In this document: one piece after another, positions 1-64,000 of the stretch
Layout of the letters: each line of letters starts with the position of its first letter
Numbering within the stretch: position 1 is the first letter of the stretch
Source: Bacteroidota bacterium
GTDB taxonomy: Bacteria; Bacteroidota; Bacteroidia; Palsa-965
DNA: 64,000 bases
Reading direction: 5' to 3'
NCBI GenBank assembly: GCA_006218065.1
Contig: VBWE01000011.1
Coordinates: 86,996 to 150,995, forward strand
Position numbers and translations under genes: made by a program
Notes under the pieces: model-generated
What the model saw: only the letters and a program-made list of their open reading frames with translations
Databases searched by the model: none
Told to the model about the DNA's origin: nothing

Positions 1-71
1 ACAATACTGGTATCCTGCGCGGGTGCGATCTGCGCAAAAAAGAAAAATGTGCAAGCGAAAAAGAATTTCAT
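1..71 (-). CDS. N-terminal fragment of a secreted protein, cut by the window edge
   Basis: Read leftwards from an ATG at 69-71, the frame encodes about 24 residues that look like a Sec signal peptide: MKFFF, a Phe/Ala/Cys-rich hydrophobic core, then an Ala-Pro-Ala-Gln cleavage region followed by Asp-Thr. The gene continues outside the window, so nothing can be said of its function. It is transcribed divergently from the next gene. The call rests only on the signal-peptide pattern and an open frame. Confidence 0.5.
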   Translation of the reverse strand, partial: MKFFFACTFFFFAQIAPAQDTSI

Positions 72-176
72 CCATGCAATGATACACATTCGGAAGCGAT
101 TGTGTTAAGCCTTGTTAACCGGCAAAAGCAGCGCATCATTTTTGCGTTACTTTTTATAAACCAAAAACAAAAGGTC

Positions 177-602
177 ATGAAAAAATTCAGCAGCGTACTT
201 GTATTATTTCTTGCGGTTCTGTTTTCCGGAAACGCATCCGCACAAACCGACAGTGCACGTTCGGGCTGGGGCGATAAGGTTCTTACGGTTACCGGCAGCA
301 AGGACCTGTACCAACTGACGATTAAATCGGGCGACATTCCTGCCGCAGGCGAAAAAATCAAACTTTCACGCCTTTTCCTGAGTTGCGGTATCGGGCACGA
401 TCATATTGCCGATGCCGTTGTTACTGAAAGCAAAGACAGCATCGTCACATTTCACATAGAAAAATTCCACACCGGGGAAACAGCCCAGGCTATCGAAGGC
501 TTGCTGGTTATGGATTGGTCAGGAAAAAAAGCAGGGCATATCGAATCGAAGATCGATTTGTACGATTACTTCATAAAAAAAGAGATCGAAAACCGTGACT
601 GA
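177..602 (+). CDS. Small secreted protein of unknown function
   Basis: Encodes 141 residues. The start was placed at the ATG beginning MKKFSSVLVLF because it gives a clean signal peptide ending NASAQ; the frame is open further upstream, but that extension would bury the signal. The mature part is about 118 residues, mixed charge, with two cysteines only a few residues from the first beta-like segment (FLSCGIG). I recognise no family. It ends convergently against the lipoprotein gene at 708. Most likely periplasmic or exported. Confidence 0.7.
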   Translation: MKKFSSVLVLFLAVLFSGNASAQTDSARSGWGDKVLTVTGSKDLYQLTIKSGDIPAAGEKIKLSRLFLSCGIGHDHIADAVVTESKDSIVTFHIEKFHTGETAQAIEGLLVMDWSGKKAGHIESKIDLYDYFIKKEIENRD

Positions 603-707
603 TCCGGCAGCAGAAGTAACGTTCATACATTTTCAATACATAACCGGCGGCATAATCATATCCTTCGAAAGAAATACGGTTACACCGCCGGATTAATCTG
701 GAACAGT

Positions 708-1154
708 TTACTGTGCAGGAATCATTTGTATTTCATATTCATCCGCACCAAGTTTAAAAGAATGCCAGAATTCCTGGTTTTTCAAACGGGTGATATGAAT
801 CGTATCGACGTCGGATGCATTGACAGCGGAAACGGTTCTCAACTCCTCCTTGTCATGGATAAACTCCCAGGTACCATTATCCGTACTGGTTCCTCCTCCA
901 AAGGCAGGTGTGTACGTAGCAGTAAAAGTATATTTTCCGTCCTTGGTAAATTCCATTAATTCACTAGCCGTACCGGTTCTGTAGTCGGAAGTCATGTCTG
1001 CACCGTTTTTATAATATGCGCCGACTTTCCATTGATTGGCCACACGCGCTTTTTTAGAGCGCAAAGAGAGCGATGGCCCCTCTTCGTATTTCTTGCAGCC
1101 TGTATGTAATGCAGCTAAAGCGAACAAGGCTATCATGACGGGTTTCATTTTCAT
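708..1154 (-). CDS. Lipocalin-like lipoprotein
   Basis: 148 residues starting MKMKPVMIALF with a lipobox ending LHTGC at about residue 20, so probably lipidated and held in the outer membrane or periplasm. The mature part follows the pattern of small Bacteroidota lipocalin-like proteins: a W-K-V-G strand, a LMEFTKDGKYTFTATY strand pair and a NGTWEF strand. No enzymatic residues are recognisable. It is 18 nt downstream of another small lipoprotein gene on the same strand, so the two are likely co-transcribed. Family assignment is by pattern only. Confidence 0.6.
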   Translation of the reverse strand: MKMKPVMIALFALAALHTGCKKYEEGPSLSLRSKKARVANQWKVGAYYKNGADMTSDYRTGTASELMEFTKDGKYTFTATYTPAFGGGTSTDNGTWEFIHDKEELRTVSAVNASDVDTIHITRLKNQEFWHSFKLGADEYEIQMIPAQ

Positions 1155-1172
1155 GGCAACAAGTTTTAGTGT

Positions 1173-1622
1173 TTACTTTTTCTTAAAAACTCTTCCGTTA
1201 TTCTTCGCCGGGACAAATGTTTCCGTATTGTCTCCTATTATCCACAGGAAACTTCCGTCAAACTCGTAATCCAGGAAATAATGCTTTTTATTTCCCGGCA
1301 TATCGATAAGCAGGAAACTTCCCCGCTGTTGCTTATAATACATTTGCCCGTTTTTGGTAACCAGTTTAGCCTGGTCAGGATTAGGAAGTGCGATGGCATT
1401 ATACGGATGCACCATCTGCACCCCGCATAAAATCACGTCTCCGCTGTTTTCGTCAATCACCAGTTCGCAGCCCGTAAGATTTTGAGTTGTTGTGCTGTCT
1501 ATTTCTGCCCATGTTCCGTTCAGATCGGGTTCAACAAACGTTTTTCCGCATCCGAACAGGGCGATCATGGCACACAGTGTTGCACATGCATAAAACAGGG
1601 CGATTTCCGCTTTCATGTCCAT
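1173..1622 (-). CDS. Hypothetical lipoprotein
   Basis: 149 residues. The N-terminus is hydrophobic and ends in a lipobox-like LFGC near residue 25, suggesting an outer-membrane or periplasmic lipoprotein. The mature protein contains DLNGTWAEID, resembling the first strand of lipocalin-like folds as in its downstream neighbour. I do not recognise a family. It is the first gene of a probable two-gene unit and is separated from the SprB-repeat gene upstream by a strong terminator. Confidence 0.6.
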   Translation of the reverse strand: MDMKAEIALFYACATLCAMIALFGCGKTFVEPDLNGTWAEIDSTTTQNLTGCELVIDENSGDVILCGVQMVHPYNAIALPNPDQAKLVTKNGQMYYKQQRGSFLLIDMPGNKKHYFLDYEFDGSFLWIIGDNTETFVPAKNNGRVFKKK

Positions 1623-1640
1623 TTTTTTTAATGATAAATG

Positions 1641-1681
1641 AAAAAAACGGCAGGGTTATTCCCTGCATAACCCTGCCGTTT
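1641..1681 (-). terminator. Rho-independent terminator after the SprB-repeat gene
   Basis: A perfect 15-bp inverted repeat (AAACGGCAGGGTTAT and its complement) encloses a 7-nt loop and is followed on the minus strand by a run of T. It begins 7 nt after the stop codon of the SprB-repeat gene, which it should terminate, insulating the two small lipoprotein genes. Confidence 0.9.
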
Positions 1682-1687
1682 CATGGT

Positions 1688-3163
1688 TTAGTACTTCACT
1701 ATTTTTTTCGTGAGCCTTTTGCCATCGATTTCTGTTTGCAGGAAATAAATTCCGGAAGAGATTCCTGTCGTGCGGAACGTTTTTCGGAATACCGACGTCG
1801 CAAATACTTTTTCCGATAAAATTTTATTCCCAAGCATATCCGTGAGCGTAAAAACAATTTCCGCCGATCCAAGCGGATCCATCTGAACTTCGAAATTGTC
1901 CCATGTGGGATTGGGATATACGGAAATGTCATAAATATCTTCGTAGTAGGCTATCGCGGTACCATCGCTTATCAAAACCGTATCACAAACGGGACCGCAT
2001 CCGTTAGCATCAGTAACACAAACGACATACGTTCCCTGGCCAAGTCCTGCCGCAGTTTGCGTGGTTTGATTGCCCGGTGTCCATAAATACGTGTACGGGC
2101 CAGTTCCGCCGGATGCTGTTGCAGTCGCGCTGCCATTGGTACAGCCTACGCAGGTGGCGTTTGTACCTGTTGCGCTGGCCGTCAGCGCTGTCGGTTCTGC
2201 AATGGTAGCCGCCTGGTTGACAGAACAGTTATTCGCATCGACGATCAGCACCGAATATGCGCCGGCACAAAGGCCGGAATCGGCGGCAGTTGTTGCACCC
2301 GAACTCCAGGAATAGAGATACGGAGGTGTTCCGCCGGTCGGCGAAGATGTTGCAACACCATCGCAGGTTGCATTACAGGTTGCATCGGCTACTGTAATAT
2401 TGGCAGCGAGCGCATTCGGCTGCGAAACAGTTACCGGGCCCGATACCGTGCAGCCGTTTGCATCCGTTACGGTAACAGTATATGTACCGGCAGAAAGGCC
2501 CGTAACATTAGCGCTTGTCTGGCTTCCGGGACTCCAGAGATACGTATAGCCGGGTGTTCCGCCACTGGCCGACACGTTTGCAGTTCCGTTTGTCCCTCCG
2601 TTGCACGACACCGCTGTAGATCCAACAGTTGCCGACACGGCACTGGAAGGCTCCGCAATGGAAACGGCTGCGGAAGTCACACATCCGTTGGCATCTGTAA
2701 CTGTGCAGGCGTATGTTCCCGGAGGTAAACCTGTGGCGGTTTGCGTAGTTTGCACCGGGGAACTGTTCCAACTGTAACTGTAAGGCGTTGTTCCACCGCT
2801 GGGTAAAGCGGTAGCGGTTCCGTTGCTTCCGCCAAAACAGGATACGTCGGTTTGCGTTTGTGTTGCAGTGAGCGCTGCAGGCTCGGTGATGGTCACTACA
2901 GCCGTATCGGTACATATACCGTTTGTGGCAGTTACAGTATAGGTTCCTGCACAAAGATTCGTGGCGTTAGCTGTGGTTTGTGCAGGTGATGTACTCCATG
3001 AGTACGTCGGAGCAGGAATAAAGTTTGCCGTCGTCGTATTTGCAGTTCCTGTGCAGTTTCCGAAACAGTCAACGTTCGTTTGTGATGATATGGAAATCGA
3101 ACATTGAGCGAATGCACCATACCCTAAGGTGATGGCAGTTAAAAAGGAGTAGATTTTTTTCAT
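1688..3163 (-). CDS. SprB-repeat surface protein with T9SS sorting domain
   Basis: 491 residues from the ATG giving MKKIYSFLTAITLG and a signal peptide ending AFAQ; an upstream in-frame ATG would add 14 polar residues before the signal. After the signal come five tandem repeats of about 75-80 residues, each with the SprB pattern: an NVDC/DVSC-type start, a short C-x-G motif, a Tyr/Trp core, GTYTVTVTDANGC and an ending such as ITEP. The last about 75 residues form a T9SS type A sorting domain (SVYPNPT, then LTDMLGNKI, ending KKIVKY). SprB repeats occur in gliding-motility adhesins and many other secreted Bacteroidota proteins; at this size it is more likely a small adhesin than SprB itself. 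Confidence 0.9.
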   Translation of the reverse strand: MKKIYSFLTAITLGYGAFAQCSISISSQTNVDCFGNCTGTANTTTANFIPAPTYSWSTSPAQTTANATNLCAGTYTVTATNGICTDTAVVTITEPAALTATQTQTDVSCFGGSNGTATALPSGGTTPYSYSWNSSPVQTTQTATGLPPGTYACTVTDANGCVTSAAVSIAEPSSAVSATVGSTAVSCNGGTNGTANVSASGGTPGYTYLWSPGSQTSANVTGLSAGTYTVTVTDANGCTVSGPVTVSQPNALAANITVADATCNATCDGVATSSPTGGTPPYLYSWSSGATTAADSGLCAGAYSVLIVDANNCSVNQAATIAEPTALTASATGTNATCVGCTNGSATATASGGTGPYTYLWTPGNQTTQTAAGLGQGTYVVCVTDANGCGPVCDTVLISDGTAIAYYEDIYDISVYPNPTWDNFEVQMDPLGSAEIVFTLTDMLGNKILSEKVFATSVFRKTFRTTGISSGIYFLQTEIDGKRLTKKIVKY

Positions 3164-3548
3164 ACCGTTTTTTTTGATTTGATTGTTTGAGTTTATTGCA
3201 TGCACTGTATTATTCTTACCGATTACAATATCTTTTTCGCCGGCAGCCTGGACCAGGAATCCGGATCGATTGTATCGTTTCTTATTCCGCTAAAAAAAAT
3301 TGTTTTCGGAGTCATATAAACCATCAAAATCTTCTTTTCCCGGTGTGCAATAAACAGCATGCAGGTTCAGGTTTATCTAATCCTGAACCATTTGCAGGCG
3401 CTTACTGAAACAGCCTGAATCGGAAGAAATGGCAACATGTGTGTTTGACTTGCCTAAAATAACGAGAAGGGCAAACGGAAGTTTCTGAAATTCGACGCCT
3501 GGCAGCATAATGCCGGCACTTGACTTAAAATAACCGGTACCTGGTTTT
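3164..3548. other. Intergenic region, 385 nt
   Basis: No plausible coding frame. The only clear structure is a short palindrome (GGTTCAGG, 10-nt spacer, CCTGAACC) at 3364-3389 without a T-run, so not a typical terminator. The leader of the SprB-repeat gene must lie here, but I see no good TAnnTTTG box. Confidence 0.6.
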
Positions 3549-4259
3549 TTACAGCAGATTCAGTCTTTCCATTAACACCTTGCGGTGCGCACGGCTTACA
3601 GGAACAGTATATTTTTCGACATGAACAACATTGTCCTGCATTTCGGTAATACTATCCACACGAATAATATAGGAGATATGTATTCGTAAAAATTCCCCTG
3701 GTGGTAATCGTTCCTCCAGTTTTTTCATGCTGGTATGTACAGTGTACTTTTCGTTACGGGTATAAATGCTGACATAATCACCCAGGGCCTCTATGTAGAG
3801 TATTTCACTGAACAGGATTTTGACCAGGCGTGCATTGGCTTTGACAAAGATCTGCCGGTTTGTTTTTTTCACTTCCCGGCTTTCCTGTATTTTTTTTGTC
3901 GCTTTATTTACCGCTTCGGCAAAACGATTATAGGAAGGAGGTTTAACTAAAAAGTCGGCCACGGCATAATCAAACGCTTCAACTGCGTGCTTCTGATGCG
4001 ACGTGATCAGGATAACCTGCTGGGCATTCTGTTCGAGTGTTTTCAGGAATTCCAGCCCGCTCATTTGAGGCATTTCGATATCCAGGAAAACCAGGTCGAT
4101 ATTCTCATGCTCCATGGCCTGCATAGCTTCCGCAGCGCTGGTGCAGTTTGCCACGAGATGCAGGTTATTCATCGGCCTGACAAACGTTTCGATCGTGCTT
4201 CGCATGAGTTCATCATCGTCCACAATAATACATTTGAAGGCCTGCGGTGTATCTTTCAT
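3549..4259 (-). CDS. LytTR-family response regulator
   Basis: 236 residues. Residues about 8-125 form a receiver domain with the acidic pocket IIVDDDE near residue 12 and the phosphoacceptor Asp60 in LVFLDIEMP; the conserved Lys is in FLVKPPS. Residues about 135-236 are a LytTR DNA-binding domain (IFVKANARLVKI, ILYIEALGDYVSIYT, LRIHISYIIRVDSI). It starts 3 nt after the stop codon of the hybrid kinase gene, so it is almost certainly the cognate output regulator. LytTR regulators usually pair with LytS-type kinases; a hybrid kinase ending in an HPt domain is a less common partner. Confidence 0.92.
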   Translation of the reverse strand: MKDTPQAFKCIIVDDDELMRSTIETFVRPMNNLHLVANCTSAAEAMQAMEHENIDLVFLDIEMPQMSGLEFLKTLEQNAQQVILITSHQKHAVEAFDYAVADFLVKPPSYNRFAEAVNKATKKIQESREVKKTNRQIFVKANARLVKILFSEILYIEALGDYVSIYTRNEKYTVHTSMKKLEERLPPGEFLRIHISYIIRVDSITEMQDNVVHVEKYTVPVSRAHRKVLMERLNLL

Positions 4260-4262
4260 CTT

Positions 4263-7200
4263 CTACCGGTTTTGCACAATGATCTTCAGTTCATCCATTG
4301 CCTGCCTGCACACATGCGAAAATTCGTTTATTTTTTCCAGTATTTCTCCGGGAGACCTGGAGTTTTTATCCGTATGCTCTATTTCTTCGATGAGTTGAAC
4401 CGCGCTCCGGGACAAGAACATGCTGGCCCCGGATTTTATACTGTGCGCAAGAGCACGCATATCGGCAAACCTGTTTTCCCGGCAACAGGCTTGCATATTA
4501 TCAAGCATCCCGGGTGTGTTTTTCAGAAATATTTCGACGATCTTTTTTCCGCCGGCTTTATCAAAAACAAAAATTTCATCCAGGTATTTCATACTGACAC
4601 AGGATTTACTGTTTGTATTTTCCAGGTGTGCAACATTACCGTTCACGTAATGCTCCCGGATGTTCTTGTCCCCGGAAGTATGTTTTAATATTTTTTTCTT
4701 CAGTTCACCGGGGTTAAACGGCTTGACGACATAATCGTTCATACCGCTTTCCATACATTTTTCCTCTTCGCCTTTTACCGCATGCGCTGTAAAAGCAATA
4801 ATAGGCACGGCGGTATTTTTTATTTCATTCCGGATCATACGGGTTGTTTCATAGCCATCAACAACAGGTATTTTCAGATCCATAAGGATGCAGTCAAAAT
4901 CATTTCCGCTCCTGAGCAAATCAATGGCGGATTTTCCATTGTCTACAACAGTAACTGTACAACCCTGCTCTTTTAAAACAATTTCAGCAAGTTTCTGGTT
5001 GATCTCATTATCTTCTACCAGAAGTATTTTGATATCCTTCAGAAAATCTTCCGTTACGTCCTGCTCGGGGACGGCGCCGTTTGCAAGATGCCGGGGCGTG
5101 GCTTTCAATACCGGTATTGTGAACGAAAAATCACTTCCTTTCCCGGGTTTGCTTTCCACATATATTTTACCTCCCTGGAGTTCTATAAGTTGCTTGGTGA
5201 TCGTCAAACCGATGCCCGCGCCTTCATTTTTTTGGGTCTTGCTGCCGTTAGATAAACTTCCAAAACGTTCGAACAGGGTTGACATTTTTTCAGGATCAAT
5301 CCCGATACCGGTATCTTTCACACTAAAATGAAGAAGCGTGTGTTCATCCGTTTCCTTCATTTTTTTGACAGAGACCCGGATATTTCCCGCATCAGTAAAT
5401 TTGACTGCATTGCTGAGTAGGTTTAAAAGTACCTGGCACATGCGCACCTGGTCGCAGACAATGTACCGGGGCACATCCTTATCCACTTCCGAAATGATCT
5501 GCAGTCCTCTTTCCTCCGCCTTCGGCCGGATGAGCCGGATACAATGCTCCACTCCTTCTACCGGGGAGCATACCGTTTTTTCAAAGGTGATTTTACCAGC
5601 CTGTATTTTTGAAAGGTCAAGCACATCGTTGATGATGCTGAGCAAATAGTCTCCCGAGTCGCTGATAATTTTCAGGTATTCTTTTTGCTCATCCTTAAGT
5701 TCTGACTTCCCGAGCAGTTTTGTAAAGCCCATAATGGCATTCATGGGAGTCCTGATTTCGTGGCTGATGTTCGCCAGGAAAGCTTCTGTGATTTTTTTCG
5801 CAGCTTCAGTCTGCTCTGCTTTCTTTCGTTCGCTTATATCGCGAATATGCGATACTTTGAATTCCTGCCCGGCATAGGAAATATGATTGGTAAATATTTC
5901 AATCGGGAAGATTCTGCCGTCTTTACTCTTTACCATGGCTTCCAGTGTCATGGCTCCTTTTTGTTTCACTTCTTCCCAAAACTTCGGCCAGTTTTTACGC
6001 GAGTTGCCGGCTGTTTCCAGGTCGTGGATGCACATTTTCAGCATTTCTTCACGGCTATAACCGAACAGTTTGCATCCTGCCTCATTCACGTAAACAAACT
6101 GCGCATCCGGTTTCACCCAAAACACCGCATCGGCGGCTTTATCTACCGAGAACTGCGTGAACTGCAGTCGTTCTTCTGATTTTTTTCGTTCGGTAACATC
6201 ACGAATAGCTGCCGAAACGAGGCCTTCCTCAACCAAGGGACTCAGGCTTATTTCTATAGAAAATTCCGATCCGTCCTTTCTTTTTCCGAACAATTCCAGG
6301 CTGGAACCCATGGGACGCACATGAGGATTCGAAAAATAACCGTCTCTATGCACAGGATGATTAAACCCGAATCTTTCCGGCATAAGTATTTCTGCTTTTT
6401 GACCGATCAGTTCATCCCGTTTATATCCGAATATTTTTTCAGTCTGAAGATTGACCAGGACAATTACACCTTCCTGGTTTACAATAACCATAGCATCGGG
6501 CGCCGATTCAAGCAATGCTCTGAATTTCTCCTCCTGCTTTTTGCTGTCTGCAATATCCCTGGCCAGGAAAAGCACAACGTCCGGGCTATTGGGTTCGGAA
6601 ATAACGGATGCCGACACCAGTACAGGAATTTTATTTCCATCGGGAAGGAGGAGTTCAATACTGTTGTTTTCAAGACTGTTATGCTGAAGCGCATCTTTCA
6701 GCAACCCCTGGTGCTCTTTCGGGAAAAAATCACGGAGCTTGTACTCTTCAATAGCCGAAGGAGATATTCCCAATCGTTCCGAACCGCATTTATTGATAAA
6801 CTTGAGCCTCCCGTCACTGGAAGAAATAAAAAGAAAATCAGTTATTGTTTCAAGGACTTTTGTTGCTGCTATTTCAGGTGAAATACTGAACAGGTTGTAG
6901 CGGGTAAGCGCAATGATTGTAAAAACTGAAAATGCTGACATAAATGTAGAGGCTACAGGAAAAGGATCTATGCCTAAAAAATTCGGGAAAACGAACTGCA
7001 TCAGCGATCCCTGGACGGTAGGTATCGCAAAGCCTGTTGCTATAAGCAATGCCTGCGCACGCTTTTGCCTGTCGTATCTTACTTTCCGTGCATGCACGAG
7101 CAGCATGATAAAAATAGCGAATGCAAGCGCCGACATCCACATACCCATAAAAAGGAATGCAGGGTTATTCGTCGGTGTCAGCAACCAGCCCCAGGTCGGT

Positions 7201-7607
7201 TTATAAACAAAAGAACTGTTATTTAACCCGATGGGCAAAACCGAATGAAGAACAATAACCGGCAGATACAGCATTAACAAGGAGAAATACGAGTTCATCA
7301 GTTTCCCGCGGCCTGTATATAAAATCGTAAAGTGCAAACCCAAAGGAGTGATCAGCAAAGCCCCGATGCTTAAAAGACTGTTCCACAGCACCAGTGTTTC
7401 CGCCGTATTGCTCATACGCGCCATGACATCGTTTATTTGCCATACAGCAAGAGCAGCGCAAAACAAAGCAAAGGTTTTCGAAATGGTATTCCTGGGAAGC
7501 GCAACCAGGACGTAGAGAAAAATGCTAAAGTTGAGTATCGCGGGAATAAGAGCAAGCAGGATACCAAGAACATTTTCCGTATTCAGGTCGAATAACGTTT
7601 TTGTCAT
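4263..7607 (-). CDS. Hybrid sensor histidine kinase (7TM-PAS-PAS-PAS-HisKA-HATPase-REC-HPt)
   Basis: 1114 residues, cytoplasmic-membrane sensor. Residues about 13-240 hold seven hydrophobic segments of the 7TM histidine-kinase sensor type. Three PAS domains follow (about 250-355, 360-475, 483-597), the last two ending in RDVTERKK/RDISERKK linkers. The dimerisation/phosphoacceptor domain has His616 (FLANISHEIRTP). The ATPase shows the N-box around Asn733 and glycine motifs DTGIGI and GAGIGL. A receiver follows with Asp910 (ILMDLKIP), then an HPt domain with His1055 (ALAHSIKSG). All relay residues are present, so a full phosphorelay to the downstream LytTR regulator is plausible. The signal is unknown. 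Confidence 0.93.
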   Translation of the reverse strand: MTKTLFDLNTENVLGILLALIPAILNFSIFLYVLVALPRNTISKTFALFCAALAVWQINDVMARMSNTAETLVLWNSLLSIGALLITPLGLHFTILYTGRGKLMNSYFSLLMLYLPVIVLHSVLPIGLNNSSFVYKPTWGWLLTPTNNPAFLFMGMWMSALAFAIFIMLLVHARKVRYDRQKRAQALLIATGFAIPTVQGSLMQFVFPNFLGIDPFPVASTFMSAFSVFTIIALTRYNLFSISPEIAATKVLETITDFLFISSSDGRLKFINKCGSERLGISPSAIEEYKLRDFFPKEHQGLLKDALQHNSLENNSIELLLPDGNKIPVLVSASVISEPNSPDVVLFLARDIADSKKQEEKFRALLESAPDAMVIVNQEGVIVLVNLQTEKIFGYKRDELIGQKAEILMPERFGFNHPVHRDGYFSNPHVRPMGSSLELFGKRKDGSEFSIEISLSPLVEEGLVSAAIRDVTERKKSEERLQFTQFSVDKAADAVFWVKPDAQFVYVNEAGCKLFGYSREEMLKMCIHDLETAGNSRKNWPKFWEEVKQKGAMTLEAMVKSKDGRIFPIEIFTNHISYAGQEFKVSHIRDISERKKAEQTEAAKKITEAFLANISHEIRTPMNAIMGFTKLLGKSELKDEQKEYLKIISDSGDYLLSIINDVLDLSKIQAGKITFEKTVCSPVEGVEHCIRLIRPKAEERGLQIISEVDKDVPRYIVCDQVRMCQVLLNLLSNAVKFTDAGNIRVSVKKMKETDEHTLLHFSVKDTGIGIDPEKMSTLFERFGSLSNGSKTQKNEGAGIGLTITKQLIELQGGKIYVESKPGKGSDFSFTIPVLKATPRHLANGAVPEQDVTEDFLKDIKILLVEDNEINQKLAEIVLKEQGCTVTVVDNGKSAIDLLRSGNDFDCILMDLKIPVVDGYETTRMIRNEIKNTAVPIIAFTAHAVKGEEEKCMESGMNDYVVKPFNPGELKKKILKHTSGDKNIREHYVNGNVAHLENTNSKSCVSMKYLDEIFVFDKAGGKKIVEIFLKNTPGMLDNMQACCRENRFADMRALAHSIKSGASMFLSRSAVQLIEEIEHTDKNSRSPGEILEKINEFSHVCRQAMDELKIIVQNR

Positions 7608-7688
7608 TTTACGGCTGATTTGGGTAATTCGTGGCTACAGAGAATCACTCCGTTTTTATAAAAAGAGTGCACCATCTGGAGAGCCGGG

Positions 7689-9422
7689 CTAATTCGCGAA
7701 AACCATCGTTTTCGTCATCATTGTTTTTCCGTCCAGTACCAGCGAATACATATACGTACCGCTTGCGCCGTAGCCGTGCTCGTAAAGCACTTCGTTCAAA
7801 CCGGTTTTTAATTCCAGCGGGATGGATTTCACTTTGCGGCCCTGCAGATCGGTGATGCGGATTTCCGCCTGGCGGCATTTCGGAACACGCTCCACGTTCA
7901 CACCGATCCAGGTCGCTTCGTCAAAAGGATTCGGACGATTCTGCATAAGCGCGTAGCCTTGAGTTTCAGCAGCCGGCTCGGTTATGCCGACATTGGTAAC
8001 GAGGTATTCGTTCGAAAAAAGACTTTCGATTCCGTTCGTATCCACCGAAGCGATGCTCACGTAATACGTTGTCGAAGGCGGAACGTCGAGCGTATCGTCG
8101 AGCCCGCCGATCAGCGTATAAACGGAATCCCAGTCGTTGGTCGTGGTCCGCACCCCGATGCGGTAATGCAAATATTGCGTTTGCTGCGTTACGTGGATCA
8201 CGAGGTCGCCGATCCAGCCGGTGAGCTGGAAATCGGGCGTTTTCGGACCGATACCGGCCATACCTGCGGCATTCCCGTTGATCACGGCATTACGCGCGAG
8301 GTAATTGAAATCGACAAAAAAACTGTCGATCACCTGGTCGTTATCCGTATCCACCCCGAGCGTATCGCGCGTACTGTGCTGGCGGTCGGCGTAGTTCACG
8401 TTACTCACGTTCGCATCGCCGTGTTCGTTCGCCGAAGTAAATCGCATAGCCGTGTAGCCGTGTGCGCGGAAAGGCACGTGATCACCCGAGCGGCCGGTAC
8501 GGTCTTCGGGCGACATGATGCGGATATCCATCGGCACCGTTACAAACGGGCGTAACATTTCCTTGTATTCGAGCTTTACGAAACGTGCGTATCCTTTGTG
8601 TTTCGAATTAAAGCTGCCGGACGAAAACAAACGAACGCCCGTACTGTCGATAGCGCCGTCGCCGGGACAACTCGGCGCCGACGAAGTCTGCCCGCAGATA
8701 ATTCCGCCGATCACATCGTTATTCTGTACCGCTTTCACCGTGATGCCTTTCTGCTGCACATAATCGGCGAAAGCTTCCGCCCCGTAAAGTCCTTGCTCCT
8801 CGCCGATCGTTACCAGGAAAACAACCGGGTGATTGTAACTGTAATGACTCATCACGCGGGCGAGTTCGAGCACAAGAGCCGTTCCGCTGGCATTGTCTTC
8901 CACGCCCATCGCCTGGCAGAGGCTGTCGCAAAGTCCTTCGCAGCGGCTGTCGATATGTCCTTCGATGAGGATGATCCGTTTATCCGTCGTATCGATCGCC
9001 GGAAGCACGGCGAAAATATCACGGTGCTGGTTCATGGAACAGATCTGCTGATCGAACTGCAGGTACGATGGAATGAGCCTGCTCTCGTTCGCCGCGCTGA
9101 ACTGCTGGAACTTCTGATAGATCCACCGCCGCGCCACACCGATACCCAGTGCAGATGAAACCGTATCCGAACCGGTATTCCGGTTGTAAAAACCGGCCAG
9201 CGTAATGATATAGCTGCGCAGCGAATCGGGAGAAATCCGGGCGAGAATTCCGCGCGAGATCGTATCGGGATGGTTGCGCACCACGGACGCGAGATACGTC
9301 GCCGGGTTGTAGTTCCCGAGCATCACCTGTTCCGCCAGAGGAGCGGTGGAAATAATATTCGTTTGCGCATGCAGGAACAATCCTGAACATAGCGAAGCGA
9401 GAAAAAGCAGTGTTTTACGCAT
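7689..9422 (-). CDS. Secreted M28-family metallopeptidase with T9SS sorting domain
   Basis: 577 residues. Signal peptide 1-19 (ending LHAQ). The M28 zinc aminopeptidase core lies at about 60-370: metal ligands and catalytic residues are visible in GHIDS (His156, Asp158), GVEDNASG (Asp176) and TIGEEQGLYG (Glu208/209), with the later His expected in the SGDHVPF segment. A fibronectin-like region (about 390-480) links to a C-terminal T9SS sorting domain containing NRPNPF and ending KTMMTKTMVFAN. Predicted to be exported and attached to or released from the cell surface for peptide degradation. It is transcribed divergently from the TetR-led efflux operon. Confidence 0.92.
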   Translation of the reverse strand: MRKTLLFLASLCSGLFLHAQTNIISTAPLAEQVMLGNYNPATYLASVVRNHPDTISRGILARISPDSLRSYIITLAGFYNRNTGSDTVSSALGIGVARRWIYQKFQQFSAANESRLIPSYLQFDQQICSMNQHRDIFAVLPAIDTTDKRIILIEGHIDSRCEGLCDSLCQAMGVEDNASGTALVLELARVMSHYSYNHPVVFLVTIGEEQGLYGAEAFADYVQQKGITVKAVQNNDVIGGIICGQTSSAPSCPGDGAIDSTGVRLFSSGSFNSKHKGYARFVKLEYKEMLRPFVTVPMDIRIMSPEDRTGRSGDHVPFRAHGYTAMRFTSANEHGDANVSNVNYADRQHSTRDTLGVDTDNDQVIDSFFVDFNYLARNAVINGNAAGMAGIGPKTPDFQLTGWIGDLVIHVTQQTQYLHYRIGVRTTTNDWDSVYTLIGGLDDTLDVPPSTTYYVSIASVDTNGIESLFSNEYLVTNVGITEPAAETQGYALMQNRPNPFDEATWIGVNVERVPKCRQAEIRITDLQGRKVKSIPLELKTGLNEVLYEHGYGASGTYMYSLVLDGKTMMTKTMVFAN

Positions 9423-9444
9423 GGCTGTGGTGTTTTCTGAACGG

Positions 9445-9475
9445 AAAAGATACGACGGAATCTATTAACGATCAA
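9445..9475 (-). promoter_or_regulatory. Probable promoter of the M28 peptidase gene
   Basis: On the minus strand, TTG at 9473-9475 is followed after 20 nt by TATCTTTT (9445-9452), one mismatch from the Bacteroidota TAnnTTTG box. It lies 23 nt before the start codon. Inferred from the consensus only. Confidence 0.45.
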
Positions 9476-9511
9476 CGAATTATAATAAAACAGGGTATTC
9501 CCGTATTAAAA

Positions 9512-9558
9512 AAATGATTTAATCATTTGTTTAAATCAAAAAAACAAACATAACTTTG
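9512..9558 (+). promoter_or_regulatory. Promoter and palindromic operator of the efflux operon
   Basis: An exact TAACTTTG box (9551-9558, matching TAnnTTTG) follows TTTG (9526-9529) by 21 nt. The TTTG is embedded in an inverted repeat TGATTTAA-N8-TTAAATCA at 9515-9538, overlapped by a second palindrome AAATGATTTAATCATTT (9512-9528). A symmetric site over the -33 region, just upstream of a TetR gene, is the usual arrangement for autorepression by a TetR dimer. Binding itself is inferred. Confidence 0.7.
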
Positions 9559-9575
9559 CTGCGGATAAAAAACCG

Positions 9576-10205
9576 ATGAAAAAGAAAACAACCAGAAGCA
9601 TCGACCAGAACGCGGAAGCGAAAATCAAGGAAGCTGCGCGCAAATTGTTTACGCAGAAAGGATACGCAGCGGTTAAAACCCGTGAGATAGCTGCGGAAGC
9701 CGGGATCAATCTCGCCCTGCTGAATTATTATTTCCGGAGCAAGGAAAAACTGTTCGAGATCATCATGATGGAAAGTATGCAGCAGTTCATGCAAAGCATC
9801 AGTATTCTTTTCCTGGATGAGAAACTTTCCGTCCACAGAAAAATAGAACTGCTCGTGGAAAGTTACATCACCATGCTGCTGGAAAATCCCAACCTGCCGC
9901 TGTTCATCCTGAACGAGATCGGGAGCAACCCGAAAAAACTCGGGGAACACATGGATAATCCCACCAAAGCGATGCGCGAAAAATTCATCGGGCAGTTGAA
10001 GTCCAATGCAGGCGGAAACAAAAAGCAGCAGCTACATTATTTCCACATCATGGCAAACATGATCGGCCTGACTATTTTCCCTTTTGCTGCAGCGCCCATC
10101 ATGCAGCAGCTCATGGGTATCGACAAGAAAGAGTTCGCCGTGCTGATGACCGAGCGTAAAAAACTGATCCCGCTGTGGATGAAAAGCATGATGGAAAATT
10201 CCTGA
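9576..10205 (+). CDS. TetR/AcrR-family regulator of the efflux operon
   Basis: 209 residues. The N-terminal TetR helix-turn-helix is clear at about 14-62 (KIKEAARKLFTQKGY, then TREIAAEAGINLALLNYYFRSKEKLFE). The C-terminal ligand-binding part is helical and unspecific in sequence. It is the first gene of the operon, 35 nt before the TolC gene. The closest arrangement I know is E. coli CecR controlling ybhGFSR, where a TetR protein represses an HlyD/ABC exporter operon. It probably represses its own promoter through the palindrome upstream and is released by a substrate of the pump; the ligand cannot be read from sequence. Confidence 0.9.
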   Translation: MKKKTTRSIDQNAEAKIKEAARKLFTQKGYAAVKTREIAAEAGINLALLNYYFRSKEKLFEIIMMESMQQFMQSISILFLDEKLSVHRKIELLVESYITMLLENPNLPLFILNEIGSNPKKLGEHMDNPTKAMREKFIGQLKSNAGGNKKQQLHYFHIMANMIGLTIFPFAAAPIMQQLMGIDKKEFAVLMTERKKLIPLWMKSMMENS

Positions 10206-10240
10206 GCCTGTTCAATTGAAAACTCATACCGGATAACCCA

Positions 10241-11527
10241 ATGAAAAATAAAATCAATATCAAAAAGAAAATACTGCCGGCTGTTCTCGCCCTGCTGCTT
10301 TTCCCGGCAGTGTCCGAAGCGCAGGAAACGAAACCGCTGACACCGGAAGACTGCTACCAGCTGGCCCGGCAGCATTTTCCGCTGGCGAAGCAGCAGGATC
10401 TTATAACCAAAAGCCGCGACTATTCGCTCGCCAACGCTTCGAAAGGATATTTCCCGCAAACGGGGATTTACGGGCAGGCGACTTACCAGTCGGATGTAAC
10501 GAAAATCGCCGTGCCGATCCCGAACGTTACGATTCCTTCGCCGGACAAGGACCAGTATAAACTTTACGGCGAACTGGTTCAGCCGCTCACCGACCTGCTG
10601 GTGATCAAAACGCAGAAAAGTCTTTACGAAGCGAATGCGGGCATCCAGCTGCAATCGCTGGAAGTCGAGCTGTACAAACTGCGTGAACGGATCAACCAGC
10701 TTTTCTTCGGCATCCTGCTGGCGGACGAGCAGATCGCGCAAACGGAACTATTGAAAAAAGATATCGCTGCGGGAATCGATAAACTTAACGCCGCCGTGAA
10801 CAACGGAACCGCCGTGAAAAGCAATGCCGATGAACTTCGCGCGGAATTGCTCAAAGCCGAGCAGCGCAAAACCGAACTGAAGTCCATGCGCAAAGCGTAC
10901 GGCGACATGCTCGCGCTTTTCATCAACCAGCCGGTGGATGAAAAAACAAAATTCGTGCGGCCCGGGAATAAAGCGCCGTCGAACACGGTTTCGCGGCCGG
11001 AACTGAATCTTTTCGAGCGGCAGAAAAAGTCGTTCGATTTCCAGGACAAGCTGCTCACGGCCAAAGCCGCTCCGCGCGTGAGCCTGTTCTTCCAGGCCGG
11101 GTACGGCAAACCCGCGTTCAACATATTCAGCGACGAATTCGATTTCTATTATATCGGCGGCGCGCGGCTGAGCTGGTCGCTGACTACTTTCTACACGCTG
11201 AAAAATGAACGGAAAGCGCTCGGCATAAGCCGCGACCAGCTGGACCTGCAGCGCGAAACGTTTTTGCTGAACACCAATCTCGCGCTGAAGCAGCAGGACA
11301 ACGAAATTTCGAGGTATTCCGAACTGGTTAAAAACGACCGGGAAATCATCGCGCTGCGTAAATCGATCCGGGAAGCGGCGACTGCGCAGCTGGAAAACGG
11401 GACGATTACAGCAACGGACTACCTGCTTAAAGTAAATGCAGAAGACCAGGCCCGGCAGAATCTCACGCTTCACGAGATGCAGCAACTGCTGGCCGAATAT
11501 AATTACCAGGCAACATCAGGCAATTAA
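10241..11527 (+). CDS. TolC-family outer-membrane efflux protein
   Basis: 428 residues with a signal peptide of about 27 residues (basic start, hydrophobic core, ending SEAQ). The rest follows the TolC/OEP pattern: TPEDCYQLARQHFPLAKQQ opening helix, long amphipathic helices with repeated Ala/Leu/Gln, and a second structural half starting near residue 240. No lipobox. It provides the outer-membrane channel for the downstream HlyD/ABC-2 exporter, with which it is co-transcribed (17 nt gap). Confidence 0.9.
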   Translation: MKNKINIKKKILPAVLALLLFPAVSEAQETKPLTPEDCYQLARQHFPLAKQQDLITKSRDYSLANASKGYFPQTGIYGQATYQSDVTKIAVPIPNVTIPSPDKDQYKLYGELVQPLTDLLVIKTQKSLYEANAGIQLQSLEVELYKLRERINQLFFGILLADEQIAQTELLKKDIAAGIDKLNAAVNNGTAVKSNADELRAELLKAEQRKTELKSMRKAYGDMLALFINQPVDEKTKFVRPGNKAPSNTVSRPELNLFERQKKSFDFQDKLLTAKAAPRVSLFFQAGYGKPAFNIFSDEFDFYYIGGARLSWSLTTFYTLKNERKALGISRDQLDLQRETFLLNTNLALKQQDNEISRYSELVKNDREIIALRKSIREAATAQLENGTITATDYLLKVNAEDQARQNLTLHEMQQLLAEYNYQATSGN

Positions 11528-11544
11528 TCATTAAAGACCTATTT

Positions 11545-12438
11545 ATGAAACGATTCACTTTCATGCTCCTGCCCGCAGCCGCGCTGCTGTTTTCCTGCAA
11601 CGGGAATCAGAACGGCCATGACGCATCCGGTTCATTCGAAGCCGACGAAACCATTATTTCATCCGAAGCCTCCGGCACGATCCTGCAGCTCAATATCCGC
11701 GAAGGACAGGCGCTTGAAGCCGGGCAACTCGTCGGGTATATCGACAGCACGCAGCTTTTCCTGAAGAAGAAACAGCTCGAGGCGCAGATCAAAGCGACGC
11801 TGAGCCAGCGTCCCGACATCGCCGCACAAACCGCCACACTGAAAGAACAACTGAAGGCCGCGGAAAAAGAGCAGCAGCGTTTTACTAACCTCGTGAAAGC
11901 GAATGCCGCGACACAGAAACAACTCGATGACGTGAATGCGCAGGCCGATGTGCTGAAAAAACAGATCGCCGCTTTGCAGTCGTCGCTCGGCATCACGTCC
12001 GCAAGCATTACACAAAACGCGGAGCCGCTCGAAATACAGATCGAACAGCTGAATGACCAGCTCAGCAAATGCCGGATCGTAAACCACGTCAAAGGAATCG
12101 TCCTTACGCGGTATGCCGCTGCAAACGAAGTGGCCGCGCCGGGCAAACCGCTTTACAAGATCGCGGATATTTCCACGCTCACCCTGCGCGCGTTCATTAC
12201 AGGTGCGCAGCTTCCTTCGGTAAAACTGAACCAGAAAGTAAAAGTGCTCGTGGACGACGGAAACGGAACCTATAAAGAACATGAAGGTATCCTGAACTGG
12301 ATCAGCGATAAAGCGGAATTCACGCCGAAGTCGATACAGACCAAAGACGAACGCGCGAACCTGGTGTATGCCGTGAAAATCGGCGTGGTGAACGACGGCT
12401 CGCTGAAAATCGGCATGTACGGAGAAGTAAAATTCTGA
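11545..12438 (+). CDS. HlyD-family periplasmic adaptor, lipoprotein
   Basis: 297 residues. The signal sequence ends in LLFSC (Cys18), a lipobox, so the adaptor is lipid-anchored. A lipoyl-like half motif (ETIISSEASGTILQLNIREGQALEAGQLVGYID) is followed by a coiled-coil hairpin at about 70-165, the second lipoyl half (IVNHVKGIVLTRYAAANEVAAPGKPLYKIAD) and a beta-barrel domain. It resembles YbhG-type adaptors of ABC-2 exporters, linking the inner-membrane transporter to TolC. The next gene starts 3 nt after its stop codon. Confidence 0.92.
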   Translation: MKRFTFMLLPAAALLFSCNGNQNGHDASGSFEADETIISSEASGTILQLNIREGQALEAGQLVGYIDSTQLFLKKKQLEAQIKATLSQRPDIAAQTATLKEQLKAAEKEQQRFTNLVKANAATQKQLDDVNAQADVLKKQIAALQSSLGITSASITQNAEPLEIQIEQLNDQLSKCRIVNHVKGIVLTRYAAANEVAAPGKPLYKIADISTLTLRAFITGAQLPSVKLNQKVKVLVDDGNGTYKEHEGILNWISDKAEFTPKSIQTKDERANLVYAVKIGVVNDGSLKIGMYGEVKF

Positions 12439-12441
12439 ACC

Positions 12442-13359
12442 ATGTCCGCAGTCAGGCTCGAAAATATTACGAAGACTTACAACAAAGGAACCGTTTCCGC
12501 AGTCAGCGACGTGTCCTTTGAAGTCGCGCAGGGCGAGCTGTTCGGGCTGATCGGTCCTGACGGCGCCGGCAAAACGAGCATTTTCCGGATGCTGACCACG
12601 CTGCTCCTGCCCGACGGCGGCAAAGCGTCGGTCGACGGGTACGACGTGGTGAAGGATTATAAAACCATCCGCAGCCGTGTGGGGTATATGCCCGGGCGTT
12701 TTTCGCTTTACCAGGATCTGACGGTGGAAGAGAATCTTGCTTTTTTCGCGACGGTTTTCGGAACCACGATCGAAGCGAATTACGAACTGGTCAAAGATAT
12801 TTACCGGCAGATCGAACCGTTCAAAACGCGCCGCGCCGGGAAATTGTCGGGCGGGATGAAACAGAAACTGGCGCTGTGCTGTGCGCTGATCCACAAACCG
12901 GGCGTGCTTTTTCTCGATGAACCGACCACCGGCGTGGATTCCGTTTCGCGGAAAGAATTCTGGGAAATGCTTCGCCGGCTCAAAGAACAAAACATCACCA
13001 TCCTGGTTTCAACGCCGTACATGGATGAAGCCACGCTCTGCGACCGTATCGCGCTGATCCAGTCCGGGAAAATCTTATCCATCGACACGCCGGCCGGCAC
13101 GGTAAAATCCTTCCGCGGAAATTTGTTCACGGTGCGCTCTGCAGAAATTTACCGGCTGCTGAACGACCTGCGCGATTATGAAAACACGGGGACCTGTTTC
13201 GCCTTCGGCGAGCACCTGCACCTGACTTTTGCCGAAGAGCGCGCGGGACAGGAAGAAGACCTGCAGCAATACCTGCGGCAAAAAAATCATACCGATATCG
13301 AGCTGGGTCGCGTGGAACCGGGCATAGAAGATTGCTTTATTCAATTCATGAAACAATGA
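12442..13359 (+). CDS. ABC-2 exporter ATP-binding protein (first of two)
   Basis: 305 residues. Walker A is GPDGAGKT (38-45; the usual Asn replaced by Asp), signature KLSGGMKQKLAL, Walker B VLFLDEPTTGVD, and the H-loop position is occupied differently (LVSTPYMDEATLCD). The C-terminal about 80 residues are an extension typical of drug/lipid exporter ATPases. Together with the next gene it corresponds to the two halves of the fused YbhF ATPase. Its stop overlaps the following start codon by 4 nt (ATGA), implying translational coupling and a heterodimeric ATPase. Confidence 0.93.
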   Translation: MSAVRLENITKTYNKGTVSAVSDVSFEVAQGELFGLIGPDGAGKTSIFRMLTTLLLPDGGKASVDGYDVVKDYKTIRSRVGYMPGRFSLYQDLTVEENLAFFATVFGTTIEANYELVKDIYRQIEPFKTRRAGKLSGGMKQKLALCCALIHKPGVLFLDEPTTGVDSVSRKEFWEMLRRLKEQNITILVSTPYMDEATLCDRIALIQSGKILSIDTPAGTVKSFRGNLFTVRSAEIYRLLNDLRDYENTGTCFAFGEHLHLTFAEERAGQEEDLQQYLRQKNHTDIELGRVEPGIEDCFIQFMKQ

Positions 13360-14099
13360 GCGAACCAGTTATCAAAACGGAAAAACTGACCAAACGTTTC
13401 GGTGATTTTATTGCTGCAGACGCCCTGAGCTTCGACGTGATGCCCGGTGAGATTTTCGGTTTTCTCGGCGCCAACGGGGCGGGAAAAACAACGGCCATGC
13501 GGATGCTCTGCGGTTTATCGAAGCCCACATCCGGCGAAGCGACGGTGGCCGGTTACGATGTGTACCGCGAAACCGACCTCATCAAAAAGAATATCGGGTA
13601 CATGAGCCAGAAATTTTCGCTTTACGAAGACCTGACCGTCGTCGAAAATATCCGGTTTTACGCCGGCATTTACGGTTTGACGGACAAAGCGATCCGTGAA
13701 AAAAGCGAAGCCCTGCTCGATCAGCTCGGCATGACACACGAAGCGAAAAAACTGGTGAGCGAACTGCCGCTCGGCTGGAAACAGAAACTCTCTTTTTCGG
13801 TGGCCGTGATTCACCAGCCGAAAGTGGTTTTCCTGGACGAACCTACGGGAGGCGTCGACCCGGTAACGCGGCGCCAGTTCTGGGACCTGATCTACGATGC
13901 ATCGGACAAAGGCATGACGGTTTTTGTAACGACACATTATATGGATGAAGCCGAATACTGCAACCGGGTTTCGATCATGGTCGACGGCCGGATCGACGCG
14001 CTCGATTCGCCGCAGAACCTGAAAAAACAGTTTTCGGTGCATTCGATGGACGAAGTATTCTACCAGCTCGCACGCGGAGCCAAACGAACAGCCGATTAA
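13356..14099 (+). CDS. ABC-2 exporter ATP-binding protein (second of two)
   Basis: 247 residues from the ATG overlapping the previous stop codon; an upstream in-frame ATG inside the preceding gene is less likely. Walker A GANGAGKT, Walker B VVFLDEPTGGVDP and the H-loop FVTTHYMDEAE are canonical. The signature is not LSGG but LPLGWKQKLS, a variant that, as I recall, is also found in the second half of YbhF-type ATPases, so the heterodimer may have one degenerate composite ATP site. It supplies the second nucleotide-binding domain of the exporter. Confidence 0.93.
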   Translation: MSEPVIKTEKLTKRFGDFIAADALSFDVMPGEIFGFLGANGAGKTTAMRMLCGLSKPTSGEATVAGYDVYRETDLIKKNIGYMSQKFSLYEDLTVVENIRFYAGIYGLTDKAIREKSEALLDQLGMTHEAKKLVSELPLGWKQKLSFSVAVIHQPKVVFLDEPTGGVDPVTRRQFWDLIYDASDKGMTVFVTTHYMDEAEYCNRVSIMVDGRIDALDSPQNLKKQFSVHSMDEVFYQLARGAKRTAD

Positions 14100-14109
14100 T
14101 ACGCAGATC

Positions 14110-15216
14110 ATGAAACAACTGCTTTCCTTCGTCAGAAAAGAATTCCACCACGTGTTTCGTGACAGGAAAACGCTGCTTATGCTGTTCGGTTTGCCGATCG
14201 TGCAGATTATCCTGTTCGGCTTTGCGCTGACCAACGAAATCAAAAACGCGAAGATCGTCGTTGCCGATTATTCCAAAGATTTTTCCTCGCGCCGCATTAC
14301 CGACAAGATCGAAGCCAGCAGGTATTTCGACGTAGAGAAAAACCTGCTGAGCCACGAGGAAATCGAACTCGCCTTTAAAGAAGGAAAAATCAAAATGGCC
14401 GTGGTTTTCCCGGAAAATTTCGGGAACGACCTGCTGCACCTGAACAAAGCGCAGATCCAGGTGATCGCCGACGCGTCGGATATCAACACGGCCACCACGC
14501 TCACCAATTACGTTTCTTCGATCGTGGCCGACTACCAGGCACAGCTCCTGGTGAACAACAGCGTCCCGTACCGCATCATGCCTGAAGTGCGCATGCTTTA
14601 CAATCCGCAACTGAAAGGCGAACATACGTTCATTCCCGGTATGATGGCCATGATCATGATGCTGGTTTGCGTGATGATGACGGCCATTTCCATCGTGCGG
14701 GAAAAGGAACTCGGCACCATGGAAATCCTGCTTGTTTCGCCGTTCAAACCGATGATGGTGATCGCATCCAAGCTGGTGCCGTACCTGCTTATTTCGCTTA
14801 TCAATATTACCTCTATCCTGCTGCTGAGTTATTTTTTCCTGCACCTGCCGGTGAAAGGCAGTATCCTGCTGCTTTATGCCGAGGGCCTGCTTTTTATTCT
14901 TTGTTCGCTTTCGCTGGGACTGCTGATCTCCACCGTTTCGCAATCGCAGCAAACGGCCATGTTCGGTTCGCTGATGGCCACCATGCTGCCCACGCTCCTG
15001 CTCAGCGGCTTCATGTTCCCGATCGAGAATATGCCTTTGCCGCTCCAGGTCATTTCAAACGTTGTTCCTTCCAAATGGTTCAACATCATCGTGAAATCCA
15101 TCATGATCAAGGGACTCGGTTTTTCCGCGATCTGGAAAGAGACGCTGATCATCGGCGGGATGACTGTTTTTTTACTGGCGCTGAGTTACCGGAAATTTAA
15201 AATCCGCCTGGCATGA
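14110..15216 (+). CDS. ABC-2 type permease (first of two)
   Basis: 368 residues. One N-terminal transmembrane segment (about 20-40), a periplasmic domain of about 130 residues, then five C-terminal membrane segments (about 175-365). The motif REKELGTMEILLVSPF after the second membrane helix is the coupling region of ABC-2 exporters; the YbhS/YbhR family has the same layout. Its stop overlaps the start of the second permease by 4 nt. Together they form the inner-membrane channel of the HlyD/TolC exporter; likely substrates are drugs, dyes or lipids, but this cannot be decided here. Confidence 0.93.
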   Translation: MKQLLSFVRKEFHHVFRDRKTLLMLFGLPIVQIILFGFALTNEIKNAKIVVADYSKDFSSRRITDKIEASRYFDVEKNLLSHEEIELAFKEGKIKMAVVFPENFGNDLLHLNKAQIQVIADASDINTATTLTNYVSSIVADYQAQLLVNNSVPYRIMPEVRMLYNPQLKGEHTFIPGMMAMIMMLVCVMMTAISIVREKELGTMEILLVSPFKPMMVIASKLVPYLLISLINITSILLLSYFFLHLPVKGSILLLYAEGLLFILCSLSLGLLISTVSQSQQTAMFGSLMATMLPTLLLSGFMFPIENMPLPLQVISNVVPSKWFNIIVKSIMIKGLGFSAIWKETLIIGGMTVFLLALSYRKFKIRLA

Positions 15217-16331
15217 GAACATTGAAATTTCTTTTGCAGAAAGAGTTCCTGCAGATTTTCCGCAACAAAACCCTGCTGCGGTCCATCCTGATCGCGCCGC
15301 TCATGCAGCTCATCATCCTGCCCTGGGCTGCGAATTACGAAGTGAAAAACATTTCGCTGGCGATCGTGGACAACGATCATTCGGGATATTCGCAGAAACT
15401 GGCGACTAAAATTTTTTCATCGGGATATTTCAAACCGGCAGGTGCAGGCCTTTCTTATCGCGAAGCGGAAAAACTGATCGAGTCCGACCAGGCGGATATC
15501 ATCCTTGAAATTCCGCCGGGCTTTGAACGCAATCTCGTACGCGAAGGACAGCAGAAACTTTTTATCGCAGCCAACGCGATCAACGGCACGAAAGCCCTGG
15601 TGGGCAGCGGGTATCTCGGGGGCATTATCACCGGCTTCAACAGCGAAATACGGTTGCAATGGATTACTCCGCCGCGTTTTAATCCCGCACCGGTTATCGA
15701 GATCACGGCGTCCAACTGGTACAACCCGCTGATGAATTATAAAGTGTTCATGGTGCCCGGCATTCTCGTCATGCTGGTTACCATGATCGGCAGCATGATG
15801 TGCGCGCTCAACATCGTCAAGGAAAAAGAAATCGGCACCATCGAGCAGATCAACGTAACGCCGATCCGGAAATATCATTTCATCCTGGGCAAGCTGATTC
15901 CTTTCTGGGTGATCGGCATGGTGGTTTTCACACTCGGGCTGGTGATTGCCTGGCTGCTTTACGGGATCGTGCCGCTCGGGAATATCGGTTTGCTTTATGC
16001 ATTCCTGGCGGTTTACCTGCTGGCCGTGCTCGGGATCGGGCTGCTTATTTCTACGTATTCAACTACGCAGCAGCAGGCTATGTCGCTCTCTTTTTTCTTC
16101 ATCATGATCTTCAACCTGATGAGCGGCCTGTTCACACCGATTGAAAGCATGCCGGGCTGGGCGCAGGTGATCACACAATTCAACCCGCTCAGCTATTTCA
16201 TCAGCGTGATGCGCATGGTTGTACTCAAGGGAAGCGAATTTTCCGACATCAGTCATTCGCTCCTGGTCGTTTCCGTTTTTGCCGTTGTATTGAACGGATG
16301 GGCGATATTGAATTACAGGAAAACTTCGTAG
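15213..16331 (+). CDS. ABC-2 type permease (second of two)
   Basis: 372 residues with the same topology as the preceding permease: one membrane helix at about 18-38, a periplasmic domain, five helices from about 180. The coupling motif is KEKEIGTIEQINVTPI. The start ATG overlaps the previous stop (ATGA), so the two subunits are likely made in equal amounts. It is the last gene of the efflux operon; a palindromic intergenic repeat follows 9 nt after the stop codon. Confidence 0.93.
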   Translation: MRTLKFLLQKEFLQIFRNKTLLRSILIAPLMQLIILPWAANYEVKNISLAIVDNDHSGYSQKLATKIFSSGYFKPAGAGLSYREAEKLIESDQADIILEIPPGFERNLVREGQQKLFIAANAINGTKALVGSGYLGGIITGFNSEIRLQWITPPRFNPAPVIEITASNWYNPLMNYKVFMVPGILVMLVTMIGSMMCALNIVKEKEIGTIEQINVTPIRKYHFILGKLIPFWVIGMVVFTLGLVIAWLLYGIVPLGNIGLLYAFLAVYLLAVLGIGLLISTYSTTQQQAMSLSFFFIMIFNLMSGLFTPIESMPGWAQVITQFNPLSYFISVMRMVVLKGSEFSDISHSLLVVSVFAVVLNGWAILNYRKTS

Positions 16332-16340
16332 TCTTAAAAG

Positions 16341-16455
16341 CAGTTTCCAGTTGACCGTTTTCAGTTAACAGTTGGCAGTTTGACTTCTTTAAACGGAAGC
16401 AGGTAGGTTTTGACGACATTCCTGTAATGCCCAAACTGCCACTGCCAACTGCCGC
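16341..16455. repeat. Intergenic palindrome of CAGTTnnCAGTT-type short repeats
   Basis: The left arm (16341-16384) consists of imperfect repeats of 7-9 nt around CAGTT (CAGTTTCC, AGTTGACC, CAGTTAA, CAGTTGG, CAGTTTG). The right arm (16430-16455) holds the complementary AAACTGCC/ACTGCC/AACTGCC. The arms can form a long imperfect hairpin. It lies in the convergent gap after the efflux operon. No coding frame is plausible. It belongs to the same structural class as the repeats at 17770, 21827, 44472 and 59828. Confidence 0.75.
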
Positions 16456-16525
16456 TAAATCTATTCCGACATATAGCAACAGTTTTCCTGTAAAACGGTT
16501 CTGCGGAGGAATTTTAAACCGCAAA

Positions 16526-16861
16526 TCAGGGATTCTGGTTCGACGACCGGTTTTTCAGCTTTTCGAATTCTTTGTCGATTGCGTCGATGCCGGAACCGTG
16601 ATACGCATTATAATAGTTGAACATCAGCCCGATTCCCCAGCCCAGCGTGCACCAGAGTGGCCAGGGGAACATGATACCGTCATGACGATGCCCGTCGAAA
16701 CCGCCGCTGAAAAACCAGACGGCCCATAAAAATCCGTTCACAACGAGGTATGAAAAAAGATGGCGGCGGAAACCCACGCGCTTTCTCGCAATTCTCCAGA
16801 GCTGTTTGTCACGCTCGCTCATATTGGCTGTAGGATCAGGAACCGGGTTCGGAATATTCAT
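16526..16861 (-). CDS. 2TM domain-containing membrane protein
   Basis: 111 residues with the 2TM-domain layout: a basic amphipathic start (RIARKRVGFRRHL), one hydrophobic helix (FSYLVVNGFLWAVWFFSGG), a short loop with Phe-Pro-Trp-Pro, a second helix (LWCTLGWGIGLMFNYYNAYH) and an acidic/basic tail. Such proteins are common in Bacteroidota beside LytTR or winged-helix regulators; their role is unknown. It follows the small winged-helix gene by 12 nt. Confidence 0.85.
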   Translation of the reverse strand: MNIPNPVPDPTANMSERDKQLWRIARKRVGFRRHLFSYLVVNGFLWAVWFFSGGFDGHRHDGIMFPWPLWCTLGWGIGLMFNYYNAYHGSGIDAIDKEFEKLKNRSSNQNP

Positions 16862-16873
16862 GGCGGTATTGTT

Positions 16874-17173
16874 TTATTTGTTCGACGAATTGATGTATTG
16901 CTGGATCGCTTTCACATATTCGTGGAAAGCTTTTGTTCCTTTCGGTGTAATGCGGCAGATGGTGAGCGGGTAATTGTCGCGGAATTTTTTTTCCACGTCA
17001 ATGTACCCGGCGTCCTTCAGTTTACCGATCTGCACACTCAGGTTGCCCGCGGTCGCTCCTGTTTTTTCTTTCAGGAACGTAAATTCCGCTTCCCGCACGC
17101 TGATAAGCAGCGAGATCACGGCCAGCCGCAACTGTGAATGCAGGATCGGATCGAGGTCTTTAAACGGCAGCAT
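16874..17173 (-). CDS. Small winged-helix transcriptional regulator
   Basis: 99 residues, a single DNA-binding domain of the PF13601-like winged helix type: helix RLAVISLLISVREAEFTFLKEKTGATAGNLSVQIGKLKDAGYI, then the wing VEKKFRDNYPLTICRITPKGTKAFHEYV. Such stand-alone domains act as ArsR-like regulators. Its start lies 14 nt inside the end of the membrane-protein gene upstream, so translation is probably coupled and that protein may be its partner. Confidence 0.9.
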   Translation of the reverse strand: MLPFKDLDPILHSQLRLAVISLLISVREAEFTFLKEKTGATAGNLSVQIGKLKDAGYIDVEKKFRDNYPLTICRITPKGTKAFHEYVKAIQQYINSSNK

Positions 17174-17768
17174 TATGCTTTTCCCGGTTATATTTCGCTT
17201 TCAGCAGGTGTCCCGGGATGATGTAACCGGCAAGCACGGCGAAAGCAAGAACGAGAATCATATGATATGAATGTATCCAGAGACTTCCGATCGCGCAGGC
17301 AAAGTTGATCAGTCCGCCATAAATCAGCGGCCGGAATTTGAGCACACCGCCCGAAACGAACAGCCATATCCCGTAAATGATCATGATGAACGGGTACGTG
17401 GTCGCCCAGCCGAGTTTCCAGGAAAAAACAAAAAGCACGGAAAAAAGCGCGATGAGAAAAGCCGCCGCCACGTAGTCCATCACTTCGTCGGCGTAGGTTT
17501 TCACCTTCTTTTTGCGTTCTACTTTCCACCCGTAAATTCCGGATACGATTCCGCCGAGCGGCATCAGGATGGCCCAGGGCAGCCAGTTCAGTTCAGTAGG
17601 AAAAACGTGGATCAAAGTCCAGTTTCCCATGGCGGCGGCAAACACGAGCCAGCCCCAGAGCAGGAAATAGAACCCGTTGTCGCTTACGCCCTGCTGCGCC
17701 GAATTGATCATGCGGTTGATCAGCGCAAGGCTTGCCTGTTCGTTCAGTGGTTTTTCGTCGGTGTCCAT
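17160..17768 (-). CDS. Membrane protein co-expressed with a winged-helix regulator
   Basis: 202 residues. After a soluble helix (about 1-28, SLALINRMINSAQQGVSDNG) there are five or six hydrophobic segments between residues 32 and 190, with a basic cytoplasmic loop ERKKKVK in the middle. I recognise no named family, though such proteins accompany HTH/2TM genes in Bacteroidota. Being first in the unit and overlapping the regulator gene by 14 nt, it may be the sensor or the target of that regulator. Confidence 0.8.
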   Translation of the reverse strand: MDTDEKPLNEQASLALINRMINSAQQGVSDNGFYFLLWGWLVFAAAMGNWTLIHVFPTELNWLPWAILMPLGGIVSGIYGWKVERKKKVKTYADEVMDYVAAAFLIALFSVLFVFSWKLGWATTYPFIMIIYGIWLFVSGGVLKFRPLIYGGLINFACAIGSLWIHSYHMILVLAFAVLAGYIIPGHLLKAKYNREKHNAAV

Positions 17769-17769
17769 T

Positions 17770-17844
17770 TTCGTTTACGGTTTACCGTTCTTTCGTTTCC
17801 GGTTCCAGCGCCGAATATCATTGCAACTGCGAACTGTAAACGAA
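17770..17844. repeat. Intergenic palindrome TTCGTTTAC-type
   Basis: TTCGTTTACGGTT at 17770-17782 is repeated in degenerate tandem form to the right (TTTACCGTTC, TTTCGTTTCCGGTT) and faces the complementary GAACTGTAAACGAA at 17831-17844. It fills the gap between two minus-strand genes, just after the stop codon of the gene at 17856. Same class as the other short-period palindromes in this window. Confidence 0.65.
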
Positions 17845-17855
17845 GAACGGGTTAA

Positions 17856-18494
17856 CTATTTATTGCACTCGTCCAGCATCTTCTTCGCCTGTGCGGCTCC
17901 CCAGGTGGGTGAAATGCTGCTGGCGGGTTTAAATGTTTCGTATTTTTTTACGGCTTCTTCGAGCACGGGTTTTGCTTTGTCTTTTCCGCCGCCGAAAGCC
18001 GGGGGCGTGTAAAACTTACCTTGCCCGTCGAGCAGGTACACGCGCGGGTTATTCGCGTCGAGTTCTTTTGCTTTGGCGAGCAAAATGCCGGACTCAGGAC
18101 CGAATTTCGCGCCGCGCGTCATCGGGTTCACGCGGATACGCGAGGAAGTGGCCCAGGAACGCAGCACATAAATTTCGGAATTGTTCGGGCTGAGCGAATC
18201 GGCTTTGAGCAGGAGCGCATCCGCACGGTCGCAGTACTCGTCTGCTTTTGAAACGTCGTCCATATACGACATCAGGACGGAACAGTATGCCATGTAATAC
18301 TTCGGCAGCCATTCTTTTCCTTCGGCATTCGAAATCCGTTCGAAGGAATTATACACCTGCTGGAAATGTTCTTTCGTTTTTGCCGTATCGAGGATCGCGA
18401 GTTGTTTTTCCATGGCGGCGACGAATTTTTTATTCTGTGCCTGGATCGCCGGGAAACTGAGCACGGCAAAGAACAAGAGGATAATCTTTTTCAT
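17856..18494 (-). CDS. Secreted TPR-like protein
   Basis: 212 residues with a signal peptide of 19 residues (MKKIILLFFAVLSFPAIQAQ). The mature part is mostly helical and contains TPR-like pairs: KADEYCDRADALLLKADSLSPNNSEIYVLRSW and a later DANNPRVYLLDGQGKFY...DKAKPVLEEAVKKYETF. Probably a periplasmic scaffold. It starts 20 nt after the end of the broken TonB-receptor reading frame on the same strand, and proteins of this type often follow such receptors in Bacteroidota. No specific function can be given. Confidence 0.8.
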   Translation of the reverse strand: MKKIILLFFAVLSFPAIQAQNKKFVAAMEKQLAILDTAKTKEHFQQVYNSFERISNAEGKEWLPKYYMAYCSVLMSYMDDVSKADEYCDRADALLLKADSLSPNNSEIYVLRSWATSSRIRVNPMTRGAKFGPESGILLAKAKELDANNPRVYLLDGQGKFYTPPAFGGGKDKAKPVLEEAVKKYETFKPASSISPTWGAAQAKKMLDECNK

Positions 18495-18514
18495 TTTGTT
18501 TTTTGTTACAGTGG

Positions 18515-20646
18515 TTAGTTATTGTTGTTGATTACATCTTTCGTACGATCCTGGCCGAAGCTCATGAACATGCCGATGAAGAAAGAACGTTTTGCCGTCG
18601 GACCAATCGTCTCGCGGCGAAGCCCGTCATACGAATACCGGTAACCGTACACCTGGTCGAAACCCGGAACGTTGGTCACCGAAATCACGAAAACAGTAAA
18701 CGCTTTCCCGATCGTGGTGAGGTAACTGGCATTCATATTCAGGGAATGAAAATCGTATGTTCTGTCGCCGAGGAAAACAGGATTGTTCGGGTTGTAGTAC
18801 GGACGACCGGTCGCATAAAAATAGCTGAGCCCGACGCTGGTCATGATTTTCGGGAAAAACTTCTTGAACACCAGCGAGGCCGTATGATCCGCGACAAACG
18901 AAGGCTGTACGGTCTCCGGGTATTCATGCCAGTTGCGTTTGGCGTCGATGAACGTATAGGAAATCCAGTAATCAACATTCTTGAATGTTTTTTTGTCGCG
19001 CCAGAAAACATCGATGCCCTGCGCGTATCCGTCGCCCGTGTTTGCGAAATCCGGCGAGAACTTCAGCAGCTGGCTGTACTTTTTGTAATACGCTTCCACG
19101 CGGAAGGTGATGGCGTCGCTTTTTCATAACCGATTCCCGCGGGCGTGTACAGGTAATCGCGTTCGGGTTTCTGGTAAAAATCACCGTACGCAACGGAAGC
19201 CTGGCTGTTGTTCCCGGTTTTGAATGCCAGCGAGGCCCGCGGGGCAAGGCATGTTTTCGCCAGTATAGAAGAACTTTCAAAACGTCCGCCGGCGCGCGCC
19301 ACGATTTTAGGACCGAAATAAAAATCCGCTTCCGCAAAACCGGAACCGTAATTATCGAAGAAGCCGTACGCATACTGATTGTATTTTCCGTCTTCCACGA
19401 GGTATTGATACTCCCCGCCAAAACGGATCTGCGAACGGATGCCCAGCCCGCGCTGCATCATCACGCGTCCCTGGCTCAGCTGGCTGATCGCGCTGATGGA
19501 ATCGGCATCGAAAATAATCCGGTCGCGGTTGTGACTGAACGAAGTCGCAGCATCCACGCGCCAGCGGCCCACATACTCGCGGTAACTCAGGTTGGTGTAC
19601 ACGTTGTCGTTCTTCAGATCGAAAAGCGATTTATAATCGATGATACTGTCGATATCCTGCCGGCGCAAAGCGAGATCGCCGAGATTGAAATAGCCGTAAA
19701 ATTTCAGGATGCCGGTTTCGGAAGTTTTTTTGCGAAAGTTGAGCGAGCCACCGGTAAACTCGGGCTTGCGCACGTAATCGGGCAATTGCTTCACCAGCGC
19801 GAAATACGGCGCGAGGTTGGTGTAATTGATATCAAAACCCGCCGACATGTTTTTTTCTTTCCAGAGCTGGTTGTGCCCGCCGCCCACACCAACCGAGGAA
19901 ACAGCGAGCGTGGATGAAGTACGCTCAGGAAGATCCTGCGTCTCGAGTACAAGCACACTCGAAAGCGCCTGTCCGTACTGCGCGGAATAACCGCCGGTAC
20001 TGAAAACAGTTCCTTTAAAAAGAAACGGCGAAAAACGTCCGCGTGAAGCGATATCCGGCACCGAAGAAAAAAACGGGTTGTTCACCGCCATGCCGTCGAT
20101 GATCGTTTTTGTTTCCGCACCTGTTCCGCCGCGAACAAAAAGACCTTCGCTCTCGCCTACCTGCTGCGTCCCGGGAAGTGTTTTCAGCGCACCGTAAATA
20201 TCGCCCGAAGCCCCGGCGGTGGTTACAATATCCAGCGGCTTGAGTACGGTAGTCTTTTTTTCGTCGCTCGCTTCGATGGTGCCGGCGGAAATAACGACCA
20301 CGTCGAACTCCTGTACTTTTCCTTCGAGCGTAATGTCGATCGTGAGTGTTCCGCCGTTCAGCGCAACCGGTTTTTCCACGGTCCCGTAACCCATCATGCT
20401 GCAAACGAGCATCATGTTGCCGGTTTCCGAAGTACTGAAAGAATATTTTCCCTGCGCATCGGCCGTGGCGCCATCGTAACTATCCTTTATAAAGACGTTG
20501 GCGTTCGCTACCGGCTGCTTTTTGAGATCGGTAACCTGGCCGGAAATCGTCGTTTGAGCATTTGCACCGGATGCCGTACCGGTGAGCAGGAAAAGGGTCA
20601 AAGCCCCTGTTTTCAATAGATTCAGCTTATTCTTTATGCTTTTCAT
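18515..20646 (-). pseudogene. TonB-dependent receptor, disrupted by a frameshift with loss of a short segment
   Basis: The first 515 or so codons (from 20646) encode a signal peptide ending GANAQ, a carboxypeptidase-regulatory-like domain (about 32-115), a TonB plug (about 140-245, with LFVRGG and AQYGQALSSVL) and most of the barrel. The frame then runs out at 19063. The rest of the barrel, ending FFIGMFMSFGQ, continues in another frame from about 19125 to 18515. Comparing with family patterns, about a dozen residues (normally an H-Y-I/L-N-Y-Q strand between GYEKAT and the AITFRVEAYYKKY strand) are also missing. So a short deletion plus frame change occurred, or the assembly collapsed there. 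Without repair the protein would lack its last barrel strands and be non-functional. Confidence 0.85.
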
Positions 20647-20755
20647 TGCGCTGATTGTTCATATATCTGTCGCAAACATAAAGTAGTTTACAATATAAAC
20701 CAAATTATAACGCAGGATTTTTTTGAGGGAGTGCGCTATTATAAAGACAGGTGAT

Positions 20756-21082
20756 TTACTTCAGCTTCTCATTCGCCTTATGCCGCTCCGAATCCCGTTT
20801 CGTTTTCTTTTCGAGATTTTCTTCCAGGGCTTTCGCCAGGTCGATGCCGGTTTGATTGGCGAGACAGATGAGCACGAATAAAACATCGGCCAGTTCTTCA
20901 TCCAGTTTTTTGTCCTTGTCGGATTCCTTGAACGACTGGTCGCCATATTTGCGTGCGATGATGCGGGCCACTTCGCCGACTTCTTCCGTGAGCATGGCCA
21001 TGTTGGTGAGTTCGCTGAAATAGCGAACGCCGTGGACTTTTATCCACTGGTCCACGGCGCTCTGGGCTTCGTTTAAAGTCAT
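20756..21082 (-). CDS. MazG-like nucleotide pyrophosphohydrolase
   Basis: 108 residues. The MazG catalytic pattern is present: EEVGE at 33-37 and EELADVLF at 62-69, giving the four acidic metal ligands. Proteins of this size hydrolyse nucleoside triphosphates to monophosphates and are thought to clean up non-canonical nucleotides. The Lys/Glu-rich C-terminus (about 85-108) is probably a helix. It stands alone between two disrupted genes. Confidence 0.92.
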   Translation of the reverse strand: MTLNEAQSAVDQWIKVHGVRYFSELTNMAMLTEEVGEVARIIARKYGDQSFKESDKDKKLDEELADVLFVLICLANQTGIDLAKALEENLEKKTKRDSERHKANEKLK

Positions 21083-21118
21083 ACTACCTACTTCGTAGGG
21101 CGATGCGATGCATTGCCC

Positions 21119-21714
21119 TTACTGTGTGATTACTATTTTTTTCAGGGCGCCGATGTGGCCGTTGCTTTCGAGGCCGGCGAAGTAAAGTCCCTGCGCGAGC
21201 GAGACGCTGATCGTTTCTTTTTCGCTGTGCAGTTCGATACGCTGCGCGAGGCGTCCGTCGGCAGCATAAAGCAGCAGCACATCGCCTTCCGTGTGTTTCG
21301 GACGCCCGATCGTGAATTTTCCGCCGGAAGCCGGGTTGGGCATCAGGCTGAAATTCCCGGCCTGCAGTTCATCCATGCCCGTGGGAAGCGCAACGGTAAA
21401 CGTAGTCACCAGCGTATCGAAAGGAACAAAAGCCGGTGAACAGGTCGGCAGTCCGAAACCGCCGTCGAGCAGGTACGTGATCGTGTACGTTCCGGCAGGC
21501 AGCGTACCGAGCGGAACTGTATCGATATCATTGCAGATCACCGAAAGCATACCCATGCAATGAAAGCCGCGTAAGGAAATGTGAGGTACGGGTAAATCGT
21601 TACCGGCGTAGTCGTAGTCGGGTTTGCCGGTGAAACCACCAGCGAGTCTATTTGCTGCGCACTCACACCGGTGACGAACAGCGAAGCGAAAAATAACGTG
21701 TAGATATGTTTCAT
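21119..21714 (-). pseudogene. Small T9SS-sorted secreted protein, frame-disrupted
   Basis: The start MKHIYTLFFASLFVTGVSAQ (21714) and the first about 35 mature residues (SLVVSPANPTTTTPVTIY) are in one frame, which stops at 21538. The remainder (FHCMGMLSVICND, then LPAGTYTITY and a T9SS sorting domain with SLMPNPA ending ALKKIVITQ) is in another frame ending at 21119. In related small Bacteroidota proteins about 20-25 residues lie between the TFP strand and the A-Y/F-HCMGML strand. Here they are absent, so a deletion with frame change is likely. The original protein would be a short secreted beta-domain with a sorting tail. Confidence 0.75.
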
Positions 21715-21826
21715 TTTATCCTGTTTTGGTTTGCCTATCAAATTTACGAAATCGGGGGGTATGAGAACCGGCCTGTTGGACAATCGCTGCTTCCGGCAGG
21801 TCAGCGGTGAAAATGCAGGGATAAAT

Positions 21827-21908
21827 GGCATTTCGAATGCCGATTTGCGAATTTTGAATACTGGTTCACGTAGATTCGGCATTCGCAATTCGGCATTCGA
21901 CATTCATC
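21827..21908. repeat. Intergenic palindrome of ATTCGGC/GCATTCG-type short repeats
   Basis: The left arm (from 21827) reads GGCATTTCGAATGCCG followed by ATTTGCGAATTTTGAAT; the right arm (to 21908) is the near-complement, with ATTCGGCATTCG occurring twice at a distance of about 15 nt. The two arms can pair over roughly 25 nt. The repeat ends 1 nt before the tatC stop codon. Same class as the other short-period palindromes here. Confidence 0.7.
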
Positions 21909-21909
21909 A

Positions 21910-22764
21910 TTAAGCGTTTTGTTTCGCTTCCATCTTCTTCTCCACTCTTTTCGCCACCACGATACTCGCTTCGAAAAGTACCCAGAGAGGCAAAGCGACG
22001 AGCATCTGTGTGACCACGTCGGTTGTGGGCGTAATCACCGCGGCGAGGATCAGGATAACGATGAGCGCATAACGGCGGTTGCGTTTCAGGAAATCTGCCG
22101 TTACCAGGCCGAAACGGGTGAGGAAGAAAATGATGATCGGCAGTTCGAAGATGAGTCCCATGACCAGCACGAGCATCGTAACCACATCGATATAGGAATT
22201 GACGTCGAAAATATTGGCTATGGCCCCGCTGGCTTTATAATGCACGAGAAAATAAACCGCCAGCGGCGTAACGATAAAATAGCCGAAAAGCACACCCGAG
22301 AAAAACAGCAGCGACGCAGAAACCAAAAAGCCGCGCGCAGCCAGCATTTCATTGTTTTTCAGCGCGGGCCGCACAAAACGCCAGAGTTCCCAGAGCAGGT
22401 AGGGAAACCCGATCACCAGCCCGGCCACGAAAGCAGCCCACATATCGAGCGTGAACTGGCCGGTCATTTTGAAATTGGTCACCGGTACGTTGAAGTCCTT
22501 AAAACAGAGCGCGTCGCCCAAACCAACCTGGTGCGAAAGATTGCAGAGTACCGTGTACGTCGGGAAATCTTTATCGATCGGTCCGAAAAGCAGCATTTTG
22601 AACAGGATGTCCTTCCCGAAAATCTCGTCGTCCATAAACGCGATCGCCGCGAACAGCATAATGACAGCCGCCGATCGCACGAGATGCCAGCGCAAATCCT
22701 CGACATGATCGAGGAAAGACATATCGTCGCCTTTTTTCTTCTTTTTTCTGAAAAATCCGAGCAT
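21910..22764 (-). CDS. tatC: Sec-independent protein translocase subunit TatC
   Basis: 284 residues, six transmembrane segments. The cytoplasmic N-terminus carries the TatC signature MSFLDHVEDLRWHLVRS at about 15-31. A periplasmic loop of some 65 residues follows the first helix. Later helices contain the family motifs FPYLLWELWRFVRPALKNNE and GLIFELPIIIFFLTRFGLV, and the end of helix six has VITPTTDVVTQMLVALPLWVLFE. TatC is the twin-arginine signal receptor in the inner membrane. No tatA/B is adjacent here, which is common in this phylum. Confidence 0.97.
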   Translation of the reverse strand: MLGFFRKKKKKGDDMSFLDHVEDLRWHLVRSAAVIMLFAAIAFMDDEIFGKDILFKMLLFGPIDKDFPTYTVLCNLSHQVGLGDALCFKDFNVPVTNFKMTGQFTLDMWAAFVAGLVIGFPYLLWELWRFVRPALKNNEMLAARGFLVSASLLFFSGVLFGYFIVTPLAVYFLVHYKASGAIANIFDVNSYIDVVTMLVLVMGLIFELPIIIFFLTRFGLVTADFLKRNRRYALIVILILAAVITPTTDVVTQMLVALPLWVLFEASIVVAKRVEKKMEAKQNA

Positions 22765-22993
22765 AAAAACCGGGGCAAAGATAGTGTTTCGGCTGCATGT
22801 ATCGCGGGAATATGGTTGCGCCTGCCGGGATATGTTTCTTCCTGTGTCCGGGAAAAATTTTGCCGCAGATTTCGCAGGTTTACGGATATCCGTAGTCGCC
22901 GACTATGGATAGTAAAAGGAATGTGAAATCCGCAGTTCCATTATACCGTTGAAACTGCCGTTACCACTGAAAAATACTATCTTCGCACAACTC

Positions 22994-25282
22994 ATGAAAA
23001 ACAACCTGAAAAAGCCGGTTTTTCTCCTCGCGGCCTTGTTCGGAATTGCCTTGCTCGTGTTCGGATATGCCGAACATTTTCATAACCCTTTCCAGTTCGA
23101 CGATTCGCATACGATCGAGAACAACGTCTATATCCGCGATATCAAGAACATTCCCCTGTTTTTCGACAGCGCCGCCACCACCAGCACACTGCCTTCGAAC
23201 CAGGCCTACCGGCCGGGACTCACCACGCTCAACGCGATCGACACCTGGATAGGCGGCAAACCGGAGCCTGATCCTTTTTATTTCCACGTGCATATTTTCA
23301 TCAGCTACATCCTGCTGGGTATCCTGCTCTTCTTTTTCTTCCTGCACGTTTTCGAAAAGGCCAGCCCGGGCCGGGCTATGAACCACTGGCTCTCGCTTCT
23401 CGCCACCACCTGGTTCTGGGTGCATGCGGCGAACGCGGAAACGATCAACTACGTGATTTCACGATCCGATTCGGCTTCCACGTTCTGGATCATGCTTACG
23501 TTTATCACGTACCTGTACTCCGAAAAGACCCGAAAATACCTGCTCTTCCTTGTTCCTATGCTGGCGGGTTTCTTCATCAAAGAACCGGCGCTCATGTTCG
23601 CCCCGCTCCTGCTCGTTTATGAAGTACTTTTCGGAAAAATCAGTGCGCGGAAAATTGTGACGATCATCCTGGTTTTCGGTTTTGCCGGCGCGCTGTTCCT
23701 GTTCTCCCGTGCGAAAACGCCGGCCATGTGGACTTCAGGCGGCTACGACCAGGTCTCGTATATGCTCACGCAGCCTTTTGTTTTCATACACTATTTCAAC
23801 AATTTCATTTTACCGCTCAACCTCGCTGCTGATACGGACTGGGGATTGATCAAAAACCCGACGGATGATCGCGTGATTATCGGCGTGCTCTTCATTTTAC
23901 TCCTGCTTTTTATCGCCTGGAGATCTTCACGGACGCAGAAAGCGAAACCGATCGCATTCGGCATCCTTTGGTTTTTCATTGCACTCGCGCCTACTTCCAG
24001 TATTTTTCCGTTTGCGGAAGTGCTGAACGATCACCGCGTATTCTTCCCGTATATCGGTCTTGTCCTTGCATTCACCTGCGCAACGGGTTTGCTTCTCGAA
24101 AACATGATCGAACGTTATAAAACGAAACGTTCCGAAAGCCAGCTGCCGGTTTATCTTTTTTCTTTTTTAGCCTTTGTTTTTCTTTTCGCACATACGCTCG
24201 GAACGAGAGAACGTTGCCAGGTATGGAGCAGCGGGTATTCTCTCTGGAAAGACTGCGCGGAAAAATGTCCGAAAAACGGGCGCGGCCTGATGAATTATGC
24301 GAACGAAGTGGTCGCGCTCGGACGTAAAGCCATCGCCGATAACAATAAACCAAAAGCCGACAGTCTTTTCCATGTGGCCGACAGCGTGTATGCCATCGCG
24401 CAAAAAGAATGGCCGGATTATTCCTACATCTACATTAATGTGGCTGTGCTTCGCGAATGGCAGGGCAATCTCCCGGAAGCCGAAAAGAATTTCAAAAAAG
24501 CGATCGAGCTGCGCGCCGATAACCCGGAGTGCTATTATTTCCTCGCTGATTTTTACGTGCGCCGCGATCGCGCGGGAGAAGCGCCGCCGTTTATCCAGAG
24601 CGGACTCAACCTGAGTCCCGCACACGAAGGCCTGAATCGCCTGAAAAGTATTCTCGACAAAGGCGTTATTTCCATCAACCCGGTGGAAATGGCGCGACTC
24701 ACGGCGCAGAACACACCCACGCCGGAAAATTACCTCAACCTGAGCCTCGCATATTATAATGCGAACCTGTTTGCGCAATGCGTGGAAGCTGCGGAGCAGG
24801 CGCTCAAATTAAGACCGGGCTACGTGGAAGCATATAATAATATCTGCTCCGCCTGGAACAAACTGGGCGAATGGGACAAGGCCGCGGAGGCCGGTGCGAA
24901 AGGGCTGCAGCTCAAACCGGATTATGAAATGCTTCAGAATAACGTGCGGGTTGCAGCGGCCAATAAAGCGACCTATGAAAAACAGGAAGCGGGATTGCAG
25001 GCAAATCCGACTGCGGAAGGTTATCTCCAGTTCAGCCTGCAGTATTACAATTCCGGTATATTCAACAAATGCATCAGCATGGCTGAGAAAGCACTCACGA
25101 TCAAACCGGATTATGCGGATGCGTACAATAATATCTGCGCCGCGGCAAACATGACCGGGGATTTCGACAAAGCCATCGCTGCTGGTGAAAGCGCGCTTCG
25201 CATTAACCCGAACTATGAGCTTGCAAAAAACAATCTCGCTGAAGCTTTGCGAAGAAAACAGGCACAAGGCAAGACACCATAA
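22994..25282 (+). CDS. TMTC-like multi-spanning protein with C-terminal TPR repeats
   Basis: 762 residues from the ATG giving MKNNLKKPVFLL; the longer in-frame start adds a polar segment and is less likely. The first about 400 residues hold roughly ten transmembrane helices with an Asp-Asp pair in the first external loop (NPFQFDDSHTIENN), the arrangement of GT-C glycosyltransferases and of TMTC-type O-mannosyltransferases. From about residue 430 to the end come TPR repeats (for example LPEAEKNFKKAIELRADNPE, YVEAYNNICSAWNKLGEWDKAAE, YADAYNNICAAANMTGDFDKA). A lipid-linked sugar transferase acting on exported proteins is a reasonable guess; the acceptor is unknown. The carbamoyltransferase gene follows after 23 nt. 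Confidence 0.8.
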   Translation: MKNNLKKPVFLLAALFGIALLVFGYAEHFHNPFQFDDSHTIENNVYIRDIKNIPLFFDSAATTSTLPSNQAYRPGLTTLNAIDTWIGGKPEPDPFYFHVHIFISYILLGILLFFFFLHVFEKASPGRAMNHWLSLLATTWFWVHAANAETINYVISRSDSASTFWIMLTFITYLYSEKTRKYLLFLVPMLAGFFIKEPALMFAPLLLVYEVLFGKISARKIVTIILVFGFAGALFLFSRAKTPAMWTSGGYDQVSYMLTQPFVFIHYFNNFILPLNLAADTDWGLIKNPTDDRVIIGVLFILLLLFIAWRSSRTQKAKPIAFGILWFFIALAPTSSIFPFAEVLNDHRVFFPYIGLVLAFTCATGLLLENMIERYKTKRSESQLPVYLFSFLAFVFLFAHTLGTRERCQVWSSGYSLWKDCAEKCPKNGRGLMNYANEVVALGRKAIADNNKPKADSLFHVADSVYAIAQKEWPDYSYIYINVAVLREWQGNLPEAEKNFKKAIELRADNPECYYFLADFYVRRDRAGEAPPFIQSGLNLSPAHEGLNRLKSILDKGVISINPVEMARLTAQNTPTPENYLNLSLAYYNANLFAQCVEAAEQALKLRPGYVEAYNNICSAWNKLGEWDKAAEAGAKGLQLKPDYEMLQNNVRVAAANKATYEKQEAGLQANPTAEGYLQFSLQYYNSGIFNKCISMAEKALTIKPDYADAYNNICAAANMTGDFDKAIAAGESALRINPNYELAKNNLAEALRRKQAQGKTP

Positions 25283-25305
25283 TAAATCCCCGGCACACTG
25301 CATTT

Positions 25306-27066
25306 ATGAACATACTTGGATTTAATTGTTACGGACACGATTCGGCCGCTGCGCTGATCATCGACGACCAGGTTGTTTTTGCGGTGGAAGAAGAACGCCT
25401 CAACCGCAAAAAACATTACGGCGGAGTTCCGGAACACGCGATCCGCGCCTGTCTCGACCATGCAGGCATTACGCTTGCCGATATCGATCACGTTACTTTT
25501 TTCTGGAAGCCGTCCATTTCCTACGCAAAGGTTCCCGTTTTTCTTTTCAAATTCTGGAACAAGGTGCCGCAACTCATGCGCGAGCAGCGTAATTTTTCGG
25601 TGGAAGAAAATCTCGGTATGCTGAATTACCTGAAAGACATGAAACGTCTTCCGGAAACGCTGAAGAAATTATTCCCCACGGCCAAACAGCCGAAATTCAA
25701 ATTCCATTTGCTGGAGCACCACCTCTGCCATGCCGCCAGCGCATTCCTGCCCACGCCTTACGACGACGCCGCCATTTTCACGATCGACGGGGCCGGCGAG
25801 TGGACCACGTCACTTTCGGCGCACGGAAAAGGAAATACGATCACGAAAGTTTCTACGGTCGATACGCCGTATTCGCTGGGCGCTTTTTACCAGGCCGTTT
25901 CGCGTCACCTCGGATTCAAACTTATCGAAGGTCCGGGCAAACTGATGGGGCTCGCTTCGTACGGGAATCCGAATACGGAGGCTTACGAGAAAATGAAAAA
26001 ACTTGTGAAGCTTACGCCTGAAGGCGGTTTCAGGCTCGACATGAGTTATTTATGTTATCACTATACGCGCAAGACCGGCGTCACCAAAAAGTTCACCGAT
26101 CTTTTCGGCCCTTCGAAAAGCGAGGGCAAAGACTGGAACGAGCACGAACTGAACGTTGCAGCCGCAGCGCAGCACGTGGTGGAAGACGTGATCCTGCACA
26201 TGGTCCGCGTGCTGAAAGAAAAAACGAAAAGCGAAAACCTGTGCATGGCCGGCGGCGTGGCGCTGAACAGCGTGGCGAACGGGCTCATCGCACAATCCGG
26301 TTTATACAAAAACATTTTTATCCAGCCGGCTGCCGGTGATTCGGGAACGGCGCTGGGCAGTGCGCTGTATTACAACCACTGCGTGCTCAACCGCAAGCGG
26401 AAGTTCATCATGGATACCGCTTTCCTCGGCCCCGCTTCCGATGACAATGAATTTGAAGCGGCCCTGCGGAAACACAAACTTCCTTTTGTAAAAACACAAA
26501 AGAACTACGCGAATTTCGCCGCGAAAAAATTAGCCGAAGGAAAAATCATCGGCTGGTTCCAGGGCCGCATGGAATTCGGTCCGCGCGCGCTGGGCAACCG
26601 CAGCATCATCGCCAACCCGCTGGTGGCCGAAATGAAAACCGTACTCAACGCGCGTGTGAAATTCCGCGAAGGCTTCCGCCCGTTCGCCGCCATCGTGCTG
26701 GAAGAGGACTGCGGAAAATATTTCGACTGTGATTTTCCGAATCCATACATGCTGCTGGTTTATAACGTGCGGCCGGAATATCTCGGCAAACTTCCGTCGA
26801 TCACGCACGTGGATAATTCCGTGCGCATCCAGACCGTGAACAAAACGGAAAACCCGCAGATGCGCGACCTGCTCGAAGCATTTAAAAGAGAAACCAGCTA
26901 TTCGGTACTCGTCAATACTTCTTTCAACATCAAAGGTGAACCGATCGTGGCTACGGCCGAAGATGCCGTATTCAGCTTTGCCCGCGCCGACATGGACTAC
27001 ATGGTTATGGGTAATTACGTGGTGGCGAAACCGGGCGATGAGCGGAGCCTGGAAGGTTTGTTGTAA
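25306..27066 (+). CDS. NodU/CmcH-family carbamoyltransferase
   Basis: 586 residues, matching the family length. N-terminal ASKHA-fold part: MNILGFNCYGHDSAAALI, then the metal/carbamoyl site HHLCHAASAF, FTIDGAGEWTT and KLMGLASYGNP. C-terminal YrdC-like catalytic part with WFQGRMEFGPRALGNRSI and FREGFRPFAA. These enzymes move a carbamoyl group from carbamoyl phosphate to a hydroxyl of a sugar or antibiotic. Placed just behind a membrane-bound TMTC-like protein it may modify a surface glycan; that is inference. No secretion signal, so it acts in the cytoplasm. Confidence 0.93.
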   Translation: MNILGFNCYGHDSAAALIIDDQVVFAVEEERLNRKKHYGGVPEHAIRACLDHAGITLADIDHVTFFWKPSISYAKVPVFLFKFWNKVPQLMREQRNFSVEENLGMLNYLKDMKRLPETLKKLFPTAKQPKFKFHLLEHHLCHAASAFLPTPYDDAAIFTIDGAGEWTTSLSAHGKGNTITKVSTVDTPYSLGAFYQAVSRHLGFKLIEGPGKLMGLASYGNPNTEAYEKMKKLVKLTPEGGFRLDMSYLCYHYTRKTGVTKKFTDLFGPSKSEGKDWNEHELNVAAAAQHVVEDVILHMVRVLKEKTKSENLCMAGGVALNSVANGLIAQSGLYKNIFIQPAAGDSGTALGSALYYNHCVLNRKRKFIMDTAFLGPASDDNEFEAALRKHKLPFVKTQKNYANFAAKKLAEGKIIGWFQGRMEFGPRALGNRSIIANPLVAEMKTVLNARVKFREGFRPFAAIVLEEDCGKYFDCDFPNPYMLLVYNVRPEYLGKLPSITHVDNSVRIQTVNKTENPQMRDLLEAFKRETSYSVLVNTSFNIKGEPIVATAEDAVFSFARADMDYMVMGNYVVAKPGDERSLEGLL

Positions 27067-27223
27067 ATCTTCCGGCAAAGGATAATCTGTCCGCATTCTC
27101 CACTTCAATATCCTTCCGATTCGATTCTCTGTTTTTTATTAACAGGCGCTGGCTTATTTGCAGTAACTGGCCTACTTTGGTATGTCAGCTATCCCGTATT
27201 ATCCATTGCAATAAATTCCTGCC

Positions 27224-29728
27224 ATGAGCCAGAGCAATGATTATCGTGAGCTTATTAAGAAAGTAAGCGAGTATCCCGAATTCGATGAGATCAGGCGTAT
27301 GCCGGATTTTTATTTCGAAAAGTTACGTGTGCTTTTTATGGAGTTCCTGAGCCTGGATTTCAGCAAACCGGAAGAATTAACTAAACGGGCTTTTGACCAT
27401 TATATAAAAGAAGGAAAGGAGAGTAGCTTTAATCTTAAATCAGGTAGAACAGATTGGCAATCTTTAGCCATCGTTTTCAAAAAGAGCGGGCTTCATTTCA
27501 AAGATTACTACTCCACAATTCCTGTTCCCAGTGTTGAGCATTATATTTTCACGCTAATCGGAAAACTGGTCGCCTATTTCGATAAAACAGGTCATGACCG
27601 GAGTTGGAACGAGTTTAGTCCGAAGCGCTATGTAGCTTCATCAAACGTGAACCAAGATGACTGGATAAATAATCTTTTCAAATACAAGCAGGCCGGAAAT
27701 GACATTAATGCGGTTTCCAGGAATATCCGTCACGCGATTATGTATATTCTCAAACCGGACCGCAATCTGACTATGCTGTCGATATATCACCGGGAAAGAT
27801 TCAGTAATAATATTCTTAAAACCACACATCATAACGACAGTTTTTCACCTCTTGTTTTCGAATTCTTCCAGGGCATGGACATCCGGGCGGAAAACCCGAT
27901 GAACAACGGCGTTTATTATTCACAGATTATTTACAGTCCGGAAATTAAAAAACTCTGGCTGGAGGAAAGCAAAAGCTCCAATGACCCGCCGCCTGCAGAA
28001 GATGAAAATGTACCTCCGGCGGAAGGAAACGAACCGGAGCAGGTACAACAGCAGGCTGAAAGAGACAGTTTCAGTTCCCAGTTTTTCGCACCCACCGATA
28101 ATATTCCGCCCACGCTGGGTGTTCTCGAACTGGCCGAAGAACTTTCGGGACTGCTGCATGAAATGGGCATGGACAAAGGCCAGATGGTCGGACTTTTCGG
28201 GCAGTGGGGGCGCGGGAAAACATACCTCGCCGAAAAAACGCTGGAGAGGCTCGAAAAGGAAAAACATTTTATCCGCGTTGATTTTCACGCCTGGAAATTC
28301 CAGGACACGCAGGCTTCCTGGGCCTATCTTTACGAGTGTTTTGCAAAAGGATATTTTCGAAAAAAAAGCAGGTCCGCGCTGGTTAACCTGGTCTCTGTTC
28401 AATTCAGGCGGTTTCGTTTGAATTCCAGGCGCAACGGGAACTGGCCGTGGATTTTTTTCCTCATCAGCTTAGCTGCGACAACGGCCGCTTTTTTCATTTT
28501 TGATTTCAGGAACGCGGATGGGAAAAGCATGCTCGATTCTTTGCAACCTTTCATTTCCGTTTCTTTGCTCTCGTTCATTACTGCAGCTACGGCGTATTTT
28601 AATTTTATAAAAAACAGGTCGGCCGAAAAAGCGAGCGACCTGGTGAAAAAATATTTTAGTACAAAGTCTTTCAACGACCTGCTCGGTGTGCAGGCTGAAA
28701 TAGAGAAAGAACTCCGCACGCTGCTGGAATGCTGGATCCCGGCAAAAGAAAACGAAAAACCGGCCAAACGCATCCTTCTTTTTGTAGATGATATCGACCG
28801 GTGCTCGGAAGACCAGATCATCCGGATTATTGATGCACTGCGCGTGATGCTGGAGGACAGCAAAATCTCAAACCGCGTGGTGGTCCTCGCCGCTATCGAC
28901 GAGCGGATGCTGAAGCGCGCCATCATCACCAAGTATTACGATATGCTGAAAAAGGAAAAAGATATGGCGATTTCCAGTGATTCCGAGCTGAAGCAGGCCT
29001 TCGAAAGTATCACGCAGGAATACATGGATAAGCTTTTTATTTCCGGGATCAAGCTGGGCATACTGACAAGCGAAGACAGAACCAACCTGCTGAGTTCGAT
29101 ATTGTTCAGCAAAAAAGCAAAGAACGGGAATACGGTTACTGAAAATAAAAACAAGGAAGAAACGACAACCACAACTACTCCCGGGAATGAAACATCGGCC
29201 GTCACGATGTCGGATATCGGCCCGGAAGTTCCTTTCGATTCAGGAAGTTCCCGCAGGGTGGGCGGTATTATAACAACAGTAGCCGTAACGAACCAAACGG
29301 CTGCGCTTCCCGAACAAACCCAAACGACGGAGCAGGTTAAAACAGAAAATAAAACCAAATCCACTGAACTGTCCAAAGGTGAAAAAGACGCTCTTCATGC
29401 AGCCGTCGCCATGCTCCCCGAAGCCACTCCGCGAAAGATCAGGATTCTATATTACCGTTACCTGCTGGCCAAAAATTTGCTGTACGAAGAAATGAACGAC
29501 GACGACGAGTTCAGCCCGGTGAGCCTGGCTAATTTTCTCGCTATTTATTCCGCTCCCGGTGCTGTAAAAACAATCGCCATACAGAAACAAAAGCTGGTAA
29601 TCGACAATAAATCCGACCTCGTTTCGATACCTGTTCCACGGGAAGTTTCTGAAAACATGACCATCAAAATGAAACCCCGGAATGCGCTGAAACTGTTCGA
29701 AGTGCTCGAGATCGTTGTCGCGTATTGA
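27224..29728 (+). CDS. KAP-family P-loop NTPase with a novel N-terminal domain
   Basis: 834 residues. An N-terminal domain of about 245 residues (mostly helical, no family recognised) is followed by an acidic Pro/Gln-rich linker (250-285). The KAP NTPase begins near 295: Walker A GLFGQWGRGKT (323-333), two membrane helices at about 408-426 and 441-461 inserted between the Walker motifs, as is typical of KAP proteins, and Walker B ILLFVDDIDRC (517-527). A Thr/Gln-rich low-complexity stretch (635-715) precedes a helical C-terminus. KAP proteins include the phage-exclusion protein PifA and eukaryotic Kidins220. It stands alone between the carbamoyltransferase and the convergent ilvA, which ends 3 nt away. 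A membrane-associated defence or signalling NTPase is plausible but unproven. Confidence 0.88.
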   Translation: MSQSNDYRELIKKVSEYPEFDEIRRMPDFYFEKLRVLFMEFLSLDFSKPEELTKRAFDHYIKEGKESSFNLKSGRTDWQSLAIVFKKSGLHFKDYYSTIPVPSVEHYIFTLIGKLVAYFDKTGHDRSWNEFSPKRYVASSNVNQDDWINNLFKYKQAGNDINAVSRNIRHAIMYILKPDRNLTMLSIYHRERFSNNILKTTHHNDSFSPLVFEFFQGMDIRAENPMNNGVYYSQIIYSPEIKKLWLEESKSSNDPPPAEDENVPPAEGNEPEQVQQQAERDSFSSQFFAPTDNIPPTLGVLELAEELSGLLHEMGMDKGQMVGLFGQWGRGKTYLAEKTLERLEKEKHFIRVDFHAWKFQDTQASWAYLYECFAKGYFRKKSRSALVNLVSVQFRRFRLNSRRNGNWPWIFFLISLAATTAAFFIFDFRNADGKSMLDSLQPFISVSLLSFITAATAYFNFIKNRSAEKASDLVKKYFSTKSFNDLLGVQAEIEKELRTLLECWIPAKENEKPAKRILLFVDDIDRCSEDQIIRIIDALRVMLEDSKISNRVVVLAAIDERMLKRAIITKYYDMLKKEKDMAISSDSELKQAFESITQEYMDKLFISGIKLGILTSEDRTNLLSSILFSKKAKNGNTVTENKNKEETTTTTTPGNETSAVTMSDIGPEVPFDSGSSRRVGGIITTVAVTNQTAALPEQTQTTEQVKTENKTKSTELSKGEKDALHAAVAMLPEATPRKIRILYYRYLLAKNLLYEEMNDDDEFSPVSLANFLAIYSAPGAVKTIAIQKQKLVIDNKSDLVSIPVPREVSENMTIKMKPRNALKLFEVLEIVVAY

Positions 29729-29731
29729 TCA

Positions 29732-30994
29732 TTATACCAGCAAAGCCAGCAAATCTTCCCGGGCATTCAGATGCTCGAAAAGCACATTCCTGTTTTTCAT
29801 TCTTTCGGTCAGCAAAGCGAAATCGCCCGGTTCGCACAATTCGATACCGATTACGGCGGGGCCGTTTTCCCGGTTCGTTTTTTTCGCGTACTGGAAATAC
29901 GTAATGTTATCACCGGGACCGAGTACCTCGTTTACAAACTCGCGCAGCGCACCGGCACGTTGCGGAAAATGCACGAGGAAATAGTGCTTAAGCTCTTCGT
30001 GAAGCAAAGCCCGTTCCTTGATCTCTTCCATCCGGCCGATGTCATTATTTCCACCGCTCAGTATGCACACCACCTTCTTTCCGCGGATCGGGCCGCGATA
30101 CAGGTCAAGCGCGGCGATAGTAAGTGCGCCGGCAGGTTCGAGTACAATGGCCTCTTCGTTGTACATACGCAGCATGGCCGAACAAACGGCTCCTTCATGC
30201 GGAAGCAGGAAATCCGAAAAAGATTTACGGCAGATGGAGAATGTTTTTTCACCGGGTTTGCGGACGGAAGCGCCATCCACAAATTTTTCAATGAACGGCA
30301 ATTCCACGACACGGCCCGCTTCCAGTGATCGTTTCATGGAAGGCGCGCCTGCCGGCTGCACACCGATGAGCTTCACCTGCGGGCAAACGTTTTTAAAAAC
30401 CAGCGACATGCCTGCGGCAAGTCCGCCTCCGCCTACGGGAACAAAAACAAAATCAGGAACAGTCTCCGCATCTTCCAGGATTTCGAGTGCGACAGTCCCC
30501 TGCCCCGCGATGATTTCTTCGTCATCGAAAGGATGGATGAACGAACGGTTTTCTTTCGCAGCGAAACGGGCAGCTTCCGCGTATGCATCGTCGAACGTAT
30601 CGCCGGTCAGTACAAGTTCCGCGAACTCTTTTCCGAAATATTTTACCTGCTTCACTTTCTGCTGAGGTGTGGTTACCGGCATAAAAACCCGCGCCGGAAT
30701 TTTCAGTTTCCTGCACGAAAAAGCAACGCCCTGCGCATGGTTCCCTGCGCTGGCACAGACTATTCCACGCCGTTTTTCAGCATCCCCAAGCGATGCGATC
30801 TTATAATACGCACCGCGCAGTTTGTACGAACGGACGAGTTGCAGGTCTTCGCGCTTGAGGTAAACCTGCGCATTGTACTTTTCGGAAAGCCCCGCGGAAT
30901 ATTGCAGCGGCGTGTGTACAGCGATACCTTTCAGCGAGGATTGCGCATCCAGTACTTTTTCAAAACCGGTTTTTTCTTTTGTTCGTGTTTTCAT
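29732..30994 (-). CDS. ilvA: Threonine ammonia-lyase (threonine deaminase)
   Basis: 420 residues; converts threonine to 2-oxobutanoate, the entry step to isoleucine. PLP Lys58 lies in SYKLRGAY; SAGNHAQG and the phosphate-binding GGGGLAAG are intact. The C-terminal about 90 residues (HYFLVHFPQRAGALREFVNEVLGP...) form a single ACT-like regulatory domain, as in the shorter bacterial enzymes, so isoleucine feedback is likely. It is the last gene of the ilv operon and its start overlaps the ilvC stop codon by 4 nt, supporting a biosynthetic rather than catabolic role. Confidence 0.97.
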   Translation of the reverse strand: MKTRTKEKTGFEKVLDAQSSLKGIAVHTPLQYSAGLSEKYNAQVYLKREDLQLVRSYKLRGAYYKIASLGDAEKRRGIVCASAGNHAQGVAFSCRKLKIPARVFMPVTTPQQKVKQVKYFGKEFAELVLTGDTFDDAYAEAARFAAKENRSFIHPFDDEEIIAGQGTVALEILEDAETVPDFVFVPVGGGGLAAGMSLVFKNVCPQVKLIGVQPAGAPSMKRSLEAGRVVELPFIEKFVDGASVRKPGEKTFSICRKSFSDFLLPHEGAVCSAMLRMYNEEAIVLEPAGALTIAALDLYRGPIRGKKVVCILSGGNNDIGRMEEIKERALLHEELKHYFLVHFPQRAGALREFVNEVLGPGDNITYFQYAKKTNRENGPAVIGIELCEPGDFALLTERMKNRNVLFEHLNAREDLLALLV

Positions 30995-32034
30995 TTTTTC
31001 GGGCGGAGCTGACGAACCACACTACCTGCTTTCCACAATTCCGATTCGCGGATCTCGGCCAGTTCTTTTTCGAGGCGCTGGCGGTAATCTGCGGCGCTGC
31101 ATGATTCGATTACACGTTTCGCTTCTCTTCCGTCCGCTACGCTGTCGTACAACTCTTCCATCACCGGCGCAACAGCGTCACGAAATTTCACTTTCCAGTC
31201 GAGTGCGCCGCGCTGTGCGGTTACCGAAGTATTGGAGAACATCCAGTCCATCCCGTTTTCAGCAACCAGCGGAACCAGGCTTTGCGTCAGCTCTTCCACG
31301 GTTTCGTTAAATGCTTCGGAAGGAGAATGTCCGCGGCTCCGGAGGAGCTGGTACTGCGCTTCGATAATTCCGGCGAGCGCACCCATCAGCACGCCACGCT
31401 CGCCCGTGAGATCGCTGTACACTTCTTTCCTGAAATCCGTTTCAAAAAGAAAACCGGAACCGATGCCGATACCCATGGCCAATGCTTTCTCACGGGCCAG
31501 GCCGCTGGCATCCCGGTAAACGGCAAAAGAAGAATTGATGCCTTGTCCCTGGAGAAAAAGACGGCGTACCGAAGTTCCGCTTCCTTTCGGCGCAACCAGG
31601 ATCACATCCACGTTTCCGGGAGGAACGATACCGGTTTGTTCATGGAAAGTGATCCCGAATCCATGTGAAAAATAAAGCGTTTTGCCCGGGGACAAATATT
31701 TTCTGACAGCAGGCCACAAAGCGATCTGTCCTGCATCGGAAAGCAGGAAAGCGATAACCGAAGCGCGCTGTAAAGCCTCTTCGATTTCAAAAAGACTTTC
31801 CCCTTCTTTCCATCCGTCGGCCAGCGCCTTATCCCAGGATGAAGAATTTTTCCGCTGCCCGACGATCACGCGCATACCGTTATCCCGGAGGTTAAGCGCC
31901 TGTCCCGGCCCCTGCACGCCGTAGCCGATTACAGCGATGGTTTCGCCGGATAAAACTGTTTTTGCTTTTTCGTTACTGAACTCTTCGCGGGTAACGACTG
32001 TTTCCATTACTTCGCCGAACTGATACGTTGCCAT
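30991..32034 (-). CDS. ilvC: Ketol-acid reductoisomerase, class I
   Basis: 347 residues; isomerises and reduces acetolactate or acetohydroxybutyrate with NADPH. The Rossmann motif is IAVIGYGVQGPGQALNLRDNG, with the cofactor loop VGQRKNSSSW. The knotted C-terminal domain carries the Mg ligands in ETDFRKEVYSDLTGERGVLMGALAG. Length fits class I (one knotted domain), not the 490-residue class II enzyme of enterobacteria. It follows ilvN by 57 nt and overlaps ilvA. Confidence 0.97.
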   Translation of the reverse strand: MATYQFGEVMETVVTREEFSNEKAKTVLSGETIAVIGYGVQGPGQALNLRDNGMRVIVGQRKNSSSWDKALADGWKEGESLFEIEEALQRASVIAFLLSDAGQIALWPAVRKYLSPGKTLYFSHGFGITFHEQTGIVPPGNVDVILVAPKGSGTSVRRLFLQGQGINSSFAVYRDASGLAREKALAMGIGIGSGFLFETDFRKEVYSDLTGERGVLMGALAGIIEAQYQLLRSRGHSPSEAFNETVEELTQSLVPLVAENGMDWMFSNTSVTAQRGALDWKVKFRDAVAPVMEELYDSVADGREAKRVIESCSAADYRQRLEKELAEIRESELWKAGSVVRQLRPKK

Positions 32035-32091
32035 AATTTCCTGTTTTGTTTTGGTTGTATGATTTTGAATTTTTGAAAATGAATATTGTCC

Positions 32092-32331
32092 TCAGTTCCC
32101 GATATGATGCACTTCACCCACCCCGATGAGTTTCCGTATCTGCTGCACGCTGCGCTCCACATCAGGATCAGGAGCCTTCAGTTCTATGATGACCCGGGCC
32201 ATTTCTTCCGAAGGACAACTGAATGAAAATCGTTCCAGCGCCAGCCTTCTCCGCGAAAAAACGCCGAGTATGCGGGCCGGGAGATCAGCGGCTTTTTCCG
32301 CGTCGATAATCAATGTATGATATGGTTTCAT
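32092..32331 (-). CDS. ilvN: Acetolactate synthase small (regulatory) subunit, short form
   Basis: 79 residues from the ATG giving MKPYHTLIIDAE; an upstream start would overlap ilvB and add 14 unlikely residues. It is a single ACT domain (DLPARILGVFSRRRLALERFSF... MARVIIELKAPDPDVERSVQQIRKLIGVGEVHHI). The size resembles IlvM rather than the two-domain IlvN/IlvH of 160 residues. It should bind IlvB and set activity and valine sensitivity. It lies 11 nt behind ilvB. Confidence 0.9.
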   Translation of the reverse strand: MKPYHTLIIDAEKAADLPARILGVFSRRRLALERFSFSCPSEEMARVIIELKAPDPDVERSVQQIRKLIGVGEVHHIGN

Positions 32332-32342
32332 AGTTTTATTTT

Positions 32343-34079
32343 TCAGGATAGCCGAACTTCGGAAACACTGCATCCCGGCGGAATCATCGGGAAAATATTT
32401 TCTTCTTTTTCCACCACCACTTCCAGGAGAAAAGGCCCCGGGCTTTCCAGCATCGTGTGCATGGCTTTTCTTAGTTTATCGCGATCACGCACAGCCAAAG
32501 CGGTTATCCCGTACGCTTGCGCAAGCTTCACAAAATCCGGGTTGACCATTTCCACGGACGAGTATCGTTTCTCAAAAAACAATTCCTGCCACTGTCTTAC
32601 CATACCGAGGTAATTGTTGTTGAGGATCATAATTTTCACCGGGATATTTTCCTGGAAGATGGTCGCCAGTTCCTGGATGTTCATCTGCACGCCGCCGTCG
32701 CCGGTTACTGCAACAACCGGCCGGTCCGCACAGGCCAGTTGTGCGCCGACAGCCGCGGGCAATGCGAATCCCATGGTGCCCAATCCGCCGGACGTGATGT
32801 AACTGTCCGTTTGGGTAAAGCGATAATACCGGGAGGCCGACATCTGGTGCTGGCCCACGTCCGTCAGCAGCAAGGCCTTCCCGGCAGTCAGCTGATCGAG
32901 CATACGGATCGCTTCCGCCATCCTGACCGGGCCTGCAGCAGGGAAGAATTCTTTTTCCGTAACGGCTTCATACTCGGTTTTCTTCAGTTCTTTCATCTTG
33001 TTCAGCCAATCCGTACGCGGTTTGCGTTTTACAAATTGCGCAAGCCCGGCAAGCGCTTCGCGCGCATCGGCGTGCATCGCGATTTCCGGCTTCACGTTTT
33101 TTCCGAATTCCGACGCATCGATGTCGATGTGAATAATCCGCGCCTGTTTTGCATACCGTGAAAGCTCGCCGGTAACGCGATCATCGAAACGCATACCCAC
33201 TGCGAGCAGTACATCACAGGCATTCGTCATCAGGTTCGGCGCATAATTGCCGTGCATGCCGAGAAATCCTGCATACAGTGCATGATCCGCGGGAAAGCAG
33301 GACAAACCGAGCAAGGTGGAAGCTACGGGCAGGTTTCCTTTTTCCGCCAGCGACAATAATTCCCGCTGCGCCCCGGAAAGATGCACACCCTGCCCGGCTA
33401 GTACCAGCGGGCGTTCCGCAGCCGAAAGCAATTCCGCAGCTGAACGAAGTTGTTTTTGATCAACGGAAGGTTTCGGGTAATAATTTTTGATTGTACGACA
33501 GGGCTGGTACGCGTCTTCACACATACCGGATTGCGCATCTTTGGTAATGTCGATCAGTACCGGCCCGGGACGGCCGGAGCCGGCGATGTAAAACGCTTTT
33601 GCTATCGCGGGCATGATCTCTGCGGCCTGCGTTACCTGGATGCTCCACTTGGTAACCGGCAACGTGAGGCCGATGATATCCGTTTCCTGGAATGCATCGC
33701 TGCCGAGCAATGCGGAATTCACCTGGCCCGTGATGCACACTACGGCCGTAGAATCAATTTTTGCGTCGGCAAGCCCGGTTACCAGGTTGGTGGCGCCGGG
33801 ACCGGAAGTAACGAGACAAACACCCGTTCCGCGTTTCGCACGCGCATATCCCTGAGCAGCATGGATCGCACCCTGTTCATGCCGGACGAGTACATGGCGC
33901 AATTTGCTTCCCCCGGAAAGCAAAGCGTCGTAAACCGGCATGATCGCGCCGCCCGGGTAGCCGAAAATCAATTCCACACCTTCGGCAAGCAGCGACTTTA
34001 CGACAGCTTCCGCGCCACTGATCTGTTTTATTTTTTTGCCGGTTTTTATTTCCCGCTGCTCTTTATAAAGTGTTTTCAT
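32343..34079 (-). CDS. ilvB: Acetolactate synthase large (catalytic) subunit
   Basis: 578 residues; joins two pyruvates, or pyruvate and 2-oxobutanoate, using thiamine diphosphate and FAD. The catalytic Glu68 lies in LVRHEQGAIHAAQGYAR after the FGYPGGAIMPVYDAL motif. The ThDP/Mg motif starts GDGGVQMNIQELATI and ends ILNNNYLGMVRQWQ. Its start lies 17 nt inside the end of ilvD, so the pair is translationally coupled. Confidence 0.97.
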   Translation of the reverse strand: MKTLYKEQREIKTGKKIKQISGAEAVVKSLLAEGVELIFGYPGGAIMPVYDALLSGGSKLRHVLVRHEQGAIHAAQGYARAKRGTGVCLVTSGPGATNLVTGLADAKIDSTAVVCITGQVNSALLGSDAFQETDIIGLTLPVTKWSIQVTQAAEIMPAIAKAFYIAGSGRPGPVLIDITKDAQSGMCEDAYQPCRTIKNYYPKPSVDQKQLRSAAELLSAAERPLVLAGQGVHLSGAQRELLSLAEKGNLPVASTLLGLSCFPADHALYAGFLGMHGNYAPNLMTNACDVLLAVGMRFDDRVTGELSRYAKQARIIHIDIDASEFGKNVKPEIAMHADAREALAGLAQFVKRKPRTDWLNKMKELKKTEYEAVTEKEFFPAAGPVRMAEAIRMLDQLTAGKALLLTDVGQHQMSASRYYRFTQTDSYITSGGLGTMGFALPAAVGAQLACADRPVVAVTGDGGVQMNIQELATIFQENIPVKIMILNNNYLGMVRQWQELFFEKRYSSVEMVNPDFVKLAQAYGITALAVRDRDKLRKAMHTMLESPGPFLLEVVVEKEENIFPMIPPGCSVSEVRLS

Positions 34080-35760
34080 CCTGATTTTCAGAATCCGTTA
34101 TACAACCTGTGGATGCATCCGAAACAGTCCGGGCATATTTGAACAGTACGCCGCTTTGCACGGAACATTTTCGCGGAGCCCATGATTTTTTTCTTTCCCT
34201 AAGGATTTTTTCGTCCACGTGCAGCACTATTTCTCCCATACCTGCGTCAATCGTAATGCGGTCCCCGTTATGTACGAGTGCAATGGCGCCGCCGTCAAAA
34301 GCTTCCGGGCTGATATGCCCGACAACAAATCCATGCGACCCGCCGGAGAAACGGCCGTCGGTGATCAGCGCCACATCCGGACCAAGCCCGGCACCGATCA
34401 CAGCGGAAGTCGGTTTAAGCATTTCCGGCATCCCGGGTCCGCCTTTCGGACCGGCATAACGGATGACGATAACGTGCCCCTTGCGGATTTCGCCCTGCCT
34501 GAGCGATTCGCACATGGATACTTCCGAATCGAACACGATGGCTTCGCCGGAAAATGATTCTCCTTCTTTGCCGGTAATTTTGGCCACAGCGCCTTTCGGC
34601 GCAAGATTGCCACGCAGCACCCGGATATGGCCAGTGGCGTGCAGCGGACGGTCAAGAGGACGAAACAGATCTTCGTCATTCCCGAATACGCGAACATGCT
34701 CCAGGTTTTCCGCCAGCGTTTTACCCGTTACGGTCATTGCTGTACCGTCCAGCAAATCCTTATCCAGCAACGTTTTCATAACAACGGCTGTTCCGCCTGC
34801 ATGGTGGAGATCTTCCATCAGGTATTTGCCGGACGGTTTCATGTCGGCAAGCAAAGGAGTCGCCTGCGAAATTTTTTCGAAATCATCCAGTACGAGTTTC
34901 ACGCCAGCCGCATGTGCAACAGCCAGCAGGTGCAATACGGCATTCGTTGAACCGCCGAGTACGGTTACAACAACCATCGCATTCCGGAAAGCGGCAGGTG
35001 TAAGGATATCGCGCGGACAAATATTTTTTCCGAGTAAATTATCCAGGTATGCTCCCGCAGCGTCGCACTCCTGCATTTTCTCTTCACTCAGCGCAGGGAA
35101 AGCCGCAGTGCCGGGAAGCATCATACCCAGGGCCTCAGCCGCCGAGGCCATCGTATTGGCCGTGTACATACCGCCGCAGGCCCCCGCACCCGGGCAGGCA
35201 TGATCGATCACGCCGCGGTATTCTTTTTCATCCATCGCTCCTTTCATCTTTTTTCCGAAAGCCTCGAAACAGGAAACGATATCCAGTTTTTTTCCGTTGA
35301 AATTTCCGCTGCGTATGCTTCCGCCGTAAACGAGCAGCGAAGGCCTGTTCAGTCTTGCCATCGCGATCAGCGCACCCGGCAAATTTTTATCGCAACCGGC
35401 TACAAAAACAATCCCGTCATATCCATGCGCACCGGCAATCGTTTCGATGGAGTCGGCGATGATTTCACGCGAAACGAGCGAATACCGCATGCCCGGCGAC
35501 CCGTTCGTGATCCCGTCGCTGACGCCGATCGTATCGAAACGCCAGCCGACGAGCCCGTTTTGCTGCACGGAAGAACGGATGCGGTCGCCCAGTTCACGCA
35601 GGTGCATATTGCAGGTATTCCCATCGTAACCGGAAGTACCGATACCGATCTGCGGTTTCCCGAAATCTTCACGGTGCAAACCGGCACCGATCAGCATCGC
35701 CTGTGCTGCGGGCAGTTCGTCGTTCTCCGTATATAGTGCACTGTAGCGGTTGAGTTTCAT
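34063..35760 (-). CDS. ilvD: Dihydroxy-acid dehydratase
   Basis: 565 residues; dehydrates the dihydroxy acids of the valine and isoleucine pathways with an Fe-S cluster. The cluster cysteines are visible in GNTCNMHLREL, VAGCDKNLPGA and GACGGMYTANTM. The C-terminal part has GPKGGPGMPEML and TDGRFSGGSHGF, both family signatures. It overlaps ilvB downstream and follows ilvE by 6 nt. Confidence 0.97.
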   Translation of the reverse strand: MKLNRYSALYTENDELPAAQAMLIGAGLHREDFGKPQIGIGTSGYDGNTCNMHLRELGDRIRSSVQQNGLVGWRFDTIGVSDGITNGSPGMRYSLVSREIIADSIETIAGAHGYDGIVFVAGCDKNLPGALIAMARLNRPSLLVYGGSIRSGNFNGKKLDIVSCFEAFGKKMKGAMDEKEYRGVIDHACPGAGACGGMYTANTMASAAEALGMMLPGTAAFPALSEEKMQECDAAGAYLDNLLGKNICPRDILTPAAFRNAMVVVTVLGGSTNAVLHLLAVAHAAGVKLVLDDFEKISQATPLLADMKPSGKYLMEDLHHAGGTAVVMKTLLDKDLLDGTAMTVTGKTLAENLEHVRVFGNDEDLFRPLDRPLHATGHIRVLRGNLAPKGAVAKITGKEGESFSGEAIVFDSEVSMCESLRQGEIRKGHVIVIRYAGPKGGPGMPEMLKPTSAVIGAGLGPDVALITDGRFSGGSHGFVVGHISPEAFDGGAIALVHNGDRITIDAGMGEIVLHVDEKILRERKKSWAPRKCSVQSGVLFKYARTVSDASTGCITDSENQDENTL

Positions 35761-35766
35761 CGGTTT

Positions 35767-36660
35767 TCAGTAATAAGATTCTACTTCGTGTTTCCCGGTA
35801 ACCAGCGCATGGTAAGCCTGCGCGAGGAAAGCGCCGTGCGTTTCGGAAAACGGTTTTCGGAATTGCATATCGTCTACAGAAGCAATGCCGGCTATTTCCG
35901 CCGCGGTGCCCGTAAAAAAAGCGCCGTCGGCACCGGCGAGCGCCCCGGGCCTGAAATATTTTTCTTCCACGGAGATGCCGGATTCACGCGCAATACCGAT
36001 AACGGTGCTTCGCGTGATGCCGGGGAAAATATTCCCGGCCGGTGGTGTAAATAGCGTGCCGTCTTTCTCGAAGAAAAAATTCGCACCCGGACCTTCTGCA
36101 ACAAATCCGTTCATATCCAGCAAAAGCGCTTCGTCGAAACCGCGTTTGCGCGCTTCGGTGGAAGCCAGCGTGGAATTCACATACTGGCCGGATGCTTTGC
36201 AGGCCATCGGAACCGCTTTCGGGTTCGGACGCTGGTATGGAGAAACCGCCAGGCGCAGCAGGCGATCGCCCAGGTATTTGGGCCAGGCCCAGGCTGAGAT
36301 CACCAGGTGACCGATGGCAGGCGCAACCAGGGTCATGTTCGGATCACCGGCAAAAGCCAGCGGGCGCAGGTAAGCGTCATCCAAACCATTTTTTTCCAGC
36401 ACGAGGTAACTCAACCGCGTCAGTTCTTCCACCGTGTAGTTCAACGGGATGTCCATCAATTCGCAGGAGTATTTCATCCGCTCGAAATGTTCTTTCGCTT
36501 TGAATATCTGCACACCCGATGGTGTTTTATAGGCACGGATGCCTTCGAACACGGCGTAACCGTAATGCAGCGATTGTGCATACACACTCACGCGGGCATC
36601 ATCCGCCGGGCAAAATTTATCGTTAAAAAAAACCGTTGTGTTTTCGTTGTAGTACGTCAT
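35767..36660 (-). CDS. ilvE: Branched-chain amino-acid aminotransferase
   Basis: 297 residues, fold-type IV PLP enzyme. The catalytic Lys155 is in CKASGQYVNSTLA; the N-terminal HYGYAVFEGIRAY and the EGPGANFFFEKDG and NIFPGITRSTVIGIARE motifs are all in place. It performs the last step of Val, Ile and Leu synthesis. It is the first structural gene after the tandem attenuators (28 nt from the second one), so it is the gene most directly exposed to attenuation. Confidence 0.96.
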   Translation of the reverse strand: MTYYNENTTVFFNDKFCPADDARVSVYAQSLHYGYAVFEGIRAYKTPSGVQIFKAKEHFERMKYSCELMDIPLNYTVEELTRLSYLVLEKNGLDDAYLRPLAFAGDPNMTLVAPAIGHLVISAWAWPKYLGDRLLRLAVSPYQRPNPKAVPMACKASGQYVNSTLASTEARKRGFDEALLLDMNGFVAEGPGANFFFEKDGTLFTPPAGNIFPGITRSTVIGIARESGISVEEKYFRPGALAGADGAFFTGTAAEIAGIASVDDMQFRKPFSETHGAFLAQAYHALVTGKHEVESYY

Positions 36661-36687
36661 ATTTTGGTTGTTTTGATTGGTTTGCTC

Positions 36688-36725
36688 AAAAAAAAACGCC
36701 CTCCCCTGCAGCGCGGGAAAGGCGT
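36688..36725 (-). terminator. Attenuator 2 terminator, in front of ilvE
   Basis: On the minus strand, ACGCCTTTCCC (36725-36715) pairs over 11 bp, with two G-T pairs, with GGGGAGGGCGT (36706-36696). An 8-nt loop lies between the arms and eight T residues follow. It lies between the second leader peptide and ilvE. Its 5' arm can instead pair with the end of the leader: GCGGG/AGAGG at 36744-36755 against CCTTTCCCGC at 36713-36722, with a 2-nt bulge. That is the switch expected of an attenuator. Confidence 0.8.
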
Positions 36726-36747
36726 GAACAATACAGGTTCGCTCCTC

Positions 36748-36807
36748 TCACCCGCCGGGTGGACGAATCACGATAATGACCACGATAGTTGCTTGTTGCC
36801 TGAACAT
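36748..36807 (-). CDS. Val/Ile leader peptide 2 of the ilv operon
   Basis: An ATG-initiated frame of 19 codons, MFRQQATIVVIIVIRPPGG, ending TGA. Residues 8-14 are seven consecutive Ile/Val codons (ATC GTG GTC ATT ATC GTG ATT) with no Leu codon. Such a run is the sensing element of ribosome-mediated attenuation: shortage of charged tRNA-Ile or tRNA-Val would stall the ribosome on it. It is followed at once by the antiterminator segment and terminator 2. There is no homology evidence, only composition and position. Confidence 0.8.
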   Translation of the reverse strand: MFRQQATIVVIIVIRPPGG

Positions 36808-36827
36808 GTTTGTTGTTTTTATGAAAC

Positions 36828-36861
36828 AAAACAGCCGCCCTGGAATCGGAGCGGCTGTTTT
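36828..36861 (-). terminator. Attenuator 1 terminator
   Basis: An 11-bp perfect stem (AAAACAGCCGC and GCGGCTGTTTT) with a 12-nt loop, the 3' arm ending in T residues and followed by TTTGTTTC. CCGCTCCG in the 5' arm and loop (36847-36854) is exactly complementary to CGGAGCGG at codons 21-23 of leader peptide 1 (36892-36899), so terminator and antiterminator are mutually exclusive. The stop of transcription here would precede leader 2. Confidence 0.78.
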
Positions 36862-36885
36862 GAACTGATATGCTGTTACATTTCG

Positions 36886-36960
36886 TCAATACCGCTCCGG
36901 GCCTGGTGTGATAATCACCACGCTTGATACAGAGCAGATAACGAAGTTTGATTGTTGCAT
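36886..36960 (-). CDS. Val/Ile leader peptide 1 of the ilv operon
   Basis: A 24-codon frame starting ATG CAA CAA and ending TGA. Seven of 24 residues are Val or Ile: Val7-Ile8, Val11, and the run Val14-Val15-Ile16-Ile17 followed by Thr18. Codons 21-23 (Pro-Glu-Arg) contain the segment that pairs with the terminator arm downstream, so a ribosome reaching the stop codon would mask it and permit termination. Placed about 21 nt after the promoter box. Call rests on codon content, position and the competing secondary structures. Confidence 0.75.
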   Translation of the reverse strand: MQQSNFVICSVSSVVIITPGPERY

Positions 36961-36980
36961 TTTTTTTCTGATTACTGCGG

Positions 36981-37012
36981 CAAATGTATAACAATGAAAA
37001 AACATAAGTCAA
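36981..37012 (-). promoter_or_regulatory. Promoter of the ilv operon
   Basis: TTG (37010-37012, within CTTGAC) and TACATTTG (36981-36988, exact match to TAnnTTTG) are separated by 21 nt on the minus strand. The site lies between leuB and leader peptide 1, so the ilv half can be transcribed independently of the leu half. Confidence 0.65.
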
Positions 37013-37059
37013 GTTTTTTCGGATTATTTTTTTGAAACACGATTTCAGCCGGTCCATGT

Positions 37060-38166
37060 TCACAGTAATGCGTCCTGGTCACTGAACAGCAACGGGCCGG
37101 TTTCCAGGTCCTCTTTTTCGTTTATCCGCAAAGCAAGCAGGTCGCCCAGGCGCGAACAGGAAAGAAATTTTTCCGGGTTCAGCTCGCAGGTCACCATACC
37201 GCCGGCCACCGACCAGTCCACTGCTTCACGCACAGCCGCTGCCGCATCCGGCTCACCGAGATAATCGAGCATCATGGCAACCGACAAGATCGACGCTACC
37301 GGGTTCGCAGAATTCTTGCCGGCGGCTTCCGGGTACGATCCATGTACCGGTTCGAACAGGCCGGCATGTTCACCGGTTGAAGCCGACGGGAGCAAACCGA
37401 GCGAACCGGCAAGCACCGAAGATTCATCGGAGAGTATATCGCCGAACATATTTTCCGTGAGGATGACATCGAAACGCCGCGGCTCGCGGATAAGCTGCAT
37501 AGCGGCATTATCAACGTACATGCAATCCAACGTAACGTCCGGGAACTGCGGAGCGATTTCGTGCACGATGCTTCTCCAAAAGCGCGACGTTTCGAGTACA
37601 TTGGCTTTGTCCACCAGCGTAATTTTATTGCGGCGTGCACGGGCCAGTTGAAAAGCGCACCTGGTGATCCGTTCGATCTCCTGCCGGCTGTACACGCACG
37701 TATCGTAAGCCGATTCACAGCCGGCGCTGCGGCCGCTCGCTCCGTAATATAATCCGCCCGTGAGTTCTCTCACGACGACAAGATCGACGCCTGCGAGCAG
37801 TTCGTTTTTCAGCGGCGACTGTTCCGCGAGCTGCGGCCATGTTTTTACGGGACGCATGTTCGCATACAAACCGAGTTCTTTCCGCAACTGCAGCAAGCCC
37901 TGTTCCGGCCGGATTTCGGCCTGCGCGTATTTCGGATGGCCAACTGCACCCAGCAGCACGGCGTCGGAGGATATACAACCGGCCAGCGTCGGTTCGGGCA
38001 ACGGATCTCCGCAGGCATCGATAGCGGCAGCGCCGATCAGCGATTCATGCAAACCGAACCGCAGCGAAAAACGTTTTTCGATCGCACGCAGCACTTTCAG
38101 CGCCTGCGCAACAACTTCCGGACCGATACCATCGCCGGGAAGCACTGCAATGGAATAATTTTTCAT
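37060..38166 (-). CDS. leuB: 3-Isopropylmalate dehydrogenase
   Basis: 368 residues; oxidatively decarboxylates 3-isopropylmalate with NAD. Typical features: IAVLPGDGIGPEV at the N-terminus, substrate-binding arginines around QLRKELGLYANMRPVK and VVRELTGGLYYG, Mg-binding aspartates in FGDILSDESSVLAGSLG, and the NAD segment GKNSANPVASILSVAMML. Its start overlaps the leuD stop by 4 nt. It is the last gene of the leu group; the ilv promoter lies just behind it. Confidence 0.96.
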   Translation of the reverse strand: MKNYSIAVLPGDGIGPEVVAQALKVLRAIEKRFSLRFGLHESLIGAAAIDACGDPLPEPTLAGCISSDAVLLGAVGHPKYAQAEIRPEQGLLQLRKELGLYANMRPVKTWPQLAEQSPLKNELLAGVDLVVVRELTGGLYYGASGRSAGCESAYDTCVYSRQEIERITRCAFQLARARRNKITLVDKANVLETSRFWRSIVHEIAPQFPDVTLDCMYVDNAAMQLIREPRRFDVILTENMFGDILSDESSVLAGSLGLLPSASTGEHAGLFEPVHGSYPEAAGKNSANPVASILSVAMMLDYLGEPDAAAAVREAVDWSVAGGMVTCELNPEKFLSCSRLGDLLALRINEKEDLETGPLLFSDQDALL

Positions 38167-38762
38167 ATTATTTTCTGGTAAGGACGCGACATTTCAAAAC
38201 GCAGGATTTCTTCCGTCATGGTCAGCATCAAACCCGTATCGTCGTAGCCGTTGAGCAGGCAACGTTTCCGGTAAGCATCCACCGGGAAAGAAGAACGAAG
38301 TGACGTACCACTGACCGCCACTTCCTCTTTCTCGAGATCGACCAGCACCGTTACTTGTTCACGGGCAGACAAGGTCATGATCTCCCGGATGAATTCAGCC
38401 GGCAAAATCACGGGAAGCAAACCGTTGTTCAGCGCATTGATCCTGAAAATATCCGCAAACGAGGGAGCGAGGATCGCGCGAAAGCCGAAATCACGGAGAG
38501 CCCAGGCAGCATGTTCCCTGCTCGATCCGCAACCGAAATTTTTCCCGGCAACCAGTACCTGCTCATCGCCGCGCGCCAGGTTCAGGGGAAATGAATCGCG
38601 CAAACTTCCGTCGGCGCAATAACGGAGGTCATGGAACAGGGCATCACCAAAACCTGTTTTTTCCGTTCGCTTCAGGAAACGCGCGGGGATAACCTGGTCC
38701 GTGTCGATATCGTCTGCATCGAAGCAAACTATTTTTGAAATCAATGTGCTGAATTTTTCCAT
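38163..38762 (-). CDS. leuD: 3-Isopropylmalate dehydratase small subunit
   Basis: 199 residues, the usual length. DIDTDQVIPARFLKR and NFGCGSSREHAAWALRDFGFRAILAPSFADIFRINALNNG-type motifs mark the swivel domain of the aconitase family. It forms the isopropylmalate isomerase with LeuC. One nucleotide separates it from leuC; the start of leuB overlaps its stop codon. Confidence 0.96.
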   Translation of the reverse strand: MEKFSTLISKIVCFDADDIDTDQVIPARFLKRTEKTGFGDALFHDLRYCADGSLRDSFPLNLARGDEQVLVAGKNFGCGSSREHAAWALRDFGFRAILAPSFADIFRINALNNGLLPVILPAEFIREIMTLSAREQVTVLVDLEKEEVAVSGTSLRSSFPVDAYRKRCLLNGYDDTGLMLTMTEEILRFEMSRPYQKII

Positions 38763-38763
38763 G

Positions 38764-40143
38764 TCAGTTGAGTATTGTTCTTACATCTTTGATATACCCG
38801 TACAGCGCGGCTGCAGCGGCCGTCAACGGTGCAGCGAGAATCGTTCTCGCACCGGGTCCCTGCCGGCCTTCGAAATTCCGGTTGCCGGTCGATACACAAT
38901 ATTTTCCGCCGGGAATTTTATCTTCGTTCATCCCGAGACAGGCGGAGCAGCCCGGCTGGCGGAATTCAAATCCTGCGGATTCGAGAATACGATCGAGACC
39001 TTCCGCACGCGCCTGCGTTTCCACTTCCTTCGACCCGGGAACGATCCAGGCCGTAACGCTTTCCGCAATTTTTTTGCCCGCCACAAGCCCGGCTACGGCA
39101 CGCAGGTCTTCGATACGTCCGTTCGTGCAGCTCCCGATAAAAACAAAATCGATTTTTTTTCCCACGAGCCGGTCGCCGGCATTAAAATGCATGTAATCCA
39201 GCGCACGTTTTTCATTCTCCGCGTTCCCGGGAATCCATCCGTCAACAGGTAACGCCTGCGCCGGGCTTGTACCGTAGGTGATCATCGGTACGATTTTCTC
39301 CGCATCAAAAAAATATTCGGCATCAAAAACCGCCCCTGCATCCGTATACAGCGAAGACCAATACGCCAGCGCTTCGTTCATATCGCCGGGCGGAGGAGAG
39401 AATGTCCGGCCGGCGACGTATGCCATCGTTTTTTCATCAGGCGCAATCAACCCGCCCCGCGCGCCCATTTCGATACTCATATTGCAGATCGTCATGCGTT
39501 CTTCCACCGACATCGCATCAACGGTGTTCCCGGCATATTCCACGAAGTGCCCGTTACCCCCTGCGGCGCCGAGTGCCGCGATGATATGCAGGATCACGTC
39601 TTTAGCGGCAACGCCTGCAGATAACTTCCCGGAAACAGTGATCCGCATGCGTTTTGGTTTTTCCCCCAGCAGGCATTGTGTCGCCAGTACCTGTTCCACC
39701 TGCGAAGTGCCGATACCGAATGCCACCGTACCGAGTGCACCGTGTGTGGAGGTATGACTGTCGCCGCAAACAATCGTCATCCCCGGCCGCGTCAGCCCTA
39801 GTTCCGGACCGATTACGTGCACAATGCCGTTATAGCGGTGCCCCAGGCCGAAAAGCTCAACGCCGTTCTCCCGGCAATTTTTTTCAAGCTCCCGGATTTG
39901 CTTCGCCGACATTTCATCTTTTACCGGGAGGTGCTGGTTGCGCGTAGGCACATTATGGTCGGCGGTAGCCGTAACGCGCGAAGGAAAAAGCACGGGTACG
40001 CCGCGTTCGCGTAAACCGGCAAAGGCCTGCGGGCTGGTTACTTCGTGGATAAACTGCCGGTCGATAAAAAGCAGGTCGCTGCCGTTATCCATTTTTTTCA
40101 CGACATGCGCATCCCATATTTTATCAAACAAGGTCTTTTTCAT
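38764..40143 (-). CDS. leuC: 3-Isopropylmalate dehydratase large subunit
   Basis: 459 residues, catalytic subunit with a 4Fe-4S cluster. The cluster cysteines are found in [14 protein letters not shown] and in [45 protein letters not shown] is the family signature. Its start overlaps the leuA stop codon by 4 nt, so leuA and leuC are translationally coupled. Confidence 0.97.
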
Positions 40144-41297
40144 CGGGCAGCATGTGTAACAAAAAGTTTCATTATGTCGTCGTCATCCACGACCTGCTTT
40201 GCATCGGCCAGTTCGATAAAACGCGCATACCCTTTTTCAAGTTCATCGTCGCTGACGGAAAAACCGAGTTTCTCCGCGCGGTAACGAAGCGCAGAACGCC
40301 CGCTGCGGGCGGTGAGTATAATGGACGAATCATCCGCACCCACATCCGCAGGCGAAATAATTTCATACGTTTCTTTGTGCTTGATCACGCCGTCCTGGTG
40401 AATTCCGGACGAGTGCGCAAAAGCATTGGCGCCCACGATTGCCTTATTCGCCTGCACAGGCATCCGCATCTTACCGGAAACAAGCCGGCTGACCCGGTTC
40501 AGCATGTTCGTCCGGATATTCGTATGGAAAGGCATGTGGCTGTGCTGTTTCAGGATCATCACTACTTCTTCGAGCGAAGCATTCCCTGCGCGTTCACCGA
40601 TACCGTTGATGGTACATTCAACCTGCCCCGCCCCGTTGCATACGCCGGCGATGGAATTCGCTGTTGCAAGCCCGAGATCATTATGACAATGCGTGGAGAT
40701 AATTGCACGGTCGATATTGGAGACGCGGTCTGAAAGAAATTTTATTTTTTCGCCGTATTGTTCGGGCAGGCAATATCCCGTCGTATCGGGAATATTCACG
40801 ACTGTGGCGCCCGCCCTGATTACGGCATGGATAATTTCCGCGAGGTATTCGTTATCCGTGCGGCCCGCATCTTCGGCATAAAATTCCACGTCATCGGTAA
40901 AACGTCGCGCAAACTTCACGGCGGCAACCGCACGTGCCAGGACACCTTCACGCGTATCTTTCAGTTTATGGCGGATATGAAAATCGGATGTTCCTATACC
41001 GGTGTGAATTCTTCCCCGCCTGGCCTGGCGGATCGCCATGCCCGCTGCTTCTATATCCGCTTCAACAGCGCGTGACAAAGCGCAGATCACCGGCCGGCGT
41101 ACTTCACGGGCGATCAGCTGCACCGCCTGGAAATCGCCGGGACTGGAAACAGGAAAACCGGCTTCAATGATATCCACTCCGAGCGCCTCGAGTTCCAGCG
41201 CGAGTTCGAGTTTCTCTTCCGGGTCCAGGCGGCAACCGGGAACCTGTTCGCCGTCGCGCAAGGTGGTATCGAAAATCTGAACCTGCTTGTTTTTCAT
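40140..41297 (-). CDS. leuA: 2-Isopropylmalate synthase, short form without the leucine-binding domain
   Basis: 385 residues from the ATG giving [18 protein letters not shown]; an upstream in-frame ATG would add 12 polar residues. The TIM-barrel domain shows [12 protein letters not shown], the metal ligands in [15 protein letters not shown], and [17 protein letters not shown]. After the barrel only the linker/subdomain (about 300-385, [16 protein letters not shown]... ) is present. The C-terminal allosteric domain of the roughly 510-residue enzyme is absent, so leucine inhibition of the classical kind is not expected. First gene of the leu operon. Confidence 0.95.
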
Positions 41298-41330
41298 ACT
41301 TTTGATGCGATTCGTTTTTTTCTGATGAGA

Positions 41331-41362
41331 CAAAATAACGGCGCTGATTCCCGCACATCAAA
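41331..41362 (-). promoter_or_regulatory. Probable promoter of the leu operon
   Basis: On the minus strand TTTG (41359-41362) is followed after 20 nt by TTATTTTG (41331-41338), one mismatch from TAnnTTTG. The 5' leader to leuA would be only about 25 nt, too short for an attenuator like those in front of ilvE. Confidence 0.5.
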
Positions 41363-41452
41363 CCAAAATCAGCATACGCGCACGATGGCCAGGAAGAAAA
41401 CAGGCAAATACAACAATCTGAATAACAGGTAATTAAAAGATACTGAATTACA

Positions 41453-42994
41453 ATGCCCAACGCACTGACTGAACAATTGTGCAGCCTGATCCGCTCGATG
41501 ACGAAAGCGGAAAAACGGCATTTCAAATTGTTTGCGGGACGAAACGGAAAAGCGGTCGATCTTAAATTTGTGCGTGTTTTCGATGTACTGGAGCAGCAGA
41601 AAAAATACCAGGAAGATCAATTGTTAAAAAAAATTCCGGGTTTGCGCAAAGCGCAGTTATCGAATGTCAAAAAACATCTTTACGAACAGTTACTGATCAG
41701 CCTGCGCCTGCTGCAGCATGACGATCACGAAATCCGTATCCGGGAACAGGTTGATTTCGCGCGGATACTTTATAAGAAAGGTCTTTACCTGCAAAGCGTG
41801 AAAATACTGGAACGCGCACGGCTGGATGCGGGTATGAAAAACAATCATACGCTGCTGCTTGAAATCCTCGAGTTCGAAAAACTGATCGAGTTGCGTCACA
41901 TTACGCGAAGCCTCGGAAACCGGGCAGGCGAACTTACCGGGCAGTGCACGCAAACCCGGCAGCGGATCGAACGCACCGGCGTGCTCTCCGATCTCGCGCT
42001 GAACATGTACGGTTTTTATCTCGAACACGGTCCCGCGCGTCACCGGGATGATTTTCAAAAAGTGACTTCCTATTTCCGGGAACATCTCCCGGGCTACCCG
42101 CTCGGCGAACTCGGTTTTGCAGAACGAATTTTCCTGTGCCAGTCCCATGTCTGGTATCACCTGATCGTGCAGGATTTCACACAGTGTTACCGCTACGCGC
42201 ACGCCTGGGTCGCGCTTTTCGACCGTTACCCGGAATTCCTGGAGCTTGACCCGGATCTGTATATGAAAGGTTTACACAACGAGCTGACTACGCTTTTTTA
42301 TTGCCGGGATATCAAACGTTTCAAAACTTCGCTGCAGGTACTGGACAGTTTCATTCGCAGCCACGAGAAAAATTTCAGTGACAATTCGCAGATCACGGCT
42401 TTCCTGTATTATGAGACCAATGTGGTAAATGGTTTTTTTATGGAAGGCGCGTTTTCGGAAGGCGTGCGTTATGTTCCGAAACTCGAAGCACGGATCACCC
42501 GTTTCAGTGAACGGCTGGACACCCATCGTATCCTGATCTTCTGGTATAAAATCGCCTGTCTTTATTTCGGAAATGACGATTACAAGCGGTGTATACAGTA
42601 CCTGAATAAAATCATCAACACCAATACGCCGCAGCTTCGCGAAGATCTGCATGTGTTTGCGCGCCTGCTGAATCTCATCGCGCATTACGAACTCGGCAAC
42701 GACGACCTGCTCGAATACCAGCTGCGTTCTACGTACCGCTTCCTGCTTAAAGTAAAGGATCTTGGCGCAGTGCATCTCGCGATCCTTGACTTCCTGAAAA
42801 AATCAGGAACGCTTGACCGCAGGAATATGGCCGGGGCATTTTCGGCATTAAAAAGCACGTTGGAAAAGTTATCCGGCGAAGCTTTCCAGAAACGGTCTTC
42901 CATGTACCTCGACCTGGTTTCGTGGCTGGAGAGCAAAATTCAGAACAAGCCGGTACAGGCGATTATCCGGAAGAAGGCTGCGGAAAAAAAATAG
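41453..42994 (+). CDS. Conserved helical protein of unknown function
   Basis: 513 residues without signal peptide or membrane helices. The whole protein appears alpha-helical with TPR-like helix pairs (for example ARILYKKGLYLQSVKILERARLDAGMKNNHTLLLEILEFEKLIELR and ILIFWYKIACLYFGNDDYKRCIQYLNKIINT). The N-terminus (LTEQLCSLIRSMTKAEKRHFKLFAGRN) resembles the opening of a widespread Bacteroidota family of uncharacterised cytoplasmic proteins. The gene is divergent from leuA and stands alone. No function is claimed. Confidence 0.8.
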   Translation: MPNALTEQLCSLIRSMTKAEKRHFKLFAGRNGKAVDLKFVRVFDVLEQQKKYQEDQLLKKIPGLRKAQLSNVKKHLYEQLLISLRLLQHDDHEIRIREQVDFARILYKKGLYLQSVKILERARLDAGMKNNHTLLLEILEFEKLIELRHITRSLGNRAGELTGQCTQTRQRIERTGVLSDLALNMYGFYLEHGPARHRDDFQKVTSYFREHLPGYPLGELGFAERIFLCQSHVWYHLIVQDFTQCYRYAHAWVALFDRYPEFLELDPDLYMKGLHNELTTLFYCRDIKRFKTSLQVLDSFIRSHEKNFSDNSQITAFLYYETNVVNGFFMEGAFSEGVRYVPKLEARITRFSERLDTHRILIFWYKIACLYFGNDDYKRCIQYLNKIINTNTPQLREDLHVFARLLNLIAHYELGNDDLLEYQLRSTYRFLLKVKDLGAVHLAILDFLKKSGTLDRRNMAGAFSALKSTLEKLSGEAFQKRSSMYLDLVSWLESKIQNKPVQAIIRKKAAEKK

Positions 42995-43069
42995 CGGTTG
43001 CAATTTTCTGCCGGTCATCGGTATTTAGTCCTGCCGGAAAACTGGCTGAGAAGTTGCCATAGACAAGCT

Positions 43070-44407
43070 CTATTTCTCTTTATTCTCCCTGAAATTCAGG
43101 AACATCAGCGCCGCCAGCAGGCAAAGCGCCATCCCGCAAATCCCGGTAATGCGCAGTCCCAGGTCGTCGCCGGGATCTTTTCCGTAAATCGTGAGCATGG
43201 CGAAAAGTGCGATTCCTAAAGTCTGCCCGAGTTTCACCACGAAATATTTCACGGCGAAAAATAATCCTTCCCGGTTTTCGCCGGTGCGTTTGGCTTCGTC
43301 CTGTGCAATATCGGCCAGGATGGCGGGCGGCAATATGCCCAGCGTGGCCAGCGGGAAAGAAGCCATGATCACGAAAACGTACATCTGCACTTCGTTGTTC
43401 ACCGGCAGTTTCCCGATGAACCAGACACTGCCGCAAATCAGGCCGAGCAGCACGAATGAAAAAACGACCAGTTTCTTTTTCCCGAAACGTTTTACCATCG
43501 GGCCGATGAGCGGATAAAACAGCAGCGAGGTCAGCACCATGGTGCCCATGAACAGCGCACCTTTCGCTTCGGGCAGGCCGGCGAGCACGGTAACATAATA
43601 CAGCAACCCGCTGACTACGATATACAACGCCATGAAGTAGGCAAAATCCGCCAGCACATACGCGCGAAAATTGGAAATGCGGAAACTGGCGCGAATGGCG
43701 GGAAGCAGCGGCGTATGCGAAGGTTTCGCTTTACACCATTTTTTTTCATCGATACCGAAAGCGGAAATACACATGAGGATCCCGGCCAGGATACACAGGC
43801 TGCGTATCGCCCACTGCAAAGCGGTAATACGTTCTTCGAAACCGCAGCAGTATTGCCAGAGGTCGGCAATATTGTTCGAGGTGGCCGCTACGATAATGCC
43901 GCCTGCAAAACCGACCTGCTGCCAGGTGGCGAGGTTGATTTTTTCTTTGTCCGTTTGCGCGAGTTCGGGCAGCAAAGCATTCGCGGGAATGATATACGTT
44001 GTTGCGGAAACGAAAAACAAAATCAAAACAGTGGCGAGAAAATAGGCATTGCCGCTGCTTTCGCCCGGATCAGGCGGCTGGAAAATGAGCATGCAGCAAA
44101 TGATGGCGGGCAAAATACTCCAGCGCATAAACGGGATCCGGCGGCCCAACCGGTGTTTCGACCGGTCGCTCGCCTGGCCGATGAAGGGATCGTACACCGC
44201 ATCGGCGAGACGACCGGAAGCGGTAATGATCGCCAGTAAATTGAATATGCCGAAGAATAACGTTTGCGGAATAAGCGTATGCAGTCCCGATCCGCCGGGC
44301 GGCAAATAAAAGTACGGGAGCAGCACGCCGATGATATTGACCAGGATACTCCAGCCCATCATGCCGGAGGCGTAAATCAATTGGCGTGAAATGGTCAGCT
44401 GTCCCAT
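43070..44407 (-). CDS. GPH-family sugar/cation symporter (MFS_2)
   Basis: 445 residues, twelve hydrophobic segments. The loop GRLADAVYDPFIGQASDRSKHRLGRRIPFM between helices 2 and 3 is the signature of the glycoside-pentoside-hexuronide family of the major facilitator superfamily. A second conserved loop (MVKRFGKKKLVVFSFVLLG) lies between helices 8 and 9. Transports a sugar or related solute across the inner membrane, probably with a cation. Nothing adjacent identifies the substrate. Its start is preceded by the terminator of the Kelch operon, so it has its own promoter. Confidence 0.88.
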   Translation of the reverse strand: MGQLTISRQLIYASGMMGWSILVNIIGVLLPYFYLPPGGSGLHTLIPQTLFFGIFNLLAIITASGRLADAVYDPFIGQASDRSKHRLGRRIPFMRWSILPAIICCMLIFQPPDPGESSGNAYFLATVLILFFVSATTYIIPANALLPELAQTDKEKINLATWQQVGFAGGIIVAATSNNIADLWQYCCGFEERITALQWAIRSLCILAGILMCISAFGIDEKKWCKAKPSHTPLLPAIRASFRISNFRAYVLADFAYFMALYIVVSGLLYYVTVLAGLPEAKGALFMGTMVLTSLLFYPLIGPMVKRFGKKKLVVFSFVLLGLICGSVWFIGKLPVNNEVQMYVFVIMASFPLATLGILPPAILADIAQDEAKRTGENREGLFFAVKYFVVKLGQTLGIALFAMLTIYGKDPGDDLGLRITGICGMALCLLAALMFLNFRENKEK

Positions 44408-44412
44408 ATTTC

Positions 44413-44448
44413 AAAAAAAAGCAACCGGTAAATCTACCGATTGCTTTT
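44413..44448 (-). terminator. Terminator of the Kelch operon
   Basis: AAAAGCAAnCGGTA (44417-44430) pairs with TACCGnTTGCTTTT (44435-44448) with one mismatch and a 4-nt loop, followed on the minus strand by a run of eight T. It lies between the last Kelch gene and the sugar transporter. Confidence 0.85.
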
Positions 44449-44471
44449 CCTGTGTCAAAGTTTCTATTTCC

Positions 44472-44553
44472 CAATTTGAAAATTTGAAGATGTTCATGCG
44501 CGGGGAGATCGTGCGCATTTTCTCAATTTTCAAATCGGTTAATTTTCAAATCA
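44472..44553. repeat. Intergenic palindrome of AATTTGAAA-type short repeats
   Basis: The left arm has AATTTGAAAATTTGAAGATG (8-nt period). The centre is a small GC stem, GCGC facing GCGC, around 44499-44515. The right arm has the complementary CAATTTTCAAAT followed by TTAATTTTCAAATCA. The right arm includes the stop codon of the last Kelch gene. Same structural class as the repeats at 16341, 17770, 21827 and 59828. Confidence 0.65.
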
Positions 44554-45777
44554 ATGCCAGATCATTTTCCCGGAAGCCAGTTCACGCTCGCCGGAAGCCA
44601 GCAGGTACAAATACGTTCCGGATGCAAGTCCTTCACGATCGACAGTGAAATTATCCTGCGAAATATTTTTGATTTCGCGGACGATGCGCCCGTTCATATC
44701 CAGCAGCACCAGGCGAAGTGAATTTCCGTACGGCATTTTTTCATCCAGGCTGAATGTGATGCGATCTGTCGCGGGATTCGGGTAAGCGCGAACATGCACG
44801 GCATTTCCGTCCTGCTCCGTAATGCCGACATACGAAGGATCGAATTCCCAGAAATCGCTCAGCATCACATTACTGTCATATCCGCAGGCGAGATATCCTT
44901 TTGTCCCGATGCTGAACCCGGCGGCATTCGCACGTGCCGAACCTCCGAAATTATTGATCTGCGTCCACATATTCGTCCCGGGATCGTACTGCCAGAAATC
45001 TTTCCGGTTGCTCAAGGTATTATCGTATCCGCAACCCATGTAACCGAGGTTGCCGATGGCGAAACCCGTTGCACCGTAACGCGGCGTTCCGCTGAAGTTT
45101 GCTTTTGCCGCCCAGGTATTGGACGAAGGCGTGTACTCGTAAAAATCTCCTTTGAAAACGCCGTCATCGCCGGAGCCCACATACGCCCTGCCGTTGATCA
45201 CGAAAGCAACCGCCAGGCGGCGGGGCGTTCCCGTAAAATTGGCTTTCATGGCCCAGGTATTTGCAGCGGGATCGTATTCCCAGCAATCGTTTTTCAGCAC
45301 GTAGTTCATATCCTGTCCGGTGCAGACATATCCTTTGGTGTTGATTGCGAACCCGACCGCTGAACGTCGTCCGCCCGGGGTGAAATTCGCTTTCTGTGTC
45401 CACACGTCAAAACCTGCATCGTATTCCCAGGTATCATCGAAAAAAGGATTCGATCCCTGCCCGCCTACCACGTATGCTTTTGTACCGACTACAAAACTGG
45501 CAGCCACATCACGGCCAAGTCCTGTTCCCGTGGGGCCACCCAGGCTTTGTGTTTGTGTCCAGGTGCTGTTCGCCAGGTTGAATACGTACATGCTGCGTTT
45601 GTACGAGTTGCTGTCGATGCCCAGCCCGACATAAGCGCCCTGTCCTACGCCGAAACCAATGCAGGACGATCGCGCACCGCCGGCATAGGTCGGTTTCAGG
45701 TTCCAGGCGCCCTGTGCAGAAAGCAGTTGCGAGGAGAACAAAAACAACACGAGTAAATAAGCCGATCTCAAAGTCAT
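44551..45777 (-). CDS. Kelch-repeat secreted protein with T9SS sorting domain (third in operon)
   Basis: 408 residues from the ATG giving MTLRSAYLLVLFLFSSQLLSAQ, a good signal peptide; a TTG eight codons upstream would overlap the preceding stop codon and remains possible. Six Kelch-like motifs of about 50 residues follow (pattern GFxIGxxGYxGxGxD, then DFWEYDPxxxxWTxKANF), forming a predicted beta-propeller at about 25-310. The C-terminal about 75 residues are a T9SS sorting domain (RAYPNPATDRITFSL). Probably a surface or released binding protein. Closely related to the two genes upstream. Confidence 0.9.
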   Translation of the reverse strand: MTLRSAYLLVLFLFSSQLLSAQGAWNLKPTYAGGARSSCIGFGVGQGAYVGLGIDSNSYKRSMYVFNLANSTWTQTQSLGGPTGTGLGRDVAASFVVGTKAYVVGGQGSNPFFDDTWEYDAGFDVWTQKANFTPGGRRSAVGFAINTKGYVCTGQDMNYVLKNDCWEYDPAANTWAMKANFTGTPRRLAVAFVINGRAYVGSGDDGVFKGDFYEYTPSSNTWAAKANFSGTPRYGATGFAIGNLGYMGCGYDNTLSNRKDFWQYDPGTNMWTQINNFGGSARANAAGFSIGTKGYLACGYDSNVMLSDFWEFDPSYVGITEQDGNAVHVRAYPNPATDRITFSLDEKMPYGNSLRLVLLDMNGRIVREIKNISQDNFTVDREGLASGTYLYLLASGERELASGKMIWH

Positions 45778-45797
45778 AACGGTGAGGGTATAGTTTT

Positions 45798-47018
45798 TCA
45801 AATGAGTTGAAGTTTGCCGGAATTGATCATGCGGGTCTCAGAAACCAGCCGGAATATGTACGTTCCTGCAGGAAGCCCGTTGCGCATGAATTCAAATGAA
45901 GCGTCCGCTTTTTCTTCGTGCACCAGCCGGCCATTCATATCAAAAAGCTGGAAGCGCAGATTTTTTTCGTTCTGCAGAATTTCCGGATCAATGAGCACGT
46001 CGCATTTTTCCTGCACGGGATTCGGGTAAACCACGATGCCTTTTTCCTGCAATTCGTGTTCTTCCACGCCCACATACCAGGGTACATACATCCAGAAATC
46101 GCGGCGGCTTCCGGTGAAACCTTTCCCGGTAGCTACGTAGGCAAAATTACCGATCGTGAACGAAGGTGCGGAACGCCGCGGACCTCCGTCGAAAGAAGAA
46201 CGCACGTACCAGGTATTGGAAGAAGGATCGTACGCATAGAAATCGTCTTTATAACCGCCGTCGGTACCGAGACCAACGTACCCGTAACCGCTCAGGGTAA
46301 ACGTAGTTACGGCAAAACGTTCAGAAGCGGGCAGGTTTGCGCGCTGCGCCCAGGTATTGGTTGCGGGAGTATATTGCCAGAGATCTTTGGTAAATGCGTT
46401 TTCATCCGTACCCATACCGACATACGCATTCGTTCCGATCACGAAGCTGCAGAGCCCGTAACGCGTACCGCCGGGAAACGGAGCCCGCGACAACCAACTA
46501 TTGGTAGTAGGATTGTATTCCCACAATTGCTGCGAATAGTTCGAAGAAAATATTTTTCCGCAGCAGACATATCCTTTTCCTGAAACAGCGAAACCGGTCG
46601 CGAAATAAATTGCCGCAGGATAGTTTGCCCTGGCAGTCCACGCATTGGTCGTAGGATCATATTCCCAGAAATCGTTCAGCGTATTTCCGTTGAATGATTC
46701 CGCCGCATCGATGCCTGTTCCGACGTATGCTTTATTCCCGATCACGAAACTTACCGCATCGCGGCGGGGAGCGCCGGGCAGCGAAGCTTTTTGAATCCAG
46801 CTGTCCGTCCCGGGATCGTATTCCCATAGGTCGTTCAGCACGACATCGGCGGTGTCTTCACCCATGCCGATATACCCGCGCGATCCGATGGAAAAACCCA
46901 CACCGCGCGACCGTTTTGATCCGCCGAAAGCGGTTTTCTTCATCCACACGTTAGCGCCCTGGCCGAAAACAGCTGCGCCGAGAAGAAGAAATACGGATAA
47001 AAGGAACAGCCTCTTCAT
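45798..47018 (-). CDS. Kelch-repeat secreted protein with T9SS sorting domain (second in operon)
   Basis: 406 residues. Signal peptide MKRLFLLSVFLLLGAAVFGQ. Six Kelch-like motifs (for example FSIGSRGYIGMGEDTADVVLNDLWEYDPGTDSW) form a predicted propeller, followed by a T9SS sorting domain (VVYPNPVQEKCDVLI, LFDMNGRLVHEE). It starts with an ATG overlapping the stop codon of the preceding Kelch gene by 4 nt, so production of the two is coupled. Clearly a paralogue of both neighbours. Confidence 0.92.
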   Translation of the reverse strand: MKRLFLLSVFLLLGAAVFGQGANVWMKKTAFGGSKRSRGVGFSIGSRGYIGMGEDTADVVLNDLWEYDPGTDSWIQKASLPGAPRRDAVSFVIGNKAYVGTGIDAAESFNGNTLNDFWEYDPTTNAWTARANYPAAIYFATGFAVSGKGYVCCGKIFSSNYSQQLWEYNPTTNSWLSRAPFPGGTRYGLCSFVIGTNAYVGMGTDENAFTKDLWQYTPATNTWAQRANLPASERFAVTTFTLSGYGYVGLGTDGGYKDDFYAYDPSSNTWYVRSSFDGGPRRSAPSFTIGNFAYVATGKGFTGSRRDFWMYVPWYVGVEEHELQEKGIVVYPNPVQEKCDVLIDPEILQNEKNLRFQLFDMNGRLVHEEKADASFEFMRNGLPAGTYIFRLVSETRMINSGKLQLI

Positions 47019-48208
47019 TTCAACACGATTTTAGAATTCGCTATGCTCGTTCCGTTTTCCAGGACCTGCAGAAAATAAACACCGGCCGGAAGTCCCTCGC
47101 GGTGAAATGCGTATGACGAAGACTGAATTCCCGCAATCGTGCGCACCAGTTTACCCTGCATATCGATGACCAGCAATTCGCCGTTACGAAGTTCCGCAGG
47201 AAATTCCAGCAAGGCCCGTTCTTCAACCGGGTTCGGATATACGTTGATTATTTTGATGGCGGGCGTTTCCTCTACTCCGCTCACGCTGCCGAATTCCCAG
47301 AGATCACGGTAATTCGTGCCGCTTGTACCGAGCCCCGCATATGCGCGGCTTCCGATCGTAAAACAGGTCAGGTATCGTCGTGCAGCGCCTGCAAAATCGG
47401 CCACCTGTACCCAACTGTTCGTCACCGGGTCAAAGCACCAGAAATCCTGGTAATTCGTGCCACTGGAAAAATTATCGCCTGTCCCGATATAGCCTTTACC
47501 CATCAGTTCGAATCCGCCTGCTTCCATCCGGGCCAGGCCGGGAAGCGGCGCTCGCGGGGTCCAGATATTCGTTACCGGATCGTACTCCCACATGTCATTG
47601 GATGGTCCGCCGTCATCACCGGTACCTACATAGCCTTTATTACCGATTGTAAATCCGACAGCCGAAATACGCCCGCCTGCCGGTAAAGACGCTTTCGGAG
47701 TCCAGGAATTTGTAGCCGGATTGTATTCGTAAAAATCAGCGTAGTATGATCCTGTACCGACGTATCCTTTGCCGTTGATCGCAAAACCCACAGCGCCGCG
47801 GCGGGCTGTGCCGGGGAAATTCGGAATCTGGGTCCACTGGTTGGTCAGTGCGTCGTATTTCCAGAAATCCGCCATCAGCACGCTGCTGGGCGCACGGCCG
47901 GTACCCACGTAAGCCGCATTCCCGACGACAAAACCGGCAGTATGATACCGCAGTCCGCCGCCGAAATTCGCTTTCTGCGTCCAGGTATCACTGCCGGGAT
48001 CGTATTCCCACCAATCCTGGTAAAGCACGTCAAACGTAGAATTGGTATGGCCAAGGCCCATGTATCCCCGGTTCCCGATGGTAAGCCCCGTTGACCTGTG
48101 CCGTGCGGGGCCGCCGTACATGGCTTTCTGCACCCAGGCATACTGCGTTTGCGCGCCAGCCAGCAGGGAAACAGAAATTGCAAAAAGAAAGAGTAGTCTT
48201 TTCTTCAT
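47015..48208 (-). CDS. Kelch-repeat secreted protein with T9SS sorting domain (first Kelch gene)
   Basis: 397 residues. Signal peptide MKKRLLFLFAISVSLLAGAQ, six Kelch-like motifs (FWKYDALTNQWTQIPNFPGTARRGAVGFAINGKGYVGTGS-type), then a T9SS sorting domain with NVYPNPVEERALLEF and VIDMQGKLVRTI. It follows the DUF4907 lipoprotein by 4 nt and overlaps the next Kelch gene by 4 nt. The role of the Kelch propeller here is unknown; ligand or glycan binding at the surface is likely. Confidence 0.92.
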   Translation of the reverse strand: MKKRLLFLFAISVSLLAGAQTQYAWVQKAMYGGPARHRSTGLTIGNRGYMGLGHTNSTFDVLYQDWWEYDPGSDTWTQKANFGGGLRYHTAGFVVGNAAYVGTGRAPSSVLMADFWKYDALTNQWTQIPNFPGTARRGAVGFAINGKGYVGTGSYYADFYEYNPATNSWTPKASLPAGGRISAVGFTIGNKGYVGTGDDGGPSNDMWEYDPVTNIWTPRAPLPGLARMEAGGFELMGKGYIGTGDNFSSGTNYQDFWCFDPVTNSWVQVADFAGAARRYLTCFTIGSRAYAGLGTSGTNYRDLWEFGSVSGVEETPAIKIINVYPNPVEERALLEFPAELRNGELLVIDMQGKLVRTIAGIQSSSYAFHREGLPAGVYFLQVLENGTSIANSKIVLK

Positions 48209-48212
48209 CGGT

Positions 48213-48617
48213 TTATGGTTTTATAATTCCCATTTCCTGGAGTTCTTCTACGCTTATGGTGGGGAACTCACCTGTTTTCATCATTTTATCCGCAGCAAAA
48301 TCACCCACTTTACGGGCATCCTGCTCCGTGGCGAAGGGCTGGTTTCCCTGCACGGCAGGAATGATGTTCTGGTGGATCGTCTTTTTTCCGTCCACGTACA
48401 GGTCATAACCCCAGCCCCAGGGCTTGCCCTCATCGGTTTTCACTTCGAAGGTTTTTGCTTCCACAACGAGTTTGACGGGCGCCTGGGGTGTTTTGGCCGT
48501 ATCGGTCACCGGGGTATTTACAACCGGTGTGTCCGTCTTGTTTTCTTTATCACCAGCGCAGGAGAGCATAAAAACCAAGCCTGCGGAAACCAGTAAGATG
48601 GGTGCTGTTTTAATCAC
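48213..48617 (-). CDS. DUF4907 lipoprotein
   Basis: 134 residues starting with GTG; no ATG is available in frame after the nearest upstream stop. The signal ends in FMLSC (Cys20), a lipobox. A Thr/Pro-rich spacer (25-48) is followed by the DUF4907 domain: WGWGYDLYVDGKKTIHQNIIPAVQGNQPFATEQDARKVGDF. In my knowledge DUF4907 genes are often found beside Kelch genes in Bacteroidota, which fits this four-gene operon. Function unknown. Confidence 0.85.
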   Translation of the reverse strand: MIKTAPILLVSAGLVFMLSCAGDKENKTDTPVVNTPVTDTAKTPQAPVKLVVEAKTFEVKTDEGKPWGWGYDLYVDGKKTIHQNIIPAVQGNQPFATEQDARKVGDFAADKMMKTGEFPTISVEELQEMGIIKP

Positions 48618-48724
48618 TTCACGAGGGTATGTATTGCCGTTACAACTTTACGAAAAATTAATGATAAATAAAAGTCCCGGTAATGCAGCCTGTTTGATTT
48701 TACTGCATTGCACAGGATTAAGTA

Positions 48725-48792
48725 CATTTTTCAAAAGAAAAAAGGAAGCAAAAATACTTCCTTTTTCGTCGGGGGTGGTCGCAGGGGGACTA
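48725..48792. repeat. Copy C of the tRNA-Pro trailer/terminator repeat (degenerate)
   Basis: This segment matches the sequence downstream of tRNA-Pro: an ATTTTTCAAA-type stretch, an AAAAGGAAG hairpin, then CGTCGGGG and a diverged tRNA-like remainder ending CGCAGGGGGACT. It is the left-most and most degenerate of three copies (the others at 51726 and 56150). It marks the left edge of the AT-rich region. Its hairpin also serves as the terminator of the DUF4249 gene. Confidence 0.65.
48739..48766 (-). terminator. Terminator after the island DUF4249 gene
   Basis: AAAAAGGAAG (48739-48748) and CTTCCTTTTT (48757-48766) form a 10-bp stem with an 8-nt loop; the T-run continues on the minus strand. 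It ends the transcript of the DUF4249 gene, about 100 nt after its stop codon. Confidence 0.75.
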
Positions 48793-48869
48793 TGAAAATT
48801 ATTAACACACCATGTTTCACCAGGGCGTTCAATGAAAAAGAACACCCGTCGTACCTGGTTTATACCTTG

Positions 48870-49724
48870 TTATTCTGTTACTTCAACATATAGTGTATCT
48901 GAATTTAATCCTGTAAAAATCCCATACCCGTTTACAATGCTTGTAGATGGATTTGTTAAGTTTTGGGAACTGGTGCTGTTATCGTCATACAGTGTTGCAT
49001 AGTCGGGTAAAACATGATAGAGAATGATGCGGTGTGTACCGTAGTACTGAAACTCCATTGGACGAATTTCTTCGACCGCGAGGTTTGTTGGCGATTTACG
49101 AAATATATTGCCGGGAGGCGCATCATCTCCGAAATCACGAATGGGGTCTAAGGTTGTTTCTATGTTCTCTACCAAAATAAGGTAGTAGGAGCCATCACTG
49201 TTTGTCCAATTAATTTCAATTGGGTCCGGCATGGTTGTGAAAGTTGGCGGGCCTGAAGTGGAATCCATCCTGGCAATTGCAATCTCTGTTGCTGACTGCG
49301 TCATCTTTAGCGGCTTGGAGGGTATATAGGTATAAGCGGTAACAGTTTTTGAATTGAACTGAAAAAAAAGGTTATAGTTTTCTCCTTCGGCAACTATTAT
49401 CGAACTATCGATGTAATTACCATCTCCAAGTGGTGTAAGGGTATGCGTTGCGTTGTTATGCTCAACGGTTACAGTGAGATTATTAAGATCATCACCAGAA
49501 TATTCAACTGTACCGGCAAATGGTATTTGACGACTGATCTTTACGGTAAGGTAATTGCCGGGTTCCAGGTAGGATTCTATAATTGGTGAATCGGTAAATT
49601 CGGTTGCTTCTTCCTTTTTGCAGGATGTGATGCTTGAAAAACACAACCATAGGATACCCATGAAAAGCGTTCCCGGGGATATTGCTTTTCCAGTGTGAAT
49701 TATGATGAGACTATATTTTTTCAT
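48870..49724 (-). CDS. DUF4249 lipoprotein (island copy)
   Basis: 284 residues. After a basic start, the signal ends in SSITSC (Cys35), a lipobox. The mature part follows the DUF4249 pattern: PIIESYLEPGNYLTVKISRQIPF, a strand with LTVTVEHNN, NYNLFFQFNSKTVTAYTYIPS, and EINWTNSDGSYYLILVEN. These lipoproteins accompany TonB receptors, possibly like SusD. The gene shares a TAATG junction with the receptor-derived ORF upstream. It is a paralogue of the DUF4249 gene at 58952 but clearly more AT-rich. Confidence 0.85.
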   Translation of the reverse strand: MKKYSLIIIHTGKAISPGTLFMGILWLCFSSITSCKKEEATEFTDSPIIESYLEPGNYLTVKISRQIPFAGTVEYSGDDLNNLTVTVEHNNATHTLTPLGDGNYIDSSIIVAEGENYNLFFQFNSKTVTAYTYIPSKPLKMTQSATEIAIARMDSTSGPPTFTTMPDPIEINWTNSDGSYYLILVENIETTLDPIRDFGDDAPPGNIFRKSPTNLAVEEIRPMEFQYYGTHRIILYHVLPDYATLYDDNSTSSQNLTNPSTSIVNGYGIFTGLNSDTLYVEVTE

Positions 49725-51613
49725 TATCGTAGTTTTAATGATAAGGTGATATTGGGTGTTATGCCGAGGTAGTTAACGCTCGTTTCAATTACTTCTCCTT
49801 CTTCTATGGAGTATTGTTTATACCATGTGTTAGTTCGATTGTACAGATTGAAAACGGAGAAGCCCAGGTAGCCGATCTCTCTTCTTTTTTTATCGCCTTT
49901 TGCACCTTTCAGGAGTTTATAGTTGGCCGAAATATCTGCGCGGTGATATTCAGGAAGGCGCAGACTGTTTTTGGATGTAACCGTAAAGAAGTCCTGTGTT
50001 GATCCGTCAAGCAGGGTTATGCTGTATGCTCCTGAAGGAGCAGTGTAAGGGCGACCTGTTGCATATACCCAGGTGGCAGAGAAATCCCAGCGTTTGTATT
50101 TGTATAGTGCAACGGTCTTGAATTCGTGTGTTACATCCTGGTTGGCGGGATAGTATGAATCGGAATAGATATCAAATTTATTTCTTGCTTCTCCGATTGT
50201 GTAGCTGATCCACCCGTTGAATTTTCCTGATTTCTTTTGCACGAGGAATTCCATTCCCCTGGCATAACCGTTACCTGTAAAGAAGTTTTCGGAATAGCTA
50301 ACGCCTCCGGGACTGGCATTAAATCTTAATGAATACTCGGTAAGGTTTTCGATCTGCTTATAATAGGCTTCGGTACTGAACAGGTAATTGTCTGTTTCAT
50401 ACGATATACCTCCAATATAGTGAATCGCGGAACTTACCGGCACCGAATTGCCATCGGATAACAGCCAAAAGTCTTTGCTTCCTGAAAGAATGTCTTCGCG
50501 TGTTACGCGGTTAGCAAATTGGTAATACTTACCTGTTGCGCCTTTGAGTGCAAGATTATCGGTTACGCTTATGGTGAGGGATGCTCTTGGCTCGTAATAA
50601 AGTTGTTTGGTCGTTTCAAAATAACTTGTCCGGATGCCTGGCACAAACTGCACCCTGTTTTTAAAGAGCTTGAATTTGTTCTGGATGTATGTACCGGAGA
50701 GGTATGCTTTGTTCTGCTTATCGAGGACAGTGGTTGTGTCGTTTTGAGCGTAGGTGTAATCAATATCGAAGTATGTACCAAATACACCGAACTGAAGCTG
50801 GCTGAAGTTGAATAAATCCCACTGGTAATCGGATTTCAGGCTGTAATCTTTAAGGTCATTGTTTTCAAAAATCCCGTTACTGGAAGCATTTTCCTCCCCA
50901 CTGGAGTTTGTAACAGTTCGCTCCTGCGAGCGGTCCCTGTCGCTATAATAATTGGAATAACTAAGAATGGTGTTGCTGTAAAATTTTTCGGACCACTTGC
51001 GTGACCATTTTAAGCTGCTGCCAATATTTCCATATTTGGTAAGATCGGTTGAGCTTATGCTAAAGTTGGAATTGCCGGAGCCGAATGAAGGAGCACTAAA
51101 CGATGAACTGTTGTCGAGCTTATCGGTGCCGTTGAATATGCTGAGTGAAATAATGTCTCTGCTGTTTGGTTTGTATGTGAACTTGCCATTGAGATCATAA
51201 AAAAATGAAGTGACTTTTGTTTCCTGTTGACGGGGGCCCATTCCTCCCGGGCCACCTGCAGGTTGCGTGGAACCGGAGGAACTGCTTGAGCTGCTGTTGA
51301 ATTTTTCAAATATCTTATTATAGAGAGGCCCTTTGTATGATCTGCGAAAAGCGACAACGGAAGAAAATTTATCTCCACAATACAACACAAATTTCTTTTC
51401 GAAGAGAAGTTTATCGGTAAGAATAAAGTAGTTCGTGTAGAAAATCGCCGCGTAAAACAAAAGGGGCAGAAGTAGCGGAGAGATGCCTTGCCAATGCTCA
51501 TTGGAAACCCTGGGAAACATGAGGTAAGGCAGGAAAAAGAGAATAAGCCAAACGAGTGTGTGAATGCCTGTTTTAATAAATTTATTCCGGGGATTAAGCG
51601 ACATACTAGACAT
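49724..51613 (-). pseudogene. Chimeric ORF: LytS-type kinase N-terminus fused to the C-terminal two-thirds of a TonB receptor
   Basis: Read as one frame of 629 residues. Residues 1 to about 78 look like the membrane N-terminus of a LytS-family histidine kinase (IHTLVWLILFFLPYLMF and a second helix ending TNYFILTDKLLFEKKFVLY). From about residue 80 (51380) the sequence is the late plug and beta-barrel of a TonB-dependent receptor (FSSVVAFRRSYKGPLYNKIF, then barrel strands ending NITLSLKLR). The receptor lacks signal peptide, regulatory domain and most of its plug, so it could not reach the outer membrane. The simplest reading is a deletion that removed the rest of a kinase gene and the start of a receptor gene, keeping frame by chance; an assembly chimera is the alternative. 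A longer frame reaches 51775 but runs into repeat A. Confidence 0.75.
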
Positions 51614-51725
51614 ACTACAAATATTAGGCTTATTATCCAGTGCAATAGATAAAATAGAAGTTCGGGCGTATTTTATAGATAAACGCGTCTTGCAGGCTTC
51701 ATTTTTAGAGATTTTATCCTCCCTA

Positions 51726-51844
51726 TAGGGGTAGCAGGTCCAATCCCGATGGCTATCGGGACAAGACGAACCCACGACCCTCTTATCGATTTTTCAAACA
51801 AAAAGGGAAGCATTCCTGCTTCCTTTTCCGTCGGGGTAGCGGGA
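51726..51844. repeat. Copy A of the tRNA-Pro half/terminator repeat
   Basis: From left to right: a tRNA-Pro 3' half (GGGGTAGC...CGAACCCACGACCC) interrupted at its T-loop by a 28-nt imperfect palindrome centred on TCCCGATGGCTATCGGGA (51744-51761); a TTTTTCAAAC stretch; a GGAAGCA hairpin; and ttccgtcggggtagcggga (51826-51844), identical to 56252-56270, which are the trailer and first tRNA 3'-end nucleotides of the real tRNA-Pro. The match stops inside the tRNA. This is the pattern of an attachment-site duplication. Confidence 0.8.
51800..51826 (-). terminator. Terminator after the esterase-like gene
   Basis: GGGAAGCA and TGCTTCCT form an 8-bp stem (one G-T pair) with a 4-nt loop, followed on the minus strand by a T-run and GTTTGAAAAAT. 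It is nearly identical to the tRNA-Pro terminator at 56224 and is part of repeat A. Confidence 0.75.
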
Positions 51845-51947
51845 TATTACTGTTCGCTCCAGTATATTGTTAATCAAGCTTTCTAAAGAATAAAAAAACG
51901 ATATAATAACCGAATCAGTCCCCATTATTATACATGCTATCGCCTGA

Positions 51948-53390
51948 TTATTGTTTTATTATTTTGTGATATATTGATTTATGGTCATTCTCGAGCACGA
52001 AAAGATAAACACCGGCCGGCAAAAAAGAAAAATTAATTGAGGTACTTTCCGGTACATTTTTTGAAAATACGAGTTGCCCGGCCAAATCAAAACACGTTAC
52101 CTTATATAGCAGGTTATCATGTACAACAATATTTATGTTATTTGAAAATGGGTTAGGAAAAATTGGAATTATATTTTCATCTGGAATTTCTGAAAGACCA
52201 ATTATTGCACTTGAACATCCCGAATTAAAAAATGCTATCGTGGAACTCGCAAAATCTGTATAAAATTCGTGTTCTGCATTTGCGGCCATAATTTCATTTA
52301 CCAATTGCTGCTGGCTATCGAAACTTAAAGACAACACGACCGGATAGTTAGTTGGGTTGGTGGTTATATCATTTACAATAATGGAGGCCTGGTTTGCGTA
52401 ATTTCCGGCTTGTATTTGACCGTTAACGGCTAATTCATTAAAAATGCTTTGTGATAACGAAACGGGAATACCAATGATTCTTGCGAAATATTCCGGGAAT
52501 ATCGGGAATTTATAATGCATATTGTGCGAAGCACAAATGCTATTTCCGCTTAATTCCTGGTAATTCAAGTAACTATTGCTATTGCCTGCAATACCGAGCG
52601 TGGTATCATTTTGTTGCATGCACCAAATGACCGGAACAGATGACATTGTAAATACGGTATCCTGGCCTTCGGCACAATAGATTGCCGCACTTTTATAATT
52701 ATACAGAAAGGAAAGAGTGGAAGAAAATGAGCCACCTGCAGACATACCTACCGAGAAACGTGGTAGTGAGTAATTGAACAATCCGCGATTTATCATCGTA
52801 TCTGTTATTGCTTTTATGTTTACATAATCTACATTGGCTATGGAATCTACGGGATAGGTGAACCACCTGATTTTACCATCACCGTTGAGATCTGTTGATA
52901 CTGTTGTTTCTTCGCATTCGGTAATAATTACACCAAATGTATCGGCAACAGCGGCATTAATAAAATTCCTCATTTCTGTTTTAGTAGTCCAATTGGCTGC
53001 GTTTCCACCTGTACCATGCAGATAATATATTACTCCTTTCATGCTTGTTGGGAAATGCCAATACACATTTTTGAGGTTGGTCATTCCTTGTATTTGTTCG
53101 TAATTAAACGTAAAAGGTGTTACCGTTTGTATGTTGGCTGTAACGGTTATATTTTGTGCGGGCATAACAAGGAAGGTATGCCATTCGTTAGGTAAGCTTA
53201 GGAAAGAGGTATCACCGGACCATGCTTTAAAAAATTTTGTGGAATCATATTCTAGGCTCCAAACATGAACGGTGTCGCCAGCGCTATAAGTCCCGCTACC
53301 ATAACCATTGTTTACGGTAAGGTTAAATGTTTGGGCATTTACTATGGTTAAAATATATGAGCTAAAAATAATCAGAACGGTTATTTTCAT
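51948..53390 (-). CDS. Secreted alpha/beta-hydrolase (esterase-like) with T9SS sorting domain
   Basis: 480 residues. Signal peptide of 20 residues ending VNAQ. Residues 21-90 resemble a bacterial repeat domain (LTVNNGYGSGTYSAGDTVHVWS). The hydrolase fold spans about 105-390: oxyanion-type motif YLHGTGGN and nucleophile elbow GMSAGG with Ser217; the acid and His could lie in the later AEHEFY region. The last about 75 residues are a T9SS sorting domain (IFPNPFSNNINIVV). Probably an exported esterase or depolymerase. It follows the glycosidase-like gene by 5 nt. Confidence 0.8.
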   Translation of the reverse strand: MKITVLIIFSSYILTIVNAQTFNLTVNNGYGSGTYSAGDTVHVWSLEYDSTKFFKAWSGDTSFLSLPNEWHTFLVMPAQNITVTANIQTVTPFTFNYEQIQGMTNLKNVYWHFPTSMKGVIYYLHGTGGNAANWTTKTEMRNFINAAVADTFGVIITECEETTVSTDLNGDGKIRWFTYPVDSIANVDYVNIKAITDTMINRGLFNYSLPRFSVGMSAGGSFSSTLSFLYNYKSAAIYCAEGQDTVFTMSSVPVIWCMQQNDTTLGIAGNSNSYLNYQELSGNSICASHNMHYKFPIFPEYFARIIGIPVSLSQSIFNELAVNGQIQAGNYANQASIIVNDITTNPTNYPVVLSLSFDSQQQLVNEIMAANAEHEFYTDFASSTIAFFNSGCSSAIIGLSEIPDENIIPIFPNPFSNNINIVVHDNLLYKVTCFDLAGQLVFSKNVPESTSINFSFLPAGVYLFVLENDHKSIYHKIIKQ

Positions 53391-53395
53391 AATGA

Positions 53396-54940
53396 TTAGT
53401 TTTTAATGATTTTTTGGGTGGATGTGCCATTGGAATTGGTTGTTTTTAAAAAATAGATGCCGTTTGGAAACTCCTGACAATTAATCACAGCTTTGTCACG
53501 CACCTTTTTTTGAGATATGATTTCTCTTCCGAGGTTATCATAAATTGAAACATCAAAGTGCTGGCCTGGTAATTGAATGGTTAAGGATTCTTGCACAGGG
53601 TTCGGGAAAACAATCCATTGGCTTTCTTCTTTGTTCAAATTACTCAAACCAACAGTGGTAGAAGCACTTACAATATCAGCATACACAACTGCATTTGTAT
53701 CCAATGGCAAAGTAGCCAGAACAATTGAAGGAGTATTATTTGCATACGTGTATTGTCCTAAATAAATGGGCTGAACCAATTGGTTAAATTCTGTATTGGG
53801 AATTTTGTAGAGCTTTATTTTTACGCTGTCTGATGAAGGAAAGCCCGGTAATGAGTTTAAGTTATTGAGGGTTATATTAACGGATGTTGGTGTAAGGAAT
53901 GTGGTATTATGATAGTAACCTATCATCATTCTTACAGTGTTTGGATTAGATTTTAAATTGCCCGTGATGGAAAAAACGCGTGAATTGGATGCACTGGTTA
54001 AGTAACGGATGCTATCTAACTCGGAATACCTTTTAAAAGTCCAATAAACCGCACGTTTAAGGTTTGTTGTCGGGGTTAATATGCCATTAAGTGTATTGTT
54101 AAAGCACGTTTCTGTACCTGAGCTATCATTTGCGTTCCAACAGGCTTTGCATGCTCCATTAGCTTTACCTTTTTCGAGATAATAAAAATGTGCGAGATTA
54201 AATGCAGGCTTATACTGCCCGGTTTCGTTTACGATTTCATTTATCACGATTTTTTTTGTTTGTAAGGGTGCATAAGCTGGGTTATTAATAAAATTGGTTC
54301 TGCACCACAATAGCGCATCGTCAAAATATGGCATAATGGAATCGTTATAGAACCAATGGAATGAGAGTATATCTAATCGAACATTATTTGCTAAACAGTA
54401 ATCGCAAAAAGACCGGATGTAAGTAGTGTCTGCATTCACAATTGAAGGACCACATATTTGAACAGATGTACCGAGATTGAATCTGATACGATCATGCGCC
54501 ATTTTGAAGGTTTGAAAGAATTGCATTTGTGTGCCTGACCAATATGTACCGTTAGGTTCATTCCAGATGTCATAAATCATAGGAAGGGTTGCTGTCGATG
54601 CACAAAGGTTATCTACGAAAGTTTTATATCCGGCAGTATCACTGTATGGAGGAGTCCATCCCGGAGGATATCCATACAGATCACTTACAGCGATCATATA
54701 TTTTGCTCCAATTGTTGTGGTGGCCCTGTTGTAAATGGTAGTTGTAAGACCACCGGCACGCCAGTATCCGGGGGCCAATGGCACAATAAGGCTGTCGTGT
54801 GGATTGGTAGCATCCATGGCATGTAGAAAGCCAATCATATTAGATGCTGTATCAGTATTTGAAAAATCAACTGATAGCGTTTGAGATTTTGCAGTGTTCA
54901 AAAACAGTACTGCAAGAAAAAGTGCGGTTTTATTTTTCAT
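53396..54940 (-). CDS. Secreted GH39-like glycosidase with T9SS sorting domain
   Basis: 514 residues from the ATG giving MKNKTALFLAVLFLNTAKSQ; an earlier start inside the upstream gene is unlikely. The catalytic barrel (about 25-330) has a clan GH-A signature: acid/base Glu128 in YDIWNEPNGTYW and a candidate nucleophile Glu235 in KKIVINEIVNE, a spacing and context like GH39 xylosidases. A beta-sandwich (about 340-430) and a T9SS sorting domain with VFPNPVQESLTIQL follow. A role in polysaccharide breakdown with the adjacent esterase-like protein is likely. Substrate unknown. Confidence 0.75.
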   Translation of the reverse strand: MKNKTALFLAVLFLNTAKSQTLSVDFSNTDTASNMIGFLHAMDATNPHDSLIVPLAPGYWRAGGLTTTIYNRATTTIGAKYMIAVSDLYGYPPGWTPPYSDTAGYKTFVDNLCASTATLPMIYDIWNEPNGTYWSGTQMQFFQTFKMAHDRIRFNLGTSVQICGPSIVNADTTYIRSFCDYCLANNVRLDILSFHWFYNDSIMPYFDDALLWCRTNFINNPAYAPLQTKKIVINEIVNETGQYKPAFNLAHFYYLEKGKANGACKACWNANDSSGTETCFNNTLNGILTPTTNLKRAVYWTFKRYSELDSIRYLTSASNSRVFSITGNLKSNPNTVRMMIGYYHNTTFLTPTSVNITLNNLNSLPGFPSSDSVKIKLYKIPNTEFNQLVQPIYLGQYTYANNTPSIVLATLPLDTNAVVYADIVSASTTVGLSNLNKEESQWIVFPNPVQESLTIQLPGQHFDVSIYDNLGREIISQKKVRDKAVINCQEFPNGIYFLKTTNSNGTSTQKIIKN

Positions 54941-55532
54941 GATTATTTGTTTTAAAATGGGGGATAAGAATAAAAATTGCAAGAAATAATATAGCGAATA
55001 AGGCAGTAACTATCATAAATAACCATGCAATTGGCCAGTTCAGATACCATCCTGCAAATGCATGAAAAGCTGCGAATAGACCCATAAAACCGGTAATGCA
55101 CTTTGTTTTGTTGGCATATTCGGTAAGCCAGGAGAGTAAAAGAAGTGGTAAATAAATATAGCCGAAGGACGCTGCACCAATAACCTGTAATACCCTTCTA
55201 CCAGGTAATAAGTTAATACGGAGATAAATTCCAACAATAAAAATCACGATCGATACCAACCCAAAAACGATAAAAAAAGTTTTATTTAAAAATTTGGGGT
55301 GTGCATAGAAGCTTTCTTTATTGCGTGAAATGTTTAATAGGTCTTTCCGGTTGAACTTTTTTAATGCAATTGTAAATGCCATGTAAAAATCGGGTTCTGA
55401 ATATAGTTCTGCTTCGGTAAGGATGGATAAATGATCTGTCAATTCAGCTAACACGAGCGTATCTTCAACACCCTGTTTTTGCAAATTTTCCTGGATGAAA
55501 TCAATTTCTATATCGGTAAGTTTCCGGCTCAT
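54930..55532 (-). CDS. Membrane protein encoded with a PadR regulator
   Basis: 200 residues. Soluble N-terminus of about 80 residues (DIEIDFIQENLQKQGVEDTLVLAELTDHLSILTEAEL), resembling the small helical domain often found in proteins encoded next to PadR regulators, then four transmembrane helices (about 85-105, 118-135, 143-162, 168-190). Its start overlaps the padR stop by 4 nt and its end overlaps the glycosidase gene by 11 nt. It may sense a membrane state or be the regulator's partner; no firm function. Confidence 0.75.
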   Translation of the reverse strand: MSRKLTDIEIDFIQENLQKQGVEDTLVLAELTDHLSILTEAELYSEPDFYMAFTIALKKFNRKDLLNISRNKESFYAHPKFLNKTFFIVFGLVSIVIFIVGIYLRINLLPGRRVLQVIGAASFGYIYLPLLLLSWLTEYANKTKCITGFMGLFAAFHAFAGWYLNWPIAWLFMIVTALFAILFLAIFILIPHFKTNNHEK

Positions 55533-55867
55533 GCGAGGGTGATTTTTAATTCCATAATCTGACCTAAGGATTTCATGAACTCGTGGAGTTCTTTAATTTT
55601 ATCTTTTGCAATGGCTTTACCTTCTTTGGTTAGTTTGTAATACTTTCTTACTCTTTTTCCAATGGTTACTATCTCAATGGAAAGCAAACCGGTTGCTTCC
55701 AGTTTATGAAGCGATGGATACAATGCCCCTTCGCTGATTTCAATTTTATCCCCAGTAAGCTCTTTTACACGATGGGTTATTTCATAACCGTACATGCGTT
55801 CATTTTCTGAGAGTAATTTCAGAATAATGATTTCTATCGTACCCTTTAGTAGTTCTTTTGAATACAT
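55529..55867 (-). CDS. PadR-family transcriptional regulator
   Basis: 112 residues, the short PadR form. The winged helix is typical: MYSKELLKGTIEIIILKLLSENERMYGYEITHRVKELTGDKIEISEGALYPSLHKLEATGLLSIE, then the wing GKRVRKYYKLTKEGKAIAKDK and a dimerisation helix. First gene of the AT-rich group of four, so it probably controls that group, including itself. A palindrome about 55 nt upstream is a candidate operator. Confidence 0.93.
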   Translation of the reverse strand: MYSKELLKGTIEIIILKLLSENERMYGYEITHRVKELTGDKIEISEGALYPSLHKLEATGLLSIEIVTIGKRVRKYYKLTKEGKAIAKDKIKELHEFMKSLGQIMELKITLA

Positions 55868-55920
55868 AATCGTTCATTTGATTCTGCAAAGTACAAATGG
55901 TTTAATTGCATTTAATATAA

Positions 55921-55941
55921 ATACATTGTATAACGATGTAT
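55921..55941. promoter_or_regulatory. Candidate PadR operator
   Basis: ATACAT (55921-55926) and ATGTAT (55936-55941) form an inverted repeat with a 9-nt spacer, similar to the ATGT/ACAT dyads bound by PadR proteins. It lies 54 nt before the padR start codon. A TACTTTG near 55890 may be the promoter box. Binding is inferred. Confidence 0.4.
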
Positions 55942-56084
55942 TTTATCTTAATAATCTTATAATCAATAAGTTACATTTTAAAACATATTTTTTGACCTGG
56001 GCCATTGGCACCTTATCCTTCCCTTATTCAGTCCCTGAATTAGTCCCGCTGAAGATGGATTTCTTTGATTTATTAGAGAACATT

Positions 56085-56121
56085 AAAAACAAAAAACCAG
56101 TAAACTCCTCTGGTTTACTGG
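56085..56121. terminator. Terminator-like palindrome left of the tRNA-Pro copies
   Basis: CCAGTAAAC (56097-56105) and GTTTACTGG (56113-56121) form a perfect 9-bp stem with a 7-nt loop; the minus strand continues with T-rich sequence (TTTTTTG, TTTTT) and the plus strand with TTTTG. It could stop transcription from either side at the island edge. Confidence 0.55.
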
Positions 56122-56149
56122 TTTTGATTCGTGTTTGATTAACACTTTG

Positions 56150-56204
56150 TCGGGGTAGCGGGTCCCGTCCCGATAGCCATCGGAACGGGACGAACCCACG
56201 ACCC
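56150..56204 (-). repeat. tRNA-Pro 3'-half remnant with an inserted palindrome (copy B)
   Basis: On the minus strand the 3' half of tRNA-Pro (GGGTCGTGGGTTCG ... CCCGCTACCCCGA) is present, but the AGT of the T-loop is replaced by a 28-nt hairpin of 12-bp arms and 4-nt loop (56163-56190, core CCGAT-nnnn-ATCGG, one mismatch). No 5' half is attached, so it is not a functional tRNA. It lies just beyond the terminator of the intact tRNA. Confidence 0.85.
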
Positions 56205-56223
56205 GGTTTCCATTTTTTCAAAC

Positions 56224-56250
56224 AAAAAAAGGAAGCATTGCTGCTTCCTT
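56224..56250 (-). terminator. Terminator of tRNA-Pro
   Basis: AAGGAAGCA (56229-56237) and TGCTTCCTT (56242-56250) form a 9-bp stem with a TTGC loop, followed on the minus strand by seven T. It begins 6 nt after the tRNA 3' end. Confidence 0.85.
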
Positions 56251-56256
56251 ATTCCG

Positions 56257-56330
56257 TCGGGGTAGCGGGACTCGAACCCACGACCCTCAGCACCCCATGC
56301 TGATGCGCTAGCCAACTGCGCTACACCCCG
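56257..56330 (-). tRNA. tRNA-Pro (anticodon GGG)
   Basis: 74 nt without encoded CCA. Acceptor stem CGGGGTG/TACCCCG (7 bp with a terminal G-T), D arm GCGC-loop-GCGC, anticodon stem TCAGC/GCTGA with loop ATGGGGT and anticodon GGG, variable loop GGGTC, T arm GTGGG-TTCGAGT-CCCGC, discriminator A. The C1-G72 pair, A73 and G35-G36 match tRNA-Pro identity elements. It is flanked on both sides by half-tRNA remnants and is a likely integration target. Confidence 0.96.
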
Positions 56331-56366
56331 ATTTTACTTTCCGAAGAAAGCTGACTGAATTCAGTT

Positions 56367-56413
56367 CTGATGTGCTGGCCATCCCGATTGCTATCGGGAG
56401 CGCTGCACCCCGA
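56367..56413 (-). repeat. tRNA-Pro 5'-half remnant with an inserted palindrome
   Basis: On the minus strand TCGGGGTGCAGCGC ... TGGCCAGCACATCAG matches the 5' half of the adjacent tRNA-Pro with four substitutions. The AGT of the D-loop is replaced by an 18-nt perfect hairpin (56382-56399, arms TCCCGAT/ATCGGGA). It precedes the intact tRNA and breaks off in the anticodon stem, the point where the 3'-half remnant at 56204 begins. Confidence 0.82.
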
Positions 56414-56594
56414 ACTTTTACCCGCTTTACTTGTTGATTTAGCGGATGGCAAAGATATAGATTTTCGTTTCTCAGCCAACAAAGGGGCTGGATTGTGAAT
56501 CAAAGGAAACATTTTTACCAAAAAAAGTTTCCGTAGTTTTGTAATCCCATACCGCATCAGTTTCGGAATTATTTAAAGAACAACACGTTAAAGT
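56414..56594. other. Leader region of the TonB receptor gene
   Basis: Non-coding. TAGTTTTG at 56534-56541 matches TAnnTTTG exactly; TTTTT at 56512-56516 lies 17 nt upstream as a weak -33 element. The transcript would have a leader of about 50 nt. No other structure seen. Confidence 0.5.
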
Positions 56595-58952
56595 ATGTAT
56601 CGCATTTTTCTCAACCTCTTTTTCCTGCTGCAGTTCTCCGCTGCTTTCGGACAGGAACAAAAATTCACGATCAGCGGTTACGCGAAAGAAGATGCCACCG
56701 GCGAATTTCTCATCGGCGCCAGCGTAACCCTGCGCGAACCCTTTAAAGGAACGACCACCAATGCTTACGGATTCTATTCGCTCACGGTAGCCAAAGGCGA
56801 ATACGATATGGTGATTTCGTATCTCGGGATGGAAGAATTCAAACAACATATCGTACTCGACAAAGATCAGCGGATCAACGTGTCGCTTAAAGTAAAAGCG
56901 GTGGAAATAAAAGAAGTGGAAATCACCGGTGACCGTACCGACGTGAACGTGAAGGATGCGCAGATGAGTTCCGCTAAGCTCGACATCGAGCAGATCAAGG
57001 AAATCCCGCAGTTCATGGGCGAAGTGGATGTGCTGAAAACGATCCAGCTGCTGCCCGGTGTGAAAGGCGCGGGCGACGGCAATTCCGGTTTTTATGTCCG
57101 CGGCGGTGGTCCCGACCAGAACCTGATCCTGCTCGATGAAGCGGTGGTGTACAATGCCGCGCATCTTTTCGGATTCTTCTCCGTTTTCAACGGCGATGCG
57201 GTGAAGGGACTCAACCTGATCAAAGGCGGAATGCCTGCGCAATACGGCGGAAGACTTTCGAGCGTGCTGGACATTACCATGAAGGAAGGCAACAGCAAAG
57301 AGTACGACGTGGAAGGCGGGCTCGGCGTGATTTCATCAAGACTTACCGTACAGGGACCGATCAAAAAAGATACATCCTCTTTTATTCTTTCCGGTCGCCG
57401 CACGTATATCGACGTGCTGATGGAGCCTTTTGTAAAAGATACTTCGCCGTTTAAAGGTTCGGGATATTATTTCTACGACCTGAATACGAAACTGAATTAC
57501 CGCATTTCGGATAAGGACCGGCTTTTCATGAGCGGGTATTTCGGGCGGGATGTTTTCTCTTATAATAATAAGGATGACGACTTCACCGTGCGCATTCCCT
57601 GGGGAAATGCCACGGGGTCGCTGCGCTGGAATCACCTCTTCAACCAGAAACTGTTCATGAACAGCACGCTGGTTTTCAGCGATTACAAATTCGAATTCCA
57701 GGCCGGGCAGGAAGGTTTTGAATTCAAACTTTTTTCCGGCATCCGCGATTTCAACGGGAAAGTGGATTTTTCCTGGTACCCGAATTACAAGCATAACGTC
57801 AAATACGGCGCGAATTACACTTTCCACATTTTTACGCCGAATAATGTTTCGGCAAAAGCGGGTGAAGTGGAATTCGATCTCGGCGGTTTGAAAAAACAAT
57901 ATGCGCACGAAGCCGGTGTGTATATAAACGACGAGTGGGACCTCAATGAACGCTGGCGTATTTCGCCCGGTTTCCGCGTGTCGTATTTCATGCAGGTCGG
58001 ACCGTTCGACCGGTATATCAAAGATGTTACGGGTCGGACAACGGATACGATCAGCTACGGACGGAACGAGAAAGTAAAAGATTACCTCGGGCTGGAGCCG
58101 CGTTTCAGCGTACGTTTCATGATCGACGAACATTCTTCCGTCAAAGCCTCCTTCACGCAGAATTCACAGTACGTACATCTCGCTACCTTGTCCCCCATCG
58201 CTTTGCCCACCGATATCTGGGTGCCCTGTTCCGATGTGGTCAAGCCGCAGCTCGGCCAGCAGTACGCCGCAGGGTATTTCCGCAATTTCCGCAAAGACAT
58301 GTTCGAAACATCCGTCGAAGTGTATTACAAGCATATGGACAACCAGGTGGAATTCGCGCCGGGTGCTTTGCCGGAAGACAATATCAACAACAATACCGAT
58401 AACAATTTCGTGTTCGGAACCGGTGAATCGTACGGTGCGGAATTTTTCTTCAAGAAACGTACCGGCAAACTCAACGGCTGGATCGGCTACACGCTTTCAT
58501 GGACTACGCGCAATTTCCCGGATATTCTTGATACGGATTTTTACGCGCGCTACGATCGCCGCCACGACGGATCGCTGGTGGTGATTTACGAACTCAGCGA
58601 ACGCTGGTCGTTCAGCTCGGTTTTTGTTTACGGAACAGGCAACGCGATCACGATCCCGGTTGAACGTTACGTCATCGAAGGCAATATCATAAACGTGTAC
58701 GGCGACCGCAACAGCTACCGCATGGCCGCATATCACCGCCTCGATTTATCCGCCACCTGGAAATGCAAGCCGCGGAAAAAATTCAACAGCAGCTGGAATT
58801 TCGCCGTGTACAACGCGTACAACCGCAAAAATCCGTACTTCATTTATTTCGCAAACAAAGGAAGCATACAGGAAGGCAACCTGACCATCACCGCCAAGCA
58901 GGTTTCGCTTTTCCCGATTTTGCCTTCCGTTACCTGGAACTTTAAATTCTGA
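56595..58952 (+). CDS. TonB-dependent receptor
   Basis: 785 residues. Signal peptide of 19 residues (ending AFGQ). Carboxypeptidase-regulatory-like beta-sandwich at about 22-100 (FTISGYAKEDATGEFLIGASV... TTTNAYGFYSLTVAKGEY), then the plug at about 115-240 (QFMGEVDVLKTIQLLPGV, SGFYVRGGGPDQNLILLDEAVVYN, AQYGGRLSSVLDITMKEG). The rest is a beta-barrel ending in a strand with a terminal Phe (PSVTWNFKF), the outer-membrane insertion signal. Imports an unknown ligand with energy from TonB. Its TGA overlaps the start of the DUF4249 gene (TGATG), a pair common in this phylum. Confidence 0.95.
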   Translation: MYRIFLNLFFLLQFSAAFGQEQKFTISGYAKEDATGEFLIGASVTLREPFKGTTTNAYGFYSLTVAKGEYDMVISYLGMEEFKQHIVLDKDQRINVSLKVKAVEIKEVEITGDRTDVNVKDAQMSSAKLDIEQIKEIPQFMGEVDVLKTIQLLPGVKGAGDGNSGFYVRGGGPDQNLILLDEAVVYNAAHLFGFFSVFNGDAVKGLNLIKGGMPAQYGGRLSSVLDITMKEGNSKEYDVEGGLGVISSRLTVQGPIKKDTSSFILSGRRTYIDVLMEPFVKDTSPFKGSGYYFYDLNTKLNYRISDKDRLFMSGYFGRDVFSYNNKDDDFTVRIPWGNATGSLRWNHLFNQKLFMNSTLVFSDYKFEFQAGQEGFEFKLFSGIRDFNGKVDFSWYPNYKHNVKYGANYTFHIFTPNNVSAKAGEVEFDLGGLKKQYAHEAGVYINDEWDLNERWRISPGFRVSYFMQVGPFDRYIKDVTGRTTDTISYGRNEKVKDYLGLEPRFSVRFMIDEHSSVKASFTQNSQYVHLATLSPIALPTDIWVPCSDVVKPQLGQQYAAGYFRNFRKDMFETSVEVYYKHMDNQVEFAPGALPEDNINNNTDNNFVFGTGESYGAEFFFKKRTGKLNGWIGYTLSWTTRNFPDILDTDFYARYDRRHDGSLVVIYELSERWSFSSVFVYGTGNAITIPVERYVIEGNIINVYGDRNSYRMAAYHRLDLSATWKCKPRKKFNSSWNFAVYNAYNRKNPYFIYFANKGSIQEGNLTITAKQVSLFPILPSVTWNFKF

Positions 58953-59830
58953 TGCGCATGAAAAAGATCATATACCTGCTTCCTTTGTTCGCCATGCTGG
59001 CGGGCTGTACCAAGGATATTACCGTTGACCTGCCGGAGGCGAACCCGAAATTAGTGATCGAAGGCGGCATCGAGCCCGGCGGAATTCCCTGGGTCATCAT
59101 TTCGAAAAGCGTCGGTTATTTCGACCCGGTCGATTCCACCACGCTGGCCAATAATATTGTCACCAATGCGACCGTGATCGTTTCCGACGGCACAACCACC
59201 GATACGCTGGTGCTGACTTTCGATCCGAATTATATTATTCCGCTCGTTTATAAAGGAAGCAACGTGATCGGCCAGGTGGGAAGAACGTACACGCTTTCGG
59301 TAACTACACCCGACGGGAAATCGGCGACTTCCACCACAACCATTCCCACACCGCTCCCGCTCGACAGCCTCTGGTTTCTCGTTGAACCCGAGCCCAGCAA
59401 CCAGGACAGTCTCGGTTTCGTCTGGGCGCACATGAGCGATCCGGCCGGGCTTGGAAACGGTTACCGCTGGTTTGCGAAACGCCTGCATAAAGACGATGTT
59501 TTTGTTCCGCCTTTCGGCTCCGCATTCGACGACAAATTCATCGACGGAAAAAGTTTCGATTTCGCATACACGCGCGGCAGCCTCCCGGGATCTTCGGCGC
59601 CCGACGACAATAACGCGGAACGTAATTACTTCAAACTGGGCGATACCATCGTGGTGAAATTCTGCTCCATCGGCCAGAAAGAAGTGGATTTTTTCCGCAC
59701 CTATGAAATCGAAGTAAGCAACAACGGAAATCCGTTTGCTGCGCCAGGCGTGATCAAAAGCAATATCGTCAACGGACTCGGCGTATGGTGCGGCTACGGC
59801 GCAGCGCTGGATACGCTGGTAGCACAATGA
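58952..59830 (+). CDS. DUF4249 lipoprotein
   Basis: 292 residues. The signal ends in LAGC (Cys19 from the first Met), a lipobox. DUF4249 pattern: KDITVDLPEANPKLVIEGGIEPGGIPWVIISKSVGYF, ATVIVSDGTTTDTLVL, RTYTLSVTTPDGKSATSTTTIPTPLPLDSLWF. The protein is co-translated with the TonB receptor and is probably its surface-exposed or periplasmic partner. An intergenic palindrome starts at its stop codon. Confidence 0.92.
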   Translation: MRMKKIIYLLPLFAMLAGCTKDITVDLPEANPKLVIEGGIEPGGIPWVIISKSVGYFDPVDSTTLANNIVTNATVIVSDGTTTDTLVLTFDPNYIIPLVYKGSNVIGQVGRTYTLSVTTPDGKSATSTTTIPTPLPLDSLWFLVEPEPSNQDSLGFVWAHMSDPAGLGNGYRWFAKRLHKDDVFVPPFGSAFDDKFIDGKSFDFAYTRGSLPGSSAPDDNNAERNYFKLGDTIVVKFCSIGQKEVDFFRTYEIEVSNNGNPFAAPGVIKSNIVNGLGVWCGYGAALDTLVAQ

Positions 59831-59940
59831 TTTTCGATTGGCGATTGGCGATTTCCAACTGACCCACCACCTGCTCACAATTTCGATGTAACAGGTGCGA
59901 TGGCCTTGCGGGTCAATCGGAAATCGCAAATCGAAAATCA
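59828..59940. repeat. Intergenic palindrome of GCGATTG-type short repeats
   Basis: The left arm begins at the stop codon and reads TGATTTTCGATT, then GGCGATT twice, then TCC; the right arm (59919-59940) is the exact complement but with one GCGATT unit fewer. A second, inner stem (CACCTG at 59866 with CAGGTG at 59893, plus GACCC/GGGTC) makes a branched structure. No coding capacity. Clearest member of the short-period palindrome class. Confidence 0.78.
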
Positions 59941-59972
59941 CTATATTGGTTCCTCATTAAATCGCTAAATCC

Positions 59973-60977
59973 ATGAAACTGCTTCAATCCGTTTTCCTGT
60001 TCCTGCTTGCCGCATCGCCGGCCCTCGCACAAACCGAACCCACAGACGAAGGCCTGAGCAGCGAAGTACATAAAGCCTACGCCGGCAAAGTCGCTTTTTC
60101 ATCCAGCAAGATCGAATTCCAGAAAGAGAATACCGCGGATTTCAAAACCCACTTTAATTACGGTGATCCGATCTACGGCCGCGTGTATTTCGCGAAAGGA
60201 CTCAACCGGGAATATTTCGCGATGGGCTGGGATTTCAGCGGCGATACATGGTACTCCTTCGAGATCAAACTCAACGGCGAAAAGATCGGCCCTTTCTCTT
60301 CGAAATTCGATAAAACGTGGACGACATTCCTCGAAACCATTTCGCCCACAGCGGCTGAAGTAAGTGCGGGGACGAAAAAAGGATATATCCAGGCGATGGC
60401 CGGTTTGCTGAAGCAAGGCGAGAATACCGTTGAACTTGTTTATTACGTGCAGCAATCCGAAAAAGGCAAAAGAGGCAAAGAAATCTGCCGCAGCAATTTC
60501 CTGCTCGACGTAAGTGCCGCCCAGTTCGCCAAACTCAGCCCGTCACCCAAATTCACGAACCTCAAAACGATGTGGAGCGGCACGGATGCCTGGAAAGAAT
60601 GGACCGTAACGGTTAACGATCAGCGCGGATCGCTGAAAACGGTGTGGAGCGGCGCAGATGCCTGGAAGGAATGGAAATACAGCGTAAGTGGTTCTTCGGG
60701 CACGATTAAAACCATGAGCGGGGCCGACGCCTGGAAAGAATGGCGCATCACCGACGGCAGCAAAACATATACGGTCAAAACCATGTGGAGCGGCGATGAC
60801 GCCTGGAAAGAATGGCGTTGTACCGACGGCGGTTCGTTCAACATCAAAACGATGTGGAGCGGCGACGATGCCTGGAAGGAATGGCGCATCACGGATGACA
60901 TCAGCGCACCCGCAGAAGTCAAAATGGCGCTGGTATTCGCCGCAGCTATCGCCGGGCATACCATTCCGCGCGGTTAG
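59973..60977 (+). CDS. Secreted protein with five DAWKEW repeats
   Basis: 334 residues, signal peptide of 20 residues (ending ALAQ). Residues 25-190 form a globular domain of mixed character with LNREYFAMGWDFSGDTWYSFEIKLNGEKIGPFSSKF. Residues about 196-308 hold five repeats of 22-25 residues, each KTMWSGxDAWKEW plus a short variable beta-like piece; the third repeat has lost the first Trp. The 12-residue tail is hydrophobic. I do not recognise the repeat family; it looks like a beta-hairpin array. It stands alone between a DUF4249 gene and trxB. Confidence 0.8.
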   Translation: MKLLQSVFLFLLAASPALAQTEPTDEGLSSEVHKAYAGKVAFSSSKIEFQKENTADFKTHFNYGDPIYGRVYFAKGLNREYFAMGWDFSGDTWYSFEIKLNGEKIGPFSSKFDKTWTTFLETISPTAAEVSAGTKKGYIQAMAGLLKQGENTVELVYYVQQSEKGKRGKEICRSNFLLDVSAAQFAKLSPSPKFTNLKTMWSGTDAWKEWTVTVNDQRGSLKTVWSGADAWKEWKYSVSGSSGTIKTMSGADAWKEWRITDGSKTYTVKTMWSGDDAWKEWRCTDGGSFNIKTMWSGDDAWKEWRITDDISAPAEVKMALVFAAAIAGHTIPRG

Positions 60978-60979
60978 GC

Positions 60980-61008
60980 TGTTTTTCCCTCCTTTTTCCG
61001 TAATTTTG
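60980..61008 (+). promoter_or_regulatory. Probable promoter of trxB
   Basis: TAATTTTG at 61001-61008 fits TAnnTTTG exactly, with a TGTTTTT element about 15-20 nt upstream in place of TTTG. It lies 40 nt before the trxB start codon. Confidence 0.5.
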
Positions 61009-61048
61009 TCCCCGATTTGAAAGTGATTCCTGCTAAAAGGAATAGTTT

Positions 61049-61999
61049 ATGAGCAACGAAATTGAACACATGAGTTGCCTGATCATCGGATCGGGCCCTG
61101 CAGGATATACAGCCGCCGTTTACGCCGCACGTGCCGATATGAAACCGGTAATGTATGCCGGTGACCTGATGGGCGGCCAGCTGATGCTGACGACCGACGT
61201 CGAAAATTATCCCGGTTATCCGAAAGGCGTACACGGGCAGAAAATGATGGAGGATTTCCTCGAACAGGCGAAACGGTTCGGTACCGATGTCCGCCAGGGC
61301 ATGGCAACCAAAGTCGATTTCACCGGACCCGTACATAAAGTATGGATCGACGATTCGAAAGAAATTCACGCCGATACCGTCATTATCGCGACAGGCGCTT
61401 CGGCCAAATGGCTCGGCCTGGAATCGGAACTGAAGTACCGGAACATCGGCGGCGTTTCCGCCTGCGCGGTCTGCGACGGTAACTTTTACCGCGGTCGCGA
61501 CGTAGTTATCGTCGGCGCCGGTGATACCGCCGCTGAAGAAGCGACTTACCTCGCCAAGCTTTGCAAAAAAGTGTACATGCTTATCCGCCGCGACGAAATG
61601 CGCGCCTCCAAAGCCATGGTTCACCGCGTGAAGAATACACCGAATATCGAGATCCTCTGGAACACCGATACCAAAGAAGTGCTCGGCGACGACAGCGGTG
61701 TGAACGGCGTACTCGTGGTGAATAACAAAACCGGCGAAGAACGAAAGCTGGACGCCTACGGTTTCTTCGTCGCTATCGGGCATAAACCGAATACCGATAT
61801 TTTCAAAGGCTGGCTGGATATGGATGAAACAGGTTACATCAAAGCCGTACCCGGAACCAGCAAAACAAACATTGAAGGCGTTTTTGCCGTCGGTGATGCG
61901 CAGGATAAAGTGTACAGGCAGGCCGTTACCGCAGCCGGAAGCGGTTGCATGGGCGCGCTGGATGCGGAACGTTACTTAGCCGCCAAAGGAATACATTAA
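61049..61999 (+). CDS. trxB: Thioredoxin reductase
   Basis: 316 residues, usual length. FAD-binding IIGSGPAGYTAAVYAARA (12-29), redox-active disulfide C139-A-V-C142 in SACAVCDGNFYRGRDVVIVGAGDTAAEEA, with the NADPH-binding GAGDTA immediately after, and the C-terminal FAD motif GVFAVGDAQDKVYRQAVTAAGSGCMGALDAERYL. Reduces thioredoxin with NADPH in the cytoplasm. A MORN-type gene follows after 22 nt and may be co-transcribed. Confidence 0.97.
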   Translation: MSNEIEHMSCLIIGSGPAGYTAAVYAARADMKPVMYAGDLMGGQLMLTTDVENYPGYPKGVHGQKMMEDFLEQAKRFGTDVRQGMATKVDFTGPVHKVWIDDSKEIHADTVIIATGASAKWLGLESELKYRNIGGVSACAVCDGNFYRGRDVVIVGAGDTAAEEATYLAKLCKKVYMLIRRDEMRASKAMVHRVKNTPNIEILWNTDTKEVLGDDSGVNGVLVVNNKTGEERKLDAYGFFVAIGHKPNTDIFKGWLDMDETGYIKAVPGTSKTNIEGVFAVGDAQDKVYRQAVTAAGSGCMGALDAERYLAAKGIH

Positions 62000-62021
62000 A
62001 CGGATTATAATTCTCTCAGGC

Positions 62022-62786
62022 ATGAATAAGCGTCATTCAGTTGGTTTTTCCCTGGCTGTTTGCATCCTGGTATTCATGCTGCCCCCGACAGCATCGGCGC
62101 AGATCGATAAACAGATCCCGCGCCCGAAAACCTATACCCAGAAGGAAGTCCTCGACTCGACCGAAGGAATCAAAATGTACGAGAAGCTGAACAACGCACT
62201 CGGCGGCGATTCCGTGCGACACACGATCAAAGGTTACGCCTGCGTGGACTGGATCGACGATTTTTACGAAAGCGGGAAAATGCTGCATCACGGGTATTAT
62301 GTCGAGGGCCAGCTTCGCACGTACAAAAACTTCTACGAAAGCGGTCAGGTTGAACGTTTTTTCAGGATGCTCACCTTTGCTTCACACCAGATGACGCTTT
62401 TTTACGAGAACGGGAAAACACGGTCCGACATTCTCTATTATGAGGGTGAAGCCAATAAAACCACCGAGTATTACGCCAACGGCAATATGGAGTTCTACGA
62501 AGAGAACGCCAAAAAAAACGATCACCTCATCGTGCGTAAATTTTTCTACGAAAACGGGCAACCCCAAAGTGTAACGGAACTCGTGGACGAAAAAAAGAAG
62601 AAATACACTGCCAAAGAATATCATGAAAACGGGCAGGTGCAGGAAGAAGGCATCATCGTTTTTCACAAAGAACTGGACAATTACCTGAAAGAAGGCACCT
62701 GGAAATCGTACGATGAGAAAGGAAAACTTATCCTGGTCCAGGAATTTTCACTCGGGCAACTGAGCTCGGAGAAGAAGATGGAGTAA
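62022..62786 (+). CDS. Secreted MORN/YwqK-type repeat protein
   Basis: 254 residues with a signal peptide of about 26 residues (ending ASAQ). The mature protein contains six or more MORN-2-like repeats of about 22 residues with the core F/YYENGK/Q (FYESGKMLHHGYYVEGQ, FYESGQVERF, FYENGKTRSD, YYANGNMEFYEEN, FYENGQPQSV, YHENGQVQEEGI). Such proteins are often labelled YwqK-like antitoxins, but the signal peptide argues for a periplasmic or surface role. The MITE-like element begins 5 nt after its stop codon. Confidence 0.85.
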   Translation: MNKRHSVGFSLAVCILVFMLPPTASAQIDKQIPRPKTYTQKEVLDSTEGIKMYEKLNNALGGDSVRHTIKGYACVDWIDDFYESGKMLHHGYYVEGQLRTYKNFYESGQVERFFRMLTFASHQMTLFYENGKTRSDILYYEGEANKTTEYYANGNMEFYEENAKKNDHLIVRKFFYENGQPQSVTELVDEKKKKYTAKEYHENGQVQEEGIIVFHKELDNYLKEGTWKSYDEKGKLILVQEFSLGQLSSEKKME

Positions 62787-62791
62787 GTATT

Positions 62792-63013
62792 CCGGGGACT
62801 CACCCCCCGGTCCCCTCTCTCCGGGTTGGTTTTATGCCTTTTCCAAAACTTTGTTTTTACATCACCAACCCGCAAAGAGGGGGTGTCGTACTACTTTAAC
62901 ACTTGCGTCAAAGACGCAAGTGTTAACCTCTTTGCGATGTTGTCGCAAATTCGGCTTTTGTTTATGCAAAACTTACAACGTCGGAGAGAGGGGGCCGGGG
63001 GGTGAGTCCCCGG
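62792..63013. mobile_element. MITE-like element with 32-bp terminal inverted repeats
   Basis: 222 bp with no coding frame. The left end (62792-62823, beginning CCGGGGACTCACCCCCCGG) and right end (62982-63013) are inverted repeats over 32 bp with one mismatch. Inside lies a perfect 14-bp stem TTAACACTTGCGTC with a 3-nt loop (62896-62926) and further complementary pieces (GGGTTGGT/ACCAACCC, GCAAAGAGG/CCTCTTTGC). No obvious target-site duplication. It fills exactly the gap between two convergent genes, ending 1 nt before the hisIE stop codon. It could also be a large structured 3' element. Confidence 0.7.
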
Positions 63014-63014
63014 A

Positions 63015-63617
63015 CTACAGACTTTCCCCATGCCTCTCCTCCAGCACACTCACTATCTCCCCCAGCGAAAAATCCTTCGCAGCAAGCAGTACGAGATAAT
63101 GATACAGTAAATCCGCCGCTTCATTTTTAAACAGATCTGCATTCGAATCCTTCGCTTCGATTACCAGCTCAACGGCTTCTTCGCCTACTTTCTGTGCTAC
63201 TTTGTTGATGCCTTTTTTAAAAAGAGACGAGGTATAGGAATTGTCGGCAGGATTGTTTTTTCTTTCGCGGATAATCGCTTCCAGCTTAGCCAGGAAATCG
63301 TTCCCCCTGTTCGGCTCCTGCCAGCAGGTATCGGAACCGGTATGGCAAACGGGACCGGCCGGCGTAACGCGGATAAGCAAAGTATCCTGGTCACAATCCA
63401 GTTTGATCTCATCCACAGCGAGAAAATTTCCGGATTCTTCGCCCTTGGTCCAGATTCTTTTTTTCGAGCGGCTGAAAAAACTGACGCGTTTTTCTTCCTG
63501 CGTTTTCCGAAACGCTTCGGCATTCATATAGCCGAGCATAAGAACTTTGCCCGTACGGCTGTCCTGTATGATGGCAGGCACAAGCTGGTCGGGTGATTTT
63601 GTAAAATCGGGTTGCAT
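63015..63617 (-). CDS. hisIE: Bifunctional phosphoribosyl-AMP cyclohydrolase / phosphoribosyl-ATP pyrophosphatase
   Basis: 200 residues. HisI domain at 1-105: VLMLGYMNAEAFRKT, SRSKKRIWTKGEESGN, the metal ligands DCDQDTLLIRV and the cysteines in GPVCHTGSDTCW. HisE domain at 110-200: a MazG-like helical fold with KGINKVAQKVGEEAVELVIEAK and EAADLLYHYLVLLAAK. Catalyses the second and third steps of histidine synthesis. hisF lies 9 nt upstream, so this is the end of a his operon continuing to the right. Confidence 0.97.
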   Translation of the reverse strand: MQPDFTKSPDQLVPAIIQDSRTGKVLMLGYMNAEAFRKTQEEKRVSFFSRSKKRIWTKGEESGNFLAVDEIKLDCDQDTLLIRVTPAGPVCHTGSDTCWQEPNRGNDFLAKLEAIIRERKNNPADNSYTSSLFKKGINKVAQKVGEEAVELVIEAKDSNADLFKNEAADLLYHYLVLLAAKDFSLGEIVSVLEERHGESL

Positions 63618-63626
63618 AAAAATCGT

Positions 63627-64000
63627 TTAGCGCACAACTATTCCGGCTGCGCGGATTTGTTTTTTTAATTCGGGAATTGGTATCTCTTTGTAATGAAAAA
63701 TGCTGGCGGCAAGCGCGGCGTCGGCCTTTCCTTCTTTAAACGCATCGATAAAATGCTGCACCGTTCCTGCTCCGCCCGAAGCGATCACCGGAACATGCAC
63801 TGCTTCCGAAACAGCGCGCGTAATGCCGAGCGCGAAACCGTTTTTCGTTCCGTCGTTATTCATCGACGTAAGCAGGATTTCACCCGCACCGAGATCCACG
63901 GCCTGTTTCACCCAATCGAGCGTCCGGGCATTTGTAGCCTGCCGGCCGCCGTTCAGGTAAACATACCATTCGCCGTTTTCCATTTTGGTATCTACGGCGA
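63627..64000 (-). CDS. hisF: Imidazole glycerol phosphate synthase subunit HisF, C-terminal part
   Basis: The frame is open to the window edge, giving about 123 codons of the C-terminal half; the N-terminus lies outside. Visible TIM-barrel motifs: VDTKMENGEWYVYLNGGR, DLGAGEILLTSMNNDGTKNGF, VPVIASGGAGTVQHFIDAF and ADAALAASIFHYKEIPI. HisF is the cyclase of the glutamine-dependent step that yields imidazole glycerol phosphate and AICAR. It precedes hisIE in a his operon. Confidence 0.96.
   Translation of the reverse strand, partial: AVDTKMENGEWYVYLNGGRQATNARTLDWVKQAVDLGAGEILLTSMNNDGTKNGFALGITRAVSEAVHVPVIASGGAGTVQHFIDAFKEGKADAALAASIFHYKEIPIPELKKQIRAAGIVVR

Follow-up and report, generated by a model that had tools for sequence, protein, structure and literature searches.

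The 399-nt gap between leuB and ilvE in the stretch of 64,000 nucleotides analysed here (the window, by which we mean that whole stretch) probably contains two complete and separately acting ribosome-mediated attenuators, arranged in series behind one promoter ahead of ilvEDBNCA, whose read-through would be multiplied. On the minus strand the genes run leuA-leuC-leuD-leuB and, beyond the gap, ilvE-ilvD-ilvB-ilvN-ilvC-ilvA; within the gap a promoter-like site is followed by leader 1, terminator 1, leader 2, terminator 2 and then ilvE (Table 1). A preliminary description had proposed one promoter and two leader/terminator pairs at this location, and every part was recovered where that description had placed it, on the minus strand. 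Its interpretation as two ribosome-mediated attenuators in series is also the best reading of the locus, given the anatomy, the absence of doubles from shuffled sequences, the conservation and the co-variation described below.

Table 1. Features of the leuB-ilvE region in the order of transcription (window coordinates; an asterisk marks the stop codon).
Feature	Coordinates	Strand	Sequence and remarks
leuB, last gene of leuACDB	37060..38166	-	Iso_dh
Promoter-like site	36981..37012	-	TTGACT 37012-37007 and TATACATTTG 36990-36981; recognised from sequence
Leader peptide 1	36886..36960	-	MQQSNFVICSVSSVVIITPGPERY*, 24 codons; control codons GTG GTG ATT ATC; counterparts in relatives
Module 1 antiterminator strand (region 2)	36892..36900	-	CCGGAGCGG; in final codons of leader 1; pairs with 5' arm of terminator 1
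Terminator 1	36824..36861	-	Hairpin AAAACAGCCGCTCC-GATTCCAG-GGCGGCTGTTTT, 36861-36828, then TTTTGTTT
Leader peptide 2	36748..36807	-	MFRQQATIVVIIVIRPPGG*, 19 codons; control codons ATC GTG GTC ATT ATC GTG ATT
Module 2 antiterminator strand (region 2)	36743..36757	-	CGGCGGGTGAGAGGA; spans leader 2 stop codon; pairs with terminator 2 5' arm
Terminator 2	36687..36725	-	Hairpin ACGCCTTTCCC-GCGCTGCA-GGGGAGGGCGT, 36725-36695, then T run
ilvE, first gene of controlled run ilvEDBNCA	35767..36660	-	Branched-chain aminotransferase, Aminotran_4; downstream genes from Pfam domains

Both modules show the hallmarks of ribosome-mediated attenuators, each having a leader ORF with an Ile/Val run and a hairpin of about -20 kcal/mol with a U tract before ilvE, together with an antiterminator that, from pairing and folding, is mutually exclusive with the terminator and lies where a ribosome halted at the stop codon would cover it. 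Leader 1 has three Ile and four Val codons and leader 2 has four Ile and three Val, with no Leu codon in either, in agreement with the earlier account of Val/Ile-rich leaders. Bacteroidota ribosomes are described as working without Shine-Dalgarno pairing (PMC9976891). If charged tRNA-Val or tRNA-Ile is scarce, a ribosome would stall on the Val/Ile codons of the leader, the antiterminator strand would remain exposed and could capture the 5' arm of the terminator, and RNA polymerase would read on; if charged tRNA is ample, the ribosome would reach the stop codon and cover the antiterminator strand, and the terminator would form. The translation, termination, stalling and multiplied output of the modules are predictions that we infer from the sequence.

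The folding calculations for the window agree with this scheme in both modules; the stalled state was folded from the sequence that the ribosome leaves free as far as the 5' arm and loop of the terminator, and the other state from the sequence still exposed with the ribosome at the stop codon. Region 2 of module 1 pairs with the 5' arm of its own terminator at -20.4 kcal/mol, the best among 123 arms tried, and the terminator 1 hairpin has an energy of -20 to -23 kcal/mol. With a ribosome stalled at GTG/GTG/ATT the antiterminator is the minimum free energy structure (-21.6 to -23.2), with the ribosome at the stop codon it is the terminator (-23.5), and with leader 1 untranslated the classical 1:2 hairpin forms along with the terminator (z -6.4). 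The U tract of terminator 1 is interrupted (TTTTGTTT), which counts against the attenuator model. In module 2, region 2 pairs with the 5' arm of terminator 2 at -19.2 kcal/mol, the hairpin of that terminator has an energy of -20 kcal/mol, and the minimum free energy structure is the antiterminator with a ribosome stalled on the Val/Ile run (-22.8) and the terminator with a ribosome at the stop (-20.5). At equilibrium the module 2 terminator is favored even with the ribosome stalled, so that the model needs kinetic, co-transcriptional folding, on which classical attenuators likewise depend.

The possibility that short ORFs and hairpins have been combined by chance was examined with a fixed detector, which looks for a short ORF rich in Val, Ile or Leu codons followed by a terminator within 75 nt. 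When the 400-nt region was shuffled 1000 times with its dinucleotides preserved, 990 of the shuffles contained no module, ten contained one and none contained two; for the upstream regions of relatives, 605 such shuffles gave ten singles and no doubles. Single spurious modules thus arise in 1-2% of shuffles, whereas 1605 shuffles yielded not one double, and the modules of the window are conserved in relatives with antiterminators that co-vary with their terminators; a chance origin has a negligible probability. When the entire window was tiled (490 tiles, both strands), two modules fell in one tile only, that of the leuB-ilvE gap.

Of the 395 genomes sampled from the class, 45 have a close relative of IlvE, mostly 43-64% identical to that of the window, whose own genome is the sole member of its genus in the sample; a further 80 named loci were added to this set. 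Among the resulting 123 distinct Bacteroidota ilvE-upstream regions, the detector assigns one module to 85 and none to 16, and 22 have two in series, with the qualifications that two of the 22 tandems (L006 and L008) were included on visual inspection, their terminator 2 being weak, and that the single and none labels are approximate. Of the 45 sampled Bacteroidia genomes with a close IlvE, 11 have the tandem. Carriers are found in the window's own family (L008, L009, L010), in other lineages including metagenome-assembled genomes (L006, L040, L042, L065, L083, L111), in Roseivirga pacifica (L093) and a relative (L041), Pontibacter indicus (L085), Tenacibaculum species (L094, L106, L124) and their kin (L055), Flavobacterium (L097, L100) and a near-identical neighbor (L050), Chryseobacterium lathyri (L115), and Myroides sp. 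1354 (L096). The first modules of four other loci (L048, L057, L059, L105) match the detector and are spurious by eye. The preliminary description had regarded two modules in series as unusual for Bacteroidota; the arrangement itself stands and its rarity does not, as single modules are common upstream of ilvE and about one region in five (22 of 123) has a tandem. Operons that begin with ilvD were also inspected, and of the 16 such loci five have one convincing module and none a convincing tandem; a second detector match in one of them (L162) appears spurious.

The check that had been proposed for the two-module reading, conservation in related genomes, supports it: a leader, a terminator and a co-varying antiterminator are present in each module of many relatives. 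Antiterminator pairing is a feature independent of the detector, and across 123 modules region 2 pairs with its own terminator arm at a mean of -15.12 kcal/mol, compared with -9.89 for permuted combinations (sd 0.25, lowest -10.88; 10,000 permutations), a contrast that may be inflated by relatedness, so that the comparison within genomes weighs more. In tandem genomes the strand pairs more strongly with its own arm than with that of the sister module in 18 of 19 cases, for module 1 and module 2 alike, L097 being a locus at which the own-versus-cross comparison fails. The pairing strand starts a median of 11 nt before, and ends 2 nt after, the end of the leader stop codon, and in 99% of modules it lies at the stop where a terminating ribosome could cover it. 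The 1:2 (pause/protector) hairpin gives set-wide values of -13.62 for own and -11.93 for permuted partners (sd 0.26) and is clear in module 1 of the window, with just a short local hairpin seen in module 2. The peptide endings of relatives are ..TGMV* in module 1 and ..RPPG* or ..PSG* in module 2, and the ..TGMV* and ..RPPG* endings are probably conserved because their codons encode the antiterminator strand.

These observations bear on the proposal that the terminators serve mainly to block read-through from the leu operon, with the leader ORFs of secondary importance. The end of leuB lies 47 nt from the promoter-like site and a terminator scan found no terminator between them, so that leu transcripts must meet both terminators. 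However, a plain double terminator needs neither Val/Ile leaders nor antiterminators, yet both are conserved and co-varying, and the modules sit behind a promoter-like site of their own; we regard this proposal as very improbable.

A phylogeny of IlvE raises the question of whether both modules contribute to control. The tandem label requires at least ten changes on the tree, six of them forced by well supported branches, and gain of the tandem is not distinguishable from loss. The window's closest neighbors on this tree belong to Hymenobacter and carry a single module, with a leader that can terminate in ..PLPAG*, as leader 2 of the window does. Because tandem and single forms interchange so often, the second module may be dispensable. 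An explanation in which one module exercises control and the other is a decaying duplicate or back-up terminator would accommodate these changes, as well as the weak terminator 2 of L006 and L008 and the near-identical adjacent copies in Myroides sp. 1354, which are a sign of fresh duplication. Most tandems nevertheless keep a leader, a terminator and a fitting antiterminator in both modules despite differing sequences, and the Tenacibaculum relatives retain both leader types (..SQG* and ..SSPPS*), which makes a single controlling module unlikely. In the Myroides region, from -550 to -30 relative to ilvE, a first module is followed by near-identical copies flanking a 100-N assembly gap; the locus has at least two modules and perhaps three.

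If two separately acting attenuators stand in series, polymerase must pass both terminators, and the fraction reading through would be Q = Q1 x Q2; with the same signal at both, logarithmic gains would add, so that basal expression would be lower and the response steeper than with a single module. This multiplication follows by arithmetic if the modules act independently. The preliminary description had offered a second function, a separation of the Val and Ile responses, and a version in which one module senses Val and the other Ile (or Leu) with AND-type logic can draw on slight differences in the last codon runs (VVII then T in leader 1, IVVIIVI in leader 2) and on Salmonella mgtCBR, in which tandem leader ORFs read different signals (PMC3641672). 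Against it, both leaders of the window mix Ile and Val codons, and over 22 tandem regions leaders 1 and 2 have equal shares of Ile (0.64 and 0.63; Wilcoxon p 0.79), Val (0.27 and 0.24; p 0.31) and Leu (0.09 and 0.13; p 0.32). Since the two leaders are equal in this respect, no Val-versus-Ile split is supported, and such a division of labor seems quite improbable; multiplied regulation is the remaining option of the two.

The promoter arrangement points the same way. The sequence TACATTTG in the promoter-like site fits the Bacteroidota -7 form TAnnTTTG and is the single box of its kind in the region, no second one having been found between the window's two modules. Several other tandem loci have a comparable box ahead of leader 1. 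The distance between modules is about 20 nt in the window and about 13-25 nt in most tandem loci, which leaves little space for a second promoter. With equal leader codon content, a single -7 box and a gap of about 20 nt, multiplication on one signal would be the simplest logic. Among the tandem loci, only L065 has a -7 box between its modules, TACATTTG directly behind terminator 1 and overlapping its U tract, and for that reason module 2 of L065 may have its own promoter.

Single leader-terminator units are also present on the same contig about 9-13 kb past the end of the window, before hisG (L147; leader MKRFFHLHHHVVFPAR, with a ..HLHHH.. run) and trpE (L148; leader MKTIINKHWWWHTEANQLAG, with a ..HWWWH.. 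run). A search of the same genome for tandem units before the his, trp and homoserine dehydrogenase genes gave one unit for his, one for trp and none for homoserine dehydrogenase. From the single his and trp units, attenuation appears to be in general use in this genome, and the doubling appears to be particular to ilv among the operons examined. Upstream of leuA (41380-41320, minus strand) there is a five-codon ORF, ATG CTG ATT TTG GTT TGA (MLILV*), which overlaps an inverted repeat (GCTGATT..AATCAGC) with TTATTTTG behind it; this may be a very small attenuator of the leucine type before leuACDB. Two further observations in the window are a very short acetolactate synthase small subunit (79 aa, ACT domain only; 32331-32092, minus strand), missed by the ORF list of at least 100 aa, and three adjacent similar genes for secreted beta-propeller (kelch-like) proteins of ~400 aa each (44551-48208, minus strand), which are apparently tandem duplicates.

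The ilv operons are classical targets of ribosome-mediated attenuation, and the ilvGMEDA and ilvBN operons of E. coli have one module each. These resemble the present locus in having a branched-chain-rich leader peptide and antiterminator/terminator alternatives before ilv genes, and differ in that one module stands where there are two in series here. A comparative study by Vitreschak and co-workers (2004) reportedly covered attenuators beyond proteobacteria. An Rfam search of the window gave no T-box, riboswitch or known leader family above threshold, and the sub-threshold matches look like chance; the T-box covariance model in particular matched nothing in the window, and nothing in the region with E values relaxed to 10. 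Tandem T-boxes and other tandem same-ligand riboswitches, of which a pseudo-cooperative response is expected, likewise repeat complete sensor-plus-terminator units for one signal (PMC12452182), although their sensor is an RNA aptamer or T-box and here it would be a translating ribosome. Leader-peptide attenuation has been inferred by transcriptome mapping upstream of amino-acid biosynthesis operons of Flavobacterium psychrophilum, a member of the same phylum, with no tandem mentioned in main-text passages of that report (PMC9723704).

The closest parallel in organization is the mgtCBR leader of Salmonella, in which two ORFs in one leader RNA, mgtM and mgtP, are each tied to transcription control and answer to ATP and proline; its authors call the system a singular example and note that it is without two intrinsic terminators, unlike metE tandem riboswitches (PMC3641672). 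In contrast to these different signals, the window locus has two terminators and one amino-acid class, and a two-signal tandem of the mgtCBR type is not supported, as leaders 1 and 2 have the same Ile/Val/Leu make-up, judged from their codons. The mgtCBR leader was the only tandem leader-ORF transcription attenuator that we found in the open-access literature, covered in part; the search turned up neither a series of ribosome-mediated attenuators for the same signal nor any tandem leader-peptide attenuators in Bacteroidota. Each unit is ordinary, and it is the series of ribosome-mediated attenuators for the same signal, recurring across a phylum, that is new as far as the searchable literature shows.

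These findings point to leader-peptide attenuation as a main mode of ilv control in Bacteroidota, and the recurrence of the double arrangement in distant relatives suggests that it is a selected way to tighten that control. We consider it reasonably likely that the series of modules for one signal is a widespread and repeatedly evolved device in this phylum, in which copy number (one, two, or perhaps three in Myroides) would adjust how steeply ilv expression responds and over what dynamic range. For single attenuators, theory links sensitivity to the design of the leader and asks what sets the sensitivity of ribosome-mediated attenuators (PMC1183508), a question on which relatives with one and two modules bear; standing before the same gene, such relatives offer a ready-made test of whether stacking multiplies control.

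Follow-up and report, generated by a model that had tools for sequence, protein, structure and literature searches.

A dispersed 18-base palindrome of Bacteroidia, probably mobile, that appears to take the place of its target

The window, a stretch of 64,000 nucleotides from contig VBWE01000011.1 of a Bacteroidota bacterium, contains an intact tRNA-Pro(GGG) gene (56256..56330, minus strand; ARAGORN and Rfam), the sole intact tRNA found, and beside it broken copies of the same gene whose loops hold an 18-base palindrome, TCCCGATnGCnATCGGGA (hereafter P). This locus raises the question of how one palindrome came to stand in the loops of tRNA remnants. A pattern search of the window gave six two-strand matches, corresponding to three places, whereas shuffles led to an expectation of 0.16 and none of them reached six. 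The three palindromes listed by the initial annotation are thus all present, at 51744, 56168 and 56382. The first (TCCCGATGGCTATCGGGA, 51744..51761, no strand assigned) lies within a 28-nt insert (51739-51766) in a tRNA-Pro 3′ half (51728..51780, minus strand), where by-eye alignment to the intact tRNA showed that the insert replaces the T-loop AGT (ACT on the plus strand). The second lies in a 28-nt insert (56163..56190, no strand assigned) that likewise replaces the T-loop AGT of a 3′ half (56151..56204, minus strand), and both inserts stand exactly at the ACT of the intact gene. The third (TCCCGATTGCTATCGGGA, 56382..56399, no strand assigned) stands where the intact tRNA has AGT in the D-loop, in a tRNA-Pro 5′ half (56362..56412, minus strand; by-eye alignment, 80.6% over 31 nt to the intact tRNA). 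The 12-nt arms described earlier for two of the palindromes are found, with one mismatch, in the insert at 56163-56190, which may be parsed as P flanked by an outer TCCCG and CGGGA; the insert at 51739-51766 has several outer mismatches. Folded as single-stranded RNA, the hairpin in the 56151-56204 half caps the T-stem (−35.1 kcal/mol, z −3.9).

The two 3′ halves form a direct repeat with a spacing of 4424 bp and 82% identity over 77 nt, running towards a common terminator-like hairpin. They therefore share one insertion, and the number of independent P events at this locus is two, not the three that had been counted, although the exact replacement of AGT in the T- and D-loops stands. The terminator-like hairpin that follows the intact gene (56229..56251, minus strand) is repeated at 51.8 kb, where a copy of the tRNA-Pro 3′ terminal fragment with this hairpin (51790..51844, minus strand; repeat families D4 and D6) has been duplicated from beside the intact gene. 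A third, decayed copy of the terminator and the tRNA-Pro 3′ end (48727..48774, minus strand) is without P. Six tRNA-Pro loci of the same family were inspected; the gene was clear in four, none of which has half copies or P, suggesting that the halves are derived in the lineage of the window. The other two were a more diverged locus near a contig end and one illegible with the search pattern. Plasmid sequences searched with the tRNA region yielded, among the 20 matches listed, only short ones over the intact tRNA, about one quarter of the query. In all, the tRNA-Pro 3′ end and its terminator occur three times in the window (48727-48774, 51790-51844 and 56215-56330), at spacings of about 3.0 and 4.4 kb, a layout that resembles the successive addition of islands downstream of the tRNA gene.

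The genome of the window carries 36 exact copies of TCCCGATNGCNATCGGGA, against 0 for the reversed-pattern control, and 47 hairpins of the form TCCCGA-N3-9-TCGGGA, against none for the reversed pattern. The exact P family was found in 15 of 59 relatives, a number that includes the window's own genome listing. Among 392 genomes sampled across the phylum, 30 contain P with the AGCT core, and all 30 belong to the class of the window, with 0 in other classes; the class name Bacteroidia follows the organism titles in the collection of named genomes. The presence of P is patchy inside one family and one genus; in that genus, copy numbers range from zero to 34 per genome. A further 37 P stretches came from viral contigs. 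Most P copies are intergenic and outside tRNA sequence, so the tRNA-only context of the initial annotation, which had itself named scattered copies as counter-evidence, had to be given up, while its insertion rule is still consistent with the data. Part of the spread is duplication of larger repeats, namely tandem arrays and, for instance, gtttaa-P-tcctcc, which has several copies in the window's own genome. The corresponding repeat family gtttaa-P-tcctyc is constant on both sides of P (L007, L010, L016, L018-L020 and L022, all in the window's genome), and in it P rides in a larger element. A search of the open literature retrieved no paper containing the 18-mer or the shorter and variant forms tried, and word searches retrieved no title or abstract opening about such an element.

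The fetched DNA contained 392 P sites, of which 243 were distinct in their flanks; 37 of the 243 had an empty counterpart, these being paralogues or related repeats rather than orthologous sites of sister strains, and 206 had none. The results showed that filled sites lack bases that are present in their empty counterparts, which supports replacement of sequence by P over plain insertion. The replaced length was 3 nt in 21 of the 37 sites and differed from 3 nt in the other 16 (4 nt in seven, 5 in three, 6 in two, 1 in two, 7 in one and 8 in one). The three-base replacements were RNY (purine-N-pyrimidine) in 19 of 21 cases (p 4e-10), comprising the classes AAT, AAC, ACT, GAC, AGC and GCC, with ATA and CTC as the exceptions; AGT, earlier proposed as the target, is thus a special case of a wider rule. 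A clean pair outside tRNA comes from REP-like hairpins of the window's genome, with CTTCG-ACT-GCCGCTCAG empty and CTTCG-P-GCCGCTCAG filled. No duplicated triplet was found beside P in the empty/filled pairs, and a search for a relative with an empty site of a phage gene carrying P returned the query alone.

The sequence around P is biased at positions +1 to +4 (p 1.6e-20 to 5.5e-5): +1 is poor in A (7%), +2 is rich in G and +3 is poor in T (10% versus 30%). The flank logo was symmetrised, since P is symmetrical, and the very low values in it imply that both sides are constrained. In a thermodynamic test, a strong hairpin encloses 46 of 181 P sites (25%), compared with 11% for exchanged flanks (p 1e-4) and 11% for nearby positions (p 0.007), and a test based on contiguous stems gave a modest excess, weaker than the thermodynamic one. 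Hairpin tips are preferred by P and not required. About three-quarters of the sites are not strongly enclosed, and the view that every P copy occupies a hairpin loop was abandoned. Four cases of the nested TCCCG-P-CGGGA arrangement were found, one of them the copy at 56163 in the window. Within P itself, stem positions 1, 2 and 7 change mostly in pairs across 332 hairpins (position 1, TA 318, CG 11, other 3; position 2, CG 323, TA 4, other 5; position 7, TA 315, CG 9, AT 2, other 6), which means that the folded form of P matters.

The repeated exact placement in tRNA loops claimed for the window recurs in many other Bacteroidota, in D-, T- and anticodon arms of tRNA genes or their remnants, through an exchange of this kind. 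The T-loop form GGTTCG followed by P, a search that fixes the left side by design, occurs on 44 contigs in the collection of named genomes, of which 43 are titled as Bacteroidota or its subgroups and one as an Oceanospirillaceae MAG; hosts include Pedobacter, Mucilaginibacter, Roseivirga, Pseudochryseolinea and Chitinophaga. These contigs hold 51 copies, 50 with enough flank, and the T-stem is kept in 43 of the 50, the other seven not being T-arms. In 35 of the 43, at least four of five positions pair flush with P, and eight more do so if P replaced 4 or 5 bases, figures to be read against a high mixed-pair control in which 46% reach four, as T-stems resemble each other. Among 27 tRNA-derived sites in unbiased contexts, tallied by eye, P lies in the T-loop in 11, the D-loop in 10, the anticodon arm in three and the variable arm in one, with one outside and one unclear; the p value for 24/27 is rough because of the anticodon cases, which are at the loop edge. 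Three loci (L121, L132 and L148) have P-type hairpins in the D and T loops of one tRNA, and another (L124) holds an apparently whole tRNA-Val(CAC) in which the T-loop alone is exchanged. In the window's genome, a tRNA array on contig 9 includes three otherwise whole-looking tRNAs with P in the T-loop; ARAGORN did not call the P-bearing tRNAs of this array. The array (G000:C9:46321-48647, L353) is dense, with about two dozen tRNA genes, and looks redundant or mobile. Variants of the form TCCCGAC-N4-GTCGGGA occur in the same genome in the D-arm of a tRNA-Ala and in place of the anticodon arm of a tRNA-Val. In Mucilaginibacter hurinus (L119, 7058-7550), at least five tandem units, each a 3′ tRNA half with P and a terminator, follow a tRNA-Leu gene.

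P recurs across the genome and the class, stands in the place of a short stretch that is most often a triplet, is enriched in loops and retains its base pairing. We consider it probable, at roughly two in three (about 0.68), that P is a mobile palindrome, non-coding and dispersed through the class Bacteroidia, that replaces its target. Its working form would be a 7-bp hairpin, TCCCGAT/ATCGGGA, with a loop that is usually AGCT. On entering a new site, P would displace a short run of bases, in most cases precisely one RNY triplet, with both flanks constrained and the bases at hairpin tips favoured as targets; tRNA genes and their remnants would be targeted in the D-, T- and anticodon arms, and the net gain of 15 bp would keep reading frames open. 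In the window, P would have entered the T-loop of a tRNA-Pro 3′ half, which was later duplicated, and a separate copy would have entered the D-loop of the 5′ half. We infer that new copies of P are made from existing ones as DNA, with a putative trans-acting enzyme working on hairpins or cruciforms.

An unlikely alternative is that P is a REP-type element whose mobility depends on a genome-encoded REP-associated Y1 transposase (RAYT), although several observations agree with it. The window's genome encodes two RAYTs, scoring 105.9 bits, which exceeds the NCBIfam cut-off, and 63 bits, which falls short of it; Y1 transposases (PF01797) are more numerous in 15 P-rich than in 15 P-free genomes (4.8 versus 2.3, p 0.006), a comparison of manually chosen genomes that is confounded by size, the P-rich ones also being larger (p 0.02). 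CG adjoins P on either side, reading CGTC, at 41 of 181 sites compared with 8% nearby, and other REPs lie inside palindromes, according to a passage of PMC3733652. However, the link of P to RAYTs or Y1 transposases proved weak or absent, and RAYT presence does not track P. A RAYT above the cut-off was counted by hand in nine of 15 P-rich and nine of 15 P-free genomes, and two genomes with 46 and 30 P copies (G018 and G080) have none above it. The RAYT that the initial annotation had suggested looking for is thus there, but without the expected relation to P. The DNA retrieved around eight scanned Y1 loci, and around the RAYT locus L397, contained no P, and GTAG occurs within 8 nt of P at no more than 14 of 181 sites. 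Passages of PMC8266576 describe TnpA_REP as cutting REPs in single-stranded form at CT, possibly guided by GTAG; cleavage at CT predicts no three-base loss, and a known single-strand scheme would not account for that loss together with the two-flank bias. Downstream of the RAYT gene of the window's genome, four tandem repeats with a spacing of 29 bp were observed (L397, 2078-2222).

It is also conceivable, and in our judgement rather improbable, that P is a selected binding site or structural signal, such as a nucleoid-protein site or part of a terminator, that has arisen many times. The occurrence of one 18-mer in many families, the paired changes in the stem and the several P copies in terminator-like hairpins would fit this. 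However, selection acting on point mutations would hardly produce an exact three-base exchange in dead tRNA halves, in D- and T-loops and in coding DNA, and P is patchy inside one family and one genus. The second idea of the initial annotation, that template switching at AGT lengthened a hairpin in each remnant, might draw on the extended arms at 56163-56190 and the four nested cases, but it is contradicted by the presence of the identical 18-mer at unrelated sites and in unrelated genomes, not copied from local arms, and is very improbable; local hairpin growth could account for the outer arms only. An assembly or adapter artefact has a negligible chance of being the explanation: one contig of the window's genome begins exactly at P (C16:1-18), which indicates that P repeats can break assemblies, but P occurs in isolates and in independent assemblies from many groups, with diverged tandem copies.

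The preferred reading, a mobile palindrome that replaces its target, places P near several known systems. Like the REPs and REPINs associated with RAYT (TnpA_REP), P forms short, mostly intergenic, repeated hairpins, and passages of PMC3733652 describe REP families within other palindromes and in frame in genes, as for P. Unlike them, P has no constant GTAG or CGTC tag and no link to RAYT presence, and it replaces about 3 nt and is nearly one sequence across a class; RAYT-linked REPs measure 20-40 nt, compared with 18 nt for P with its 36 exact copies mostly outside genes. Rickettsia palindromic elements (RPEs) are longer than P, being long palindromes that encode tens of residues, whereas P adds a net 15 bp; to our knowledge, RPEs show no habit of replacing a triplet or entering tRNA loops. 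RPEs resemble P as palindromes in frame inside genes, according to part of PMC3733652. The GC clusters of yeast mitochondria and the hairpin elements of sponge mitochondria are, in the passages of PMC4478555 and PMC2800124, likewise tiny, geneless and probably mobile, with mergers or tandem insertion; the GC clusters are described there as flanked by AG or ACT repeats that look like target duplications, whereas P loses its target and is bacterial. MITEs share with P the nature of non-autonomous inverted repeats. MITEs duplicate their target site, whereas the empty counterparts of P hold bases, most often 3 nt, that are absent from the filled site. MITEs measure 70-300 bp, as stated in a passage of PMC3733652, a size far from the 18 nt of P.

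We place P close to REPs and RPEs, as a variation on them, and consider that it may form a separate kind. That P represents an undescribed class of bacterial mobile DNA, a tagless and geneless 18-nt hairpin that copies itself and in doing so swaps the three-base RNY core of a two-sided target, prefers hairpin tips and is served by a putative Bacteroidia-wide enzyme, is a tentative proposal to which we give somewhat less than an even chance. If right, P would be close to the smallest mobile DNA unit so far known from bacteria, its exchange would neither duplicate nor simply split the target, and there would be an explanation for the unusual hairpins that Bacteroidia carry in tRNA remnants, in terminators and in repeats. 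The P-bearing tRNA loops would serve as ready before/after pairs in a hunt for the enzyme.

A few P copies lie in frame within genes, namely a P-type ATPase (L249), the linkers of sorting domains and a lipoprotein signal peptide, these names being a reading of the translations, and the net gain per insertion is 15 bp. Alignment of the P-type ATPase showed that P stands in a variable stretch where the exact replaced triplet is unreadable. TCCCGA-type hairpins were also observed at G000:C38:113529-113544 and 113957-113975 (L346), within what we take to be variable helices of a 23S rRNA gene, and possibly reflect the same process in rRNA.
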